DNA from: Laccaria trichodermophora
Lineage: Eukaryota > Basidiomycota > Agaricomycetes > Agaricales > Hydnangiaceae
Reading direction: 5' to 3'
DNA: 64,000 nt
NCBI GenBank assembly: GCA_018417955.1
Contig: JACTVC010000055.1
Coordinates: forward strand, 1-64,000
Part shown: piece after piece, positions 1 through 64,000 of the stretch
How the letters are laid out: every line of letters starts with the position of its first letter
Position numbering within the stretch: position 1 is the stretch's first letter
The notes under the pieces: model-generated
Seen by the model: the letters and a program-made list of their open reading frames with translations, nothing else
Told to the model about the DNA's origin: nothing
Databases searched by the model: none
Program-made: the position numbers and the translations under genes

Positions 1-107
1 CCTAACCCTAACCCTAACCCTAACCCTAACCCTAACCTAACCCTAACCCTAACCCTAACCCTAACCCTAACCCTAACCCTAACCCTAACCTAACCTAACC
101 CTAACAA
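1..107. repeat. Telomere, (CCCTAA)n repeat tract
   Basis: Tandem CCCTAA units, with a few CCTAA variants missing one C near 35-40 and 88-98, run from the first base. On the other strand this is TTAGGG, the usual telomere repeat of filamentous fungi. The C-rich strand reading 5' to 3' from base 1 means this is a left chromosome end and everything that follows is subtelomeric and then internal. The tract is short, but its outer part may be missing from the assembly. Confidence 0.98.
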
Positions 108-1050
108 AGAAAACCTTACGCCCCCCGGTATGGCGGGTAGTAAAAATAAGGTCCGTCTACTCTCTTAATAGTACGTAGCACGAAATGCGTTTAGTCTATA
201 GCTTCGCATAACAATGTTCATTGTTAAGAAGATGAGAATGCTTACGTAACCGTTTGGCATGGTCGCTAAACACGTAGGCGCTCGGAGAGCGTCTAAGTTG
301 AAGATAGCGCCGGATAGGCGCGGAACGGACTCAGTTCGTTTATTAATCAGTCCTAGTAGGGACTTGTTGTATGGTCGGAGGTTTCTCCCGTTCTCCGGAA
401 CGTGAAAGCCAATAAAAGTCGAGGAGACAGACCTACGGCACTTCTCGAACGTTCTGGTGAACTCCGGATTGTTTCTAGACCGCCTTATCTTGCTTATCTT
501 ATGGGCGCTGCGCGCCCATACGTATCTCCGTGTCGGAATGACGCATGATGCTTATCAGAACAATAGAAAATCTATTAATAGAATCCTTATTGTTTGATGA
601 CGTCAAACGAATGCATAACAAAGAACCCGAAGAGCTTATAAAAGCGAAACAGGGTTGTGTTGCTACCCAGCAGCACCTGTTGTTCTTTGCTTCGCCTAAC
701 AGCCCTTCATACCTAACGTCTTTATCGCCCTCGCCTTCGGCTCGGGCTCCACTCCCTAACCCTAACCCTAAGAAATGACCCCGGTTCCCAAGAAACGAAA
801 ATCACGCACCAAAATGAAAAAACGTTTTTTTTGCAAAGATGGATTTTAAAGGGTCAGGAAGCTGCTCCCAAAAAATCACGACTTTTTATTGTTTCGTAGA
901 ACCACAGCACAGCTTTGAGAACCACGCGGGATTTAAGGCGGAACCCAGGTAATGATGATGATGCGGAGGTGCTCCCGAAAAATGAGGTTGATTGGGCGAA
1001 CTAAAGTCATTAAGCGGCTTAAGTACCGACTAATAAGGATAGGCGGAGGG
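108..1050. other. Subtelomeric spacer, no gene seen
   Basis: There is no convincing coding sequence here. A 77-codon open frame at 545-778 has no recognisable domain, and its last codons (754-771) read through three CCCTAA-type units, i.e. a short interstitial telomere tract. A T-rich run lies near 825. I see no similarity to telomere-linked helicase genes. Confidence 0.6.
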
Positions 1051-2300
1051 CTACAGTTCAGACTGGGTGTGACCGTGGGGAGGTTACAAATGCGATGTGT
1101 GGGATGGATGCGAATGTGAGTGCGATGAATGAGGTGGAGCCTGCGTTTGCGCGTGCGAATGGGATTGGAATTGCGACATCTCCCTCCCCAGAATCTGCGA
1201 TTACGGGGGCTGCGAGAAACTTGCCCCTTCGCCATGATGTGTAAGAGCTGTATCCGTCCTATGTATCGATCGATCCGACCCTTGGGAAAGTGGGAGCTGC
1301 GACATACACCCCCTCGTGAACGCTGTTGTTGCTGACGCTGGTGGATGACCACCATTCGCTGTTGCGCCTCAAGGATTCCTCGCTTCTCGACGCATTTCTT
1401 TCATTTCCTAAATGTGGGGTTTCGTTAGCCTAAGCCGGGTTTTGGAGAAGAATGGGAAGAATCTAACACAGAAACAAAGTAAAAGGGAGACCTACCGATC
1501 GCAAACAGTCCCAGAACCCCTCGACAAGAACTTGACCCCTCAAGAGGGATGGGAGCAGAAATGGGAGAAGAGTCGAGGACAGAGAAGAAAAGAAAGAGGC
1601 TTGTTTCAAAGGCCAGAAAGAACACGCCAAACGAGACTCTAGCGAGGAACGTTTGAGGATCGAACACCTTGAAAATGGCAGAAAACGGACACACCTAGCA
1701 CACGCAGGCAAAGCAAATCCCCACTCCAATACTACTCCCACTAACCAGATATGTCGGCTTCTTCATTGGTGCGCCCGTAACGCGTAACGACTGGCGCAAA
1801 CAACATGCATCTGATACTGCTGAACCTGGCCATGCTGAGCCAGTGGATTCGGTTGTTGTCCTCCCGCCGGCGGTTTCTGCAACCGACAACATCGCCTTTA
1901 AATACGCATACCAGCTCCTCCTTATGCTTGTTGATCCTGATAGACGTGCATGCGCCTACTACCACTGGTACCGTCCCCACCGTGCCTTCGTGAGTAATGG
2001 CCTAGATGCGGGTAAGCATTTTGACTTGTCGTCGTGGTCGTAGGTGGTGGTTGATTCAAAGCGATCCAATTTTGTTAGGGCGAGGGAGCATCTCAACGCG
2101 CTGCTAGACAGATACGGTCTCCGCAAATGTACATGGACGCGGGTGGTGCTGATGAGAATGTGAAGAGGGTGCGGGTGCACGTGCGGTTTGTGGTGACGGC
2201 CAGGGGACGTGATGATTCTAGGAGCAGAGGCCAGATGGATGTGCCAAGAGTGAATACCGTTTCATCGATGCACCACTTCTGAGTGCCTTGCGAAGGAGGC
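1050..2300 (+). pseudogene. Coding-like decayed region, unidentified
   Basis: Several plus-strand stretches read like protein: about 1085-1250 (Ala-rich), 1540-1640 (Lys/Arg-rich, nuclear-protein-like) and 1830-2040 (includes DPDRRACAYYHWYRPH). They lie in shifting frames separated by stops, and no continuous gene can be assembled. I do not recognise the family. The pattern suits an old gene broken by indels, but chance open frames in GC-rich sequence remain possible. Confidence 0.3.
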
Positions 2301-4960
2301 TTGAACAAGACACGTGATCATTACATTACCGGTTACCAATTCAATACCAATTTGCTCGAACTTTCCTCTTGACTTGCTGTTCCTCCAAATATTGTCCAAA
2401 TTACCAATTTCTCGCCCCAAAGCAACCTCCAAAAGACTGTTCAGTAAATCGAATGTCGTATTCAGGAAGCGGAAGCGCATCACCGTGAATCATCACCAAC
2501 AGGCCCGGGAGATATAATATTATTCCTGGCCATTCTCAAACTGTTGATGGCCATCCGAAACTTAAAGATCATGATAACATTCAACGCACTCAACTTCCGC
2601 CTCATGCTCGTCGCTCCAATGCTCTGGAACTGCCACACTATACTAGGGGACACCACCAACCACCACTGAATCGCAGACTCTTGACGCGCCCAGCGCTCCT
2701 CTTCTCTTCTTCGGACCTCGTATAACCAACCGACAAGACTTCAACGATGTGTCAAGATGTTACGGATGGCGCGCGTATGAATGAGCGAGTTATCACCCCT
2801 TTCTCACCCGCGCCGCGAGGGGTTGACGTTCTACGCTATGTAATTTATCACTCTCTCCAGTACGCATCTTCAAATGGTCTTGTCCGCTTTTGACAGAGCT
2901 ATCTACGTGTACCTCCCTTGCCAACCTTAACTCCCTCACTTTGACGCTCACCGCGTTCGCTTACGGTGCAAAACTCCAAGCTGGCTGTAGAGCACAGACA
3001 ACAAAAACCGGGATCGTTTCGCCATTCCCGGACTCAGTCTTTCGACATTCTCCCCGTTCGGGTTTTGAACAAATTCCAACAGCCTCCGCATTGAGGGCTG
3101 CCGGAAAGGAATGTCCCAAGGATTTGGTATACTCTAGGCCGCACCTCGAGCTTCGGACGAATCGAAACCATGCGATCTAGTCACCAGGCTACGACACTAC
3201 TAGTCATACTTTCCCGATCCACTATACTCCAACCATTGCGTCATAACCATTTCCTGCCGAGCTAAACAACGCTTCGACGGCCCTACCATTTCCGTCAGGT
3301 ACTTACCTGTTGGACGGTCGTACCGTTGCAGGTGAAGCGCACGGATTCTATGACAGCTCTCATGAAATCACGCCTTTCTTGTGGACGTCCCTCCATCATG
3401 AGATTGATGGAGCTCAGAAGTTCCGAGGACTGTACCGCTACATTGCGGTGTGTGAAACGTACGCATGGCCACAGAGAAACGTTCATCGAAAGCAAGAAAA
3501 TTATTCGTTCTCGACGCTATCTATCAACAGCCTAACCCTACTCAACTTCTATATTCTCATCGATCGTCACCGTGTGTTTCGATGGTTCATGACACTCTGG
3601 AGAGACTGTCGGGCCGGTAGAACACGTTACGCGATTCGGGCTCAGTAACTGCTTGCCTACTCGCACGTTCCCTCGCCAACATACTCCGGCACGGACTCCC
3701 ACTTCTTGTTCTACTACTGCAATTGCCTTCCGGTTCTCTTATCGTGATGTCTCTTTTAGAGCGTATGCGCGCCATTCGTGACGCTTACTACAACAAAGCA
3801 AAGATCGACGTAATCTTTTCGACGAACGCGGCCGACGACTCGACCAACCGTCTGATATAGGTGCTGGGGCCAGTTGCCCGCGGCCGAGGGTAAGACGCGG
3901 GGTTTGGCGTCGTGGCGTCGCAGGCATGAGGTGGAACGACGACGAGCACGCAGACGAGAGTGGCGACAGTGAGCAGGAGGATAGTAGTGGAGAGGAGTCG
4001 GATGCTGAGAGTGGGGAAACCGAAGACACAGAAGATGACGAGGATGTAGATGATACAGAAGGTATGTTCTCTTTCACCTCATTTGTGCACAGAGCCAGTA
4101 ACGGACTCTGAAGGGAGTGCAGAGGGTAATCGCCAAAGAGGTAGTACGACCCCCAATCAACCTGGTAATAAGCTCCCGGCATATCTTCCAAAACTTTCTC
4201 ACTCATTCGGCGTTTGCATAAGGATTCTCCTCCCGCCCTCGTTATTCTCCTCATATTCACCTCCCACGAAATCCCTCCCCCCATCCGAGAATAGCTGGGC
4301 ATCAACAGAGGTCTTACGAGCGGTGGATCCCACCGCAAGAAACCATGCGTCAAACAAATAGGGCTCAGGTCACTGCCAAAACTTCAAAGCCAGTTGACCG
4401 TCGGTATGATATCTGGCTGCCAGCCAACATGGCATCTCGCCAGCCTGAGAAAGGGAAACCACTCACGTAACCCACCGACTCTCTGTGCTTGACCGCAATC
4501 CACCCAAACTAGCGGTGACGCTTAGTCTATGCACTACTACCATGAACCGTCTTCTTCGCAAACGAGGCCGCTGTTTCGAATGTCGACGTCGCCTTTGTGA
4601 TGGATCTACAATTCGGCAGACGGACGCTTTCACGAGTCCTCTCTTCTTTTGCAACCCTCCCTTCCACTCTTGTAATATCTACTCGCTGCCGCTCCTCCTC
4701 TATCACTTACGTTCTGGCAAAGCTTGTAGCTCAGTCAGCTTGAAACGCCTGAGATGTAGTGAACAACAAGTTATCATTCAGCGATGGGATATACAGTACA
4801 TACATAACCGAGAAACAAATGTCCGTTGGATAACCAAGCTTCGAGGATCGCATTATCCGATCTGGAGGGAATATCATGTACAGGTAGTTGGAAGTCCGAA
4901 CACGTCTCAAGCTCCACCCCCTCCTTAAAAACAGCATCAACATCGTCCACCGTACCATGC
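2300..4960. other. Subtelomeric region with coding-like fragments only
   Basis: Nothing identifiable. The most coding-like part is a plus-strand acidic stretch at 3926-4060 (Glu/Asp/Ser-rich, reading ...EDTEDDEDVDDTEG). It is followed by a possible GTATGT donor at 4061, as in the tail of a nuclear protein. Upstream open frames at 2890-3650 show no domain. I see no repeat or RNA gene. Confidence 0.4.
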
Positions 4961-4961
4961 C

Positions 4962-6841
4962 CTACACCACCGTCCACATCCCACTGACCACAACCACAAC
5001 ACCCATCGTCACCATCCCTACAAATCCACCCCCAACCAACGTGCTCGCACCGTTGTTCTCCATCCCACCCCCACTTGACGTGGTCCCAGTCGAGCTACTT
5101 CGAGATGTACTAGCAGGCGCAGTCGGCGCAAACGTAGCGCTGACGAAGACGCGACGCTAGTGGCGGAGACGGAGGTGGACGCATGAGAGTTAACGGTTCT
5201 GTTGCCTGCTAAACTGCATGCTTGCGCATTACGGTTTTGGGACTCGTAATATTTCGACATGCCGTAGGAGAGTTTGACGGCTGGGAAAGAGGGTGTGATT
5301 TAAGGGAAAGAAGGGGAAGTAAAGCGATGACACTCACTCGGATCACACCCCGAGACAAGACCGTACATGCCATCAGCACCATCCGCAGCAATATCGGAGC
5401 ACGTTCCATTCGAGCAGCCCACAAGCGGTATTGATCAACTGCCCAGCAACAACCGTATAACCGCTAACGACAGGGGTGAACTGGCAGCTCAAAGGACTCT
5501 CCAAACATTGGCAAGCCGCCAAGTTGGGGGTGGCAGGTAAAGTAGTCGATCCCATGAACGTGCTGTTTTGCATTGGGCACGCGGGGAAGGCGTCCACAAC
5601 CGAACCTTGAGCAGGAGAGTTGTGAGGAGCAGCAGCGCCGTATTGAGTGGCGAGGTTGGTAAAGTCCGTGGAGGTCGAGACGGTCTCGTTGTGAGAAGGC
5701 GATGTGATTATGCCGAATTGACCTACTGCGCTGGCTGCTGGGAATTGGGAGAAGGCGATGCCCCGGGAGACGTGTCGGTTGACAAGGAGGCGCCTACTTC
5801 TGAACAGGGGCGGGCACCGGAGGGAGGGACACAGCCATACTCAGAAAAGTGGGCTGCGACGTTGTACCCAGCGAAGTTGTTGTCGGCATCGGTGTGGGAG
5901 TTTCCGAAGGTGGAGATGCCGCACCACTCGCTGTAACGTGTCAATGGGGAGCGGATGATGGGGAAGAGGTGGAATACTAACTAGTTGTTGAGGTTGAAGG
6001 GGTCGATCGCGGTTGACCCAGAGTTGGTGTTTGAGGGATTACCCTGTCTCGGAAGTTGTCCGCGCCGTCGATGGCTGCGTAGCCGATGAGAAAGTTGGAC
6101 TTTTTGGCGTTTCTGATAGGGGAGAAGGTGAGAGGGACGCGAAGGAAAAGAATGGAATGAATCACAGGTACGCCTTGATGCATTGATGTCTCAAGCAGCC
6201 GTTTTTACGAAAGGAGCGACGTTGGTGTTGGATGAACTGTTGATGACCTCGTTTCCGACGTGGCATGCCAGGATGTTGTCGTACTCGCCGAAGGCGTCGA
6301 TGGTAGTGATGTATTAATCCAAAAGGGCTGTAGACCACGCAGGCGAACTGCGGTCGATTGAGCCGTTCAAGGGAAGGGTGAGGACGATGCTGGCGTGCTT
6401 TGCGAACATAGGGGAGGGTCTGACGGACGGCACGAACGTACATGGTATAGATGCCTGCATCACTGAAGGCTCTCATGCACAAAATCGTGGCTCTGGGTCG
6501 AATCGACGCTGTACACACGAACGGTGTTCACGCCCAGTTGTTGTAGGTATGGAAGATCACGAGCGCATCCGGATGCATCCGCGAGAGGGTCAATGTAAGT
6601 CAAAGGCTCGCCAAACGGTTATCAGCAGAGGTATCAGCGACAAGGCCTAAGGCAAGTGAGCACTAAGCGAGACAGTGATGAAGATGAAGTGACCTTGTTG
6701 GTACTTGATATAAAACCTAGATCAGTCCGCTGTAGAGAGGTATTGACCTGTGCGAGAGACTTGTGAATTGGCGTGTATCTTGTATGCCAGGAGGGGGGTT
6801 AAGACGAGGGAAACGAGGGCAGGAGCCCCGAACGACTTCAT
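4962..6841 (-). pseudogene. GH72 beta-1,3-glucanosyltransferase (GAS/GEL family) pseudogene
   Basis: The intact family are GPI-anchored cell-wall enzymes that cut and rejoin beta-1,3-glucan. On the minus strand the parts occur in order: a signal peptide (start 6841), VSRTGQYL, LGVNTVRVYSVDST, the catalytic VGNEV, the second catalytic motif HFSEYGC, a Cys-rich X8/CBM43 domain (CPMQNSTFMGSTTLP, CQCLESPLSCQF, about 5590-5430), a Ser/Thr-rich linker and a hydrophobic GPI-type C-terminus ending at 4962. It is broken by an in-frame TGA after LSTAD, a one-base insertion before CMRAFSDAGIYTM, a TAA in ALLD*YITT and a TGA in KTAA*DIN. Further frame changes lie in the X8 domain. Two of the stops fit C-to-T change (CAA/CGA to TAA/TGA). 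Family assignment is very secure and pseudogene status is clear. Confidence 0.9.
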
Positions 6842-6902
6842 GCTGAGGGAAAGAGTGTGGGTTCGGCGCAAGCGAGCGAGCCACTACTAGAGCCGCACTC
6901 AC

Positions 6903-6982
6903 CCTTCTTTTTATTGGATCTTGGCCTTGACGTTGTCGATATCGATAGTGTCGGACGATTCGACCTCAAAAGTGATCATCTT
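6903..6982 (-). pseudogene. Ubiquitin (polyubiquitin) gene fragment
   Basis: Reading the minus strand from 6982 gives [13 protein letters not shown], a duplicated ID, NVKAKIQ, a stop and KEG, followed at once by GTGAGT. This is ubiquitin residues of about 10-35 ([24 protein letters not shown] in the family), with an in-frame stop where Asp should be and a splice donor after KEG. The rest of ubiquitin is absent. It is wedged between the Vps10 fragment and the GH72 pseudogene, so it looks like a captured exon piece, not a gene that decayed in place. Confidence 0.8.
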
Positions 6983-6989
6983 CGTGGTC

Positions 6990-7766
6990 GAGTCGGTCGG
7001 GACTCATGCGCGCCCTCGCTCGGAATTTGATGCCAATTTCATATTTCACTCTGTTGGGAAAGTTAGGATTTCATAAGACAAACGAGGGAGGCGAACATAC
7101 CGTGATTTACCCAAGTCGAGAGAATGTCGCAGACTGTCCATCCCGTCCTCGTCATTCACCACCACTGGGTTGCTCCCCTTATCACCAAACTCGTGCTTGT
7201 GTGCGTCTCGTCGGGCCATCTGCCACGTAAGGCCGGCGTCGGTGCTGATAAATGTGTCGTGTTCCTCGTATGGTAAGAAACCCTCGCCTATCGACCCAAC
7301 GCCCATGGCAAAACCAGGTGCTGGTGACGAGAAGAAGCGGCCATAGCTGTGTCGGGTCGTGACGGAGTGGAGGTGCAGTGAGGAAAGATCGGTATCAGCG
7401 GCGTTGCATGTGATGGGTTTGCCCTCGTCGTCTTCAGATGGGGAGCAAAGCAAGGTCAATTTCTGCCTGTAAATATAGTAAGACGAGAAAAGGACGACAG
7501 AAATAGAGCGATTTACCATCGTCAAAGTGATCATCGTCTCACATGCCCCATTGCATCCTTCGCCTTTGTAACAACATTATCAACGCCGAGGCAATATGCC
7601 CAATGACGCCCTTTGCGTTCTTCTCAATGTTGAAGTCCTCGACTTTGCGGTCTTGGCTGAAGAAATCGGTGCTGGAGAAGAGGCGGCTGGAGGAGAGGGC
7701 GTGGGGGCTGTCGACGCTTAAGGCCTTAAGGTGTCGAACAATAGAAGAGGTCGGTGTGGGCTTCAT
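6990..7766 (-). pseudogene. VPS10: Vps10/sortilin receptor gene fragment
   Basis: Vps10 is the Golgi-to-vacuole sorting receptor, normally over 1,400 residues. On the minus strand this stretch shows only its middle: [19 protein letters not shown], then LTLLCSPSEDDEGKPITC, LSSLHLHSVTTRHSYGRFFSS, PAPGFAMGVGSIGEGFLPYE, STDAGLTWQMARRDAHKHEF and GDKGSNPVVVNDEDG. After a GTATGT...CAACAG intron it ends with YEIGIKFRARA. The first and last thirds of the protein are missing and the frame breaks around 7540. It is a truncated copy; an intact VPS10 is expected elsewhere in the genome. Confidence 0.85.
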
Positions 7767-7969
7767 ATAAGCTTCTTGAAGTCTTTGCTGTTGTGTTGCT
7801 GTTGTGCGCGAATCACGGGTTACTGCTGGAATAAAGTCTCCAAAAAGCCACGTGGTTTTTGATCTCGCTTATGTAACCGAAATTGCTTTCCCTTCATCAT
7901 AGTTCCATTCCCGCATATCTACAATCACGCAGCATCCACGGTGCCATCTCGAAACGTACGCGATCAAAA

Positions 7970-9334
7970 ATGGCAACCCACAAATTAAGATTATCTTCTT
8001 TGGACGGCCAAGGTGGTTTGGACTATCAAGAAGGAAGTGATCCAGTCGTAAGCCCGCTGCTGGCAGCGCCTGATAGTAACTCTGATTCAAATCATCGCGC
8101 AGAAGTCTGGAACAAAGACAGAGCATCGCTACAGTACGCCCGTCATATTTTGTACTGCATCTTCACCATCTCACCTGCTCGGGCAAAGTATACTACAGGT
8201 TGTACACCGAAGATGGCCCACTGGAGTCTTACAATCCCATCTACTCCGACGATATATTCATTAGCCGCATTTCCTCCAAATCAATAGCGCCACCCCGTAC
8301 AGCCGCTTCACTCAAAAAGTACCTCTGCAAGATCGAGGGCTACCAAATTGAACCTGGAAAGTTCAACTTGTATCTATCCCTCGGAGAAAAGACGCCGGTT
8401 GAAGATTCCAGTCGTCTCGCACTTAGGGGAAATTCTGGAGTGGGAGCATCTGGATTTGATCCGGTAGTATTGATAGTTAGTGTAAAAGAGAAACGGGCGG
8501 AGGCGCCGGACATGGTGAACGTGAAGAAATTGGATCAATGGCCTGAGGAAGAGGCGAGGCGTTATGGTGCGCTCTCATTATCCCGTCATCAGATCTAGCT
8601 TACGCTGAATATCAACCAGTCTATTACCGCGTATACGACGAGGATGGAGAGTCCCCTTCAAAAACGTCCTTCGATGACAGCGAGCCCTGTTTAGGTCGCA
8701 TCGACGCTCTCGCAGTTCCGCCACCACACACCGTTTCTTCTCTCAAGCGTTGTCTTATTCAAGCAGAAAAATACGTTGATTGTGAACTTCAGTTGTTTGA
8801 AGAGGATGACGGAGAGACTATGATGAATGACAGTGACACGATCGCCCTCCATGCTGACACTTACTTTCCAGGTAGTTCTGAAGACAATCCAATAGCACTG
8901 GTATCCAAAAGGATACCGCAACCCTTCTCTAAGAAGCTCAAAGCGAATGCTGCATGCAGTAAGTCATCAGAAACACTCAAACTTTCGTTCCAGTTAACGT
9001 CTTTCAGCTATGGCAAATTATGATTCCAATTGGCACTCAACAGCAGCGGGAGAGATTTTTCAGTCTGATGGAGTTCTGACCACGCAGAAATACTACGTCA
9101 ACCAAAGGGCTTACGGTGCTTCTCGTCATTTTCAATAAAATCCCACTAATCATACCAATTTAGAATACCCATGCTATGTGGCCATAAACGCGGCTGGGAA
9201 GAAAGCTTGTAAGTACACTTCGTGTACACTGATAAACATACTTATTTTCTCCTTTTCCCGCAGTCCTTCAAGGAGGTAAATACCTCTTTCCTCGAATTCG
9301 TCTATTTGTGTGTCTGATGAAGCGTTTCCGTTAG
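7970..9334 (+). CDS. Unnamed Agaricomycete-type protein, six exons
   Basis: Function unknown. Six phase-consistent exons can be read: 7970-8133, 8199-8566, 8599-8958, 9008-9115, 9164-9208 and 9264-9334, giving about 370 residues. Repeated features are a YTEDGPLESYNPIYSDD-type block, a related VYYRVYDEDGE block, an APPRTAASLKKYLCKIEG block echoed by VPPPHTVSSLKRCL (an internal duplication), FEEDDGETMMNDSDTIAL, and near the end NWHSTAAGE and YPCYVAINAAGKKA. I recall the same arrangement in hypothetical proteins of mushroom-forming fungi. No signal peptide or membrane segment. Intron 2 would be only 32 nt, so a different junction or a small deletion there is possible. A decayed paralogue lies at 21.6-22.4 kb on the other strand. 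Confidence 0.7.
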
Positions 9335-9651
9335 CCAACACAACATTACTCTGAATCACAGCAAGATACCGTTTTGCCCACTCCGTGCTGTACCTTCGAA
9401 CATTTTATCATTCATTCATAAGGACCATTTGCGTCGTCCATTAGAAAAGAAACCTTGCGAAAAGGATTTATAAATCCTTGAAAGTACACAACTGTTCCGA
9501 CAGGCATGGTACCGCCACTACTTAAGGCGCTACGATCCTCAAGGTCAAACGAACCTACGGAGTCTTCGCTTGGCTAGATCCGAGTTAGTACTCCAAGTTC
9601 GTCCGGCAGATATGATTGGCCGAGTAACAATACAACTTCAGGAACTCATAA

Positions 9652-9751
9652 GACCTGATATATCCTGATAGCGTAAAGGTAACGCGGCTGCACTAAATTA
9701 GGGTTACGACAAATGTGCAGCGCCGATCCTCGTTCGACTCGAGGTCAGGTC
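9652..9751 (+). other. tRNA-like cloverleaf 1, repeat copy 1
   Basis: GACCTGA at 9652 pairs with TCAGGTC at 9745-9751, as an acceptor stem would. Between them lie a D-arm-like TAGCGTAAAGGTAACGCG, a 7-bp stem GCTGCAC/GTGCAGC (9687-9693 with 9715-9721) over a 21-nt loop, and a T-arm CCTCG-TTCGACT-CGAGG (9728-9744) that doubles as a B box. A 9-10 nt duplication of CCTGATA follows the acceptor. The folds resemble fungal tRNA-Arg, but the anticodon loop is too long. I read this as a tRNA-derived SINE head or tRNA relic, not a working tRNA gene. Confidence 0.55.
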
Positions 9752-10021
9752 GATATTTGAAAAGGTGACTTGAATTTTACCAGTGTACTTGTGGAGTCTG
9801 TAAAGGCGCAGAATCCTTTGAGAATCGGTCTCGAAGTTTAACGGCTATCGAATTCTAGGGGGGATAACGTTATGGAACTCTGTGAGTTTTATAATGATTC
9901 GGAGGGGGACATATGTACGCACCCTCCTACTCATTAAGAACGACAGCACACGCATCCCTTGATAAATTAAACAGAAAAACTGTGACATTGATGTGAGTCC
10001 TGGCGATTCCTTGCTACATAG

Positions 10022-10122
10022 GACCTGATAGCGGAAGAGTAAGTAGCGCATCTGCGCAATGTGTACGGGACTAAAACTCGTAATACAGCTACTATGAGTC
10101 CTCGTTCGAGTCAAGGAAGGTC
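10022..10122 (+). other. tRNA-like cloverleaf 2, repeat copy 1
   Basis: It begins with GACCTGATAGCG and ends with a degraded T-arm (CCTCG-TTCGAGT-CAAGG) and AAGGTC. It matches 10917-11016, whose stems are better preserved, so this copy is the more decayed of the two. Confidence 0.45.
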
Positions 10123-10554
10123 GATATGGCATCCGAGGTGATTATATCTTTTGGGTACTACTTGGAGACTCGGATGTATTTTCTTGATTGGTATATAAAC
10201 CTCAAGTTGGACGTCTGAAGTAAAGACTCAACTGGGATTTGCGGTCTTGATATTTGTATATGACAAGAAAGAGAAACCAACCTTTTCATAGTTACCCGAC
10301 ATCGGGGATCACCACTGTCAACAAGACATAGGATTCCGCCGCAGTACATTTACGCCATAACCTTTCCGGCTCCTAGATTCTTATGGGTAGCCCGCTCGTT
10401 GTCTGAACTTTCAGACATCGGATCGACAAAATTTGTTTTACACGCGAAATTTTGATACATTGAATAAGTAGTTCATGTACTCACTTAAAGTTCGTGCGGC
10501 GGATATGATTGGACAAGTAAAAATACAATTACAAGAACTCATAAGACCTGGTAG

Positions 10555-10637
10555 CGTAAAGGTAACGCGGTTGCACTACATTATTAGAGCGTTGACAAAT
10601 GTGCAGCGCCGATCCTCTTTCGACTCGAGGTCAGGTT
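10555..10637 (+). other. tRNA-like cloverleaf 1, repeat copy 2
   Basis: Second copy of the 9652-9751 fold, without the small CCTGATA duplication. GACCTG pairs with CAGGTT through G-T, and the anticodon-like stem is GTTGCAC/GTGCAGC. The C-to-T change relative to copy 1 keeps pairing as T-G. The T-arm stem carries one mismatch. Confidence 0.5.
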
Positions 10638-10916
10638 GATGGCAGGATTTGTTATGATGTCGCTTTAATTTTACCGGTTTGTGCGATCTGTAGAGGCGCA
10701 GAGTCCAGTAAAAAGCGGTCTCAAAGCTGAAGGGGTATTGAATTCCAGCGGAGATAACGCTATGGAACCCTGTGAGTTGATAGTGAGTCGAAGGGATAGG
10801 GACATATGCCATACGTACCCTTGCTACTCGCTGGAAACCGAGCGACGACAGCACACCCATCCCTTGATTAATAACTGTGACGTTGATGTAAATCCCAGCA
10901 ATCCCTTGCCACATAG

Positions 10917-11016
10917 GACCTGATAGCGGAAGAGTAAGCAGCGCATCTGCGGAACGTGTACGGGACTGTCAAGTCGTACAGCTACTGTGAGTCCTCGTTC
11001 GAGTCGAGGACAGGTC
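10917..11016 (+). other. tRNA-like cloverleaf 2, repeat copy 2
   Basis: GACCTG (10917) pairs with CAGGTC (11011-11016). A TGTACG/CGTACA stem closes a 12-nt loop, and the T-arm CCTCG-TTCGAGT-CGAGG is perfect. The region between the acceptor and the anticodon-like stem is longer than in a true tRNA. Confidence 0.5.
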
Positions 11017-11407
11017 TATCCGCGTACCTGAAGATGTATTTTCTGGATTAGTATGCACATCTCAAGTTGGACGATCGAAGTAGTTTCACAATGACTTGAA
11101 TTTGCGGTCTTGAAATTTGTGTATAACAAGAAAGAAAACGTTTCGTAATTGGTACCCGACCTCGAGGATAACCACGCAACAAGACACAGTAGTACCGGTA
11201 CGCCGTACCCTGGATTCTTATGGGTAGCCTACTCGTTGTCCGGACCTTCGAACATCGAATGGACAGAATTTGATTTACACGCGAAATTTGATACATTGGA
11301 TAGTATACACGACGAAGCCCTAGGCACGCGGCCGCAGCGCGATGACGTCTTGAGCAGGGCACGCGACTACACATGAGACGCCCGTGGGTGGCGACGAGTG
11401 AAGGGGG

Positions 11408-11889
11408 CTACTTCCTGCCAGCTTTCTTAGCTGCAGTACGCGCTCTAGTAATCTGCTTCTTCCAGCCATAACATTGGTTGCAGCCTGAGCCAGTCAGGGG
11501 TGAGATCCGTGTTGGTTGTGGGGAGAAAGAGCGGAGGGACGTACCGGTCGAGCCATGCTTCTTGCACTGATAATTACCATCCTTGTTCACGATAGAGGCA
11601 GGACACTCAATGCCCTCACGATCGATGACGTCGAACTGGTGGTGAATTGGCGCCGTTGATCAGTGATGTGTAACAACAGAGGGTGAGACATGGAGGACGT
11701 ACGCCAAAGAAAGAATCATTCTCCTCCCTCCCGTCAAAACTACATTCCGAGCACTGGCGATAGTGATCAATCAGCACGGATAAGATTGCAAGGGAGGGAG
11801 AGGGGGTGACGTACGACTTCCTTGTAGTGAGTACAAAAGATAGCATCGTTGATCTCGACGGTCGCTGGGGCGATCTGGACTTCGGCCAT
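11408..11889 (-). CDS. Small Cys/His-rich protein, probably zinc-binding
   Basis: Four exons on the minus strand (11889-11815, 11753-11703, 11635-11545, 11484-11408) splice cleanly to 97 residues. All three introns start GTACGTC and are 60-67 nt. The start is at MAEVQIAPATVEIND. Cys and His fall in pairs, CTHYKEVCSEC, then IECPASI, then QCKKHGSTGCNQC, giving enough ligands for two zinc sites. The C-terminus is basic (KKQITRARTAAKKAGRK). The pattern recalls short MYND-like or zinc-ribbon proteins of basidiomycetes, but I cannot name a family. Low mutational damage and consistent splicing argue for a live gene. Confidence 0.75.
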
Positions 11890-12106
11890 CGTACAACGAG
11901 ACGTCTAGAGAAAGAGGAGCAGTGGGTGGTTGGTAGAAGAAGAGGTCAAGCGAAGGAGGATTATATAGCTGGGAGCGGTGCCTGAATGCGGGGAAGATTC
12001 AAGTAGTCTGCTGACCTTGTTTTGAAATGCTTGGTTGAGAAACGATCACGTGGTTGTTTTGTTCTTTTCAACGTTTCACCATCACGATCAACGTTGGTTT
12101 TACAAG

Positions 12107-13935
12107 ATGGACCTTCCAGCGGAAATCCTTACGCAAATCTTCGATCTCGCAGCGGATGAAGATGTTATCTTCCAGTATGGTCTTCCTACTGTCATGGCCG
12201 AATCTGCGTGGTACAAGAACGTCGTTGCAAAAGAATGGACCCTTCGGTCTCCTGGTGACGCGTTGAACCTCATACAAAGACGGAGTTACGCGACCAAGAA
12301 AGTAAGTTCTTCCAGCCGTGTACGCACATCATCTGATTCAACTATTCCTCTTCACAGGCCATCATAATGACGTGCAAACGCTGGCGCGCTCTCGGCTCGG
12401 AGTTTCTCTTCCGCTGCCTCTTCTTCAACAATCCCTCTAAACTCCTCGCCCTCTGTGCCATCCTCGATTCTTCCGCGGCTTCCGCCACTACACTCACCGC
12501 ATCTTTTGGGTGGTGGACTCGCCGTATCCATCTCTCGCGGTACTACGCCTCCGCAGCTAGTAAGACTACCCTTCTCGACCTCGAGAACGCGTTGGCGTCC
12601 ATTATTCGTCATTGTCCGAACCTTGAAATCTTCATCGTTGATTGGCCCATGGGGGAGTCTTTTGGAGCAATTGCGGACGCACTAGCAACCTACCCCTGTC
12701 GACGCTCCCTTCGCACAGTGCATTGGGCAGTGGGAATCGACTCCGTAGCAAAAGTCATCTGGGCACTCGACTGTCTCCCCTACGTCGTCGCGTTACACGT
12801 TGAATTCCAGGCGCCACCAGGAACAGAAGACTATGACCTCTCAACTCCCCTCTTAGGGTCCGCATCAGGCCTCCGCCTCTCCCTCCCCCGCCTCCAACAA
12901 CTCTCTCTACACGGGCACGCCCAAGAATTCATAGACCAAGCAACCTCATGGTCCCTCCCCTCCTTACGCTCTTTCTCTCTAACAACTACAACAACAGGCA
13001 CCCCCCTCCCCGACGTCCCTCTCTTCCTAACTTATCATGGTTCCAACCTGCTCTTCCTAGACCTCAACACCCTCTCCATGCTAGACCTCCCAACCATCCT
13101 CGACCTCTGCCCATCCCTCGACACGTTGACTTTCAACCCAGACTGGCGCCTCCGACCTCCAGCAGAACTAGACGGCTCCTCACACATCGTGAACCGCCCT
13201 CATCCAGGAATAACCACCATCGGCCTACACGGGCTCTTATACGCATTCGGGGTAGGCTACGCAGCGGAATACGCTTCCGCCGACCCACTCCGTGCACAAA
13301 TTATAAGACGCTCAAACGACATGAACGTCTCCGCCCTCACCCTCCACAACTTTCCCTCCTTGAAACGTGTAAGAGCACTGGGTAGGGGGATGCTATTGGA
13401 CCTGAACAAAGCCGACGGGCCGAATAGCGCAGAGGACGGAGGGGGAGGGTTTGACAGATGGAGTAGGTGGTGGGGGATGTGCGTTAATGCTGGTGTTAGG
13501 CTGGAGGATTGTACGGGTGGATTGTTGGGCGTGTTACCGGAGGTTGAGCGGGAGGAAAGCGATAGCGAGGAGGGCGAGGACAGCGACGAAGAGGAAGACA
13601 GTGACGAAGAGGATGATAGTGATGAAGATGAGGATGAATGGAATATTGCGATCCCACCTATGCCTGAAGAACCGAACGATCGAACGGCGGAGCTTAGGCA
13701 GTTGTTGGAAGAGTGTAGAGCAATGAGTGAGGGGAGGGAAGAGTCGATGTTTGGGCCTATGATGGGTATGGGCATGGGTGGGATGGGTATGATGGGTATG
13801 GGGCCGATGGGTATGATGGGTATGGGGCCAATGGGTATGATGGGCATGGGAGGAATGGGAATGGGAATGAGTAATGCAAGCGGAGGAATCGACGTCGCGT
13901 TGGCTGCGATGCGGGTAGCTGCTGGGCGGCGTTAA
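12107..13935 (+). CDS. F-box/LRR-like protein with acidic and Met-Gly-rich tail
   Basis: Two exons (12107-12301, 12358-13935; GTAAGT...CACAG intron) encode 590 residues. The N-terminus MDLPAEILTQIFDLAADE followed by CKRWRALGSEFLFRCLFF is the usual Agaricomycete F-box-like arrangement, expected to recruit substrates to SCF ubiquitin ligases. The middle has Leu-rich stretches such as PRLQQLSLHG and LLFLDLNTLSMLDL, consistent with degenerate leucine-rich repeats. The C-terminal third is unusual: an Asp/Glu/Ser run (about 13550-13640), then a Met/Gly-rich repeat (about 13755-13875) built of GMGPMGMM-like units. No membrane segment. Confidence 0.8.
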
Positions 13936-14800
13936 CGACACTAGATTTATGACTTATGACCTTATGCATCTACTTATGATTTTCAGATATCGATATTTCG
14001 CTGCGCAGGAGCTCACGTTCACCCCACGTAAAACGCTTTCTTGCCCACGACCTCGATTCGAACGAGGATCGATACCGCACAAAACGTATAAGTTCTCGAA
14101 GTCGCGCAGTCGCAGTCAAACGCCGTCATTCATCAGGCCTCAAGCGCTGAACTTTGAATAATAGGAGCTCACACCATACGCGAAATTTCTTACTATTTGT
14201 AACAACCTGACCTCGACTCGAGCGAGGATTCAACACCACGATTTCCTGTCAGTGACTCAGTCCAAGGCGTGAAATTGTGCATTCTTATCCAAGGCGTGAA
14301 ATTGTGCAACCTTACGCCAGCAGGTTTGCTGAAGACTTGGATCATTATTCGTTCTTCAATCTGACGTCGACCCCTAGATATCTCACATAAAAAGATTCGT
14401 TTGTATAATTACATGGAGGTTCAAACGTTCATAACCGTGACTAGCCTTGGCTCGAAGGAGCAATTCCGACCTCCCGTCCTTATAATTACGAACACTCAAT
14501 GTCTGTTCGAGGACTATGGCGTTCAATGTTTTTCAGTCCATCGCGATTCCGGCTCTTCGAACCCTCGTGATTTAAAAAGAGATACGATTTGGATACGATG
14601 GACTCAGAGTCAAGCAGAGCTGTTGCATCGTTCGTCTTGCACTATTAGGAACGCTCAATGATGAATGTTGACATTCATCCGCAGGACTTAGTACTGAGCA
14701 CCTTGTAGTGCGTGATCGACACTCTCGAAACACTACGCACTCACTGTTAGACATATAGAAATCCGAGAAACCCATCTCAAGCGGAAAACTTCATTCTATA
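13936..14800. other. Intergenic, with tRNA T-arm-like relics
   Basis: No gene. On the minus strand two T-arm/B-box-like sequences occur: CCTCG-TTCGAAT-CGAGG at 14048-14064 and CCTCG-CTCGAGT-CGAGG at 14208-14224. They resemble those in the 9.6-11.0 kb duplication, so they may be relics of the same tRNA-derived element. Neither has a matching 5' acceptor. Confidence 0.4.
14261..14308. repeat. Short direct repeat, 21 bp twice
   Basis: TCCAAGGCGTGAAATTGTGCA occurs at 14261-14281 and again at 14288-14308, a perfect 21-base repeat with 27-bp spacing. It lies beside one of the T-arm-like relics. Probably local slippage or an element tail. Confidence 0.8.
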
Positions 14801-14805
14801 AACTC

Positions 14806-14960
14806 TTACCAAACCTGGCCGTCATCGACTTTGGAAGCGATGGTTTGTGTCAGGATTCTGCCTCCTCCAACAGCTTCACTGATTCGCTTTATCCAAGCTT
14901 TATCGTGCGTAGAATGTGCGCAAATATTGATCGATTGATCCTTCAAACGGGCTTCAGAAC
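14806..14960 (-). pseudogene. Isolated coding-like exon, unidentified
   Basis: The minus strand reads DQSINICAHSTHDKAWIKRI, then SEAVGGGRILTQTIASKVDDGQVW, followed by GTAAGA. Composition and the splice-like end look like a genuine exon, but upstream frames are broken and no partner exon is found. I do not recognise the protein. Confidence 0.35.
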
Positions 14961-16362
14961 GAATACCGGAAGTACCATATCGCAGCCGGACGCAACGCAA
15001 GAGAGGATAGCAACTATCATTATAATTTTTATTTTCATGATTTTTGTCGTCACAATAAATATCCGGATTGACGTACCTGGTAGATTGCGCCGATATTGGG
15101 GGTTGACAATTAATGTAACGGAGGATGCAGTAGCCACTGAGCATAACTAATCAATGACCCTTTTGGAGATGGTCACTAATCCGGCAATGGGCCATGGTGC
15201 CTGAGGTTTTCGAAATATTCGATCGTACCTTGCTTCCCACATATTGCTGCGAGAGCTGGGGTGTGTCGCTCGTAAGTACTATATTGCCTCGAACTTAATT
15301 CCATGCTCCTCGTTGGGACTTACAGAACAGGGTTTGGGGCACATGGATCATAAATTACGAGCCTTCTTGTGGGACATGGGGATGAGGTCAACGACATCGC
15401 TTGGCAATTGCTGTTTATTTGAGGTATATCGTGACTGATACACGTGTGCACTATCACCTTACTATGTGGGGCTGCACTCGTCAAGGCTCGCGTGAGCTCG
15501 ATTTCTTCGTAGACTAAATTCTTCCTGATCGGAAATAAAATTGTTCAACTATGACTGGGGTGATATGTGTCGCACGACTCGCATTACTCCCTTGGAATAC
15601 AAAGGAGTTCATTACGACGGCCCCATACTAAGTTGCGAAAATCATGGATAACTTATAGGGAGTTGGTTCATCGACGAGTCGACACGACCATAACTGGGAT
15701 TGTTTCTTTTGGATTTTTGACCGGTGTCTCGCCCCATCAAGCTTCGTTATTACCTCTGCACTTTGATAGCTCAAGCCTATGTCCTGCTCTACAAATTTGA
15801 TAGATGCCGCGAGAAAGTCCGCTGTCACAGATACATCTCATTGGAACAATTTTTTAGTTGGTAAGCTCAAAGTTCGCCGTTGATTGGACATAGCTTCTGA
15901 TCTCTCACTCAGTCAATTGTTAACCTTCTCACGTTAATGCACAATATTCAAGCAGTGTTGCAGGTAGTCGTGAAGAAAAAACAGAAGTTGGATTGAATAA
16001 TACATGAAATTCAACGCTCACATTGACCCCACAGCCTTGAATTTACTTTTTCAACAATTTTTCAACCTTCAGAACAGACAGTGAGATTTCAAATTAGCTT
16101 CGTTTAGACCTTTTCAACCCTTGCGATATTTGTACTACGTACAACGCCTCTGATAATATTCAGGTTGATCGTCGGGGTCAGTACACAACCCCATCATTTT
16201 TATAGGGCCCGGAGAGGGGAATGACTTCACGTGTTGATCTCAAATCCGGGCCCCGTTGCTTTTTCTCAGGCCTTCCTTTGCTTTGCAAAGCTCATGGACG
16301 AAAATAAGTGCCGATGTCTCGATTGATCCTACAACCCATCGTTGCACTTTGCAAGCACCATC
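14961..16362. other. Intergenic, nothing identified
   Basis: Only short open frames without domains. I found no RNA gene or repeat. Confidence 0.5.
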
Positions 16363-17842
16363 ATGACTGAAGTCAATGCCGCAGCTCTGGCGGGGATAGC
16401 TCAAAGCCTGTGCGTTTTCGTACACCTTTTCATCCGAGTTATTTACGACTCTTGTTGCTTTTATGAGATAGGTTGGCAGCGAAGATGGTTTCCTTGTCCG
16501 CTTGTAGTGCGTAGATACTCACTATCTCGTGTCTCTGCCTTGACCTGCTGCTTCAAGTAACATTATTTTACGACATAGCAATCACGATTGGAGACGAAGT
16601 GGAACATATATGGCTGAAGCCAAAATATACCCGAATGACGATTCTGTGGGCTTTGGTGCGTAACTTTGACCTCTACTTTTCACTCCTGACCTCCTCGCAG
16701 AATCGGTATATTACTCCTTTGGGTTTTATTGTTATTGTGGTTTGTGAGTTGCTGGATACCCGCGTTTGTTTGCTCTCTAACTTTCAATAGCATTTCATGA
16801 ACCGTGGAGCAAATCCGTCTGCGATAGATATGTCCTCTTTCCAGAAGCTTTGAAATTGGTCAATTCCTTCGGTATTGGCTGTGCGTCCACTCTGATAATC
16901 GTTCTATTGATCGGAGTTATGCTCATCCATAGAATCTGAAACAGTGGTGTTCATTATCCGGTTATTCGCCATCTACAATCAGAGTCGCGCTATGCTACTC
17001 TTTGGAAGTTTCTTGCTAGCGGCGGAGTTGGGTACTAAAATCGTGAGTCAAGCGACATGTAAGGCTAAGATTGAATGACTTACTCGTCCTCTGATAAGTG
17101 GGCGTTCACGGATGGAACGAGGCTCGATCTTCCTGATGGTGAGCCAAGACGATACTTGTCATTTGTGTCTGCTGACTGGTTTTCCACAGGTTTTGTGGGC
17201 TGTATACTGGTCGGAAGAACATCCTCGTTAGTTTGGATTTTCGTTCTGTTGGATTTTGAGGGATGAGTCGATAACCTTCCGCATTCACGCCTGCAGCCGA
17301 TTTGTGTTCAGTTGGATCGCCGAGCTTTTTTTTGGTTAGTTTGTATAATAATTCACTCCATCCGACTCACTCAGGTGCTAGACTCGGCAATGTTTATCCT
17401 GACACTATGGCGCACTATCGCTTACAACAATGCTTTGAACAACGGCAGTACCAAGTCGTTGATGCACCTAATCCAACGCGATGGTAGGCGATATGTTTTT
17501 TTCAAATTCCACACGGCCAAAGTAGACGACAGGAATCGCATACTATGCCACTATTTCAATAATCAATCTTGTCACGGTGGTAATCTTTTTGGTGGGATAT
17601 TTTCCGACTCTACTAAATATCCATCCTTTGATTGCTGACTTTGCACTTAGTTTGCATCCGTACGTTTCCCAACGAATAAGATCAGAAGTGTCATTCACCT
17701 CCAGAAAACAGGCGAACTTGAAATCAATCAGCGCGGGCTTCAGCGTTTCGTGAGGGCCTCTTTCGTGAATGTTCGTCTAACATCCACCGATATAAACTCA
17801 ACACAGGATTATGAGCATTATGGTCTCGCGGCTAATTCTTAA
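16363..17842 (+). CDS. DUF6533-family seven-helix membrane protein
   Basis: A gene of about ten short exons. Clear pieces in order are MTEVNAAALAGIAQSL (start 16363), YDIAITIGDEVEHIW (the DUF6533 signature), NRYITPLGFIVIVVSFHEPW, CDRYVLFPEALKLVNSF, VFIIRLFAIYNQSRAMLLFG, WAFTDGTRLDLPDG, FVGCILVGRTSSRFVFSWIA, DSAMFILTLWRTIAYNNAL, YYATISIINLVTVVIFL, SVIHLQKTGELEINQRG and a tail ending YEHYGLAANS (stop 17840-17842). Junctions after about 16550 are phase-consistent; splicing of the first 190 bases is uncertain. The proteins are predicted plasma-membrane proteins of unknown function, much expanded in Agaricomycetes. A second, divergent member lies at 47.2-49.0 kb. Confidence 0.8.
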
Positions 17843-19485
17843 CCTCCGTAACTCGGTCGGATACGGAGGCTTTCATGATACTCCAAGACGAATCGACGAA
17901 GTAGAACTCTACACGATGCCCGATTCCCAAGTCGACGCGCGCACCTTTTCAACCCTCTCACGACTACATGCGTCGTAACCCGATACACTTCCCTCGCAGT
18001 CATCCCGGTAACTATCACGAAGGTTAGAACAACTACAAAATGATTGATATGTGCTATAACCTTACCAGTTTATAGGGATATAAAATAGCATGTAGTTTGG
18101 CAGGAGTGGCCGATGGTCCGAATTCATATCCGGAAAAACGTAATGAATCCTTAAGAGCGTATACGCTTCATCACTTCTGAATCACGTGCATGTACCTATG
18201 CGTTAACAGTATTTTTTTGGCGTACTCCTGACCAGACCAACAGAATAAGCCAGCTTCCCTGCGTCGTGAAGTGGGAAAAAAATCGATTCACCGATCTTTC
18301 AAAGTTAACCAAAGACCTCAAAAAACACAGGCTAGTGTTTCAGAGAAAACTAGCTTCAAAATGGGTCAGGAATTGATTTTTTAGTCGTTAGCGTTGCGCG
18401 AACATCGAACTTGATTTGTACTAGACTCAAAGATTTTTCGCAATCCGAGTGGTCGGTACTGGCGCTAGAGCCAAATGGGCACGGCAACAGATTAGAACAA
18501 GCTCAACTAGCTTGCGCAAGCATCGTAAAGACCTCTGATCTCACCCCGCACGGCGCACGGCGCAAGGACGGGCGTCGCATGGGATTTTTGTTCAGTACTG
18601 CAGAGCATTACCAACTTCCGATACTATCGATTTGAAAAGGGCTTCCAAGGAATATTTGAGTGACCGGCGATCCGGATCATCACCTTACATCCGAACCTCC
18701 GACCTCACAACCTCAATTTGAAAATCCTATCGTCACAAGCTTCGAGCATCGTCAAGTTCGTTTCCTCATAGTCCATCTTCTATAAATAATATGTAAGTGA
18801 CGCATATGTTTCTTGCGGTAAAGACGCAGTGGGCTTGAATTACATCTGCATCGCGATGTATACATTCATGAGCGCTCGCATGTTTTCACCACATTCATGT
18901 CAGAGACGGGCTCTGGGCTGGGCTTGTTTGACACCCGAAACTTGAGGTGCCCGTTCGGCGCTGGAAGAGCGTGGACACTGGATTGGAACGGGAAGACGCT
19001 TTGTCATTTGAGCATTCTATATGTGGATTTTTCGTCACCAGAATTGTTCCAATCAGCTCGTTTTGATCTCTTCTTTTATTTAGTTCCCCTGAAAGCAACC
19101 CTTTTTTTAGTTGCGTTCCAAGTTGGTTCCAAGCATTGCACCGCTTGTCTCCTCATTCACGTTGCATTCACGTGTCCTTCGTCGACCTACAGTGAGGTTG
19201 AGGTGATACTTGATTGACAAATATGCAATTTGAGGCTGAATTCCGAGTTCGGTGCTGTGCGGGGGGCGATTGGCACCAGCGCCCATAACCCAAAATAGGT
19301 GATGTTTAACCAAATGCGGGTTAGCCTGTGAAACGTGACCATGCGATCTGTTCGAGGCAGTTCCTGTGATCGTTCCACGCTTGGCTTCCGTTACTGCCGC
19401 ACTGAAAATCTACTTAAACGCCGTCCCTCTTTCACCACACCGTCCTTGTTCCCCTACCAAACACTCCATCTCCTCACGGTCGACA
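17843..19485. other. Intergenic, nothing identified
   Basis: Scattered open frames (18411-18635, 18897-19313) show no domain, plausible splice structure or repeat. A poly-purine/T-rich patch near 18270-18370 has no recognisable meaning. The last few hundred bases should include the promoter of the PLAC8 gene. Confidence 0.5.
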
Positions 19486-20118
19486 ATGTCATATCAAGTC
19501 GGTGTTGTTGTTTTTTTTGCAGCGCCCACGCCTCCTGATGCATTATTTGAAATAGCCCAACGCTGGAATGGTTGTTGCCCCCGGGGGCGGCGGTAATCGC
19601 AATGCGAAAAACATCCCCGTCGCTGCTGATGGCAGAGAGTGGAGCCATGGCCTCTGTGATTGTTTCGGCGACTGTGGAACTTGTGCGCAACACATACAAA
19701 CTTCTGCTCACCTTCCTCATTTACAAGTCAGGTGTCATCGCTTGGTGCTTCCCCTGCATTACCTACGCCAACATCAAGCACCGCTATGAGCATTTGAACA
19801 CCAAGGGATTCCCTGACCCCCAGCATGGCGGTTCTTTCTGCAACAGTGACTGCATGCTTCATGGCTGCATCACCGCTTTCTGTGGCATGGGCTGGATCTT
19901 CCAGGTGCGCTCTCTCCCATACTCAAGCGCTTCCCGTTTCGCTCATTTTTTCACAGATGGGCCAGCGTGGCAGCATCCGCCAACGGTACAACATCAAGGG
20001 TGGATCATGCGGTGACTGCTGCACCGCACTCTGTTGCACACCCTGCGAGCTCACCCAAGAAGCTCGCGAATTGGAGCTCGAGGAGCAGAGCTTCGGTGGA
20101 CACCACGGCAAACACTGA
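19486..20118 (+). CDS. PLAC8-family Cys-rich membrane protein
   Basis: Four exons (19486-19497, 19556-19682, 19732-19904, 19957-20118) give 157 residues. After MSYQ-PNAGMVVAPGGGG comes the PLAC8 core: REWSHGLCDCFGDCGTCVIA, WCFPCITYANIKHRYEHL, DCMLHGCITAFCGMGWIFQM, RGSIRQRYNIKGGSCGDCC, TALCCTPCELTQEARELELE. These are the paired CC/CXXC motifs and the C-terminal CxxCxLTQE signature. Family members lie at the plasma membrane and have been tied to metal tolerance or cell-size control in plants. The first exon is only 12 nt with a GTCGGT donor, so its boundary is the least certain. Confidence 0.87.
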
Positions 20119-20454
20119 TTTTTTCCCCTTCTCATGCCCCCACATCCTCCCCCCGTTTCTCATTGTATGCTTTATTGATACACCCCCCCTTTTCTAACCC
20201 TCTTGCCATAAGTACTACCCTGTGCATCCTCTGTACAAATAACGTTCATTAGGTTATACCCACCAATCAAAAGCAACTTGTTGCGCTTGACATCCACGTT
20301 CCCCGCTGTACCGTGCTGTCCAGCTTCACACTGCACAACAGCACTATCTTCATAGGCGGCCACAGTCTCACGCGCCCGGATACTTGGCGCCGGCGAAGAA
20401 CGGCCACTGGTGGCAGCGCTGGCGTCCCTATCTTACTTACTACACCTTATCTTT
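20119..20454. other. Intergenic
   Basis: Downstream region of the PLAC8 gene; C/T-rich at 20120-20200. No gene seen. Confidence 0.5.
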
Positions 20455-20515
20455 ATACACGTTTTGTTCGAGTTTCTCCGTAAGGCTTACGGAGAAACTC
20501 GAACAAAACGTGTAT
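20455..20515. repeat. Perfect 61-bp palindrome
   Basis: A 30-base arm (20455-20484, beginning ATACACGTTTTGTTCG) is followed by a single central G and then by its exact reverse complement (20486-20515). No mismatch in 30 pairs. It lies between the PLAC8 gene and an unidentified gene remnant. It could be an inverted repeat of a mobile element brought end to end, or a strong hairpin. Confidence 0.97.
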
Positions 20516-20598
20516 GAAGAACGAAGCCACTAAGTAATGAACAACTTCGATCGGATCATATCATTATCAACTTATGTTGTATCTGGGCGGGATGCACA

Positions 20599-21025
20599 GT
20601 GCCGGACCCATCCGAGGACTTGGCATCTTGGCGCGCGCTTCAAGAGTTGTTCAAGAGACGAGGAAAAGGCCCTCAGCCTCCCCCAGTACGTGGTCGTCTG
20701 ATGGTCGACGGAGAAAGGCGCATTTCCACTGGCACTTCGAGTTATGAATCGTACACCCTTCAAGCTAACAGGGATTTGACGAACATGTCAACCTTTCTCG
20801 GCCATTTCCACGCTGGGTATAAGCCGTGTAAACAATATAAGAAAGCCTGGGATCCGGAACTAACGGAGGAGCTTATTGTTTGGATGGATGTCAGACATGA
20901 GGAGGGAGAAGACCCACCACATTTTCAAAGGTATCGAGGGGTAGGGCGTGGGGAAGTTCGTGGAGCTGACGGTGCACATCGTTCACCAAGCGATCGTCGA
21001 ACTTGTCGACGGGTTCAAATGTACC
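20599..21025 (+). pseudogene. Unidentified gene remnant
   Basis: A good coding-like frame from 20599 reads PDPSEDLASWRALQELFKRR, then WDPELTEELIVWMDVRHEEG (about 20848-20907). Around 20935-20955 the natural protein jumps frame into GKFVELTVHIVHQAIVELVD (ending 21017-21019 with TAG). The jump lies in a G-rich run, so an indel there, or an unrecognised intron, splits the gene. No known domain was recognised. Confidence 0.45.
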
Positions 21026-21600
21026 ACTTAGGTTCTGTTACGATAATTATCAAAACTCGCCTACAATATTTTCTTGAGGATTCAGCATAACTCTAAGTCC
21101 TGCCTCGGCGCCCGAATTCCTCGGGGTCTTCTGATCTGTCAAGTTCTGATGTACGCCTGAAGGTTTCGAGATTGACGCAACACGGACGTCGCCTCTTATG
21201 TATCCCCATTTCATCCTTGGTTTAATCGTTAAAATTATCCTGAACCCGATTGTTGTGTCTTTCGTTTTCGAAGCTCCCCCCTTCTCTTTGCGTGTGCTTC
21301 GTTATTATGATGAAAGTAGTCAGATGCAAATTGTCTTCACCTGCAGGTAGTAAAGGAGGTCAATTCTTACGTTCACTCAGACTGCCCCCACTCCAGATTC
21401 AACTCCCCTCGCAATGTGCACCTAAGATGCCTACCGAAACGCATTCCCATCAGAAAAAAGCTTAGTAGTTGCAGTTAAGCGCTAGTCTGATCGTCACTCA
21501 TCTGCGCCTCAATGAATCTGCGGCGTGATAGGAATTTGTGTTTGATGCATAAATTCTGTAGATCGTCCTGGTTGTGCGTGATGCAAGAAGAATGGTTTAC
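21026..21600. other. Intergenic, nothing identified
   Basis: No coding sequence, repeat or RNA gene recognised. Confidence 0.5.
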
Positions 21601-21639
21601 CGACTATCGGGTACATCATCCCAATCAACCGAAATATGT

Positions 21640-22383
21640 ATACCCTAGCACTAGTGTGTCGGATTAAAACACAGATAGCTTGGGAGGACTCACGCTGATA
21701 AATAGCTGCGAGAAACACGAAGAGGGTTATTGGGAGTCTATTCTTTGACATGAACAAAAGACTTGCAGGCTTTCTTCCCAGAAGAATCTATCGCTGTGTA
21801 GCATGGATATTCTGCATCACATAGTGGTGAGCGGGAGGGCTTCGCGACGAACTGGAAGGGAAAGGACTAGTACCACTGCCGATTTCATATGGCTTCGAGA
21901 GTACAATCCCATCTGTGTGGAATTTTTTACCAAATTCCGTCGAGTGCCTTCTGGGATCGTAGTTCGCCCAAGCTAAAAAGAGATAAATCATAGAAAAAAA
22001 GGGTATGTTTGACACTGACTGCCGCATGCATTCGATATTAGTTTTCTCGTAAAGTTCGGCAGTTCTGATGGGTTGGTAGCGTCCTCCTAGACAATAGCTA
22101 GAGGTTTTTCCTCTGGAACGCCTGGATAATTATGAGAAGAGCAAGAGTATAACCATCTTTCATTGTGCAAACGCCGCCCTCATCCTCGAATAAGTAGATT
22201 ACAAACCCGGTCTGGAGATACCGGTAACCCCTTCTGCTTCCATGATACAATACTTCAGGGAAAGAGCCGTGTATGGGGTGAAATACAGAGTATCAACCCG
22301 GCAGAGAGACGAATCGATGTTATCGAAGGAGGTCTTGGAGGAAATTTCACCGCCCTCGTCGTATACACGGTGATACACTGATA
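21640..22383 (-). pseudogene. Decayed paralogue of the unnamed gene at 7970-9334
   Basis: Reading the minus strand from 22383: VYHRVYDEGGEISSKTSFDN, FTPYTALSLKYCIMEAEGVT, LFEDEGGVCTMKDG, PGVPEEKPLAIV, then a stop, LPNFTRKLISNAC, WANYDPRRHSTEFGKKFHTD and EYPCYTAIDSSGKKA. Each block matches the 7970-9334 protein in the same order (for example NYDSNWHSTAAGE and EYPCYVAINAAGKKA). It lacks the N-terminal half, has a TAG after LAIV and needs at least one frame change. One putative intron would use a GC donor. Secure as a family member and almost certainly non-functional. Confidence 0.75.
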
Positions 22384-22904
22384 AGAACTTGATAAGGTGG
22401 AAAATCGTTGGTGACTAAAGACGCACCATAGCGACGAATGGACATTTAAGGAGATCTTTCGCCTCCACCGAAGTCATTTTTGATCGCTTCTTGGCCTCCG
22501 AAACGTCAACGACCAGGTCTACCTCGGGTACACCAGGCCCAGACGTCTCTCTGAGTGCGAGACGGGCGGAGTGACGAGTCCTCTACAGCTTGGTCGGAGA
22601 GTGACGAATTTTGGACGAATTCAAGGAACACTTGGTACATAGATTAAGGACTTAAATCTTTCTCAAATTTTCAATGCTGCACATATGCCTTTTCGAGAAT
22701 ACAGCGGTTATGTGGAGGTGCTAGGGATCCTGATACGATGCGGCTGATGAAGCGATCGTTGGAATAGATACTTAGGGTTGTTTGATTCTAGGACTTTTGA
22801 TCAGAAAGCGATAAGATTTGATTGTGAGTCACGTGAAACCTGCAGGCTAGGGTTGTTGCAAGTTGTCTTCATCCTTCCACCACTCGTGTGCCTCGCCTGG
22901 TCGA
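22384..22904. other. Intergenic / MFS promoter region
   Basis: No gene. It contains the presumed 5' region of the MFS transporter; no regulatory site could be identified with confidence. Confidence 0.45.
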
Positions 22905-25065
22905 ATGTCTCAAGAGAGGGAGCCATTGCTCTCGGATCTGAACAATGATCGCCCCGCAGACTACCAAAGCCGTCGTGACGGCGTGGACAATGCTGAACAC
23001 CAGGTTGAACAGGGGGAGCCAGCAAAAGGGTCATATATGACATTCGTATGTTATCCGTCTGCATTTTCATCTCAAACTTTTCTAAGGTCTTCTCAGGTTC
23101 TGCCAATGGCTGTTGGTATCTTTCTTTGCGCCATGGATGGGACCATTGTCGTGTCATGTGAGTCGTCACCGAACTGGAGATCGTCCTTTTTTTGAAAACG
23201 AGCGTATTTCAGCCGCAGCTGCCATTGGCAGTGAATTAAACGAGCTTCAAAATACTAGTTGGATAGCTACAGCGTACCTGTTAACGCTGACGAGCTTCCA
23301 GTATGCCATCTTCATCTGTTCGAAGTGTTACCACGAACTTCCTTGCACTCTCCAGGCCTCTCTACGGAAAGTTGAGCGATATATTCGGGCGCAAGAGCTG
23401 TTTACTGTTTTCTTACTCAATCTTTTCCATTGGATGTTTGCTGTGCGGCCTATCACGGAACATGAACGAACTTATCATGTGCAGGGCATTCGCTGGGATA
23501 GGCGGTGGGGGAATGCAAACGTGAGTTACCACGCCTGTAGTCAAAGCGAATCCTCATTCTTCAATCTATCTAGAATCGTTAGTATAATCATGTCCGATGT
23601 CGTCCCCCTTCGCTCTCGCGGGACTTGGCAAGGTTGGGGGTACTCTCCTGCAAAGCCCTATCACTTCTGAACGTGATTAGGCGTCTTGAATATAGTTTGG
23701 ACGACTGGAACTATCGTAGGAGCGTCACTTGGAGGACTTTTTGCCGACACCATTGGATGGCGCTGGTATGCTCGCATCAACTTTCATTAGATTGATAGAG
23801 AAACCAATATCGTTTAGGGCATTCCTAATTCAAGTACCCATTGCTCTGATTGCAATTATCGCTGTGTCTCTCGCTCTTCACCTTCCGAAGGTAGAGTCCG
23901 GAGGTTTCAAGGCGAAGCTCAAGCGTGTGGACTTTCTCGGAGCCGTCTCCCTAGTCTCCGCGGTCTTCTTCCTTCTGTTCGGACTAGATAGAGGAGGTAA
24001 CGTTTCTTGGAACGATAAGCTGACTGTATACTCCCTGTGCGCGTTTGTTGTGGCCTTCGTGACCTTTACCTTTGTCGAGATGGAATGGGCGAGCGAGCCC
24101 TTTGCCCCCAAGAGAATCATAGTGAACCGATCCCTAATCTCTAGTTACTTGGTCAACTTCTTCGGCATTGCTTCGGGTTTCACCATGATCTTCTACATCG
24201 CGCTGTATTTCCAGGCGGTGCAAGGGAGAAGCGCCTCGGAAGCTGGGATTTGGTTGCTTTTTAGTGTCGGGGGCAGCCTAACGGGCTCTCTCTGCGGAGG
24301 TTTGATAATTCAGGCGACGGGAAAATATTACCTACTCACGCTGGCGAGTTATATCGTCTTCTTCTTGGGGACCACTTCTACCACTCTTTCGTCTGGTGTT
24401 ATTGTTACATCATCAGTTGGCATCGCTTCGGGTGAGTGCTTCTGAGAAGAAAAGTTTCACATTCACTCATGCCTATTTTTCCGCTGGGAAGGTTTGTTTT
24501 TCTCTAGTCTTGGAAACGGTTGGCCTGCTTTGCTCCTCTCGTGCATCGGAGCTTATAAACACTTCGTTGCTTAATCACAGGTAGCGGTATTACAACAAGT
24601 CTCATTTCGCTAATTGCGAATGCAGGCCAAGCCGACCAGGCCATTGCTACCGCGGGTAAGCTCTCCACTTATTGCTCAATCAATTTTGCTCGACAAATAT
24701 CGCAGTTTCATACCTCTTCCGCTCCCTTGGATCGGTGGTCGGTTTGTCGGTCGGGGCGACACTAGTGCAAGGAACATTGCGCTCCTCTCTTCAGCGCAAA
24801 CTTTCAGGACAAGACGTTGACGAGGTAAGTGCCACATTCTTGCGCTTTCTCACATCGAAATGATACCGTTCTGTAGATAATTCGGCAGGTCCGAGAGTCC
24901 CTCAGCTACCTTGACGAGCTCGACCCTGTTACACGAGCAACGGTAACGACTTCTTATGGCGAAGCCATTCACGTCGCCTTCTGGTTCTCCGCGATCATGG
25001 CCGCCTGCGCCATGATTTCGGCCATTTTCATCAAGGAAAAGCCTATACCCGCGAAGAACACGTGA
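22905..25065 (+). CDS. MFS exporter, DHA2-type (14-helix) transporter
   Basis: A multi-intron gene starting MSQEREPLLSDLNND (a dileucine-like motif common in vacuolar/endosomal MFS proteins) and ending IFIKEKPIPAKNT. Signatures in order: AMDGTIVVS (helix 1 motif D1), GKLSDIFGRK (motif A), CRAFAGIGGGGMQ, SRGTWQG, GASLGGLFADTIGWRWAF (motif C region), LKRVDFLGAVSL, FYIALYFQAVQGRSASEAG, GSGITTSLISLIANAGQADQ, SYLFRSLGSVVGLSVGATL, VRESLSYL. These fit the DHA2 family with yeast Vba/Azr relatives (proton-driven export of basic amino acids or drugs). The substrate cannot be read from sequence. Introns are 48-60 nt with GT-AG ends (for example GTATGT...CTCAG near 23047). No disabling lesion seen. About 550 residues. 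Confidence 0.88.
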
Positions 25066-25782
25066 GGTTTATTCCCAATAGAGTTGGCAACCTGTATACC
25101 TCTGGATTTTAGAATAAGAATTAGACGGAGTGCGAGAGGATTGATCGTTTTGACAATTTCGAGTAGGCGCCGGGTAAGACGGCTTTTCTTTCAGACAGCA
25201 AGCCACGGTGCTTGGATTGAACTGCCACAGCAGGCTCTGCAAGCTCTACGAAAACTTACATTCTCTCGTGGATTGTAATAAACTGCGAACCCGAGCTTGT
25301 ATACAGGTTTACACGGAGAGGTGTAGACGCGTGGTTCAGGTAAGTTCCATTTCAGTAAGCACCCGCGCTGTCTCGATGATGCGCATGACGGTGCAATGGT
25401 ACGAGAGCGCTCAGGCGACACCGTTTACAAACGTTCAAACGTCGGAAAGGCAAGGGAGATAGTCGCGGATCAACGATCGATCAACCTCTGCAGACATAAT
25501 TGTCCAAAACTCGAGTCTAGGGATCTATCAATTAAGCTGCTACAAGTGAATCTCTGGGGTTTGCGAAAGAGTTTCGGTAACGCAGAATAAATCATCAAGA
25601 CGTCAGCAACTCAATATCGGCCCCTTGGTAACACTGTACATTAGTGCGATTTTTTAAACAGCACTTGATGTTCTGTGTCGATCCATTCGGCAATTTACAT
25701 AAATACATGCATTGAAAAGGAGAAATCGGTTATAAATTCCAACGAGTGTTAACGTCAAACTGGAGCCCACTTGGGACAATGT
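25066..25782. other. Intergenic, nothing identified
   Basis: Convergent 3' ends of the MFS and HsbA genes. No gene or repeat recognised. Confidence 0.5.
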
Positions 25783-26543
25783 TCAAGAGTACGCAGCTAT
25801 GGCTGTGGTGAAGGCATTGACTACCCTATCTCTGAGATCGGTTGCGGCATCGACAAGATCGGCCTAAAGAATTCTGAATAAACAACAAGGATGTGTGTTG
25901 AATTTTTCGTACCGGGGCTGTAGAAATAAGAGCATCCGAGAATGAGACGGTTTTGTCGTTTAGATTCTTCAAGTCTTGAAGGATAAGTGCCGGAAGACCA
26001 CCAATCGGCAGGGCTGACCATCCCACTATTAAACAGAGGAACACGGCAGCTTTGTGGAACCACGCACCCTTGAAAGCTGGCTGTTTAACGACAATTTGTT
26101 GCAGCGCATCGCCAATTATGGGCTCTATCGCCAGTACGGCATTCAAAATATCCGATCCATCTTGCTCTTCGAGAGGGCCAGTTGCCTTCATGCGGCGGAT
26201 AAGTCACGTCAACGTTAATCGCGGCACGACTAACCGTCACATCGGTCGTCGCTGTCGCCAGCGTAGTCACTAAAGCCGTTGCGCTGCTGTGTATACCCTA
26301 CGCAAAAAATAACATATGTTGTCTCCTTGTACAAAGGGATAAGGGCGTTGGACGTACTAAGGCTGCCAAGAGTGTACCGCCAGTCATTGGGAATGCATTG
26401 ATAGCGTTGTCCAAAGTGGTAACCTTGGTCGAGATATCAGCGACATCAGCCTTGACCTGGTCAATGGTGCGCTTCAGGGGAGTAGACAAGCCAAGCGCAA
26501 CGCAGGAAATCAGAACAAAAAATCTTGCAGCGATTTGAACCAT
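25783..26543 (-). CDS. HsbA-family (hydrophobic surface-binding) secreted protein
   Basis: Minus strand, five exons. It starts MVQIAARFFVLISCVALGLS, a signal peptide, then TIDQVKADVADISTKVTTLD and NAINAFPMTGGTLLAAL, DGSDILNAVLAIEPIIGDAL, ALPIGGLPALILQDLKNLND, KTVSFSDALISTAP, ADLVDAATDLRDRVVNAFTT, AIAAYS-stop. These are the conserved blocks of the HsbA/cell-wall mannoprotein family, small helical proteins that bind hydrophobic surfaces and recruit secreted hydrolases. Introns of about 50 nt are phase-consistent. About 180 residues, the usual length. Presumably exported to the wall or the hyphal surface. Confidence 0.85.
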
Positions 26544-28383
26544 TGAAAATGCAAGAGATCAGGAAGACGATGAAGCCCAATGCATGTGAGGGAGCTTTTT
26601 ATAAGAAAATATGATGCCACGATACGATCTAGGAAGGATTAGTCGATATCACCTCAAAAGGCAGAATCTCCAGTACTCCGAAGGAGCGCTGACGGCCGCC
26701 ATGTTTGAACATTGTGTTGATCTGGACACAAGACCAGGAAAATAGCTCAAACCATCCTCCAACCATGTGGTGTATTGATGGCGCACATGCCAGACGCGAA
26801 AGGGAGGCCACATGAGATGTTGGCATGTACGAGATCAGAAACCATCGTGCAGAGTTGTACCCAACAGAATAGTTCATAGAACGAGCGTCGGGAACGGAGA
26901 GCCTTCATAGTGAAAAGCAATCACAAGAAAAGGTCTGTCTCACTACTATGAAAGTTTGGGTGTGCCTCGTGATCGCGTGATCGCTCCTTCAAAGCGCGAA
27001 AACACATGAATTTCGGTTCACAGGTCATGCAGTCGTTTCCACCGAGATATCGACAGTCCTGCGACAGATGGGGAGGGAATCTTGAAAATCGGAGAAATAT
27101 GCTCCGTTTCTGGTTATATTTTGTCGGGATGCGGTGTTGAAAGTCATGTAGCAGGGTGACATTCACAACGCTTTCGTGGACGTGAGTGGACGAAAGCAAA
27201 TGTATCCACAGACCGGGAGGGCACTTTTTACGAGTGAGAGTCGAAGAGAGCATGTCTAGGTGTCGATAGGACGATAGAAATTATAAGAGAAACAGAAGGC
27301 ATAGACATAGACATAGTATATCGAGGAGCGCTGACAATGAGAAGAACACAAGTCGAAGTCCGAGCACTAAACGATACAGACAAACGCACAACGAAGAACG
27401 TTCGATGAACTGGTCACCCGAGAAATTATACCCCGAAGGGATGTGTAAGAATGATCGATCTAGCGAGAAAGCTTCGATAGCGATACAGAGGCATCTTGAA
27501 GGGACAGAAAGCATGATTATGCCGAAGAGCTTAAAATGAATCCAAGAAGACCACGATGATTTGATGAAAGGAAGGACTACCCGGCAGGTGAAAAGAGTGT
27601 ATGTTGCGAGAATAAATCGCGAAGTTAGTATTAGCAGAAGGAATGTGTGTCGGATCGGATTTCAAGGATACAATTTCAGCGGGGTAAAATGTTTGCAACG
27701 AAGAAGGCATAGCGTTCAAAAAGGACAATCAAGGGGAAGGTCCGATCGAGGGTAACCACGGACGACATGAGGGTAGACCAGGCAGTAACGAGAGGAAGGC
27801 TTTGCAGGAACCACGGAACAGCGTAAGACGCAGAAAGCAGAGGTACTTGTGAAGAAAGGGGAGGCGACCGGGGCGACGACCCAATAATTCGATCTTGTCG
27901 AGGTAAACATAACACTCGACAGTAAGATATCAACGCCTTCCGTCGAGGAAGGGGGAGGAGGTTCCCGACTTATGTTCCATTTTTGAGGGAAGGCAGGGAC
28001 TGGATGACATGGCGAACCGGCGATAATTGCATGGCCTCCTGAAAAGTAGACGATTTAGATTTGAACTTTTCGAGGATCCATGGCTACGAAAAGCGGTGTG
28101 CCCGGGCTACTGTGAAGAGGGGCCAATGGAACGAAAGGTGGGATGCGGACGATTGGCGGAGTGCAACTAGATATGCAGGTGCCCTCTAAGGACATGTTTG
28201 TTTGACTAGGTGATTGAGGGGGTGTGTGGTCACCTTTGAATTGAAGACCAGGTGCCCGTATCATTGGTGGTGGGTCGTATTGGTGAACAATGAGAAGGGG
28301 TGTGGTGTCAGATGAACGAAAAGTGTGAAGTCGGAGTTATAGAAACAAAAGGTTTTGCGCACCCAACTATTTTCGGGTATCGT
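26544..28383. other. Intergenic, purine-rich, nothing identified
   Basis: The plus strand is unusually rich in G+A from about 27280 to 28000. Short frames such as 28055-28264 (minus, Pro-rich) look mildly coding-like and could be an unannotated 3' exon of the kinase, but no acceptor links them. No repeat or RNA gene seen. Confidence 0.45.
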
Positions 28384-30576
28384 TTACAGTCTCGCTACAG
28401 GCTTTGTTTGCTTCTTTTTCGTCAACTTGGACTGGAACGCTTTCGACATCCAGGACGCGGACCGCGAAACCATGTCGGCAGCCATGTTTTTGGGCGGAAG
28501 AAGATGAGGGGGAAGGTTCGGAGAGCGGCGATGTGGAGCAGCTTTGTGGGAATGTCGAATGACGGGCATGACTTCCACAGACTTGTCAACGACCTGCGAT
28601 GGAGGCGCCAGGGCACTATCCATGCGAGGTTGGGTGCCACGAAGGTGGGGGAGAGCCACTAGTCGTTTACGGAATTGATCGTTTATCAAGACGACATTCT
28701 GGATATCCCGGAGGTCATCAGCTTCGGAGTTGTAGGGTCGATCCTTGACGACGATGGGGACGGGGTGGGTTGGGTTGAAATAGAATTCAGGAAGCGGGTC
28801 CTGGCCTTTCTTGTAAGGTCTTCCGACGGTGACGACGGCTTCTTCCTCTTCGACGGCTTGTGCAATGTGGTTCTCAGATGGAGCCCAAGGCGGTGGAGTC
28901 TGTCGGGCCTTCATGCGCTCCCAGTCACTACGGGGGAGAACATCAGCATTGAATCGACGTCCGAAGAGAGACGACACTAACATCCCATCAAAGTAGGGAT
29001 GCCTGGGCAAATCAATCTCAACTCTCAAGCGCTCTGATGGATGCTTCAACAGCATCTATAAGCGAAAGGTTAGCCGAGCTCAGTAGCGGGAACAACTACG
29101 AACTTGTTGAATAAAATCTTTTGCGACAGCGCTAACATTTTCTTGTGGTGCGGGTGTCCATTGAACTGGACATATAACAACCTGGATGTTGAGCGGACAT
29201 GGGTTTTGTTCATCCCAACCAAAGGGAGTCTAGAAAAGGCGCATTAGAGCAACACAGTCAAATCCTCCGAACCACTCACTCGGCCAGTGAGCATGCTAAA
29301 GAGCACGACAGTAGCGGCCCAGTAATCGACCCCGAAAGAGTATGGAAGGCCACGAATAATTTCTGGCGCCATAAACAAAGTAGTCCCGCACCTGTCATAA
29401 GCAACAAAGGGCAATTCGCGAGGGTTGCGATAGGGGGTGGTCGCACTGATCTCGTCGCCCTTAGCAAACGGCCAGAATGGCTGGTAAACGCGCTCCGCCA
29501 GTGAGGGAATTGTTCCAAAATCCTTTATAAGTCCGACGTCAGCAATAACAAGATGTCCAGTAACGTCGATGAGAAGGTTGGCGGGTTTGATGTCGCGGTG
29601 TATCATCCCCCGCTTATGAAGTTCTTGAAGGCCAATTACCTGAAGAAAGGGGTTAGAGAAAGCCATCACCTGTATGGTCGACGCACAAGTTCGACCATGT
29701 AAAATCGGGCATGCTCCGGGTCAAGCGCTCCCCCAGCTCGCCAAATTACTTCGTCTAGAGGCATAGGGCAGTACGTCTGCATTCATTTTGAGGATTGTGA
29801 AAAAAAGTGCACAGAGAGGGGGGAACGTACTGTTGCCAAATAGAAATTGGCGTCGTCATGCCATGAAGCCTCCAGACGCGTGAACCAAGGCGAATCGCGA
29901 AGTCTAAGGAGGGCTGCCTTCTCTTCCACCGCCGCATCGATGGTCATAAAACTGAGAGCAGATTTCTTGATTACTTTCACTGCCGCCTTGGCCCCCGTGA
30001 CCCTGTTCTTGGTGAGATACACCTTTCCATACGTTCCCCCTCCAATGAATTTGACAATTTCATGCGTGCCTATGAAGCTGACTGGCTTAGGAAGCGCCAA
30101 GATCTTATCGCATTCGAAAGGGGTCTGGAGGGAATGGAGGTTAATGTCGGCGAAAGCCATACGGCGACGATGCTGGAGGAGTGCTAGATGCTATGGGAGC
30201 CGTGAAGAAACCTTAGTGCAGGAAGAAGAAGACATACATCGAGCGGGGAATCGAGGCCAAACACGACGGGTTGTTGAATATCGAGGACAGAGGAGTGGTG
30301 GAATGCATCTGATATAATCCCGAGGGCCTTGAGGTCGTCGTTGTCCTAGGGTATATGAGCATCCATCTGATAGGGGAAATAGCTGTACTCACCTCCGGCT
30401 TGCCAGGGGTCGAGGTAATAGCCGTTACAGTACTGGCGACAGTAAAAGGCGTATCGCTCTAGATGTAAGGGGTTAGAATTAGTATAGGGGAATGACGTCG
30501 TCGGGCTCACATTCTTCTTAGCTTTGCGCAGCATTTTGCCGAGAGCCTTCTTGATAGTGATGAATTTGATGAACAT
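28384..30576 (-). CDS. AGC-like serine/threonine protein kinase, DVG variant
   Basis: Minus strand, about eight exons. Upstream exons that splice in frame give MFIKFITIKKALGKMLRKAK, SDTPFTVASTVTAITSTPGK, DNDDLKALGIISDAFHHSSV and VVFGLDSPLD before the catalytic domain. Kinase motifs: Gly-rich loop FIGGGTYGKVYL, lysine AAVKVIKK, HRDIKPANLLIDVTGHLVIA, then DVGLIKDFG where DFG is expected, an AGC-type insert, GTTLFMAPEIIRG and SFGVDYWAATVVLFSMLTGR. After LLKHPSERL a 200-residue tail carries an FGRRFNADVLPR block, PEFYFNP (like the AGC hydrophobic motif) and a basic end. The Phe-to-Val change in DFG is tolerated in some active kinases. An upstream in-frame ATG at 30708 exists; 30576 fits better. 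Confidence 0.83.
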
Positions 30577-31843
30577 GGTGATTGTCGATGCTGGAAGTAG
30601 GTGACTTGTCAAAAACGTAGCGCTGTGAATGTAGTTGAAGATAAGGAGAAAAAAGATCATGCAGACCGTATAAATACCATTTCGATGAGGACTGAGCGAC
30701 CCGATCACGAGTCAAACTTCGAATATTGGCGACTAGCGGGATTCTCCCGTAGCGTAAAAAAGGTAGCGTAGGATGGTATAGAATAGATCGATATACGAGG
30801 CCTGTGTCGTTTTTCTGATTCGCTACTAAGCTGCTGGAAGGGAGCCAAGAGGGAGAAGACACATGAAATATTTGAGATTCATCAAATTCATATCCTATTT
30901 GTACGTCAACATGGAGTCATCTTGTGAGTTTCCGCAACTTACTTTTGTGTCCTTTAATCTGCCAAATGCCGTGAAATGGAGTGGGCCTTTGGTTGGGTTG
31001 TGGTCATGTTGGCCACTGGCAAGCGTTGGCTCACAAAACACGAACGTCACATCTGGCCGTTACTTCGTGACACAACCTCTTCTTGGGAGCATCTCGAAGA
31101 TAACCACTGCAAATGAACAGGTTCGTCGTGAACGGCGGGAAGAATTCATGAATTCGCTAATTGCAACACTGGATCATAGAGGACCAATCGTACTTGTGAG
31201 TTTCCCATCATGTCGCCAGTAACGTTGCAAGATTGGCTCGGATAGACCATCGACGAAGCAGAGGTGCGACTCTGCGACTAACCATATGCAAAATCCTGCG
31301 GACGCTGATGGGTCACTTAAAGTACCTTATAGATCAGCTGGTAAGACGCGCAAGTAGCAATGAAGCCTTCCCACCGACGATGAAAGACTATGCTACTCCA
31401 GCCGCCTCCGTCGCCTGATGATGACGAGATCTTGAAAAAACTCAGAAGAAGGCTACAGGATTTCCTCACGGAGTTGCGCAAGGGTGCCGAAGGAACAAGG
31501 TCGGACGCGTAATGGACGGCGATGGAAGGGATATCCCATAGCAGATCCACGATTCGATTCTAGAGTAACCTGACACGTTTCAAGAACAATTTTGGGCTTT
31601 GACATGACGAGCTCTGTGTAGACTGACCGATCCCATTGTAAGACATATCGAGGACGGTAACGAGTCTACTTTGCCCATATAACAAGAGCTGGATGTCCGC
31701 ATCAAGTTACAAGTCTGGTCAGATTTGAGACGCTCCGGAGGCGTTGGGTATGTAGTCACTTCGGATTTCTCCCCCACCCATTTGGTCATTGTCTTTCGTC
31801 CATTGAAGCCTGGCCAACTAAGGCATAAGCTGGCATCGCAAAG
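30577..31843. other. Intergenic, nothing identified
   Basis: Only domain-free short frames (30863-31222, 31233-31418 plus). The kinase and TRM44 are both on the minus strand, so this includes the kinase promoter and the downstream region of TRM44. Confidence 0.45.
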
Positions 31844-33597
31844 CTAATGATCCCCTGCCTTCCCCTCTGGCTTCCTCGTCTTGAAAAGTCCCCTCTTCTT
31901 CACATCCTCAACAATCGCACGAACATTGTCAAGGGCCAATTCAAGCCGTACGACGCCCAGTCGTTTGCGACCTAAAGATACATAAACGCCATCAGCACGA
32001 GATAGAGCAGAAAGAACGACGCAACAACACACCAACAACCGCCCAATTCCTTGTACTCGGAATCCTCAACGTCTCACACTCCACCACCCACCCACAGTGC
32101 ACACTCAGCGTTGCCAGCCAGATGCGATACATCGAATACGAGCTACCGTTGCTCCCATCCCCACCAAGGTTGAGGCTCTCGATAAACTGCTCCATCGTCA
32201 TACCAATACCCTCGGGCAGGGGATACCCAGATGAGCCGGCCCTCTCGAATTTAGTATCGAACGCCCACGCACAGCACGGGATAGAGAGGTACCCAGCTGC
32301 ATCACGCAGCGTTGCCAGGACTGGGAGCCAGGGCGTAAGTTCGTCAGCGTGATTGCCAATGATGAACGCGCTTCTAAGGCTGATAAGGGATGGACCCAAA
32401 GCGTCATCAGTGGGGTCAAAAGCGTGGACGTGCAGCTGGGCTTGAGTTTCGACGGGGTAGTGTGACCAGGACGCACGTGCCCGAAGATCAACGCCCGAGC
32501 CCACGTAGCCTTCTGCTGTGAGGATATGCGTGAGGAGTCCATTTCCGCATCTTTCAGGAAGCAGTCAGCACGGGAGTGAATGGAAGAAGGGGAAGTTGTA
32601 CCCCAGATCTAAGAAGCCCCCAGGTGGTCGTGGCCAGCTCTTCCAGGGTTCTTCAGCCGAATCGACCACCGTTGATCCCGAAGTCGAGAAGGTTTCCTTC
32701 CACAAGAGCATCAAGTACGTTGCGATCCCAATATCCTATACTAATCCATTGGTTATGATCCATATAGGAAGAACTGGACACACCTCGAAAACATGCTTCA
32801 ACGGATCCGTAACTTCCTGCCACGTATCCACAAGCCCTTTGTGTCGCTCCCTCATAACCAGGTACAAATCCTGATAAGCCTCCCGCGAGACTAAACAGTC
32901 GTGCTGGACCCGCTTCTTGTAATTCGTCATCGCACCCCATCCGTATCGATGGAGTGTGTCCAAGAGGGCTAGGCAGGTGCGGTATAAGCGGGAGTTGATA
33001 TCCGTTGGGGTATTTGGCAAAGGGAGTGCTTCGATACGCAGTCTAGGGGAAGTATCGGTGTTCATGGGCGAATGGATGTAGCGGAATGCAAGGTGAGATA
33101 CGGAGGGGTGGTAGTAGGGTAGGGATGCGCCCGCTGCCACGATGGGGGTAAGGATAAGCGTGTTTGGGTTTCCGGACTCGGAAGCATGCATGGAACAGTA
33201 TTGCTCCAACGCCGCATCTCTTCCTGGTCTTCTTGGGAGGAGTCGACGATGGATACAGTGGACAGGGTGGTATCCCTCTAAACGCGGAACCGCCTCCACG
33301 AAATCTGACTCTGTCTCTTCAACAACTTCTGATCTCAAGATCAAAGTTGAGTTGTATTCGGGATGGTGGATGAGCTGCGAGATGGCTATTTCGAACTAGA
33401 ATTTTTTACGTCGTTATTTTAGAATGACTTTGCAGGGTGAATGATTACCTTACGATTTCGATCGGGAAGTTGGCGGGGCAAGAAATGATGGGGGTCCAAG
33501 TGGTACCACCATGCATCAAGGCTGGAGTAAAGTCTTCGGTTGGATCGTACTGCACGGGCTCGAACCGGGGTCTTTGGGCGGCCTCGTTGCTCGACAT
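31844..33597 (-). CDS. TRM44: tRNA(Ser) Um44 2'-O-methyltransferase
   Basis: TRM44 methylates the ribose of U44 in tRNA-Ser using S-adenosylmethionine, in the cytoplasm. Minus strand, five exons: a short N-terminus MSSNEAAQRPRFEPVQYD, then IAISQLIHHPEYNSTLILRS, EGYHPVHCIHRRLLPRRPGR, ILTPIVAAGASLPYYHPSVS, TCLALLDTLHRYGWGAMTNY, ERHKGLVDTWQEVTDPLKHV, DIGIATYLMLLWKETF, the SAM site GGFLDLGCGNGLLTHIL, GSGVDLRARASWSHYP, FIIGNHADELTPWLPVLATL, SIPCCAWAF, SSYSMYRIWLATLSVHCGW, CETLRIPSTRNWAVVGRKRL. These cover the whole AdoMet-MTase family without gaps. Introns (for example GTAAGG...TTCTAG near 33415) are 48-60 nt. Intact as far as I can see; about 460 residues. Confidence 0.9.
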
Positions 33598-33960
33598 CGT
33601 CAACAGTCTACACCAAGATTAGCGTGCCCCGTTTGTGAAGCCAAAAAAAACGTACATTTAGAACGGGTATACTCCAGGCAACGATGTAGAATACCAAGAG
33701 CTGAATATATGTCACGTAGGCCTCCGGTAGTTTTTACAGTACGACTCCAAGATAGCGATGGAGGTGGTGGTTGTAGAATGAAAAATTCGACAATTGGTTC
33801 CCACGCATCTTCACAGCGAATTCCAACGCTGCTTCAAATAATCTTTACAATAACTCTCTATATTTCAGAGGATATGGACTGTCGTTGTGCGTTGAACCAC
33901 AAAATACGGTGTATCATCGAATAGTCGCATTTTCGGCCAATAGGTAAGTGGCTCTTGCAC
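33598..33960. other. Intergenic between divergent genes
   Basis: Short spacer upstream of TRM44 and of the caspase-domain pseudogene. No gene seen. Confidence 0.5.
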
Positions 33961-35737
33961 CCGTTTTCAATCGTGCGTCTCAAAGTCAATTGCAGAGGGA
34001 CTACATCGTTCTTCGCCCTCGTCATCGGAATAAACAACTATCCCGATTCGAAGGACCGCCTTTTAGGATGTACTGCACATGCCAAAGCAATGCGCCACTG
34101 CCTAACTGTGACCTTGAAAGTTCCAGATTCTCTTCCTAACCGACACAAAGGCCAACTGCGCTAGCATTATCAACGTGTTTCGAGAACTCTAAACCGATCC
34201 ACGTATCAAAAAAGACGACCCCTCTTGATTTTCTTTGCTGGTCACGGCCGCAATGGGTGGTAAGTATTCCGGCGATGTGGATAGCAAGACTCAGATCATT
34301 CTTCCACAGTATTACAACACGAAGCAGAAACAGCCGGTTCATGGGCGCCCTGATCAATGGCATCGTGAAAGCGAAAGGGGGTAGTATTGTACGTATATTA
34401 CTTGTTCCATTACTCAAACTCACGGACGAAAAATTAGACTGTGTCTTTCAATTGCTGCCATTCCGGCCCTGGAACACGAAATGGACAGCAGGACGATCGA
34501 CCAGGTTGTGTTGTCTACCGACTCTGCTGCTAGGGACTCTACATAGCACTGCGGCAGGTTTCGCTAGCAAAGGCCTGAATGGTCGTGCCGCATGCAGTCA
34601 AAAGGGATTAGCTCGCGGAAACTTTACCAAGGCCACCATGGAAACCGCCAAAGTGGTTGGGGCTGATAGATTGACGTACGCGTCACTCCTCGAGAGGATG
34701 GATAAATACCTGCGTATGTCTGCGTGATTGCTCAATATCATCATTCATCCTTGCTTAGCCAACCCATGATGTGAGGGCGCCAATCAAAGCCGCATCCTCT
34801 TCGACTCCAGAGCCCACCCCTCCACGCCGTGTCTGCTCCCCTATTTTCAAGGTTTACACAGACAGCAGTTCCATTTCGGATACACATCGCTCTCGGAACA
34901 ATCGTCGTTCAGTTAAACTCCGACATCCAGATATATTCCACGATCTTAGCCCTGAAGTCCCCCAACGCCGTCATTTCGTTAACCAAATCATCATGCGCGC
35001 TGTAGAGCAAAGCCGACAAAGCAGAGGACCCCGCCATCCTCGCACTACTTGAGGAGAAGCTTCTACCTTTATTTGAAGAGGTTGCGGATGATATGCAGAC
35101 GGCTGATCCGGGGCGGCGGAAGCCTCGATTCATTTACCTCTTCTAGGAAGATCGCTTTTAACGTCCTCGACTCGCGCCTTACGATCTAGGGCGTATCTCA
35201 ATGCCGCAGCGCATTTTTCATTGTACCTCAGCTGCGAGAAGAAGGTCGCATTGGTGGACACCTCCCTCTCTTTCGAGTTCTACAAACTTGTCTCGGGAAG
35301 CGAATATAACTTTACTGGTTATGCGGTTATGAACTCGTTGGCAAAGACTCGTTGCTTCAACGACCGATAGGTATGGATCTGAAATAACGAATAACATAGT
35401 CGATAACAACGATTTTGGTATTACGCTCTGTCTTATCATATACTTCTAACGCTCTCTTACACCTAGCGGTCAATTCCAGACATACCCTACCCTTCCTCAG
35501 AAGGTTGCTTTCGTCACTTTCGGAGTTTCCCCCTTTGCCGAAACTCTCGAAAATGGCATTAAAATCGACGTCGGCTTTTTGATGCTCTTCATCACCTCGA
35601 AGGGCATCAACCTTTCGACGATCTCGCAAAAATCATCTTTCATCGAAAGAAGAAAACAAACCCAAGTCGCTCCCCCTCAAACGCCGATATATGGGACGAC
35701 GCTCATTATTCCGATCGTCCAACGCCGTCATCAATGA
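33961..35737 (+). pseudogene. Caspase-domain (metacaspase-like) gene, broken
   Basis: The family are clan CD cysteine peptidases, expanded in Agaricomycetes and linked to cell death. Pieces in order: FFALVIGINNYPDSKDRLLG, ILFLTDTKANCASIINVFRE, PRIKKDDP, the His motif LIFFAGHGRNGW, IVKAKGGSI, then after an intron the Cys motif TVSFNCCHSGPGTRNG (usually DCCHSG), NFTKATMETAKVVGADRLTY, CEGANQSRILFDS, LLPLFEEVADDMQTADPGRR, then YGSEITNN, DVGFLMLFITSKGINLSTIS and IPIVQRRHQ-stop (35735-35737). The frame shifts after VPDS, again between KKDDP and LIFF, and several times near the C-terminus; stops occur after REL and after the Cys exon. The order covers the entire protein, so this is a full-length gene decayed in place. 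Confidence 0.8.
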
Positions 35738-36260
35738 AAAGATCATCAAGTTCACACTGGTGAATAATTTGGGAGATTCGTTGCCTTCACCGGTCGTACT
35801 CTTGGCGTGCATCTTTTCTAAGATTTGATATAGCCACCTCTCACTATACTATGCGCTCTATATGTGTAGTCTTAGACTCGTCCCTGTGAAGGCGCGTTAT
35901 CAGAGATCAACGAAGCCCGACGAACGCCATAGCCCAGTTCAACCAAGGGTGCAAAGCCGCCACATCCGTCACTCTCGTAGGACGATCCTTCCAAAATAGG
36001 CGTCGGTATTTCTACTGGCATGATAGCTGTCAGTAGAAGCGCCGGAGAATCTTGAGGCCTCTCGGGCAACAATCCTAATTACTTGATCATATCCTTGTCA
36101 CTTGACCTACTCGAATTGAAAGATGTTGACAAACGTTCCATACAGAAGACATGCATTGACCAAAAAGAAACAATCACGGATGTACAAGAAAACTAATCAA
36201 GGGGTTGCCCCGAGACGAGGGCTCGACATGCTTAGAAAGCACGGACACGAGAACACCTGC
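35738..36260. other. Intergenic, possible small relic
   Basis: A minus-strand stretch at about 35880-36020 reads GFAPLVELGYGV in a coding-like context. It faintly recalls the end of carnitine acyltransferases, but it is too short to call. Otherwise nothing. Confidence 0.35.
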
Positions 36261-37419
36261 TTACTGGAACTTGACCCTGCTAACGATGTCATGGAACGCC
36301 TTGCCCTGAATCTCCGCAACCTCTAGTTCGAGGGGAGATGGCTGGCGCGCGCCGGTTGGGCCTGCGAATGTACCCGCTCCCCAGGGTGATCCTGAGGTTA
36401 GCAATGGAAAGTCAGTCGGTGAAATATATTGATACGAGGAAAGAGCGATGAACAAGCGAAAACGCCATGGTCACAAGAAATGACGACAACGAAAGGAAAA
36501 GGAAGAAGAAAAGAAGCCTACGTACCTCCATGAACCTCCTCCAAGTTCGCGAGCAGAGGGAAAGCATGCGAGTACCCAAAAGGCACGTAAAGAATGCCGT
36601 GATGCGCGAGTGTAGACATGGTAGCAATCACAGTCGATTCTTGACCTCCACCATGCCCAGCAGTCGATACGAACACACCGGCGTATTTGCCTGCGAGCTT
36701 GCCAGTAGCCCATAGTTGGCCAGTAGCGTCCCATAGAGCCTGTAATTAATCGCCGTTATTAAACTGATGATGCAGTAGATACGAAAGACGGACCTTCCAC
36801 TGGGCTGGCATGTTGCCATACCGAGTAGGGATACCAAAGAGGAACGCATTGTACTGTGTCAAGACCTCAGGCGTTGCGATAGGGAAATCTCCCTTGGCAG
36901 GTGCATGCATTTTGGTGAGGATTTCTTCGGGTAGGGTCTCTGGGACTCTACAGACATACACGCGCGTCAGCATGGTTTCCCTTGAGAGGGCTAAGACAGT
37001 GAGACACACTGGTAAATGGTAGCTTTGCCTCCTGCTTTCTCGACGCCGGCTTTCTCAGCTTCGGCCACTAGTCATCAGTCGATAGGTCAGTACGATGATG
37101 GGCGATGAAGTAGTAAGAGAAACGTACGCTTGACGACGTGGCCGTACATGCTGTAGATGATGATAGCTACGTTAACAGGAGCCATAGCAGTCTGCTGTGT
37201 TATTTCTGAGACGTCAAAAGGTTTGTGTGGTTGTGAAGCCGAAGAAGGGAGGGTAGAAGCAGCGATGACGGGAGGTGGGGATTGTTGTTGAGAAAGGAGC
37301 GGTTGTGCTTCAGTCGCTTTTGTACCAGTCGTCGCACCATTTTGGGGTGGTTTCGTTTGGGGCTGCGTGTTTGGCCCGTCTGTAAAGTTGGAGCCCTGCT
37401 TTTTCGTTCCAAAGCACAT
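36261..37419 (-). CDS. WrbA/flavodoxin-like NAD(P)H:quinone oxidoreductase
   Basis: WrbA proteins bind FMN and reduce quinones by two electrons, protecting against oxidative stress; fungal members also sit at eisosomes or help break down lignin-derived quinones. Minus strand, five exons: an 80-residue Pro/Gln/Ser-rich N-terminal extension ([20 protein letters not shown]...), then the flavodoxin fold [151 protein letters not shown]. The N-terminal extension with CF near the start may be a lipid-anchor or localisation signal. Introns 48-60 nt. Intact. Confidence 0.9.
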
Positions 37420-39479
37420 GTCGATGTTCGGGATTAATGGTGATTACCGCTATATAGATCCGTGATATTCGTTCGTAGGTCTTTTACTTATAAAAGAGGA
37501 GAGTGGTGAGGTTGGATACGCCGTGTGGGTTCCCGTGGGATGAAAAGGATCGATCGGTTTGTCGAGCATGACGATTATATCCAAGACATGTCGCGTGGCG
37601 GGGCGTTACAAAGCTGCGCATCATCCCATTTACGACGTTGTCAGCGTTTGGCGGGGAAAAAGAACTTGCAAACCTGCAAGAAGATTCACCCAGAGATGAC
37701 TAACTCCTACCTATCTCCATTTGGGACACTTTTTCGCACACTACGGAAGGAATTGAAATTCAGACGATTGGCACCAAGTCAATGGATGACAAGAGACATA
37801 TGTAGGTTCTATTCGATAAGCGACGAGATGATTTCAAAGCTTACGCTATTGAAAAGGTGAGTAATATGAGGCCTTGAGGTCACTCCGTCCCTTGTACGAC
37901 GTCCGAGATACCCATCGCAGCGCTGTCTTGTCGTAGAAAATCAAGCAATTCTCCGAATTTCCAGAATGAATTTCAGGAAATCCGATCATCGATGAATTCT
38001 TGGATGGTGCATGTGGGACCGCTCGGTCTCCCAATATGGCAGAAATACCACATACTAGTTATTTTTGGCTGGGCATCCATAAGCAATTACAGCTTCGCAT
38101 TGTTCAAGGATCGCTTTTATACGTCATCGTCGTCAGGGGGTGGCTGAATGACTTCCTAGATGGTTCAAATTTTATGGTGCATGTAAACGTTCTTACTTAC
38201 AGCTTTCCAATCAACTCCCTTTCTAAGCAATTGCAGCCAACTCGCATCACCCCGTATATCGCTCCCCTCCACCTCGGTGTTCATCTCGGTAGAATACATC
38301 GTTTTCGGAGTAGAGACTCACACGCGTCAGCGAGTACGCGAAGCCAAATATGGTGTATGCAGAAATATGTGCTGATCCGGTGTAGCGAAGGGTACTACAC
38401 TTCCGGCGGTGATCCATATGTATTTTGAGTATACTAAAGATTGGATTGGAGTGGAAAATCCTCGATTTCGGGCAACGATTTTTCCGTGGATATCCAGTGG
38501 GGTTGTTTAAGAAGGGTTTCGATAAAAGCAGGCTACAGACAGCTGTAGCCAACCCTCCATAGTTCAAACATTTCTGGAGGACCGTAGAACGCTCTGTTCA
38601 TTCCCTGGAAGAAAGAAAATGCACCAATAAGTAGATTCGATTTTCTAGGCAAACATTGGCTTACGAGGCTCTAACCACAACCAGATAAAATTTGGCATTC
38701 CCCTAAAAAAAGTTACAGCAATTTAACTGACTCTGGGAATTGAACAAAATTCAACAGATTTTCATCCGGACAGTGCCAATCTACGTACATATACCCAAAA
38801 ATTCTGCCCAGTCCTTATGTTCTTATTCAGACGAGAATGACATCTTCCAGGGAGCTCTGCAATTGGTCACTCCGAAATTTGATCTAGCATCACCGCGGGC
38901 ACGGGGTGATTTTCTCAATGAGTTAAGAATTCGTCGGACACATGTCGATCATAGGCAATGATTTCCTTCACATTTGTAGAGCGGTAAATTCAAAAATATC
39001 TTCTTCGCTTTTTGTACGTAGTCTATAATTCCAAACCAATGAGGATTTGCGAATTAAATTTGTATAAACGACCAGCTGATATAGGAATTAATTTGAGGGT
39101 TTCCAGTCAATAATGCGCTTTTCTTTCCCTTTCCCTACTCAGAGAGCCAGCACTTTGGAAAGCCATAAGAGACATCGTCCAAATGACTGCAGGAGATAAA
39201 AATCAAAGACGAGAGCCTGCGTGCGGAAGGTTGGAGAGATTGGGAATTTGCTGAATGCAGCCACACTCGACTCTGATCATGATGCGAAAAAGGATTGTAC
39301 GACGCTTCTCGCCCCTTTCCTCCCCTTCGAATGCAAAAGGTAATTGTTCGATTGAATCTACAATATCCGTATGGTACAGGTGAAGGTCCGATAGATGTAA
39401 TTGTACGACAAGCAAGATACTACATGGTTCCGTGATCGAAGGAGTCCGTGGGTCTACATATTATAGTTCAGTAAGTTCC
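37420..39479. other. Intergenic, nothing identified
   Basis: Two kilobases without a gene I can support. Open frames at 37525-37860, 38000-38428 and 38247-38567 carry no domain. AT content rises after 38650. No inverted or tandem repeat noticed. Confidence 0.45.
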
Positions 39480-41349
39480 TCAATCAACATTGTCAGCACC
39501 GATCCAACCCCACTTAACCATCCTAACTACACCATCATGCCAACTCTCAACTCTCCTCTTAGCAATGAGCGACATAGTCGACCCATGGTTCCCCACAAAT
39601 CCCAAGCTGCCAGATTGAACTACTGCATCGATAAACACCGGGAACCTGTACCACCACAAAAACAAGACAAGAAACGTCATCCATCCATCGGGACTTTCAA
39701 AACGGATGAGAGAGAATTTGTGGAAGGACGTACCATTCACTACCAGCCCCCTCCTCTGCCCTCACAGCTGCCAAATCCATCCTATACCACCCTCGCGCCT
39801 GAACCTCGTCCCACCAGCCAATATCCTTCTCGTCGCTCGTCATAACCACATGCTTCACATCCACACCCTTCCGCGCAAGGATCTCACTACGCACCTCCTC
39901 AACGCGACGCGCGATAGCCTTAATAGGGGCAAAACACTCCATGAGGAGTTGATGTGTCGTGAGGTTAGGCGAGCACGCGCTTTTAAAATCACCGTGCCGT
40001 GCGTGGATCGCTATCCACTGGTTTCCACGGGTGATGGATGCGTTAAAAATAAATATGAGGAATGTTGAAAGGCGCCCGAAGAACTCACGGGTGGTGTAGG
40101 CGTTTGGGGGTCTGTGACACCAAAGGCCCGACGGATATATTTATCTGCAATTTGTTCGATCCTGGGAGCCCAGCGCATGTATTGCCCGACGAACCGCCAC
40201 GCTGGGGAGTAGTCGAATTCGAACTCAAATGCCTAGGATCATCAGCGTGACACTTATCAGGAAGAGTATACTGGGACTGACCTTGCTCGCGCCTACATAA
40301 AACAAGTAATCGTAACAGAGCATCTGGTCGTCTGGGGGCAAGGTCACCTTTCGGACGTCCGAAGGCATTGGAGCGGCCAGTGCAGATGCCTCCGCGCGTC
40401 CATGAGGAAATCCAAGTGATGCGAGGGGCCAGAACGTCGCGTGCAAACCGTCCTCGGACAATGGTTCAAGTTTGACATACGATGGAGCTTTCGTGTAAGA
40501 GATATCTGTCGACGAGGGTCGTGAATAACCTCAGCGCAAAAGAATATGGCAAAACTAACCCAACGAAAGCATCATCGGGATAAAGCTATTTCTCGGATCC
40601 TTGTGCGCCTCCCTTACAGCTTGCCAAACGCTCCAACAGCCTAATTCATCCATCTCTTCGTTATTATTGGGAAATGGGCGAGGCCACCCCGATACATTCT
40701 TGACCTCGTGCCATTCTAATATGGGGATACGCAAGGCTTGGCTGAGTCCCCGAATATCAAAGACCTCGCTGAAAGCTACAGGGACGGCAGAGTTTTTGTC
40801 GGTGATTAGGGAGGGGATGAATGTGGAGAGGACAGGGATGCGATTGGTGAGCATTCCTAGGTAGATAAGGTTCATCTAGGGGGCATGTGTGAGATGAGTC
40901 GTCGGGGGGTCGAGAAGTATGGGGACCCACGAAGGTCATTACGTCGTTAGCTTCGATAAGAATGAGGATTAGTAGATGAGAGAGGAGATGAAAATGAAAA
41001 TCATACTCCATCCCGCCGATATCCAAGATGTTATGTATTTCATATCCGAGCGCAGGTTATCTATGTCCAGCCAGTGAGTAAGATCGCAAAGTAAAACCAC
41101 TTCCATATAAAATTACCCACCGCGAAAGTGATGCGTCGGCACCCCATTCAAATACCGACTCGAGTCAAACTCAAACGCATCTTCAGCCTCTACGATAACA
41201 TGCGCCGTAGGCTGGCCATTCAGGGAAGATAAGATGCTTTGCGATCCGAGTTTTGAAAACGCAGAGTTGTGCCCAGTGATGATGAAAAGAAAAACGGATA
41301 CGACGCACGTGGCGAAGATGAGGAACCGGCGGGTGGGGAGGTGGGTCAT
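39480..41349 (-). CDS. O-fucosyltransferase-like type II membrane protein
   Basis: Minus strand, about eight exons. The N-terminus MTHLPTRRFLIFATCVVSVF is a single signal-anchor. The luminal part shows YLNGVPTHHFRG, NLRSDMKYITSWISAGWTND, VMTFMNLIYLGMLTNRIPVL, FSEVFDIRGLSQALRIPILE, DELGCWSVWQAVREAH, ISYTKAPSYVKLEPL, PPDDQMLCYDYLFYVGASKA, FEFEFDYSPAWRFVGQYMRW, then WIAIHARHGDFKSAC, CFAPIKAIARRVEEVRSEIL, VVMTSDEKDIGWWDEVQARG and SLGFVGNHGSTMSLIAKRRV. The HxRHGDF motif and the TSD/GFVG..STMS blocks are those of GDP-fucose protein O-fucosyltransferase-like families widespread in Agaricomycetes. Predicted Golgi location and sugar donor are inferences. The last exon overlaps a region of alternative frames, but the C-terminus MVKWGWIGADNVD fits the family. 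Confidence 0.8.
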
Positions 41350-43392
41350 GGAGGAGGAGGAGGAGAAGGAAAGGAATTGGGACGGACGGAAGTCATGAGG
41401 CTGGGGTATGGCGCTAGAAGGGCTGTGTGAAAAGTGTGGGAGAGGCCGTTGTTGACCCTAGAAGTGCAGGCGCTAGCAAAATAAAAATAAATACGAAAAC
41501 CAAGATACATAGACATGAACGGTGAAAGTAGTCAAAAAAATGTGAATCTCTTCATAAAATCATAAAATATGCTTTTCACGTATTTAAGCCGTTGCATATT
41601 TTTTTAAAAAAAAGACGATAATGAGAGTACGAATAAAGCCGTGCTTATCCATTACATACGTCAACTTCTGTAGCTCAAAAATAAACACCGCCAGGTCGAC
41701 TTCTGAACGTCCGCCCGGTGGCTTTGACAGAAAAAGAGCCAAAAATATCTATCAAGTACGTTATATATATCATCTGATTTTTATTTATTTCTGGAAGGAC
41801 CATGATAACCCGAATAATGGATATTAGGGCTACTATGGACCGACATATGCAAAAAAAATAGAGAATATATAAACCAGTATGAGCCAGTGCGAACAAGTAT
41901 ATGAAAAAGGATTCGGGGGGCATTCATATTGTCTGAAATGTGTTTAGACTTTACATATCGAACATAGGCAGCCAAACGAAACGTCCAGAAGCCGAGCTTT
42001 TCGGCGACGAATGGTACCAGACCTCAATCCACGAATATTTGGATGATGTCTGGATGATGTAGAGAAGCCTGAGGCTGTCTGGAATCTGATCTACTACCGA
42101 ATGACAAATTTATTCACGTTGGAGTCGCTGCCACTCACCGTGTCCTGACGACTCTCGCGGGCGTGGGCGCGTCGTATTTTTACGGAGCGGAAGACTCGGT
42201 TCTTGAAGAACGCCGGGCGATTGTCCGGCCAGTGCTGGTTGTTGAGTATATCTCGGACGTTACATAACCTTCCAGATGGCGGGGGAGTGACGGCTTGGCT
42301 TGTCAACTCCTACTTAGATGATATTCTCGCGAGGATAAACAAAGCGGGTGTTACTTACTACCAAGATGTGGTTATGCAGAATATTTTGAGAATATTTTGA
42401 TTGGACAAAGTTAAGTTGGATGGGGGTCCGGTGAAAAAGGTTTGAAGGAGAGTTTTTGGGATGGTACTTTGGAGGGACTGATGAGTTCAGAGTTGGATCT
42501 GACAGGAGAGGATGGTAAACCGGCCAGAACTAGTTTGACTATTGTTCAACGTTCAACGAGCTGAGTCGATGTTGTATGCGTGTGAAATTCACATAAACCC
42601 GTGATCCGAAAATCCGAACCGTCGGCGTCAGTGATCCTGATTTCACAGACTAACACTCTCCAGGTCTAAATGAGCACCGATGAATTAGCATCGTCTTTAT
42701 TGTGTTGTCAACTGAGCCTGTGTGCGCGCCCGTCTATGGCCAGGCTCGTCCAGGCCTCCTGAACGAACGCGCGGCACCAAAGTGCTCTAAACTTGGGGCT
42801 GGGGCTCGTCAGGGTGTGTCTCCTGTTCTTTGCATTCGCGTTTTTTGACTCATCACAACCCTCAGTTGACCTTCGCCTTCTTTGTGGTACCCTTGAATTG
42901 GGGCTGAAAATCCGTGACGGACTGCGTTCACCTTGCACTCTGAAGGACAGCTGGACCATTACCTCATCCCAATGAAGGAGCGTTTTGAAGTATCGGCTCG
43001 AATCAAGGTGAAGACGATGAACACACACAGTTCCATCACTCTCCCCGCTGGCTATTAAGTAGGTATTGCCCAAGATCAACCTACAGCTATGGGACGATCT
43101 AACTTCTATTCTCAAATAAACTCAGATTTCTATCACGCCGCGGCGCCTCCTTCTGAGGCACTACGGACGATTAACAACACCGTGATCCCAGTAAACTTTC
43201 TTCCGACTCTCATGGGTCGATATAGAGCTGTCACGACTTACTGAGAGCTGTCCTACCCTCGCAGCATACTTCCCGCGATTTCGGATCGTATACTCTACAG
43301 CCTCCAAGCTTGTTACCTCCGGATCTGGGGTGCTGTGCCGTCCCATATAAGAACAAAGCGGGCCCTCGAAGTTCCCCTTAGACAACCACAGG
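41350..43392. other. Intergenic, partly AT-rich
   Basis: 41450-41900 is strongly AT-rich, with runs of A and T. A minus-strand frame at 42708-43115 includes LIASGESDGTVCVHRLHLDS, faintly WD40-like, but only one such block is present and it is not called. Nothing else. Confidence 0.4.
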
Positions 43393-44010
43393 ATGCATAC
43401 ATACACGTTCCAAAACCGCGATCTCCTCAATTCAAGCATCTTAGACTCTTCCATGCGGCCACGCTTCATCACGAAAACGTCATGGGGATTTCTCTGGCGC
43501 CGTTCGACAGTGTTAATGGATACTTCTGGTTGTGTTTTGGGGAAAATTCAATGGAAGAATAAGGCTTTTGAAATAAATGGAATCGTGATCAGTACAAATT
43601 TGATCAAATCGAAGAAGGGAATGTCTATCTCATTTAAGCAGTATGGTTGATGTTGAACTCTGCGCCGATTCATTTACTCAATCTTTTTTGGCAGGAATTG
43701 GAAAAGTTTTTGGCAATGGGGCCCTTCAAGCCCTCGATATTCAATCAAGTACGGAGATCGCCAATGGACGGTATGCGCTGCACTCTCACTGTACCACCAA
43801 CAAAGGCACTAATTAATCTTGAAGGCCACCGATTGTTCCAACCATTCAACCCAGGCTATCTTCACCACCTATAGAAGTCGTATTTTTAGGAGGCCGAAAC
43901 TCGCTACTTTCACCACCCAGAAACCCTTGCCCCAGACGGAGGCCCTTTTTCTTATTTTGGCGGTGCTGAGAATGGAGATGAAGAGATTGGAGGCTAAGAT
44001 TCGGGAGTAG
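43393..44010 (+). CDS. DUF6593-family protein
   Basis: Three exons (43393-43640, 43695-43770, 43825-44010) encode 169 residues. MHTYTFQNRDLLNSSILDSS, RPRFITKTSWGFLWRRSTVL, GCVLGKIQWKNKAFEINGIV, NWKSFWQWGPSSPRYSIKYG, DRQWTATDCSN, SRIFRRPKLATFTTQKPLPQ and EALFLILAVLRMEMKRLEAK follow the DUF6593 beta-rich pattern: a variable-strand sandwich ending in a hydrophobic helix, tubby/scramblase-like. Function unknown; the family is abundant in mushroom-forming fungi. Phases (2 then 0) fit, no stop interrupts, and no signal peptide is seen. Confidence 0.8.
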
Positions 44011-44322
44011 GTTTATATTCCTGCTTGATTCCTGCCGGATGTAGACATCTCTTAAAACCACCGACGGCGCCGCTATACCCTTTCTTCCTCACTCAGATAC
44101 TAAGTTATCGACAACGGCGTTTTTTTTTATAACACCGATCCGGATAATAGCGTACTCCTTGACTGTCTCAATGGCTAGCCGTCAAACGGAAGGTCATTGC
44201 ATTGAGACATTCGTTTGGCAGGCCGCATCGACGGTGTAGAGGAGCCTCTATGCTCTGATAAATCTGCAAACTCTATTCCATGATACTGTACAACATGTTG
44301 TCATGTGTGATGATTAAAATCT
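44011..44322. other. Intergenic
   Basis: Convergent spacer between the DUF6593 and P450 genes. Nothing seen. Confidence 0.5.
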
Positions 44323-46555
44323 TCAATCCTCGACAAACCTGTCCCCATGAGCTATAATCAGATCTATTGCTTCCTTTGAGCGAGGTTTTATGGTGCACTT
44401 GAACGGTACCGGACGCCTGTCCACACAAACATCAGTCACGGTTTTGAGAAGGGGATATGAAAGTATGTTTGGAAACTTACATGATAAGGCCTGAAGTATA
44501 TTCAAGTCCAGGTTCAACCTCTTTCCCAGATTCATCAAGGCCTTTGGTAATATCAAATGTTGCCAGCATTGATGCAGCAACTAGCCAGAGTGTGGACTGT
44601 GCGATGTGGCTTCCGGGGCAGGTTCTGATTGACATCATGTTAGCGGAGACTCAGAAACGTCGGAAGGGGAGATGGGAGGGAACTAAATTGTGGAACAAGA
44701 GGAGACAACGAGGAAGGGAAGAATCATGCACCTTCTTCCGAAGCCAAACACCATCCGGGCAGGATCCAAAACATTGGGATCGAGCTGCCCATCTTTGTCG
44801 AGGAACCGATTGGGGTTGAACTTCTCCGGTTCGACATATTTATTATCGTCATGTAGCATAGCCCTGTATGAAGCATCAGAGTGTCCCTCCAACAAGGGTG
44901 GGAGTACGTCCGTACCAAGAATTGGCAATGATAATGGAGTTTTTCGGGATGTGATATCCCTCATATACATCGTCTTCACTGGCGAGATGGGGAATGCCTA
45001 AGGAAAACATGAGGTGGGTGCACCCCGATAATACTACTCTGGAGTCGGAAACATACCGATGGGCGCAGAGGGCCGAAACCTTTTGAGACAGAATGACACA
45101 CGTCAGCAACAATCAACATCAGGAGATATTTTCACCAACGGACCTGAAAACCTCCTTGACCACAGCAGAAAGGTAAGGCATATTCGCTTCATCTGAGAAG
45201 CTAGGTAGTCTGCCTTGTTCAATAACCCGATCCACCTCTTCCTGTGCCTTGAGTTGGATCTCTGGAAAGTTGATCATTGCCAGGATGAAAGTCTCTACTG
45301 CAGACAATGTTGTGTCGGCTCCACCTTCGAAGGGGCAATCAATGAGGAGAAGTGGAAGGCGAGAGGCTCATACCGCCGAAGACCATCGCAGATGTATCCT
45401 GTATAACCTGTCGCTGATGTTCCGCATCCGAGCTTTCGTCGACATTCTCAATGCACACGGACGTGAGGCATGGTTGCACAGTGCCTGCCGCCCGTATTAA
45501 AGTCATCAGTGGTCAACCCCGCGCAAATGAAGGACAACAATCACTATTTCCTTCAGGCAATCATCGAAAGGACGCTGTCTAAATTGCTTTTGTAAAGCGT
45601 GCCATATTTTTGCTTGCCTTTTGAAACCTGCGCCAGGCATCCATTCCGGAATATGCTTAAGCGGTGGGATGAGGTCTACAAGTACCCGACCGCTCACAGT
45701 CACCTGCGTAAACGTTCCGAGAGCTTCTTCTGCGATGCGGATGTGTGGATCCTCGCGGGGTAAAACTTTGATTCCGTACGCTAGGGAAAGGGCCATGCCG
45801 CCTATGGTACTATCATCACACGGGAACAAAATCAGCCTTTTCTCATGATAACAGATAATCGTTGTATCTCACGCACTGTTTGAGAGATTCCGCATAGTTC
45901 TCGGGATCAGCTAGAAGCTGCGGGAGCAACATACCACGAATATATTCGAGTTGTCTTGGTTGGTGTGTGGTGGGTTTCCCGGGGTGGAAGTAAGATTGGA
46001 ACAGCCGGCGGCGTTCTCTCCAAGCTTCACCGTATGGCATCGCAGACATGAGCCAACCCCATCCCATTCTGCAGGGTTCTTTTCTTAGTGCGAGTGATAG
46101 AGGGTACAAGGCGTTAACTCACAATTCGGAGATCATGGTAAACCTAGTCCTGTGAGTTGCAGGGGGGGGAGTCAGACCAGGTGGTACTGAAAACTTCAAT
46201 ACTCACCGACTAGAGTATATTGCCGACCGTTTATCCAGGAGCTCGGTCGCAGCCTTGAACGAGTTGAGAATGATGATGTTCACGCCTACAGCTTGGATGT
46301 GGAGGATATCCGAATCTAGCCACGGCGTCAGGACAAGAAAGTTTGAAGACGGGAGGTTGAATACAAACTATATTCCTTACTCCATCGAGCGTAAGTGATC
46401 CACTCGAAGGTGGTAGGTATGTCCAACAAGTTTCCAAGAATCGGGAGCTTCTTCGGACCAGGGGGTGTCGGAAAAGATATCGATTTCTTCTTCAGAACCC
46501 CCCACAAGGCGATAGCTACAGCAAGCCCAGTCGCTATCACCTCCAAAGAATGCAT
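44323..46555 (-). CDS. Cytochrome P450 monooxygenase
   Basis: Minus strand, about eleven exons, about 500 residues. N-terminal anchor MHSLEVIATGLAVAIALWGV, then the Pro-rich hinge FPTPPGPKKLPILGN, SDILHIQAVGVNIIILNSFK, MGWGWLMSAMPYGEAWRERR, LAYGIKVLPREDPHI, PLKHIPEWMPGAGFKRQAKI, the I-helix FGGGADTTLSAVETFILAMI, the K-helix AVVKEVFRFRPSAPIGIPH, HIPKNSIIIANSWAMLHDDN, PEKFNPNRFLD, the haem site MVFGFGRRTCPGSHIA (split by an intron after GRR) and the C-terminal GDRFVED. Catalytic Thr, ExxR and haem Cys are all present. It belongs with the large basidiomycete P450 groups often annotated as O-methylsterigmatocystin-oxidoreductase-like; the substrate cannot be inferred. Endoplasmic reticulum membrane. 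Confidence 0.9.
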
Positions 46556-47241
46556 CTTCCTAGGCGCAATAGCAAAAGAAGCGGAGAAGAGCAGCGTGGG
46601 GACGTGCGACCGTGAATGCGTAAGTCAGGCACCTCGTTGTTGAAAGCTGAGTTACAACTTGAATGTGGTGAGACCCCACTCGCCCACAGAAGAACTAGAA
46701 AAACTCACCCCGAGATCGGCCTGGACTGAGGTGGTATTTTCTCGAAGATTCAGGTGCGATGGTGAGACCTTACGTGACATCCGGGAAGTAAAGATAGCGG
46801 TCATCGATCATCGATCATCCCTTGAGAAGTTCGCGCCATAAACGTTGGTAGGAGTCAGATTAGATCCTTGGTCCAGACTCCAGACTCCAATCCAGTTGAG
46901 TACGTTCACGTGACAGACAGTCCTGTTTAGGGAAGTTCTTGAGTATCGTCACGAGCCTACATAGAACCTACATCGCTTTTCTCATTTCCAATCTGGAAGT
47001 AGTCTCCCGATGTCAGACTCCGATATGAAGTTGATGATAGTCGATCAATTTCATATGGAATCTGGAAGTGGTGGGAAGATATAGATCAGGCGTTTTCATC
47101 GATGCGGAAAAGTATTTTTTTATACGAATATTGTACTAGATTAACAAATTGAGGCGACAGAGCCCTAGATGTAGGGTACGGAAGTTGTGGAATATGAGGC
47201 GTCGTGAACAGTATTGGAGTGCAAATAAGAAAACAGTGGTT
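46556..47241. other. Intergenic / P450 promoter region
   Basis: No gene. A tandem TCATCGATCATCGATCATC (46801-46819) is a short slippage repeat. No regulatory site could be assigned. Confidence 0.5.
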
Positions 47242-48972
47242 TCATAGCACAACAAACGGAAGATCATCGCTGTCATATTCGAGGTCGTCTCCGTCAAGCT
47301 CCACGCGCATCGACCTTAGTTGATCGATCTCAAACTGCGTCAAGGATCCCGGACTACAGAAACTGGCCCACGTCGCCTGCTGCTTGCCCATCGCCTGCTG
47401 GGACGTGTTCTTTGACCGGTCTATGTCGCGATTAACTTCTCGGACGTTGAAGACGACGCGATTGGCCAACACGCATGACATGGCAACAGAAAATCCGACC
47501 GAGACTTCCAGCAGAGACGTCTGTTCATCAATAAGTGCATTACATATCAAATAGAAGAGTAGGAAAAAGGGCACTTACAGGACCAATAATCCAAACGAGG
47601 AGGCAAGTCGTATAAGTTGCACAAATTCTTTTAAATAATTAGCTAGACGTTGAAAAGCGACCGTCAAGGGACGCACACTAGAAAGTAAAGAATCGAGTCT
47701 CTGATCAGGATACCTACAAGATGCCGCCCATTTTGATAAAGGGTACCCTCAGATTTGAATGTCTGAAAGCCCCGAAAAAGAGCCAATCCGCAAAGTAGGC
47801 ACTCGAATGCGAGCATGGGGATCCAGAAGATGAAAAAATTAGTTTGCACTGTGCCCGGCATGCAAAACGTGCCTCCGGGTATCTTAATTGCCTTGGCTAA
47901 AAAAACTCAATTTAGTTCGAAGATGAAGGCCAGTCATTCAAACGCGCACCGTTTATTGAAGTAACAACGGTCCCCATTATCCAAGCTGATGTCGAGATCG
48001 ATGCAATGAACGAAGTTACCATGCATACGAGAACTTTCTTGTTGAGTGAATACATTGCATAGATCCGCATTTGTAGAATCACTGCAAATTATGTTTAGAG
48101 ACGAAAGAAGCCCATGAGGAAAAGCTTACTTTCGGCAATTATGCATGCGATGAGTCCCGTCCATCCTTGCCATTTGAAGAAGTGGAGACCTGATCATATG
48201 TCGATTAGCGTCATAGGAATGTTAGCAGGTCACGTACAACTGAAAGAGCGGCCAAGTTCCTTGGATGAGTCATGGGGGTAAAATCGAAAGGTTGTGCTCA
48301 CAACTAAATCCAATCAGCAGACAATAAAGAGAGGGAATTGTTTTCACCAACAGAATCAGAGAGCGTCGTGGAAAAGAAGCCTATCAGAAACGTCGAAATC
48401 AATAATTCTCCAATGGTGAGATATAAGACGCAAGATACCGTAGTTATTGAAGCTGAGGCAGGAAATCCCTTAGGTTGTGAATCACGATCGGGTAGTCTCA
48501 AACTCACATGACAGAAAATAGGGAATAATAACGGTTCTATGCAGACGTCAGATATTTTCTGGCCCTCGAATAGCTCAACACTCACGATCAAGAATAAAAC
48601 CTTTCCCGCCGACCATGAACTGCTCTAAAACGTTACGTTAGCTCGGCCTCTCCGATCAATGTCTGGCGGTGTCAAGTACCCAGATTAATTCAACCTGTGC
48701 GAGGAGTCAGAAACTGAATCGCGTTCGTCAAAAGCACCAAATACCTCCTGGTCAAAAGTAACAACTTATTCCAGATCGATGAGCACCTCTATCTCGAGAT
48801 GAAGGAAGATATACTTACCATGGTCGTAAACAATGATGCTACTCGAAGCCACTTTGGGAAAGTTCAATACGGGATCATAAGAAATCACGGCTAAAGGCGA
48901 CGCACATTGAGCATATCGAGTGGTTTGGATATCCCTCAATCCATCCAGAATCATTTGAAAGAAGGAGGCCAT
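47242..48972 (-). CDS. DUF6533-family seven-helix membrane protein (second copy)
   Basis: Minus strand, about nine short exons. Pieces: MASFFQMILDGLRDIQTTRY, VASSSIIVYDH, SSSWSAGKVLFLI (the DUF6533 E-x-W/WS-K block), VILQMRIYAMYSLNKKVLVC, MVTSFIASISTSAWIMGTVV, CMPGTVQTNFFIFWIPMLAF, ECLLCGLALFRGFQTFKSEG, NGRHLVGILIRDSILYFLV, CATYTTCLLVWIIGP, TSLLEVSVGFSVAMSCVLAN, RVVFNVREVN, and an acidic tail ending DSDDLPFVVL. Exons between about 48100 and 48560 were only partly resolved. Predicted plasma-membrane protein, function unknown. It is not a recent duplicate of the 16.4-17.8 kb gene. Confidence 0.75.
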
Positions 48973-51665
48973 CGCGAATGTTGGGCGAGGGAAATGGCGT
49001 AACTGCGCCTGGGGTGAACAAAATGAGGGTGTGATCGGAGGAGAACCATTCAAAGAGTAGGCAAGAGCTCATGAGGCGTTCTTGTAAGAAACCCTGCCAT
49101 TGCTGTGGGCTTCCTTGAGAAAACTCCGGACACTCAAGATTATTTAAATTTTAATAGGTCCCGGTATATCCACAAGCCCTGGGATTTCGTCTTGTCTTCC
49201 TTGTGCGATCATCGTGAGGGGCATTAGAGGGCGTTCCCGTTTTGGAAACCCGAGGGCCGATCGATCCTAAAAACATCCGTTTTGAGGTTTAGATGACCGA
49301 CTTACCGGCCATTGGAGGAGGACGTGGGGATGGAGCCTTGATTAATCACCACATACAAGGACGGAGAACCCGAACTTCCATAAATGTGCTTTGTTCCCAT
49401 TGTTTTATAATTCTATTAGTGAGTGAGTGACGGCGTTCATGGGATGATTTTAGGTTGGCGGCCGCCAGGTCAGCATGGAAGGTCCAGCGAAAGCACATTG
49501 CAAAACCAACGCCGTAGCGACGCAAAGTCTGATAGTAACGGGCATTTTCCGACCAAATGATATATACGGAATGGCGCGGAACAAGCGCGGAATATTGAAG
49601 GTGCTGGAGCTAATTGCCCCCTGGAATACGTTGCGGCCTGTCAGAACCCTGGATATCTCAAGCTGAAAAAAAAGAGAGCGCAGCATTCGTCACTCAGCGC
49701 CAATCACTAGCAAAAAAGTGAGTTACGGGTCCCGCTGAAAAGAGATGTTTGATGCTCACTAAAACCCAGCTAGGAGATCATGCGCAGCACTACCTTCCGG
49801 GCACATTTGTTCCGCACCGCGATGAAAAAAAAAGTCAAACGCACATGGAATTTGAATGTCCAAGATAGAAGCAGTCGGACCTTCTAACATTCAGTGATGG
49901 CCATGGGTGTAGGGTTGATATTGAATCAAAGAGAGGAAATCCATTCCATGGAGCTGTGTCAACAAGATTTCATTGACCCAAAATCCGAAAAGGGGTCTGG
50001 ATGATACAGATCCTAGGGTTGAGGGACGATGTGGTAGAAGGTTGCTATTACGTTAAAAGGCGGCCAAGAATCGCCTTGGATGCAGTGGTGGAAATGGACG
50101 TGGATGGACAAGGATCAGGAAGGAACCCGGACGTCGCACTCTACCTTACATACCCCGTCCGCAGCAGGAAACTGACGGGATTTATGTCTGTAAACTTCCT
50201 ATCGATTATGAAGCCATCCCGAATCCATCCTTCGTTGGGGATTGAACAACTTGGCGATTCTTGCTGATCATGATGTGAACCAATTAAGGCTGAAAATTCT
50301 GTATATCGTCAACCGAAATGCTTGTGAGGGAGGCTTTTGCAGGTGGCAAGGATATTGCAACCTTACCGACGATCTCCCGAGTCCCACTGGCAACAACGGA
50401 ATCAGGATTGAAAAATTGTCACCAGCAGTCACGGGGTGAAGTGGCAGTGACTCGGATTGATCCGCACACTTCGTTAGTCTGTGCCAAGGTCTGCGTCAAC
50501 TGTGCGTATGTACGAAGTCAGAGTGCGATACCGTAATTTCTAACGTGTGCTCTCGCATCTTCTATTTCTCCTCTGACGTTTGAATAGGAATTTCGTCACT
50601 TGGCATGAGTGACTCTAGCTTTCTCTCTTTTTACATCCTGTTTTTGATTGGGCTTTTTGTTGTTATACGTGCCTCGCCTGTAAGGGAGTAAAATATTGAC
50701 GGCTAGCGTCGTGCGGTTTCCCTTGGTTCTTTACTGCGAGAGCCCGCAACCTAGAACTTTGCGTTTTTTTCACATTTACTATCACCCACAAAAAGTGGTC
50801 CCACGAGCGAAAAGTCAAACGACAGAACCAATCACGTAGTGGCACACTCCCCTCCCCACGAACAATCCCTGTCCGCGCATCTTTATGTACAGATAGGGCC
50901 CTCTATCTTTATTCCCAAGATATCTCTCCAGAACCAACGAGAGTTCGAAGGACCCTATCGTCATCGTTTACTTTTAGACCGCTATCTATATTATCTGCCT
51001 CTCTTCCACACCCGTTTCTACTTTGTGCTTCCCATGAGCTATATCATCTGTTTATATACAATTCTTCTACAATTGGTTTGGGAAGCGATACCTTGTGACT
51101 GTCTGTATCATCAGTTATCAATCTTGTATACGTCTCGTATATTTATAAAGGCATCCTAGGGAACGGAACCGCAACCTTTCACCACGCCCCATCTACGTTT
51201 CATTCACCCAAGTCACTGAATACGTTCTCCTGCGATGAGGTCCGTTCCCTCAAATTCATTCAAGTCGGCGCGCACACGACTCGGAGAGTAAGCTCTCTGC
51301 TTTGGTTTGTCCTTCATTTTTTTTTTCAATATCGCGCGCCTCCTTGATTATATTACACGCATATACGCTATGTCCCCGCCTTTCATTTTCTCTTCGCAAG
51401 AACGTACTTGGGTTTTTGCAGTCGTTCTTCCGGCTCTCCCACGCGCCCTTTCTTCCCAAGATACATTATAACACAACGCTACCACGCATACATTATATCT
51501 CCCCTTTGTTCCTTTTCTCTCCCTTTCTCCCAACGTCGACACTGACAATCAAATTATTTTTATATCTAGTTACAACAAGACAAAAAGCCAACATCGTCCA
51601 AAGAGGGTTATAGTTATAAATGCTCATGGTATTAGAATCGACAAAAGAACGCCCACTCATAGGGA
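48973..51665. other. Long intergenic region, no supported gene
   Basis: A minus-strand frame at 49450-49545 starts MPVTIRLCVATALVLQCAFA, signal-peptide-like, but ends after 31 residues (TWRPPT). The minus strand at about 49880-50540 is mildly coding-like in broken frames (for example GTREIVGKVAISLPPAK). A decayed secreted-protein gene is possible. 50850-51650 is C/T-rich and is the downstream region of the ammonium transporter. Confidence 0.4.
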
Positions 51666-53341
51666 TCATGCTTCCGCTGCAACAGGGGCACTCTTCTCAT
51701 GAATACTACTCGTGCTCGACCTCTTCTCCTTCACGGCATGATGGTCAGGCTCCCGTGATCCTCCAAGGGCAGCAGCACTCGTATCAATTTCATGCCCAGG
51801 CTCCTGATCAAGTCCAACATAATCATACGCAAATTCTCCCATCTCCGCATCGTCAATACCCAAGATCTCAGCTTCCTCAGAGGCGCGCAGGCGGCACCCA
51901 GGGATAAAGTGTAAGACCCAGAGGATGATGGTGGTGACGACGAAGGAGTAGGATGCACCTGATACAGAGTCGGCGACTTGGTATCCGAGTTGGATGTAGT
52001 GATGGTCTAACCAGCCGCCAGGAATGACGGTGACGCCGTCAGCGCCTGCAACGCTGGCTTGTGCAAAGAAGGCCGTGAGGATGTTGCCGACGATACCGCC
52101 GACTGCGTGGGAGGCAAAAATCTGGATGAATGTGTGTGATGAGAAAGAGGGATGGAAAGGGATGAAGGCAGACTTACATCCAGGGTATCGTCGAAGCCCA
52201 AGACGAACTTGAGTTGGGTTGCAAAATTGCATGCGGTACCGCCGAGGACACCAAAGACGACTGCTGCTGGGGAGCCGACGAAACCTGACGCCGGTGTGAT
52301 GGCGACAAGACCTGCAACGGCACCAGAGCAGAATCCGACTGCGCTCCATTTCTTTTCCATGCGATAATCCTGTGCAAGTAAAGGTCAGAAAGAAGATGCA
52401 AGAAGAGAAGAAACAACATACCCAGAACATCCAAGTCATACCGCCAACGGACGCAGCGAGGTTGGTGACGATGCAGGCCTGGATAGCACGGAGGTTGGCA
52501 GAGAGGGCAGAGCCCCCGTTGAAGCCAAACCATCCGAACCAGAGCAGAACTGTGCCAAGCACGACGTAGGTGACGTTATGTGGCTTGTATGCGAGCCGTT
52601 CGGTTCCGTATCCGCGTCGTTTGCCGAGGTATATAGAGATAGCGAGGCCAGCCATACCAGAAGAGATGTGCACGGGCGTTCCGCCTGCGAAATCGAGCCC
52701 GCCAAGGACGAACGACCACCCATTGGAGTTCCATGTCCAGCAGGCGATGGGGTCGTAGACGATGGTGGTCCATATAAAGATGAAGACCATAATAGGGCCG
52801 AGACGACCGCGTTCAGCGATGGCGCCCACGGCGAGGGCAGCGGTGATGGCAGCGAACATAAGCTGATAGATGCAGAATAGTAGAGAAGGAATGCGTGAGC
52901 TTCCAATTGATGGTTGTGCAAGAACGCCCTTGAGGCCAAAATATTCTGACGTGCATCTCAGGACGTGTTCTCCGACATAAACGGGAAGGAAGGCTTACTT
53001 AAATCGCCAATGTACGCGCTCCCAGTTTCACTGAATGCCAGTGAAAAGCCCCAGAAGAACCATTGAAAAGAGACGATGCCTATGGATACCAACGATGTCC
53101 ATATCATGGACAGAGCGTTCTTCCTCCTTAACAGGCCCGAGTAGAAGAAACCGACGCCCGGAATCATTATCCACACGAGCGCAGTCGCTGCAATGACGAA
53201 GCCTATATCGCCGAGGTTGTATACAACGGTTTTGCCATCCCCATCTACCCAGTTAAGGTCACCAGCTACGAAGAGGTGGTCAGTGAAAGAAGGAGGATAA
53301 TGACCAGGACACTCACAAGCATCGTATGTGACGTTGACCAT
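51666..53341 (-). CDS. Ammonium transporter, AMT/MEP family
   Basis: AMT/MEP proteins carry ammonium across the plasma membrane for nitrogen uptake. Minus strand, four exons, about 520 residues with eleven helices. Blocks: NLGDIGFVIAATALVWIMIP, GVGFFYSGLLRRKNALSMIW, SFQWFFWGFSLAFSETGS, YQLMFAAITAALAVGAIAER, VYDPIACWTWNSNGW, LDFAGGTPVHISSGMAGLAI (first pore His), LLWFGWFGFNGGSALSANLR, GFCSGAVAGLVAITPASGFV, LGFDDTLDIFASHAVGGIVG (second pore His), then a soluble C-terminus with SEEAEILGIDDAEMGEFAYD, the conserved regulatory motif, and a variable tail ending KSAPVAAEA. Both pore histidines and the signature are intact. Normally repressed by good nitrogen sources in fungi, though no control site could be read here. 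Confidence 0.95.
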
Positions 53342-55444
53342 ACTGGCTCAGCAATGAGTGAGCAGGGAAAGGATGGCTGGTAACGCGACGGGGAAGGAGG
53401 AAGAAGAGATCGAATCTTCTGTTCAACGGAGGTGAGAAAAGAAGCATCGAGGTTTTATATGTCTCCGACAGCTTTTTGCCCGATAGCATCGTGAATGATA
53501 GAGACGCATTGTCCTTTGTTTGTCCATCTCCATAACTGATTGCTGACATAACCCTCATTTTTCTGACTTTATCGTCCAATCACCATCCAGAAATTCTCTC
53601 GTTATCTTCACCAACATGGAGTTCAGCTTCAGGAACGCTGGAGATAGATAGTCTATCGCCTCACTGGTACGAGCCAAGCCTTTTATCTATCTTCCTCCCA
53701 TTATCCACTGTGATTTTTAATTTGCAGTTTCAAGACTAGTCACTTTCTGACGCATCTAAGCCTCAAGGACAGGTATCTGAATTGATACGGTCAGTCGAGC
53801 AACTTGACTACCGCACCGCAGCAAGTCCGTCAATTGATTGCGAGCATGATCACTTTTGATTTCCCTGGTTAAAATCACTACCTATGCACCCCAATTACGT
53901 TCTCGTTTCAACCCTTCATCGATGAAGTCGGCCCTTCGGCTGCCTGTCCTCGACTTTCGCCTGAAATCTCATGGAAGCATGTCGACATGAATCTCTATTT
54001 CACGTTCGAGGTCGGCCTTCCGAGGCTCCAATAGCGCCTAGTATCTGGCATCCGTAGAAAACCGTCGAGCGCTGTCCAACTCGGATCACTCCACAAACCT
54101 GATAATCTCCACCTGCAGCCACCTGCAACTCGTCCGAAACGCGTTCCTGGTGATAGATAGACGAACGTGGGATGCCGCGCAATGCAAGCAAAACGGCCAG
54201 TGAATTCGTCCTCTCGCGGTCCACATGCTACACTGGGGTTAATACAGGTAAGTCCTCGACCCTGCTCGCATGTTTACGCGGTATCTGTGGAGCTAAATCT
54301 GCCATATTCATCCTGGAAAATAGTCCTCATGACATGATTTCCTCACAGCTTGAGAAATTGACTCCTTTCCGCGATGCAGCCAACGTCTCGATACAGCCAT
54401 CCCACCCTCCGCAGCCAATTCAGGCGATATGTCCACATACAGTCACACGAAGATACTACATAGTATGACACACCTCCCCCACGCCGAGCCCAAGACCGTG
54501 ATAAGCACTTCCCAATCTGTGAAACACCCAAATCTCAAGTGTCAAGACGGGAAGTTGGATCTCTGACAGCTGGCTCCCGTCTACCCGTTGCCGAAGCGCC
54601 AATCTATCAGGTTTGCTTTCGTACTAGGGTTTTTAAACCCATTCGTCCAAGTATGGGGTAATGATGTCTGGTTTCAAGAAATACACTTACCAAGGGCGCG
54701 GCGTATTCATTCTGTGCTGGGATATGCAGTGTTATGCACTGACACATGACCTGCCTAGTCACGCTGCTCGATTCCAGATTACTCCAAATTTACATTAACA
54801 GGTACCTCGAGCGCATGTTCGTGGCTAACAACCCCCACCTTTTATGACAATCCGTCTTCTCGCTCAAACTGGGGAGCTCCACGTTCTAATGATTTCTTCA
54901 AAGCAGAGATGTCACCGGGGAATGGCTAGGCACGAACACAACGCCAATCATCCCATTGAAAACTGACTCGGAGATATCTATTCTTACCCGAAACCCATGT
55001 CGTCCGAAGGCTTCCGAAGGTGAGGCGGTATGTTTTCCCGAAAGACGCCCCAGGAACACTTTGAAATTTTTTCGGCTGTTAGTCAGGTCAAGCACGAGTT
55101 CGTTCCAGTTGAAGTAAGTACCCTCGAAGCGCTGGGACAGGTAGAGTTCGTTCGACGTGCTTTAAAATAGGTCAAGGCTGTGGACATCTGAAATTTTAAA
55201 CGATGAAGTTTTAGAGTTGACGCTGAGTTAGCTTACCTGCTTTGCTAGGAGTGTCATTCAATCTGGTGTACTTAGGAATTTTTTGAGTTGATGAGCAAAC
55301 CCAAAAATATGTCAATTTCTCACCGTTGACATTGTACTTAACATACAATCACATAAAATAAATATCATATCCCCCTGTACCAACAAGATGTCAACTCCTG
55401 CTACGGCCCCACTCTTCCACAACGAAGTACATATGTACTATATA
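53342..55444. other. Intergenic, nothing identified
   Basis: Upstream region of the ammonium transporter followed by about 1.5 kb without a gene. I saw no clear GATA-factor clusters or repeats. Short frames (54172-54468, 54898-55095) have no domain. Confidence 0.45.
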
Positions 55445-56004
55445 TGGTCAGGATATGCATAGTATCAAGATATGCGGATTTCACTTTTCATGTCCTTCCC
55501 TTACTCCTGCTCTTTCAAGAAAATTCACACATGTTGAACTAGTGTATTAAATACTACTTGCAAATTTTTGACGGGATTCATGACGAAGTGTGGGAAGCCA
55601 AAGAGTGAGATTTTAGAGAGGTGTATGAAGCTTTGGCTGCCTGGAACACATTTTGTGTGAGGCTTACTCCCAACCTTTTTCTATAGACACTATCTAATAC
55701 CAATACTAAGCACATCCTCAATTTTCAGGAAGGCAGGACAAGTGGAAGTCGTCAAAATCGATTTTGAGAAAGAAATATTGTCCGAAATCCCTCAGTGACA
55801 TTACTGTGACATGCCTTTGCATATCTTGTTCACTTGCCTCACGACGGCAACACTCCGAGGCTACAACACATCTTCCAAAAATTCTCAAAATTTTGGGTGG
55901 AACATTAAATTGCATTGGCTAGACTATTGTAAAATTTTAAGGCTGAACAATATGATCTTGAAGCTACATCAACAAAAAAGTCAAATATCCGCATATCCTG
56001 ACCA
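55445..56004. mobile_element. MITE-like element with 14-bp inverted ends
   Basis: TGGTCAGGATATGC at 55445 is the reverse complement of GCATATCCTGACCA ending at 56004. Similarity goes further (GGATTTCACTTTT against GGATATTTGACTTTTTT) if a 17-nt insertion, ATAGTATCAAGATATGC, is allowed at the left end. The interior (560 bp total) is AT-rich and non-coding. Flanks TATATA and GATATA do not give a perfect target duplication. The next element begins seven bases after its right end. Confidence 0.65.
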
Positions 56005-56010
56005 GATATA

Positions 56011-56748
56011 GTGGGTGACTTTCCGTAACACAAATTCTCTAGATTTGAATAAATCGACGAGATCTAGGGTCCTTTGCCGGGATGCCGAGTCTTGTAAGGG
56101 TTCAACTTTGATGGAGTCCCTGGTTGGAACCCAGTTACAAACCTTAATCTATTCAGAGGGTACGGACCCCTCGAACAGATTTCAAACGCACGAATAAACC
56201 CTGCCAAGAGGAAACCTTTCCTTCTCGGGCGCGTTTACTTCCCACCCGGCTTAGTCAGCTCTACCTCATCAGGCTATCCCCCATGCAATTCTCCTACGGC
56301 TGAGGACATTCTGCCCTCTCTGGTTGCAGTTTTATACCACTACAGAGTTCATTAGCAGTAGAAATTTATTGTGGATACAAAATTCCCTCCTTGAACATGT
56401 TTTTCCCTCCACAAACACTCTTCTCAACACCAACTCACTGGACCATGGTCCTTTTCAGCTCATTTGACATTTCCTGGGCTTCGTTTTTTGGGTGGCCTTA
56501 CTTGTTGGCTGAGTGTATCAAGTGTCAGCTATGATAGACCCAACCATGGGCCTGCATGACCACAAAGTAGCCCAGATGGGAGGGAAGTGAGTTTATTGGA
56601 GGCAAGGAAATAAATCTAATAGAATCTAATCAGTTGGCGTTACGGTTTATTCACTCCAACAAACTGTCGTGTGAAGTTCTCGTTTCAAACTCCGATAAGG
56701 GTCAGATTTATTCATTTTTATAAATTTGAGTTACGGAAAGTCACCCAG
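56011..56748. mobile_element. MITE-like element, 738 bp, TA target duplication
   Basis: The left end GTGGGTGACTTTCCGTAAC (56011) is matched by the reverse complement of the right end (CTGGGTGACTTTCCGTAAC, ending 56748). Similarity continues into CAAAT...AATAAATC on both sides. TA flanks both ends (56009-56010, 56749-56750). The interior has no transposase. TA duplication suggests mobilisation by a Tc1/mariner- or related-type transposase supplied elsewhere. Confidence 0.75.
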
Positions 56749-56908
56749 TAATCCTATCGTCGGAAGAGCACCCATGCATGTTATCTACCAGGAACAAACA
56801 AGGAACAAGCACAGCACTCGGAATGGGATTTGGTCGAAGATAAACTATTTTTGGAAAATGATCCCCAAGATGTATCGGGCCATGTTCTGCGGCGGACACC
56901 AAGAGATA

Positions 56909-57113
56909 CAGTGCCTTGCATAATGCTTTGCAGCGTAAATTTTTTGAAATTGTATTTGGCTGTGTTTAAACTGGTCCTGAGATGTCACATTCAGGCTTAT
57001 TCCGGACAGAGATCATTTCATTGGGCCTTAGTTGTGACATATCAGGTTCACTACAAATATAATCAAATACGATTTGAAAAAATTCATGCTGCAAAGCATT
57101 ATGCAAGACACTG
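56909..57113. mobile_element. Tc1/mariner-type MITE, 205 bp
   Basis: The left end CAGTGCCTTGCATAATGC and the right end GCATTATGCAAGACACTG are inverted repeats. Similarity extends about 50 bp inwards (TTTGCAGC..AATTTTTT.AAAT.GTATTTG). TA flanks each side (56907-56908 and 57114-57115). CAGTG termini with a TA duplication are characteristic of Tc1/mariner elements. Too short to encode a protein; a classic non-autonomous hairpin element. Confidence 0.85.
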
Positions 57114-57222
57114 TAAGGTGAAAAGATTGCAAGGCGGCCTGGCGGCGCGATGGGTGAAAACCCTACAAATTGACATGACCGAATATTTCTGCATACCACC
57201 AAGACGAGGCGACGAGGTTGAT

Positions 57223-57840
57223 CTAGAACGACGAATGGAAGTTATGCAATAATGACTCCACGTACTCCAACTTTATACTTTCGCCAACTCCACCTGGTTC
57301 TAGAGTGGATACCACGCCGCACACGACCTCCAGGTCCTCCTTCACACGGGAATTGTCAACACACGCAACGATCATGGGGCCAGGAATTGATTGAGTTTTC
57401 GGATTTGGAGTGACCACGGTGAACTTACCGTCGACCCAGGAAAACGGACCCGGAGGCGACAGGCTGTACGTGTGTGGGATCGTCGACGTTATGACATTGA
57501 GTGTTGACGGCGATTCTCCCCCTATCAGGAGAAATTTCTCAAGCGCATTAGTGATATCCAACGAGCGCGAATTGGTGGCGTTGGCGGCGGCGTACGCTTC
57601 GTTGTCGTTGGAGATTATTATCATATAAAATGATCAATTCAGTGGATGTCGCTCATCGTAGACGTACCAGATGTTCGAGCGTTCTTCTGCCTTTTCAATG
57701 TCTGGGACAATGACTCGGAGCCTACAATCGAATCCATAGCGTGTTGAAACGGCGTCGCTATGATATAACTCAAATGGTAAAAATTCCTCTGCTAGACAGG
57801 ATGGAGGAGAAGAGAAGAAGCGGAAGTCGAGGAAAGCCTT
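57223..57840 (-). pseudogene. Unidentified gene, 3' part only
   Basis: Minus strand, two exons joined across GTACGTC near 57665: KAFLDFRFFSSPPSCLAEEF, FELYHSDAVSTRYGFDCRLR, VIVPDIEKAEERSNIW, then NDNEAYAAANATNSRSLDIT, NALEKFLLIGGESPSTLNVI, FSWVDGKFTVVTPNPKTQSI, SLLHNFHSSF-stop (57223-57225). It reads as real coding sequence without internal stops, but I find no start codon or upstream exons in frame. I do not recognise the family. It may be a 5'-truncated gene next to the transposon-rich interval. Confidence 0.5.
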
Positions 57841-57849
57841 GAAGATAAT

Positions 57850-58790
57850 CTAAACGAGAGTCATCTTTATTGGAGGTTCATGAATTTGTTTGCATCTCCG
57901 ATGCATTTGTTTGATTTTCTTGAGCCAAAGCCTTTTGTGACGACGTTGTACCATACCAATAGTTTTTTCAAATCACTAAAAAGAGATTAGAACCTATAAT
58001 TTCTGTTTCTATGAAATTTTGTATTTTTTTACAAAGAAGACAAATCAGCAGATGATTATTGGATGATTATGGCGACGGGTCGTTGTTGAAATTTACTATG
58101 ATTTAGCCAAGATTTAGCCAATATTCAGCCGTCAATAAACGTTCAGTCAATCAACCCTTCATCGAATATCATTTGGTTGTCTGGTCGGTGAGTTTTAGTA
58201 GGTTACGAGTCTAGAGGATTCATTTCTTCTGGTCATCTTTTTCGGTGTGTCGGATGTTTGTGCAATGTTTGTGCGTTGTTTGTGGTATTGCTTCCGAGCC
58301 CATGCTTTGGTTATATATAGACGTGTTGTTTGCTCCCGTATTCTGTCGCGTCTTAGACGCGCTGCGTTCCGGACAAGAACTCTCGCTTCTCTGCTTTGCG
58401 GACCCTGCCACAGGTAGCGGTGGCCCATACCAACGAGTGCATGATTTGCCAGGTCTATAAAATTACTTGGACCCATACGTGCGTATTTTTTTGTGGATTC
58501 TTTTTGCTAAGGTGTAACTTCTCACCGCGACATAGCTCCGCAAAATTTAAAGGTGGGCTCCCATGGGTCTGTCACGAGTCGCGTTCGATAATGGCTAGCT
58601 ATTTTTGTTGTGATGAAGCTTGAGCTTGAATGCCAACGTGCCTCTTCATCTGACAGCCATGTCAAGTTCTCCCGTTATCAGATCACACCAAACAAACGCT
58701 CTCATTTATACCCCATGCCTGTCCTACTTTTCCCAAAGTCCCTTCCTTTCTGCCGATATCATTCCTATATCGCCTGCTTAGCATATCCCC
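57850..58790. other. Intergenic
   Basis: AT-rich at 57950-58150, then an ordinary spacer with the carbonic anhydrase promoter. Nothing identified. Confidence 0.5.
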
Positions 58791-59614
58791 ATGGCTCACG
58801 CTTCCGACTCCTCTTTTGAAAAATTGCTTGAAGCTAACGCTGCATGGGCACACGGCGTCACAGAAAAAAATCCGGATTTCTTCAAGAACTCGGCCGCGGA
58901 AAAGCAAAAGCTGTGCTCGCTCTTTTATGCTGTGATTATTTGCTCAGTTGAACATTCCAGACTCTCTGGATTGGTTGCTCCGATTCTAGGGTTCCTGAAT
59001 CTGTCATCACTGCCGCTCGTCCAGGAGATATTTTCGTGCATAGAAACATCGCCAAGTAAGACGCCTTTCTAGACATCTAACTTGCTTGTTGAATTCCGCT
59101 CTTCCATAGCCAGGTGCACTTGCACGATTCAAACGTCTTGTCAGTGCTGAAATACGCTGTCGATTTTTTGCACGTTCACCACGGTATCTTCATTATATTC
59201 CCCAACTTGATAATGCCCTGACCCGAATCCTTCCTCCCTCCCACTCAATTATGTATAGTCGTCGTCGGCCATACCGTATGCGGAGGCGCAGATGCGTGTC
59301 TAAACGCCGTGAAGAACAATTACCCCGACAACCAAACAATCAACACATTGCCCGTCGAATCGCCTTTGAACATCTGGTTGACGCCTCTCACGAAATTTAC
59401 ACGATCATTACCGCTTTCAGTCACCCCTCCTGATCAAGCTCTTAATTTCGTTGTTCGCGAGAATATAAAGAAACAGGTGGAAATTTTGGCACAGACTGAT
59501 ACCATTCGCGACGCGTGGGCTCGTAAAGATGTGGTTCAGATTCACGGCTGGGTTTATGATCTTGCCACTGGCAGGCTCAACGATCTCCACATTACTCAAG
59601 GACACCAGAAGTAA
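58791..59614 (+). CDS. Beta-class carbonic anhydrase, first splice junction apparently damaged
   Basis: Beta-carbonic anhydrases interconvert CO2 and bicarbonate with a zinc held by two Cys and one His. Exons: [20 protein letters not shown]...AAEKQK (from 58791); [31 protein letters not shown] (to 59054); [25 protein letters not shown]; then [20 protein letters not shown] through [20 protein letters not shown] and [16 protein letters not shown] to TAA at 59612-59614. Zinc ligands (Cys in CSDSR, His and Cys in GHTVC) and the Asp/Arg dyad are present. Introns 2 and 3 splice in phase. Intron 1 does not: the only good donor (GTGCTC, after ...AAGCT) joined to CATTCCAG puts exon 2 out of frame by two bases. 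Either an unusual junction is used or the gene is a recent pseudogene. Confidence 0.8.
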
Positions 59615-59906
59615 AAAAGCCCCGAGCGATCCATAGGTCGTAAATTAAAAAAAGCTCAAATTGTACAATACATATGCTCTTGTGTAAAAAAACTATCGTG
59701 GTCACCAAGTGGTCACCTCTTTTCTCTACTAGGACGGCGAGGAGTCCGAGTCGTCGCGATGAAAGTAAGATTTGAGCTTGTCGAAAGCCCATAGTACGTC
59801 ACTTTGAAAAAATATTTCTGTCTTTATATTCTGTCATAATCGTATTTTTTTCTCTGTCTCTGTGAAGTGAAGCTTGTTGGAAGACAATGGAAGCTTGATG
59901 CATTTC
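59615..59906. other. Spacer between carbonic anhydrase and transposon
   Basis: About 290 bases with no gene; it ends in the left target duplication ATTTC (59902-59906). Confidence 0.6.
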
Positions 59907-59930
59907 GTGGGGGTGGGCAATTCTCAGTAT

Positions 59931-59990
59931 GTGTGACACGCGTCACATGAGTGACATCACGTCACAGTGACCCCAGACAGTGACCCACTC
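59931..59990. promoter_or_regulatory. Left subterminal GTGAC/GTCAC array of the transposon
   Basis: Six GTGAC or GTCAC pentamers start at 59933, 59942, 59951, 59961, 59967 and 59980. The first four are 9-10 bases apart and alternate in orientation. Mirrored by five copies inside the right end. Likely transposase-binding sites, by analogy with subterminal motifs of other DNA transposons; this is inference. Confidence 0.6.
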
Positions 59991-60675
59991 ACTTTGCATT
60001 GCCTACACCACATCTTTTTGAGAAATGAAAGAGGAAATGGTATCTAATAAGTCTGATGAACAAGATTATTCATGTGATATTTTTTGTAGTGGTAGTAATA
60101 TTGCCAGCTGATAAAAACCCCTGCCAAATGCTGCCCACTAGTAGCTCATTCCTGCAGCAAGCCAGGAGCTCATCCAATGACTTTGCCTCTTTGGTATGAT
60201 TTTTTCTATACATAAAAACCTGTTGATTGTTAAGATTATTTTTTTTTAAAAAAACTTTCTTTGTGGAAATCTTTGCTAAAAAGTGTCATATCTCAGGTTT
60301 CAAGGTCAAAAATTAAAAATCTGATCTTAACAATCCATTCCTGCAGCAAAAAAATGGTGGATTTGTTATTGGCCCATATCCTGAAAGTGAGTTGTTGTTG
60401 TGTTCTTCATGAAATAGAGCATACTCATGTTAAAGGCCTTGGTAAACAACCTACAACAAGGGAGATCAACAAAGATAGCTTGCTTATCATCTTCAACTCT
60501 AACATCTAACTGTCAGGAGCTTGAATATAGGTTCAAACCAACTGATTGTAAGTAGATATCCATAGATCTGGTCCTTCAGATACTGAAATACTACATTTTA
60601 GCTTGATTCATCAAACTTACTTCAAGTTCAAGCCTAGATCACCCTGTGACTACATCTTGTACTGAACTGGTCATT

Positions 60676-63600
60676 ATGCCAGCACAACGATCTGCAGCTC
60701 AAAAGGAAGCACTTGCTAAGGGTAGAGAAAATGCTCATTCTTCTGTGAAAGACCTTGAGGAGGCCTTCAAAAAGGCTAACACTGATCTTGAATCTGCTAC
60801 TGTGAAACTTAGTGTACTGGAAGCAGATCTGCATGATGCTCGACTTGAGTGTGGTAATCTTCGCCAGAAACTAGTGCTCAGCTCAGATAAATGTAAGAGC
60901 TTGTCTGAGGAGCTAAAGCTGCAGAAAGAAAAGAACACAAAGCTGTATCAGGACTTGCGGGTTGAACGACGAGGTCGTCAACGAACACAAAATCGAAGAG
61001 ATATTCTAGAGAATCAAATCTTGCTCTTGAAAGATGCTGGACTGGAAGCCACTAAAGATATGAAAAAGCTGATGACACATGCTGATCTTGCTGTTAATAA
61101 GCTTATTGGAGCCGAAAAAGCTAATGCTGGTTTAAGAACTGAACTTTCTAAAGCTCTTCAACAGTATCAACTTGATGTGGAGGCTTCTCGTGCTAAGCTT
61201 GCTATTGCTGGCAAAAAACTCAGGGATGTCAGGGCTTCAGTTGTAAAGCTTAAAAAAAGCATGGCTCGATTTACAGTTAACAAGGAAAAGGCTATAAGCA
61301 AGGCTACAGATGCTCTTATGAAAAAAAACTCAGTCCATCATCTTCTTCATAAGGGTAAATACACAGAGGAAACTAGAAATCTCATCCGGATCCTTGTCAA
61401 AGCTGGTTGTGGACGTGACTACATAACTGAGGTCATCTCAGCAGTATTACGAACTGCAGGAATCACTGTAGTTGGAAGTATTAGCCGTCGCACAGTCTCT
61501 CGTGTCATTCTTGAGGGTTACTATGCTGCTTGTATACAAATTGGGTATGAGATGCAGGAAGCTGCAGGTATGTTAAATTATGCTAATAAATACAAGATGT
61601 TTATGAAGCCTTTCAGGTATCACAATTAGTGCAGATGGTACCAGCCATCGAAGCATCAATTATAACTCTCGTCATGTGAATCTTGAGGCTGATTCATATT
61701 CTGCTGATGCTGTATCAGAGGTTAAACAACATGTACAAAGATTTCTTGGTATCCAATCCTCTGTGGATGGAACTAGTGAGCAGGCTATAAAAGATTGGGA
61801 TGAGACTTTGAAAAAAATAATCAGGATTTTTAATAATAGCCCACTTGGCCATCGCACTGGACATATGCTTCGTCTGGTGGATATATTTGTTAAGCTACTG
61901 GGAATGCACACAGACCATTGTGCAAAGGAAAAAAAAGACTATAAGCTTCTGAAAAAGAAGAAGGAAGCAGCAGTACATCAAGTTCTTGGTGAAAAAGAAA
62001 TTCTTGAAAAGAGTAATGATGAATTGGTTCCTTCTTTCCTGGAGGCCAACAAACAGATGATTGAGGATGTTGGAGGACAAGCTAAATGGGATGCTCTTCC
62101 TGAAAAAGAAAGAACTGAGTTACTGGCAGGGATGATGGAAAGGCTAGTTGTGAAATTGGGGGCAGATGCATATGAACAAATGCCAGAAGAAGAGAAGAAG
62201 ATGCTGAGCCTTTTTATCTGGGCTGGTTGTGGCTGCCATAAAGACTTGAATACTGTAAAAGGAGGGTATGCTGCTATTGTTACTTGGTGGAAAAGAAATC
62301 CTTCAAAGACTGGCCCTATAAAACTTCCTAATCGTGACAATGCTGCAATACTGAAAAATGCACCTGGGTCAACACAAACAGATGCAAAAACAAAGGATCA
62401 GCAAGATGCCTTTGATAAAACAGAAAGTGGGGGCATAAAGGCCACACAACTTGCTGGTGCCCTTTTAAACCACAAGGATGATAAAAAAGGACATCATGAT
62501 GAGTTTCGTGCATGGTGGCAAAGTCATGTTGGGACCCCTTTCACATTTCCAGATACATCAAACACACGCTTTCAGTCACATTGTGAGGCTGCAGCCATGT
62601 TGTTACTTCATCTTGACTACTTTATTGAATTTCTGGAGTACGTTAGAGACAAAAAAGAGACCAGAAAGTTCAACAACATGGAGAATAATTTATATAAGGC
62701 ACTACACTGCAATGCAACAAAAACAGAACTTGCAGTCTTAGCATTATATGGCCAGGCTGTCTCCCATCCTTATATGAAAGAAATCCGGGGTGATCCAACA
62801 TTGAACATGCTGAACCTTGGCCCACTTCATAAAAATATTCACTCATTCATGAAACGTATTAGTGAAGATCCAAGTTTTCTTATTGGCCCAAATGTCACCC
62901 ATGAGACTGGTACATTTAATGGAGAGCCCTGGCACAATGAAGAGGTTATTGAAGCCATCCAAAGGCTTGCACCCTCCTTTCCATATTTGAAGGAACTAGT
63001 GGTCGTATTCTTTGAAGGTGCAGGTGAAACTTGGAAGCGATTTACTTCAGAGTTTGCTCCTGGAGGTCTTATTGATGAAGCAACAACAGATGAGAGAGCC
63101 CTGGCTTGGATGCCACCAACAAATGATGTAAATGAGGGTGCACTTGGTTCATTTCGTGTTCTAATGCAAAAGCAACCACAGTTAACTTTATTGCAATACA
63201 ATGCACAAGCCATGTTTGCTCAGAATAATACAAGAGCATTCATGAAAAAGAAGCTTGGACCAGATGACTTGAAATATATCTATAAGATGGCCAGAGAAAC
63301 AGCAGGGGAAGAAAAGAAAAGGCATGAAGAGATTATCAAACATACAGAGGAGCACATTAAAAAGAAAGAGGCTTCAAGGAGTAAAAGAGCAGCAAAGGCT
63401 GCTGAGAAAACAAAAAGAATTGCAGCTGTTCAACTTATTTTTGACAAAGAGAGGATAAATGATCTCAAGGGAATGGCTTTATATGATCACCTGGATGCAT
63501 TCAAAGCAGCTGGTGCCCCTCTGGAAGGTATCAACAGGAAGACAAGAGTTCAGATTATTAGGGTGGCTTTGCAAGAGGCAATAGATAAAAGGGAAGTAGG

Positions 63601-63742
63601 AGAGTGGATACCAAATATTTCAGAGGCAGGACATGAGGATAGTGACTCTGGTGAGGAATTCCAAGATATTGTGGATCTAGATAGCTCAGCAGAGCTTGAG
63701 AGTGGATGGGAGGATGAAGATGAAGTGGATGATGATGATTGA
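60676..63742 (+). CDS. Putative transposase of unassigned family, two exons
   Basis: Exons 60676-61567 and 61617-63742 (GTATGT...TTTCAG, 49-nt intron, phase 1) encode about 1,005 residues. An upstream in-frame ATG at 60646 also exists; MPAQRSAAQKEALAKG is the more natural start. Residues 20-210 are a Lys/Glu/Leu-rich coiled coil. Then HLLHKGKYTEETRNLIRILV (helical), and right across the splice site GITISADGTSHRSINYNSRH with Asp304, a likely first catalytic acid on a beta strand. Next come FIWAGCGCHKDLNTVKGG (C502, C504, H505, D507; metal-site-like), SNTRFQSHCEAAAMLLLHLD (recalling the TRW-S block of hAT-type RNase H folds) and WMPPTNDVNEGALGSFRVLM with Glu804, a candidate last acid. The C-terminus is a basic helix (KKKEASRSKRAAKAAEKTKR) followed by an acidic tail. 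Location within intact inverted repeats makes it the probable mobilising enzyme. Catalytic roles are inferred. Confidence 0.8.
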
Positions 63743-63901
63743 GATTGGTAGAGGAGTAATCACTTGAATTTGTACTTTTAAAATCAATTTATTCTCTTAC
63801 TTGACTTTGAAACACATTGAGAACAATATTTAAAAGGTACTCTAAAAAAATCAGCCAATTTGGAGCAGCAGAGGTAAAGTTACACATGAGTTTTGGTGTG
63901 G

Positions 63902-63963
63902 GTCACCCTTTTGGGCAAATCCTGTCACAGGTGTGACGTCACGTGTCCACAGACACATGTGAC
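63902..63963. promoter_or_regulatory. Right subterminal GTGAC/GTCAC array of the transposon
   Basis: Pentamers start at 63902, 63924, 63933, 63938 and 63959, within 80 bases of the right terminus. Same motif as the left array, different spacing. Confidence 0.6.
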
Positions 63964-64000
63964 GTTGCCCATCCCCACATTTCGACTTGCGAAGGTCATG

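Follow-up and report, generated by a model that had tools for sequence, protein, structure and literature searches.

The right-hand end of a 64,000-nucleotide stretch of contig JACTVC010000055.1 of Laccaria trichodermophora (hereafter, the window) holds a sequence with inverted ends and one large gene, which raises the question of what kind of mobile element it is and where among the DNA transposons it belongs. It is very probably a complete transposon with 13-bp ends and a 7-bp target-site duplication, encoding a predicted DDE transposase of the hAT fold and likely moving by cut-and-paste; given that, by sequence, its protein resembles none of the transposase families compared, we regard it as a deeply branching lineage, either within hAT or next to it.

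With respect to the boundaries, the original prediction had described 14-bp inverted ends paired at 13 of 14 positions, GTGGGG(G/A)TGGGCAA, and a 5-bp target duplication, ATTTC. The inverted ends are present, and the duplication is in fact longer: CATTTCG directly adjoins TGGGG...CCCCA on both sides as a perfect 7-bp repeat, so that the element proper comprises 4,070 bases with 13-bp ends that agree at 12 of 13 positions (Table 1). The 5-bp reading, which arose because the G and C flanking the ends were counted as element sequence, is rejected, since the perfect 7-bp repeat covers this outer pair and other copies agree. For random pairs of flanks, the expected frequency of an exact abutting 7-mer is about 5.5e-5. 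The subterminal repeat arrays claimed for both ends are borne out, with six GTGAC/GTCAC motifs within 120 bp of the left end and five within 120 bp of the right, counts reached by 2/5,000 and 5/5,000 first-order Markov resamples, respectively; TGACCC lies at nt 74 on the left side (59981-59986) and at nt 73 counted from the right end. The base composition, also as claimed, is unlike that of the host (GC 0.403 vs 0.482 for window positions 1-59900). No tRNA was found in the window, and no Rfam family matched at gathering score in eight loci (elements with their flanks, 31,454 bases). Upstream of the gene, the non-coding sequence of the element contains an inverted repeat of 21 nt (window 60225-60335), whose arms match at 86% and are separated by 69 nt.

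The one intact gene, predicted as a two-exon gene of 1,005 amino acids, is read as such. Homologues align straight over the exon junction, backing the splice; one diverged copy in the same genome (C76) is broken at the same residue as the window intron, and another (C21) is open without the intron. The product of exon 1 is predicted to form a long coiled coil followed by possibly DNA-binding helices; in the model of homologue P0004, one helix spans 31-226 and further helices reach to 302.

Table 1. Coordinates of the window element, its predicted gene and catalytic residues, and the related gene-less elements (window positions unless a contig is given)
Feature	Position	Strand	Basis or remark
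Left target-site duplication CATTTCG (7 bp)	59901..59907	.	direct reading
Complete element	59908..63977		4,070 bases
Left terminal inverted repeat TGGGGGTGGGCAA	59908..59920	+	12/13 vs right end
Left subterminal GTGAC/GTCAC repeats	59933..59986	+	6 in outer 120 bp
Exon 1, predicted transposase gene	60676..61567	+	residues 1-297 and first base of codon 298
Predicted 49-nt intron GTATGT...TTCAG	61568..61616	+	homologues, C76, C21
Exon 2: DDE catalytic domain with predicted hAT fold, then acidic tail	61617..63742	+	
D304 codon, first Asp of predicted DDE triad (strand beta 1)	61634..61636	+	A5 alignment, model
D397 codon, second Asp of predicted DDE triad (after beta 4)	61913..61915	+	A5, A1, model
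C502-x-x-H505 motif after beta 5	62228..62239	+	A5, A1
R615-F616, proposed counterpart of Hermes R318-W319	62567..62572	+	pairing suggested by motif order
E804 codon, predicted catalytic Glu (helix after all-alpha insertion)	63134..63136	+	A5, A1, model
Right subterminal GTGAC/GTCAC repeats	63900..63963	-	5 in outer 120 bp
Right terminal inverted repeat	63965..63977	-	minus strand = TGGGGATGGGCAA
Right target-site duplication CATTTCG (7 bp)	63978..63984	.	direct reading
949/950-bp elements L072-L075	C1:4045765-4046713, C2:1009606-1010555, C12:897427-898375, C45:2056389-2057337		

A search of the species' own 59-Mb assembly (77 contigs) recovered a family of copies, most of them broken. The nearest, C8:911219-915194 (C8:911k), is 97.5% identical to the window element when gaps are disregarded, with five gap runs, 78 transitions and 21 transversions, and it is broken; dN/dS between the window gene and this copy is 0.94 over 978 codons. 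The youth that had been ascribed to the element is thus supported in part: the intact gene and intact duplication speak in favor, whereas the broken state of the nearest copy and the dN/dS value speak against. The remaining copies are more distant: C76 and its duplicate C68 share 64% amino acid identity in exon 2, C21 (open for 994 residues) 46%, and C29, C50 and C8:1092k 33-37% in exon 2. The C68 copy (C68:7233-12083, on a 30-kb contig) repeats C76:691203-696054 at 99.98% over 6.3 kb, which reflects either duplication in the assembly or a segment copied recently.

Four of these further, diverged copies (C8:911k, C76, C21 and C8:1092k) sit between TGGGG-type ends, and their inner end sequence varies from copy to copy in step with the protein. 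The ends of C76 were set by pattern (691203-696054, 15/16 end bases paired), those of C8:911k by alignment, and those of C21 and C8:1092k by a score that combined the ends with the duplication. The left-end pattern of the window element recurs at C8:911k, at C76/C68 and at four gene-less elements of 949 or 950 bp, and TGGGG termini are found at 9/9 resolved loci. The duplication was counted over these nine loci with both ends, leaving out C29 and C50, whose ends are unresolved, and the duplicate C68; it is 7 bp long in 6/9, 8 bp in one and 6 bp in one, and there is none in one. Repeats of 7 or 8 bp abut the ends at 4/9 (the window element, C21, C8:1092k and one 949-bp element), and 7-bp repeats with one to three extra bases on one side are present at 3/9 (C8:911k and two of the 949/950-bp elements); one further locus has just a 6-mer with five and four extra bases, and the best candidate at C76 is a 5-mer lying one and seven bases away. 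By locus, the one to five extra bases between terminal repeat and duplication occur on the left of L002, on the right of L073 and L075, and at both ends of L072. Given that the duplication contributed to the choice of ends at C21 and C8:1092k, these two loci provide no independent evidence for 7 bp; among the six loci whose ends were set blind to it (C8:911k, C76 and the four 949/950-bp elements), four have a repeat of at least 7 bp within three bases, against a chance of about 6e-4 per locus.

The original prediction expected other copies to share both the ends and a 5-bp duplication: the former expectation held, and the duplications proved to be mostly of 7 bp. Empty sites, which it expected in related strains, did not turn up in the species' own genome. 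The sequence to the left of the window element occurs there once, and no empty site was found for it; for C8:911k there was none among four fetched repeats resembling its left flank, in which similarity ends 15-28 bases before the insertion is reached. This left flank (C8:909918-911218) is part of a repeat for which the genome has 62 matching stretches, the flank among them.

The gene-less elements were recovered through the end pattern TGGGGNTGGGCAA, which occurs 29 times in the genome vs once for its reversed control. Four convergent pairs of this pattern span 949 or 950 bp, with mutual identity of 94.5-98.7%, and single ends without a partner are present at three fetched places. In two of the four elements, which were checked, there is no stop-free frame longer than 90 codons. 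They share with the window element short matches, mostly in its outer parts, and little of its interior. Moreover, the window element, C76 and all four 949/950-bp elements have TGACCC at nt 73-74 counted from either end. In C8:911k the right-hand motif is at nt 73 and the left-hand one at nt 54, this side lacking 20 bp; TGACCC is absent from C21 and C8:1092k, and GTGAC/GTCAC from C8:1092k. These elements thus look like candidate non-autonomous elements that a shared transposase may move.

As for the protein, 94 homologues were retrieved by single-sequence search and 293 by alignment search, 120 of the 293 being listed. Many are metagenomic and have no host assigned; those listed under a name are fungal and mostly annotated as 'hypothetical' or 'uncharacterized', two of them as 'glutamic acid-rich protein'. 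The six hosts looked up (Laccaria, Paxillus, Trametes, Artomyces, Sistotremastrum and Botryobasidium) are Agaricomycetes of six orders, and the remaining named genera we take to be Agaricomycetes as well. The family therefore has hundreds of relatives, and every named host that was checked is a mushroom-forming fungus. No relatives were confirmed among 79 pattern stretches in IMG/VR and 93 in prokaryote genomes. The mention, in the original prediction, of large Agaricomycete proteins without a transposon description agrees with these names, and no description of the family was found in those portions of the literature that were available.

Against Pfam, exon 2 of the window gene matched no family at E <= 10, and exon 1 (residues 1-297) gave weak or coiled-coil matches below the cut-off; nine long homologues gave sub-threshold matches alone, the best to coiled coils. 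Conserved positions were assessed in an alignment, A5, of 66 rows (the window exon-2 frame, the own-genome frame L030 and 64 of 214 listed database matches, the latter picked mainly for length without coiled coil); among the best 25 of the 50 Pfam families matched by its rows there is no transposase, and each family matches one or two members. Three proteins searched against NCBIfam gave one sub-threshold match. The claim of a complete DNA transposon outside the catalogued groups thus stands for the Pfam and NCBIfam libraries used.

Structure prediction, by which the original prediction had proposed to look for an RNase H fold, gives a different picture. The catalytic region is predicted to adopt an RNase H DDE core with a large all-helical insertion, arranged as in Hermes; the hallmarks of hAT that had been reported missing are thus apparent in the predicted fold and motif order, although not in sequence. 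P element, RAG and ISCth4, considered as the closest fold, score lower than Hermes. This ranking was made against solved structures, a list without Dada, Kolobok and KDZ, whose absence from it is therefore uninformative; we know of no solved structures for these three. The predicted catalytic residues are near-invariant. The position of D304, in strand 3-12 of the structure model (model numbering here and below), is D in 60/60 of the A5 rows with a letter there; that of D397, after strand 95-100, is D in 66/66 and in 55/56 in A1; and that of E804, in helix 505-520, is E in 65/66 and in 47/47 in A1. Both C and H of the CxxH motif are found in 66/66 A5 rows (55/55 and 56/57, respectively, in A1). 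The R615 position is R in 63/66 rows and the F616 position F or Y in 66/66, and T occupies the place two residues after the first Asp in 59/59 rows with a letter there; the pairing of these places with Hermes R318-W319 and W182 is a proposal based on motif order.

Given this combination, we classify the family as a predicted hAT-fold lineage and leave its rank open. We give even chances to a superfamily-level lineage of eukaryotic DDE transposons, found across the Agaricomycetes, which has the hAT fold yet evolved apart: its members would have lost, or never had, the hairpin tryptophans, would carry a second helical insert before CxxH, would recognize TGGGG ends by a coiled-coil N-terminus and not by a BED finger, and would leave 7-bp duplications, sometimes with one to five extra bases. 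An ordinary, very divergent clade inside hAT is a strong contender that falls somewhat short of even probability, and under which a fuller hAT tree would be all that is missing. The Hermes-like predicted fold, the CxxH motif, the large helical insertion before E and the proposed R-aromatic pair speak for it. Furthermore, the hAT duplication, typically of 8 bp, is of 5-7 bp in hAT5-hAT7. A possible lead is Abr1 of Agaricus, which has a 7-bp duplication. A homologue of Abr1 is termed hAT-type in the available text (PMC10051438). The rust-fungal hAT7 of Puccinia, likewise with a 7-bp duplication, owes its place in hAT to the similarity of its transposase and, in the sections available, groups with hAT of fungi and plants (PMC12730594).

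Unlike hAT7, however, the window family has no detectable sequence similarity to the hAT proteins tested. Profile comparison with fungal hAT (17 of 22 matches) gave a probability of 0.3%, and Hermes is absent among the profile matches listed. PF05699, the hAT C-terminal dimerization region, has 89 matches in the genome, none inside the matched stretches of family copies, and is absent among the Pfam families listed for the window, the A5 rows and the nine long homologues; nor did Pfam identify a BED zinc finger in window residues 1-297 or in these homologues. The termini are TGGGG...CCCCA, in contrast to the [T/C]A[A/G]NG given for hAT in the available text (PMC6027215). The N-terminus is a long predicted coiled coil, unlike that of Hermes, Ac or fungal DUF659-type hAT. 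Both proposed hairpin places lack Trp, whereas the consensus of the fungal hAT proteins compared contains TRW, and a W follows their first Asp at a distance of two residues. Finally, the second Asp and CxxH are a median of 104 residues apart in A5, with an extra helical insert between them, compared to D248 and H268 in Hermes. It is for the lack of hAT similarity, PF05699, BED finger and hAT termini, and for this long spacing, that we do not file the family as hAT.

Another superfamily with CxxH, such as Dada, Kolobok, KDZ or MULE, is improbable; under this explanation, Hermes would win the ranking simply since hAT is solved. CxxH or DxxH is common to hAT, Kolobok, P, MuDR and Dada, and Dada, which also occurs in mushrooms, has duplications of 6-7 bp (PMC3706591, in the passages available). 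The Dada families described there, however, have DxxH, zinc fingers at both protein ends, no terminal inverted repeats and insertions into small-RNA genes, the Laccaria elements carry a DnaQ domain, and Dada-U6 has 176 residues between second Asp and Glu (PMC3706591), vs about 404 in the window family. None of these Dada features is seen here: the window element has 13-bp inverted ends, no Rfam family lies in or beside the eight elements, and the Pfam results, which include no Dada model, contain no Dada-type zinc fingers. Kyakuja, a KDZ group of Agaricomycetes, likewise has a 7-bp duplication, but its termini are described as CA..TG without inverted repeats (PMC12730594, in part). The KDZ family PF18758 was not found in window exon 2, the nine long homologues or the best 25 of the 50 A5 families; it has at least 182 stretches in the genome, none of those listed lying inside a window-family copy, and no KDZ or MULE family is among the Pfam matches listed. 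Less probable still is that the protein is a passenger or domesticated host gene between the ends of another transposon: no movement was seen and most copies are broken, but the diverged copies between TGGGG-type ends, the inner ends that differ together with the protein and the near-invariant catalytic residues argue against it.

Returning to a hAT-fold transposase, the analogy with Kat1 and Hermes suggests that the window protein would recognize the subterminal repeats, cleave the element at its two ends and join these to target positions 7 bp apart. The N-terminal region would bind the GTGAC/TGACCC repeats, as the BED domains of Hermes bind subterminal repeats in the available account (PMC10368747). 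D304, D397 and E804 with metal ions would cut each end, and CxxH would help the second strand attack, this motif being needed for hairpin formation in Kat1 according to the sections available (PMC4763223). The freed 3' ends would join target strands 7 bp apart, with repair leaving the 7-bp duplication, and the same enzyme would mobilize the 949/950-bp elements in trans. Given that no BED finger was found and that W is absent from both hairpin places, the hairpin step may differ; nevertheless, the counterpart of W319 in Kat1 is reported, in the same sections, as not essential for hairpinning (PMC4763223), so that the lack of W is compatible with hairpins. In the superfamily-level reading, the extra bases seen at some insertions would suggest that end cleavage is of another kind or less exact.

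If this reading is correct, hundreds of large mushroom proteins with no assigned function become one transposase family with defined ends that can be masked, counted and tested, and the hAT-fold group would widen past the reach of sequence profiles. Retention of CxxH without the hairpin tryptophans would offer a natural test of flanking-hairpin closure by hAT-type enzymes, and the intact copy together with the matching 949/950-bp elements a two-part system for an excision assay.

Within this genome, classical hAT and KDZ, counted by the above PF05699 and PF18758 stretches, far outnumber the window family. A frame matching carbonic anhydrase (PF00484) lies at window 59309-59614, with the element about 290 bp downstream.
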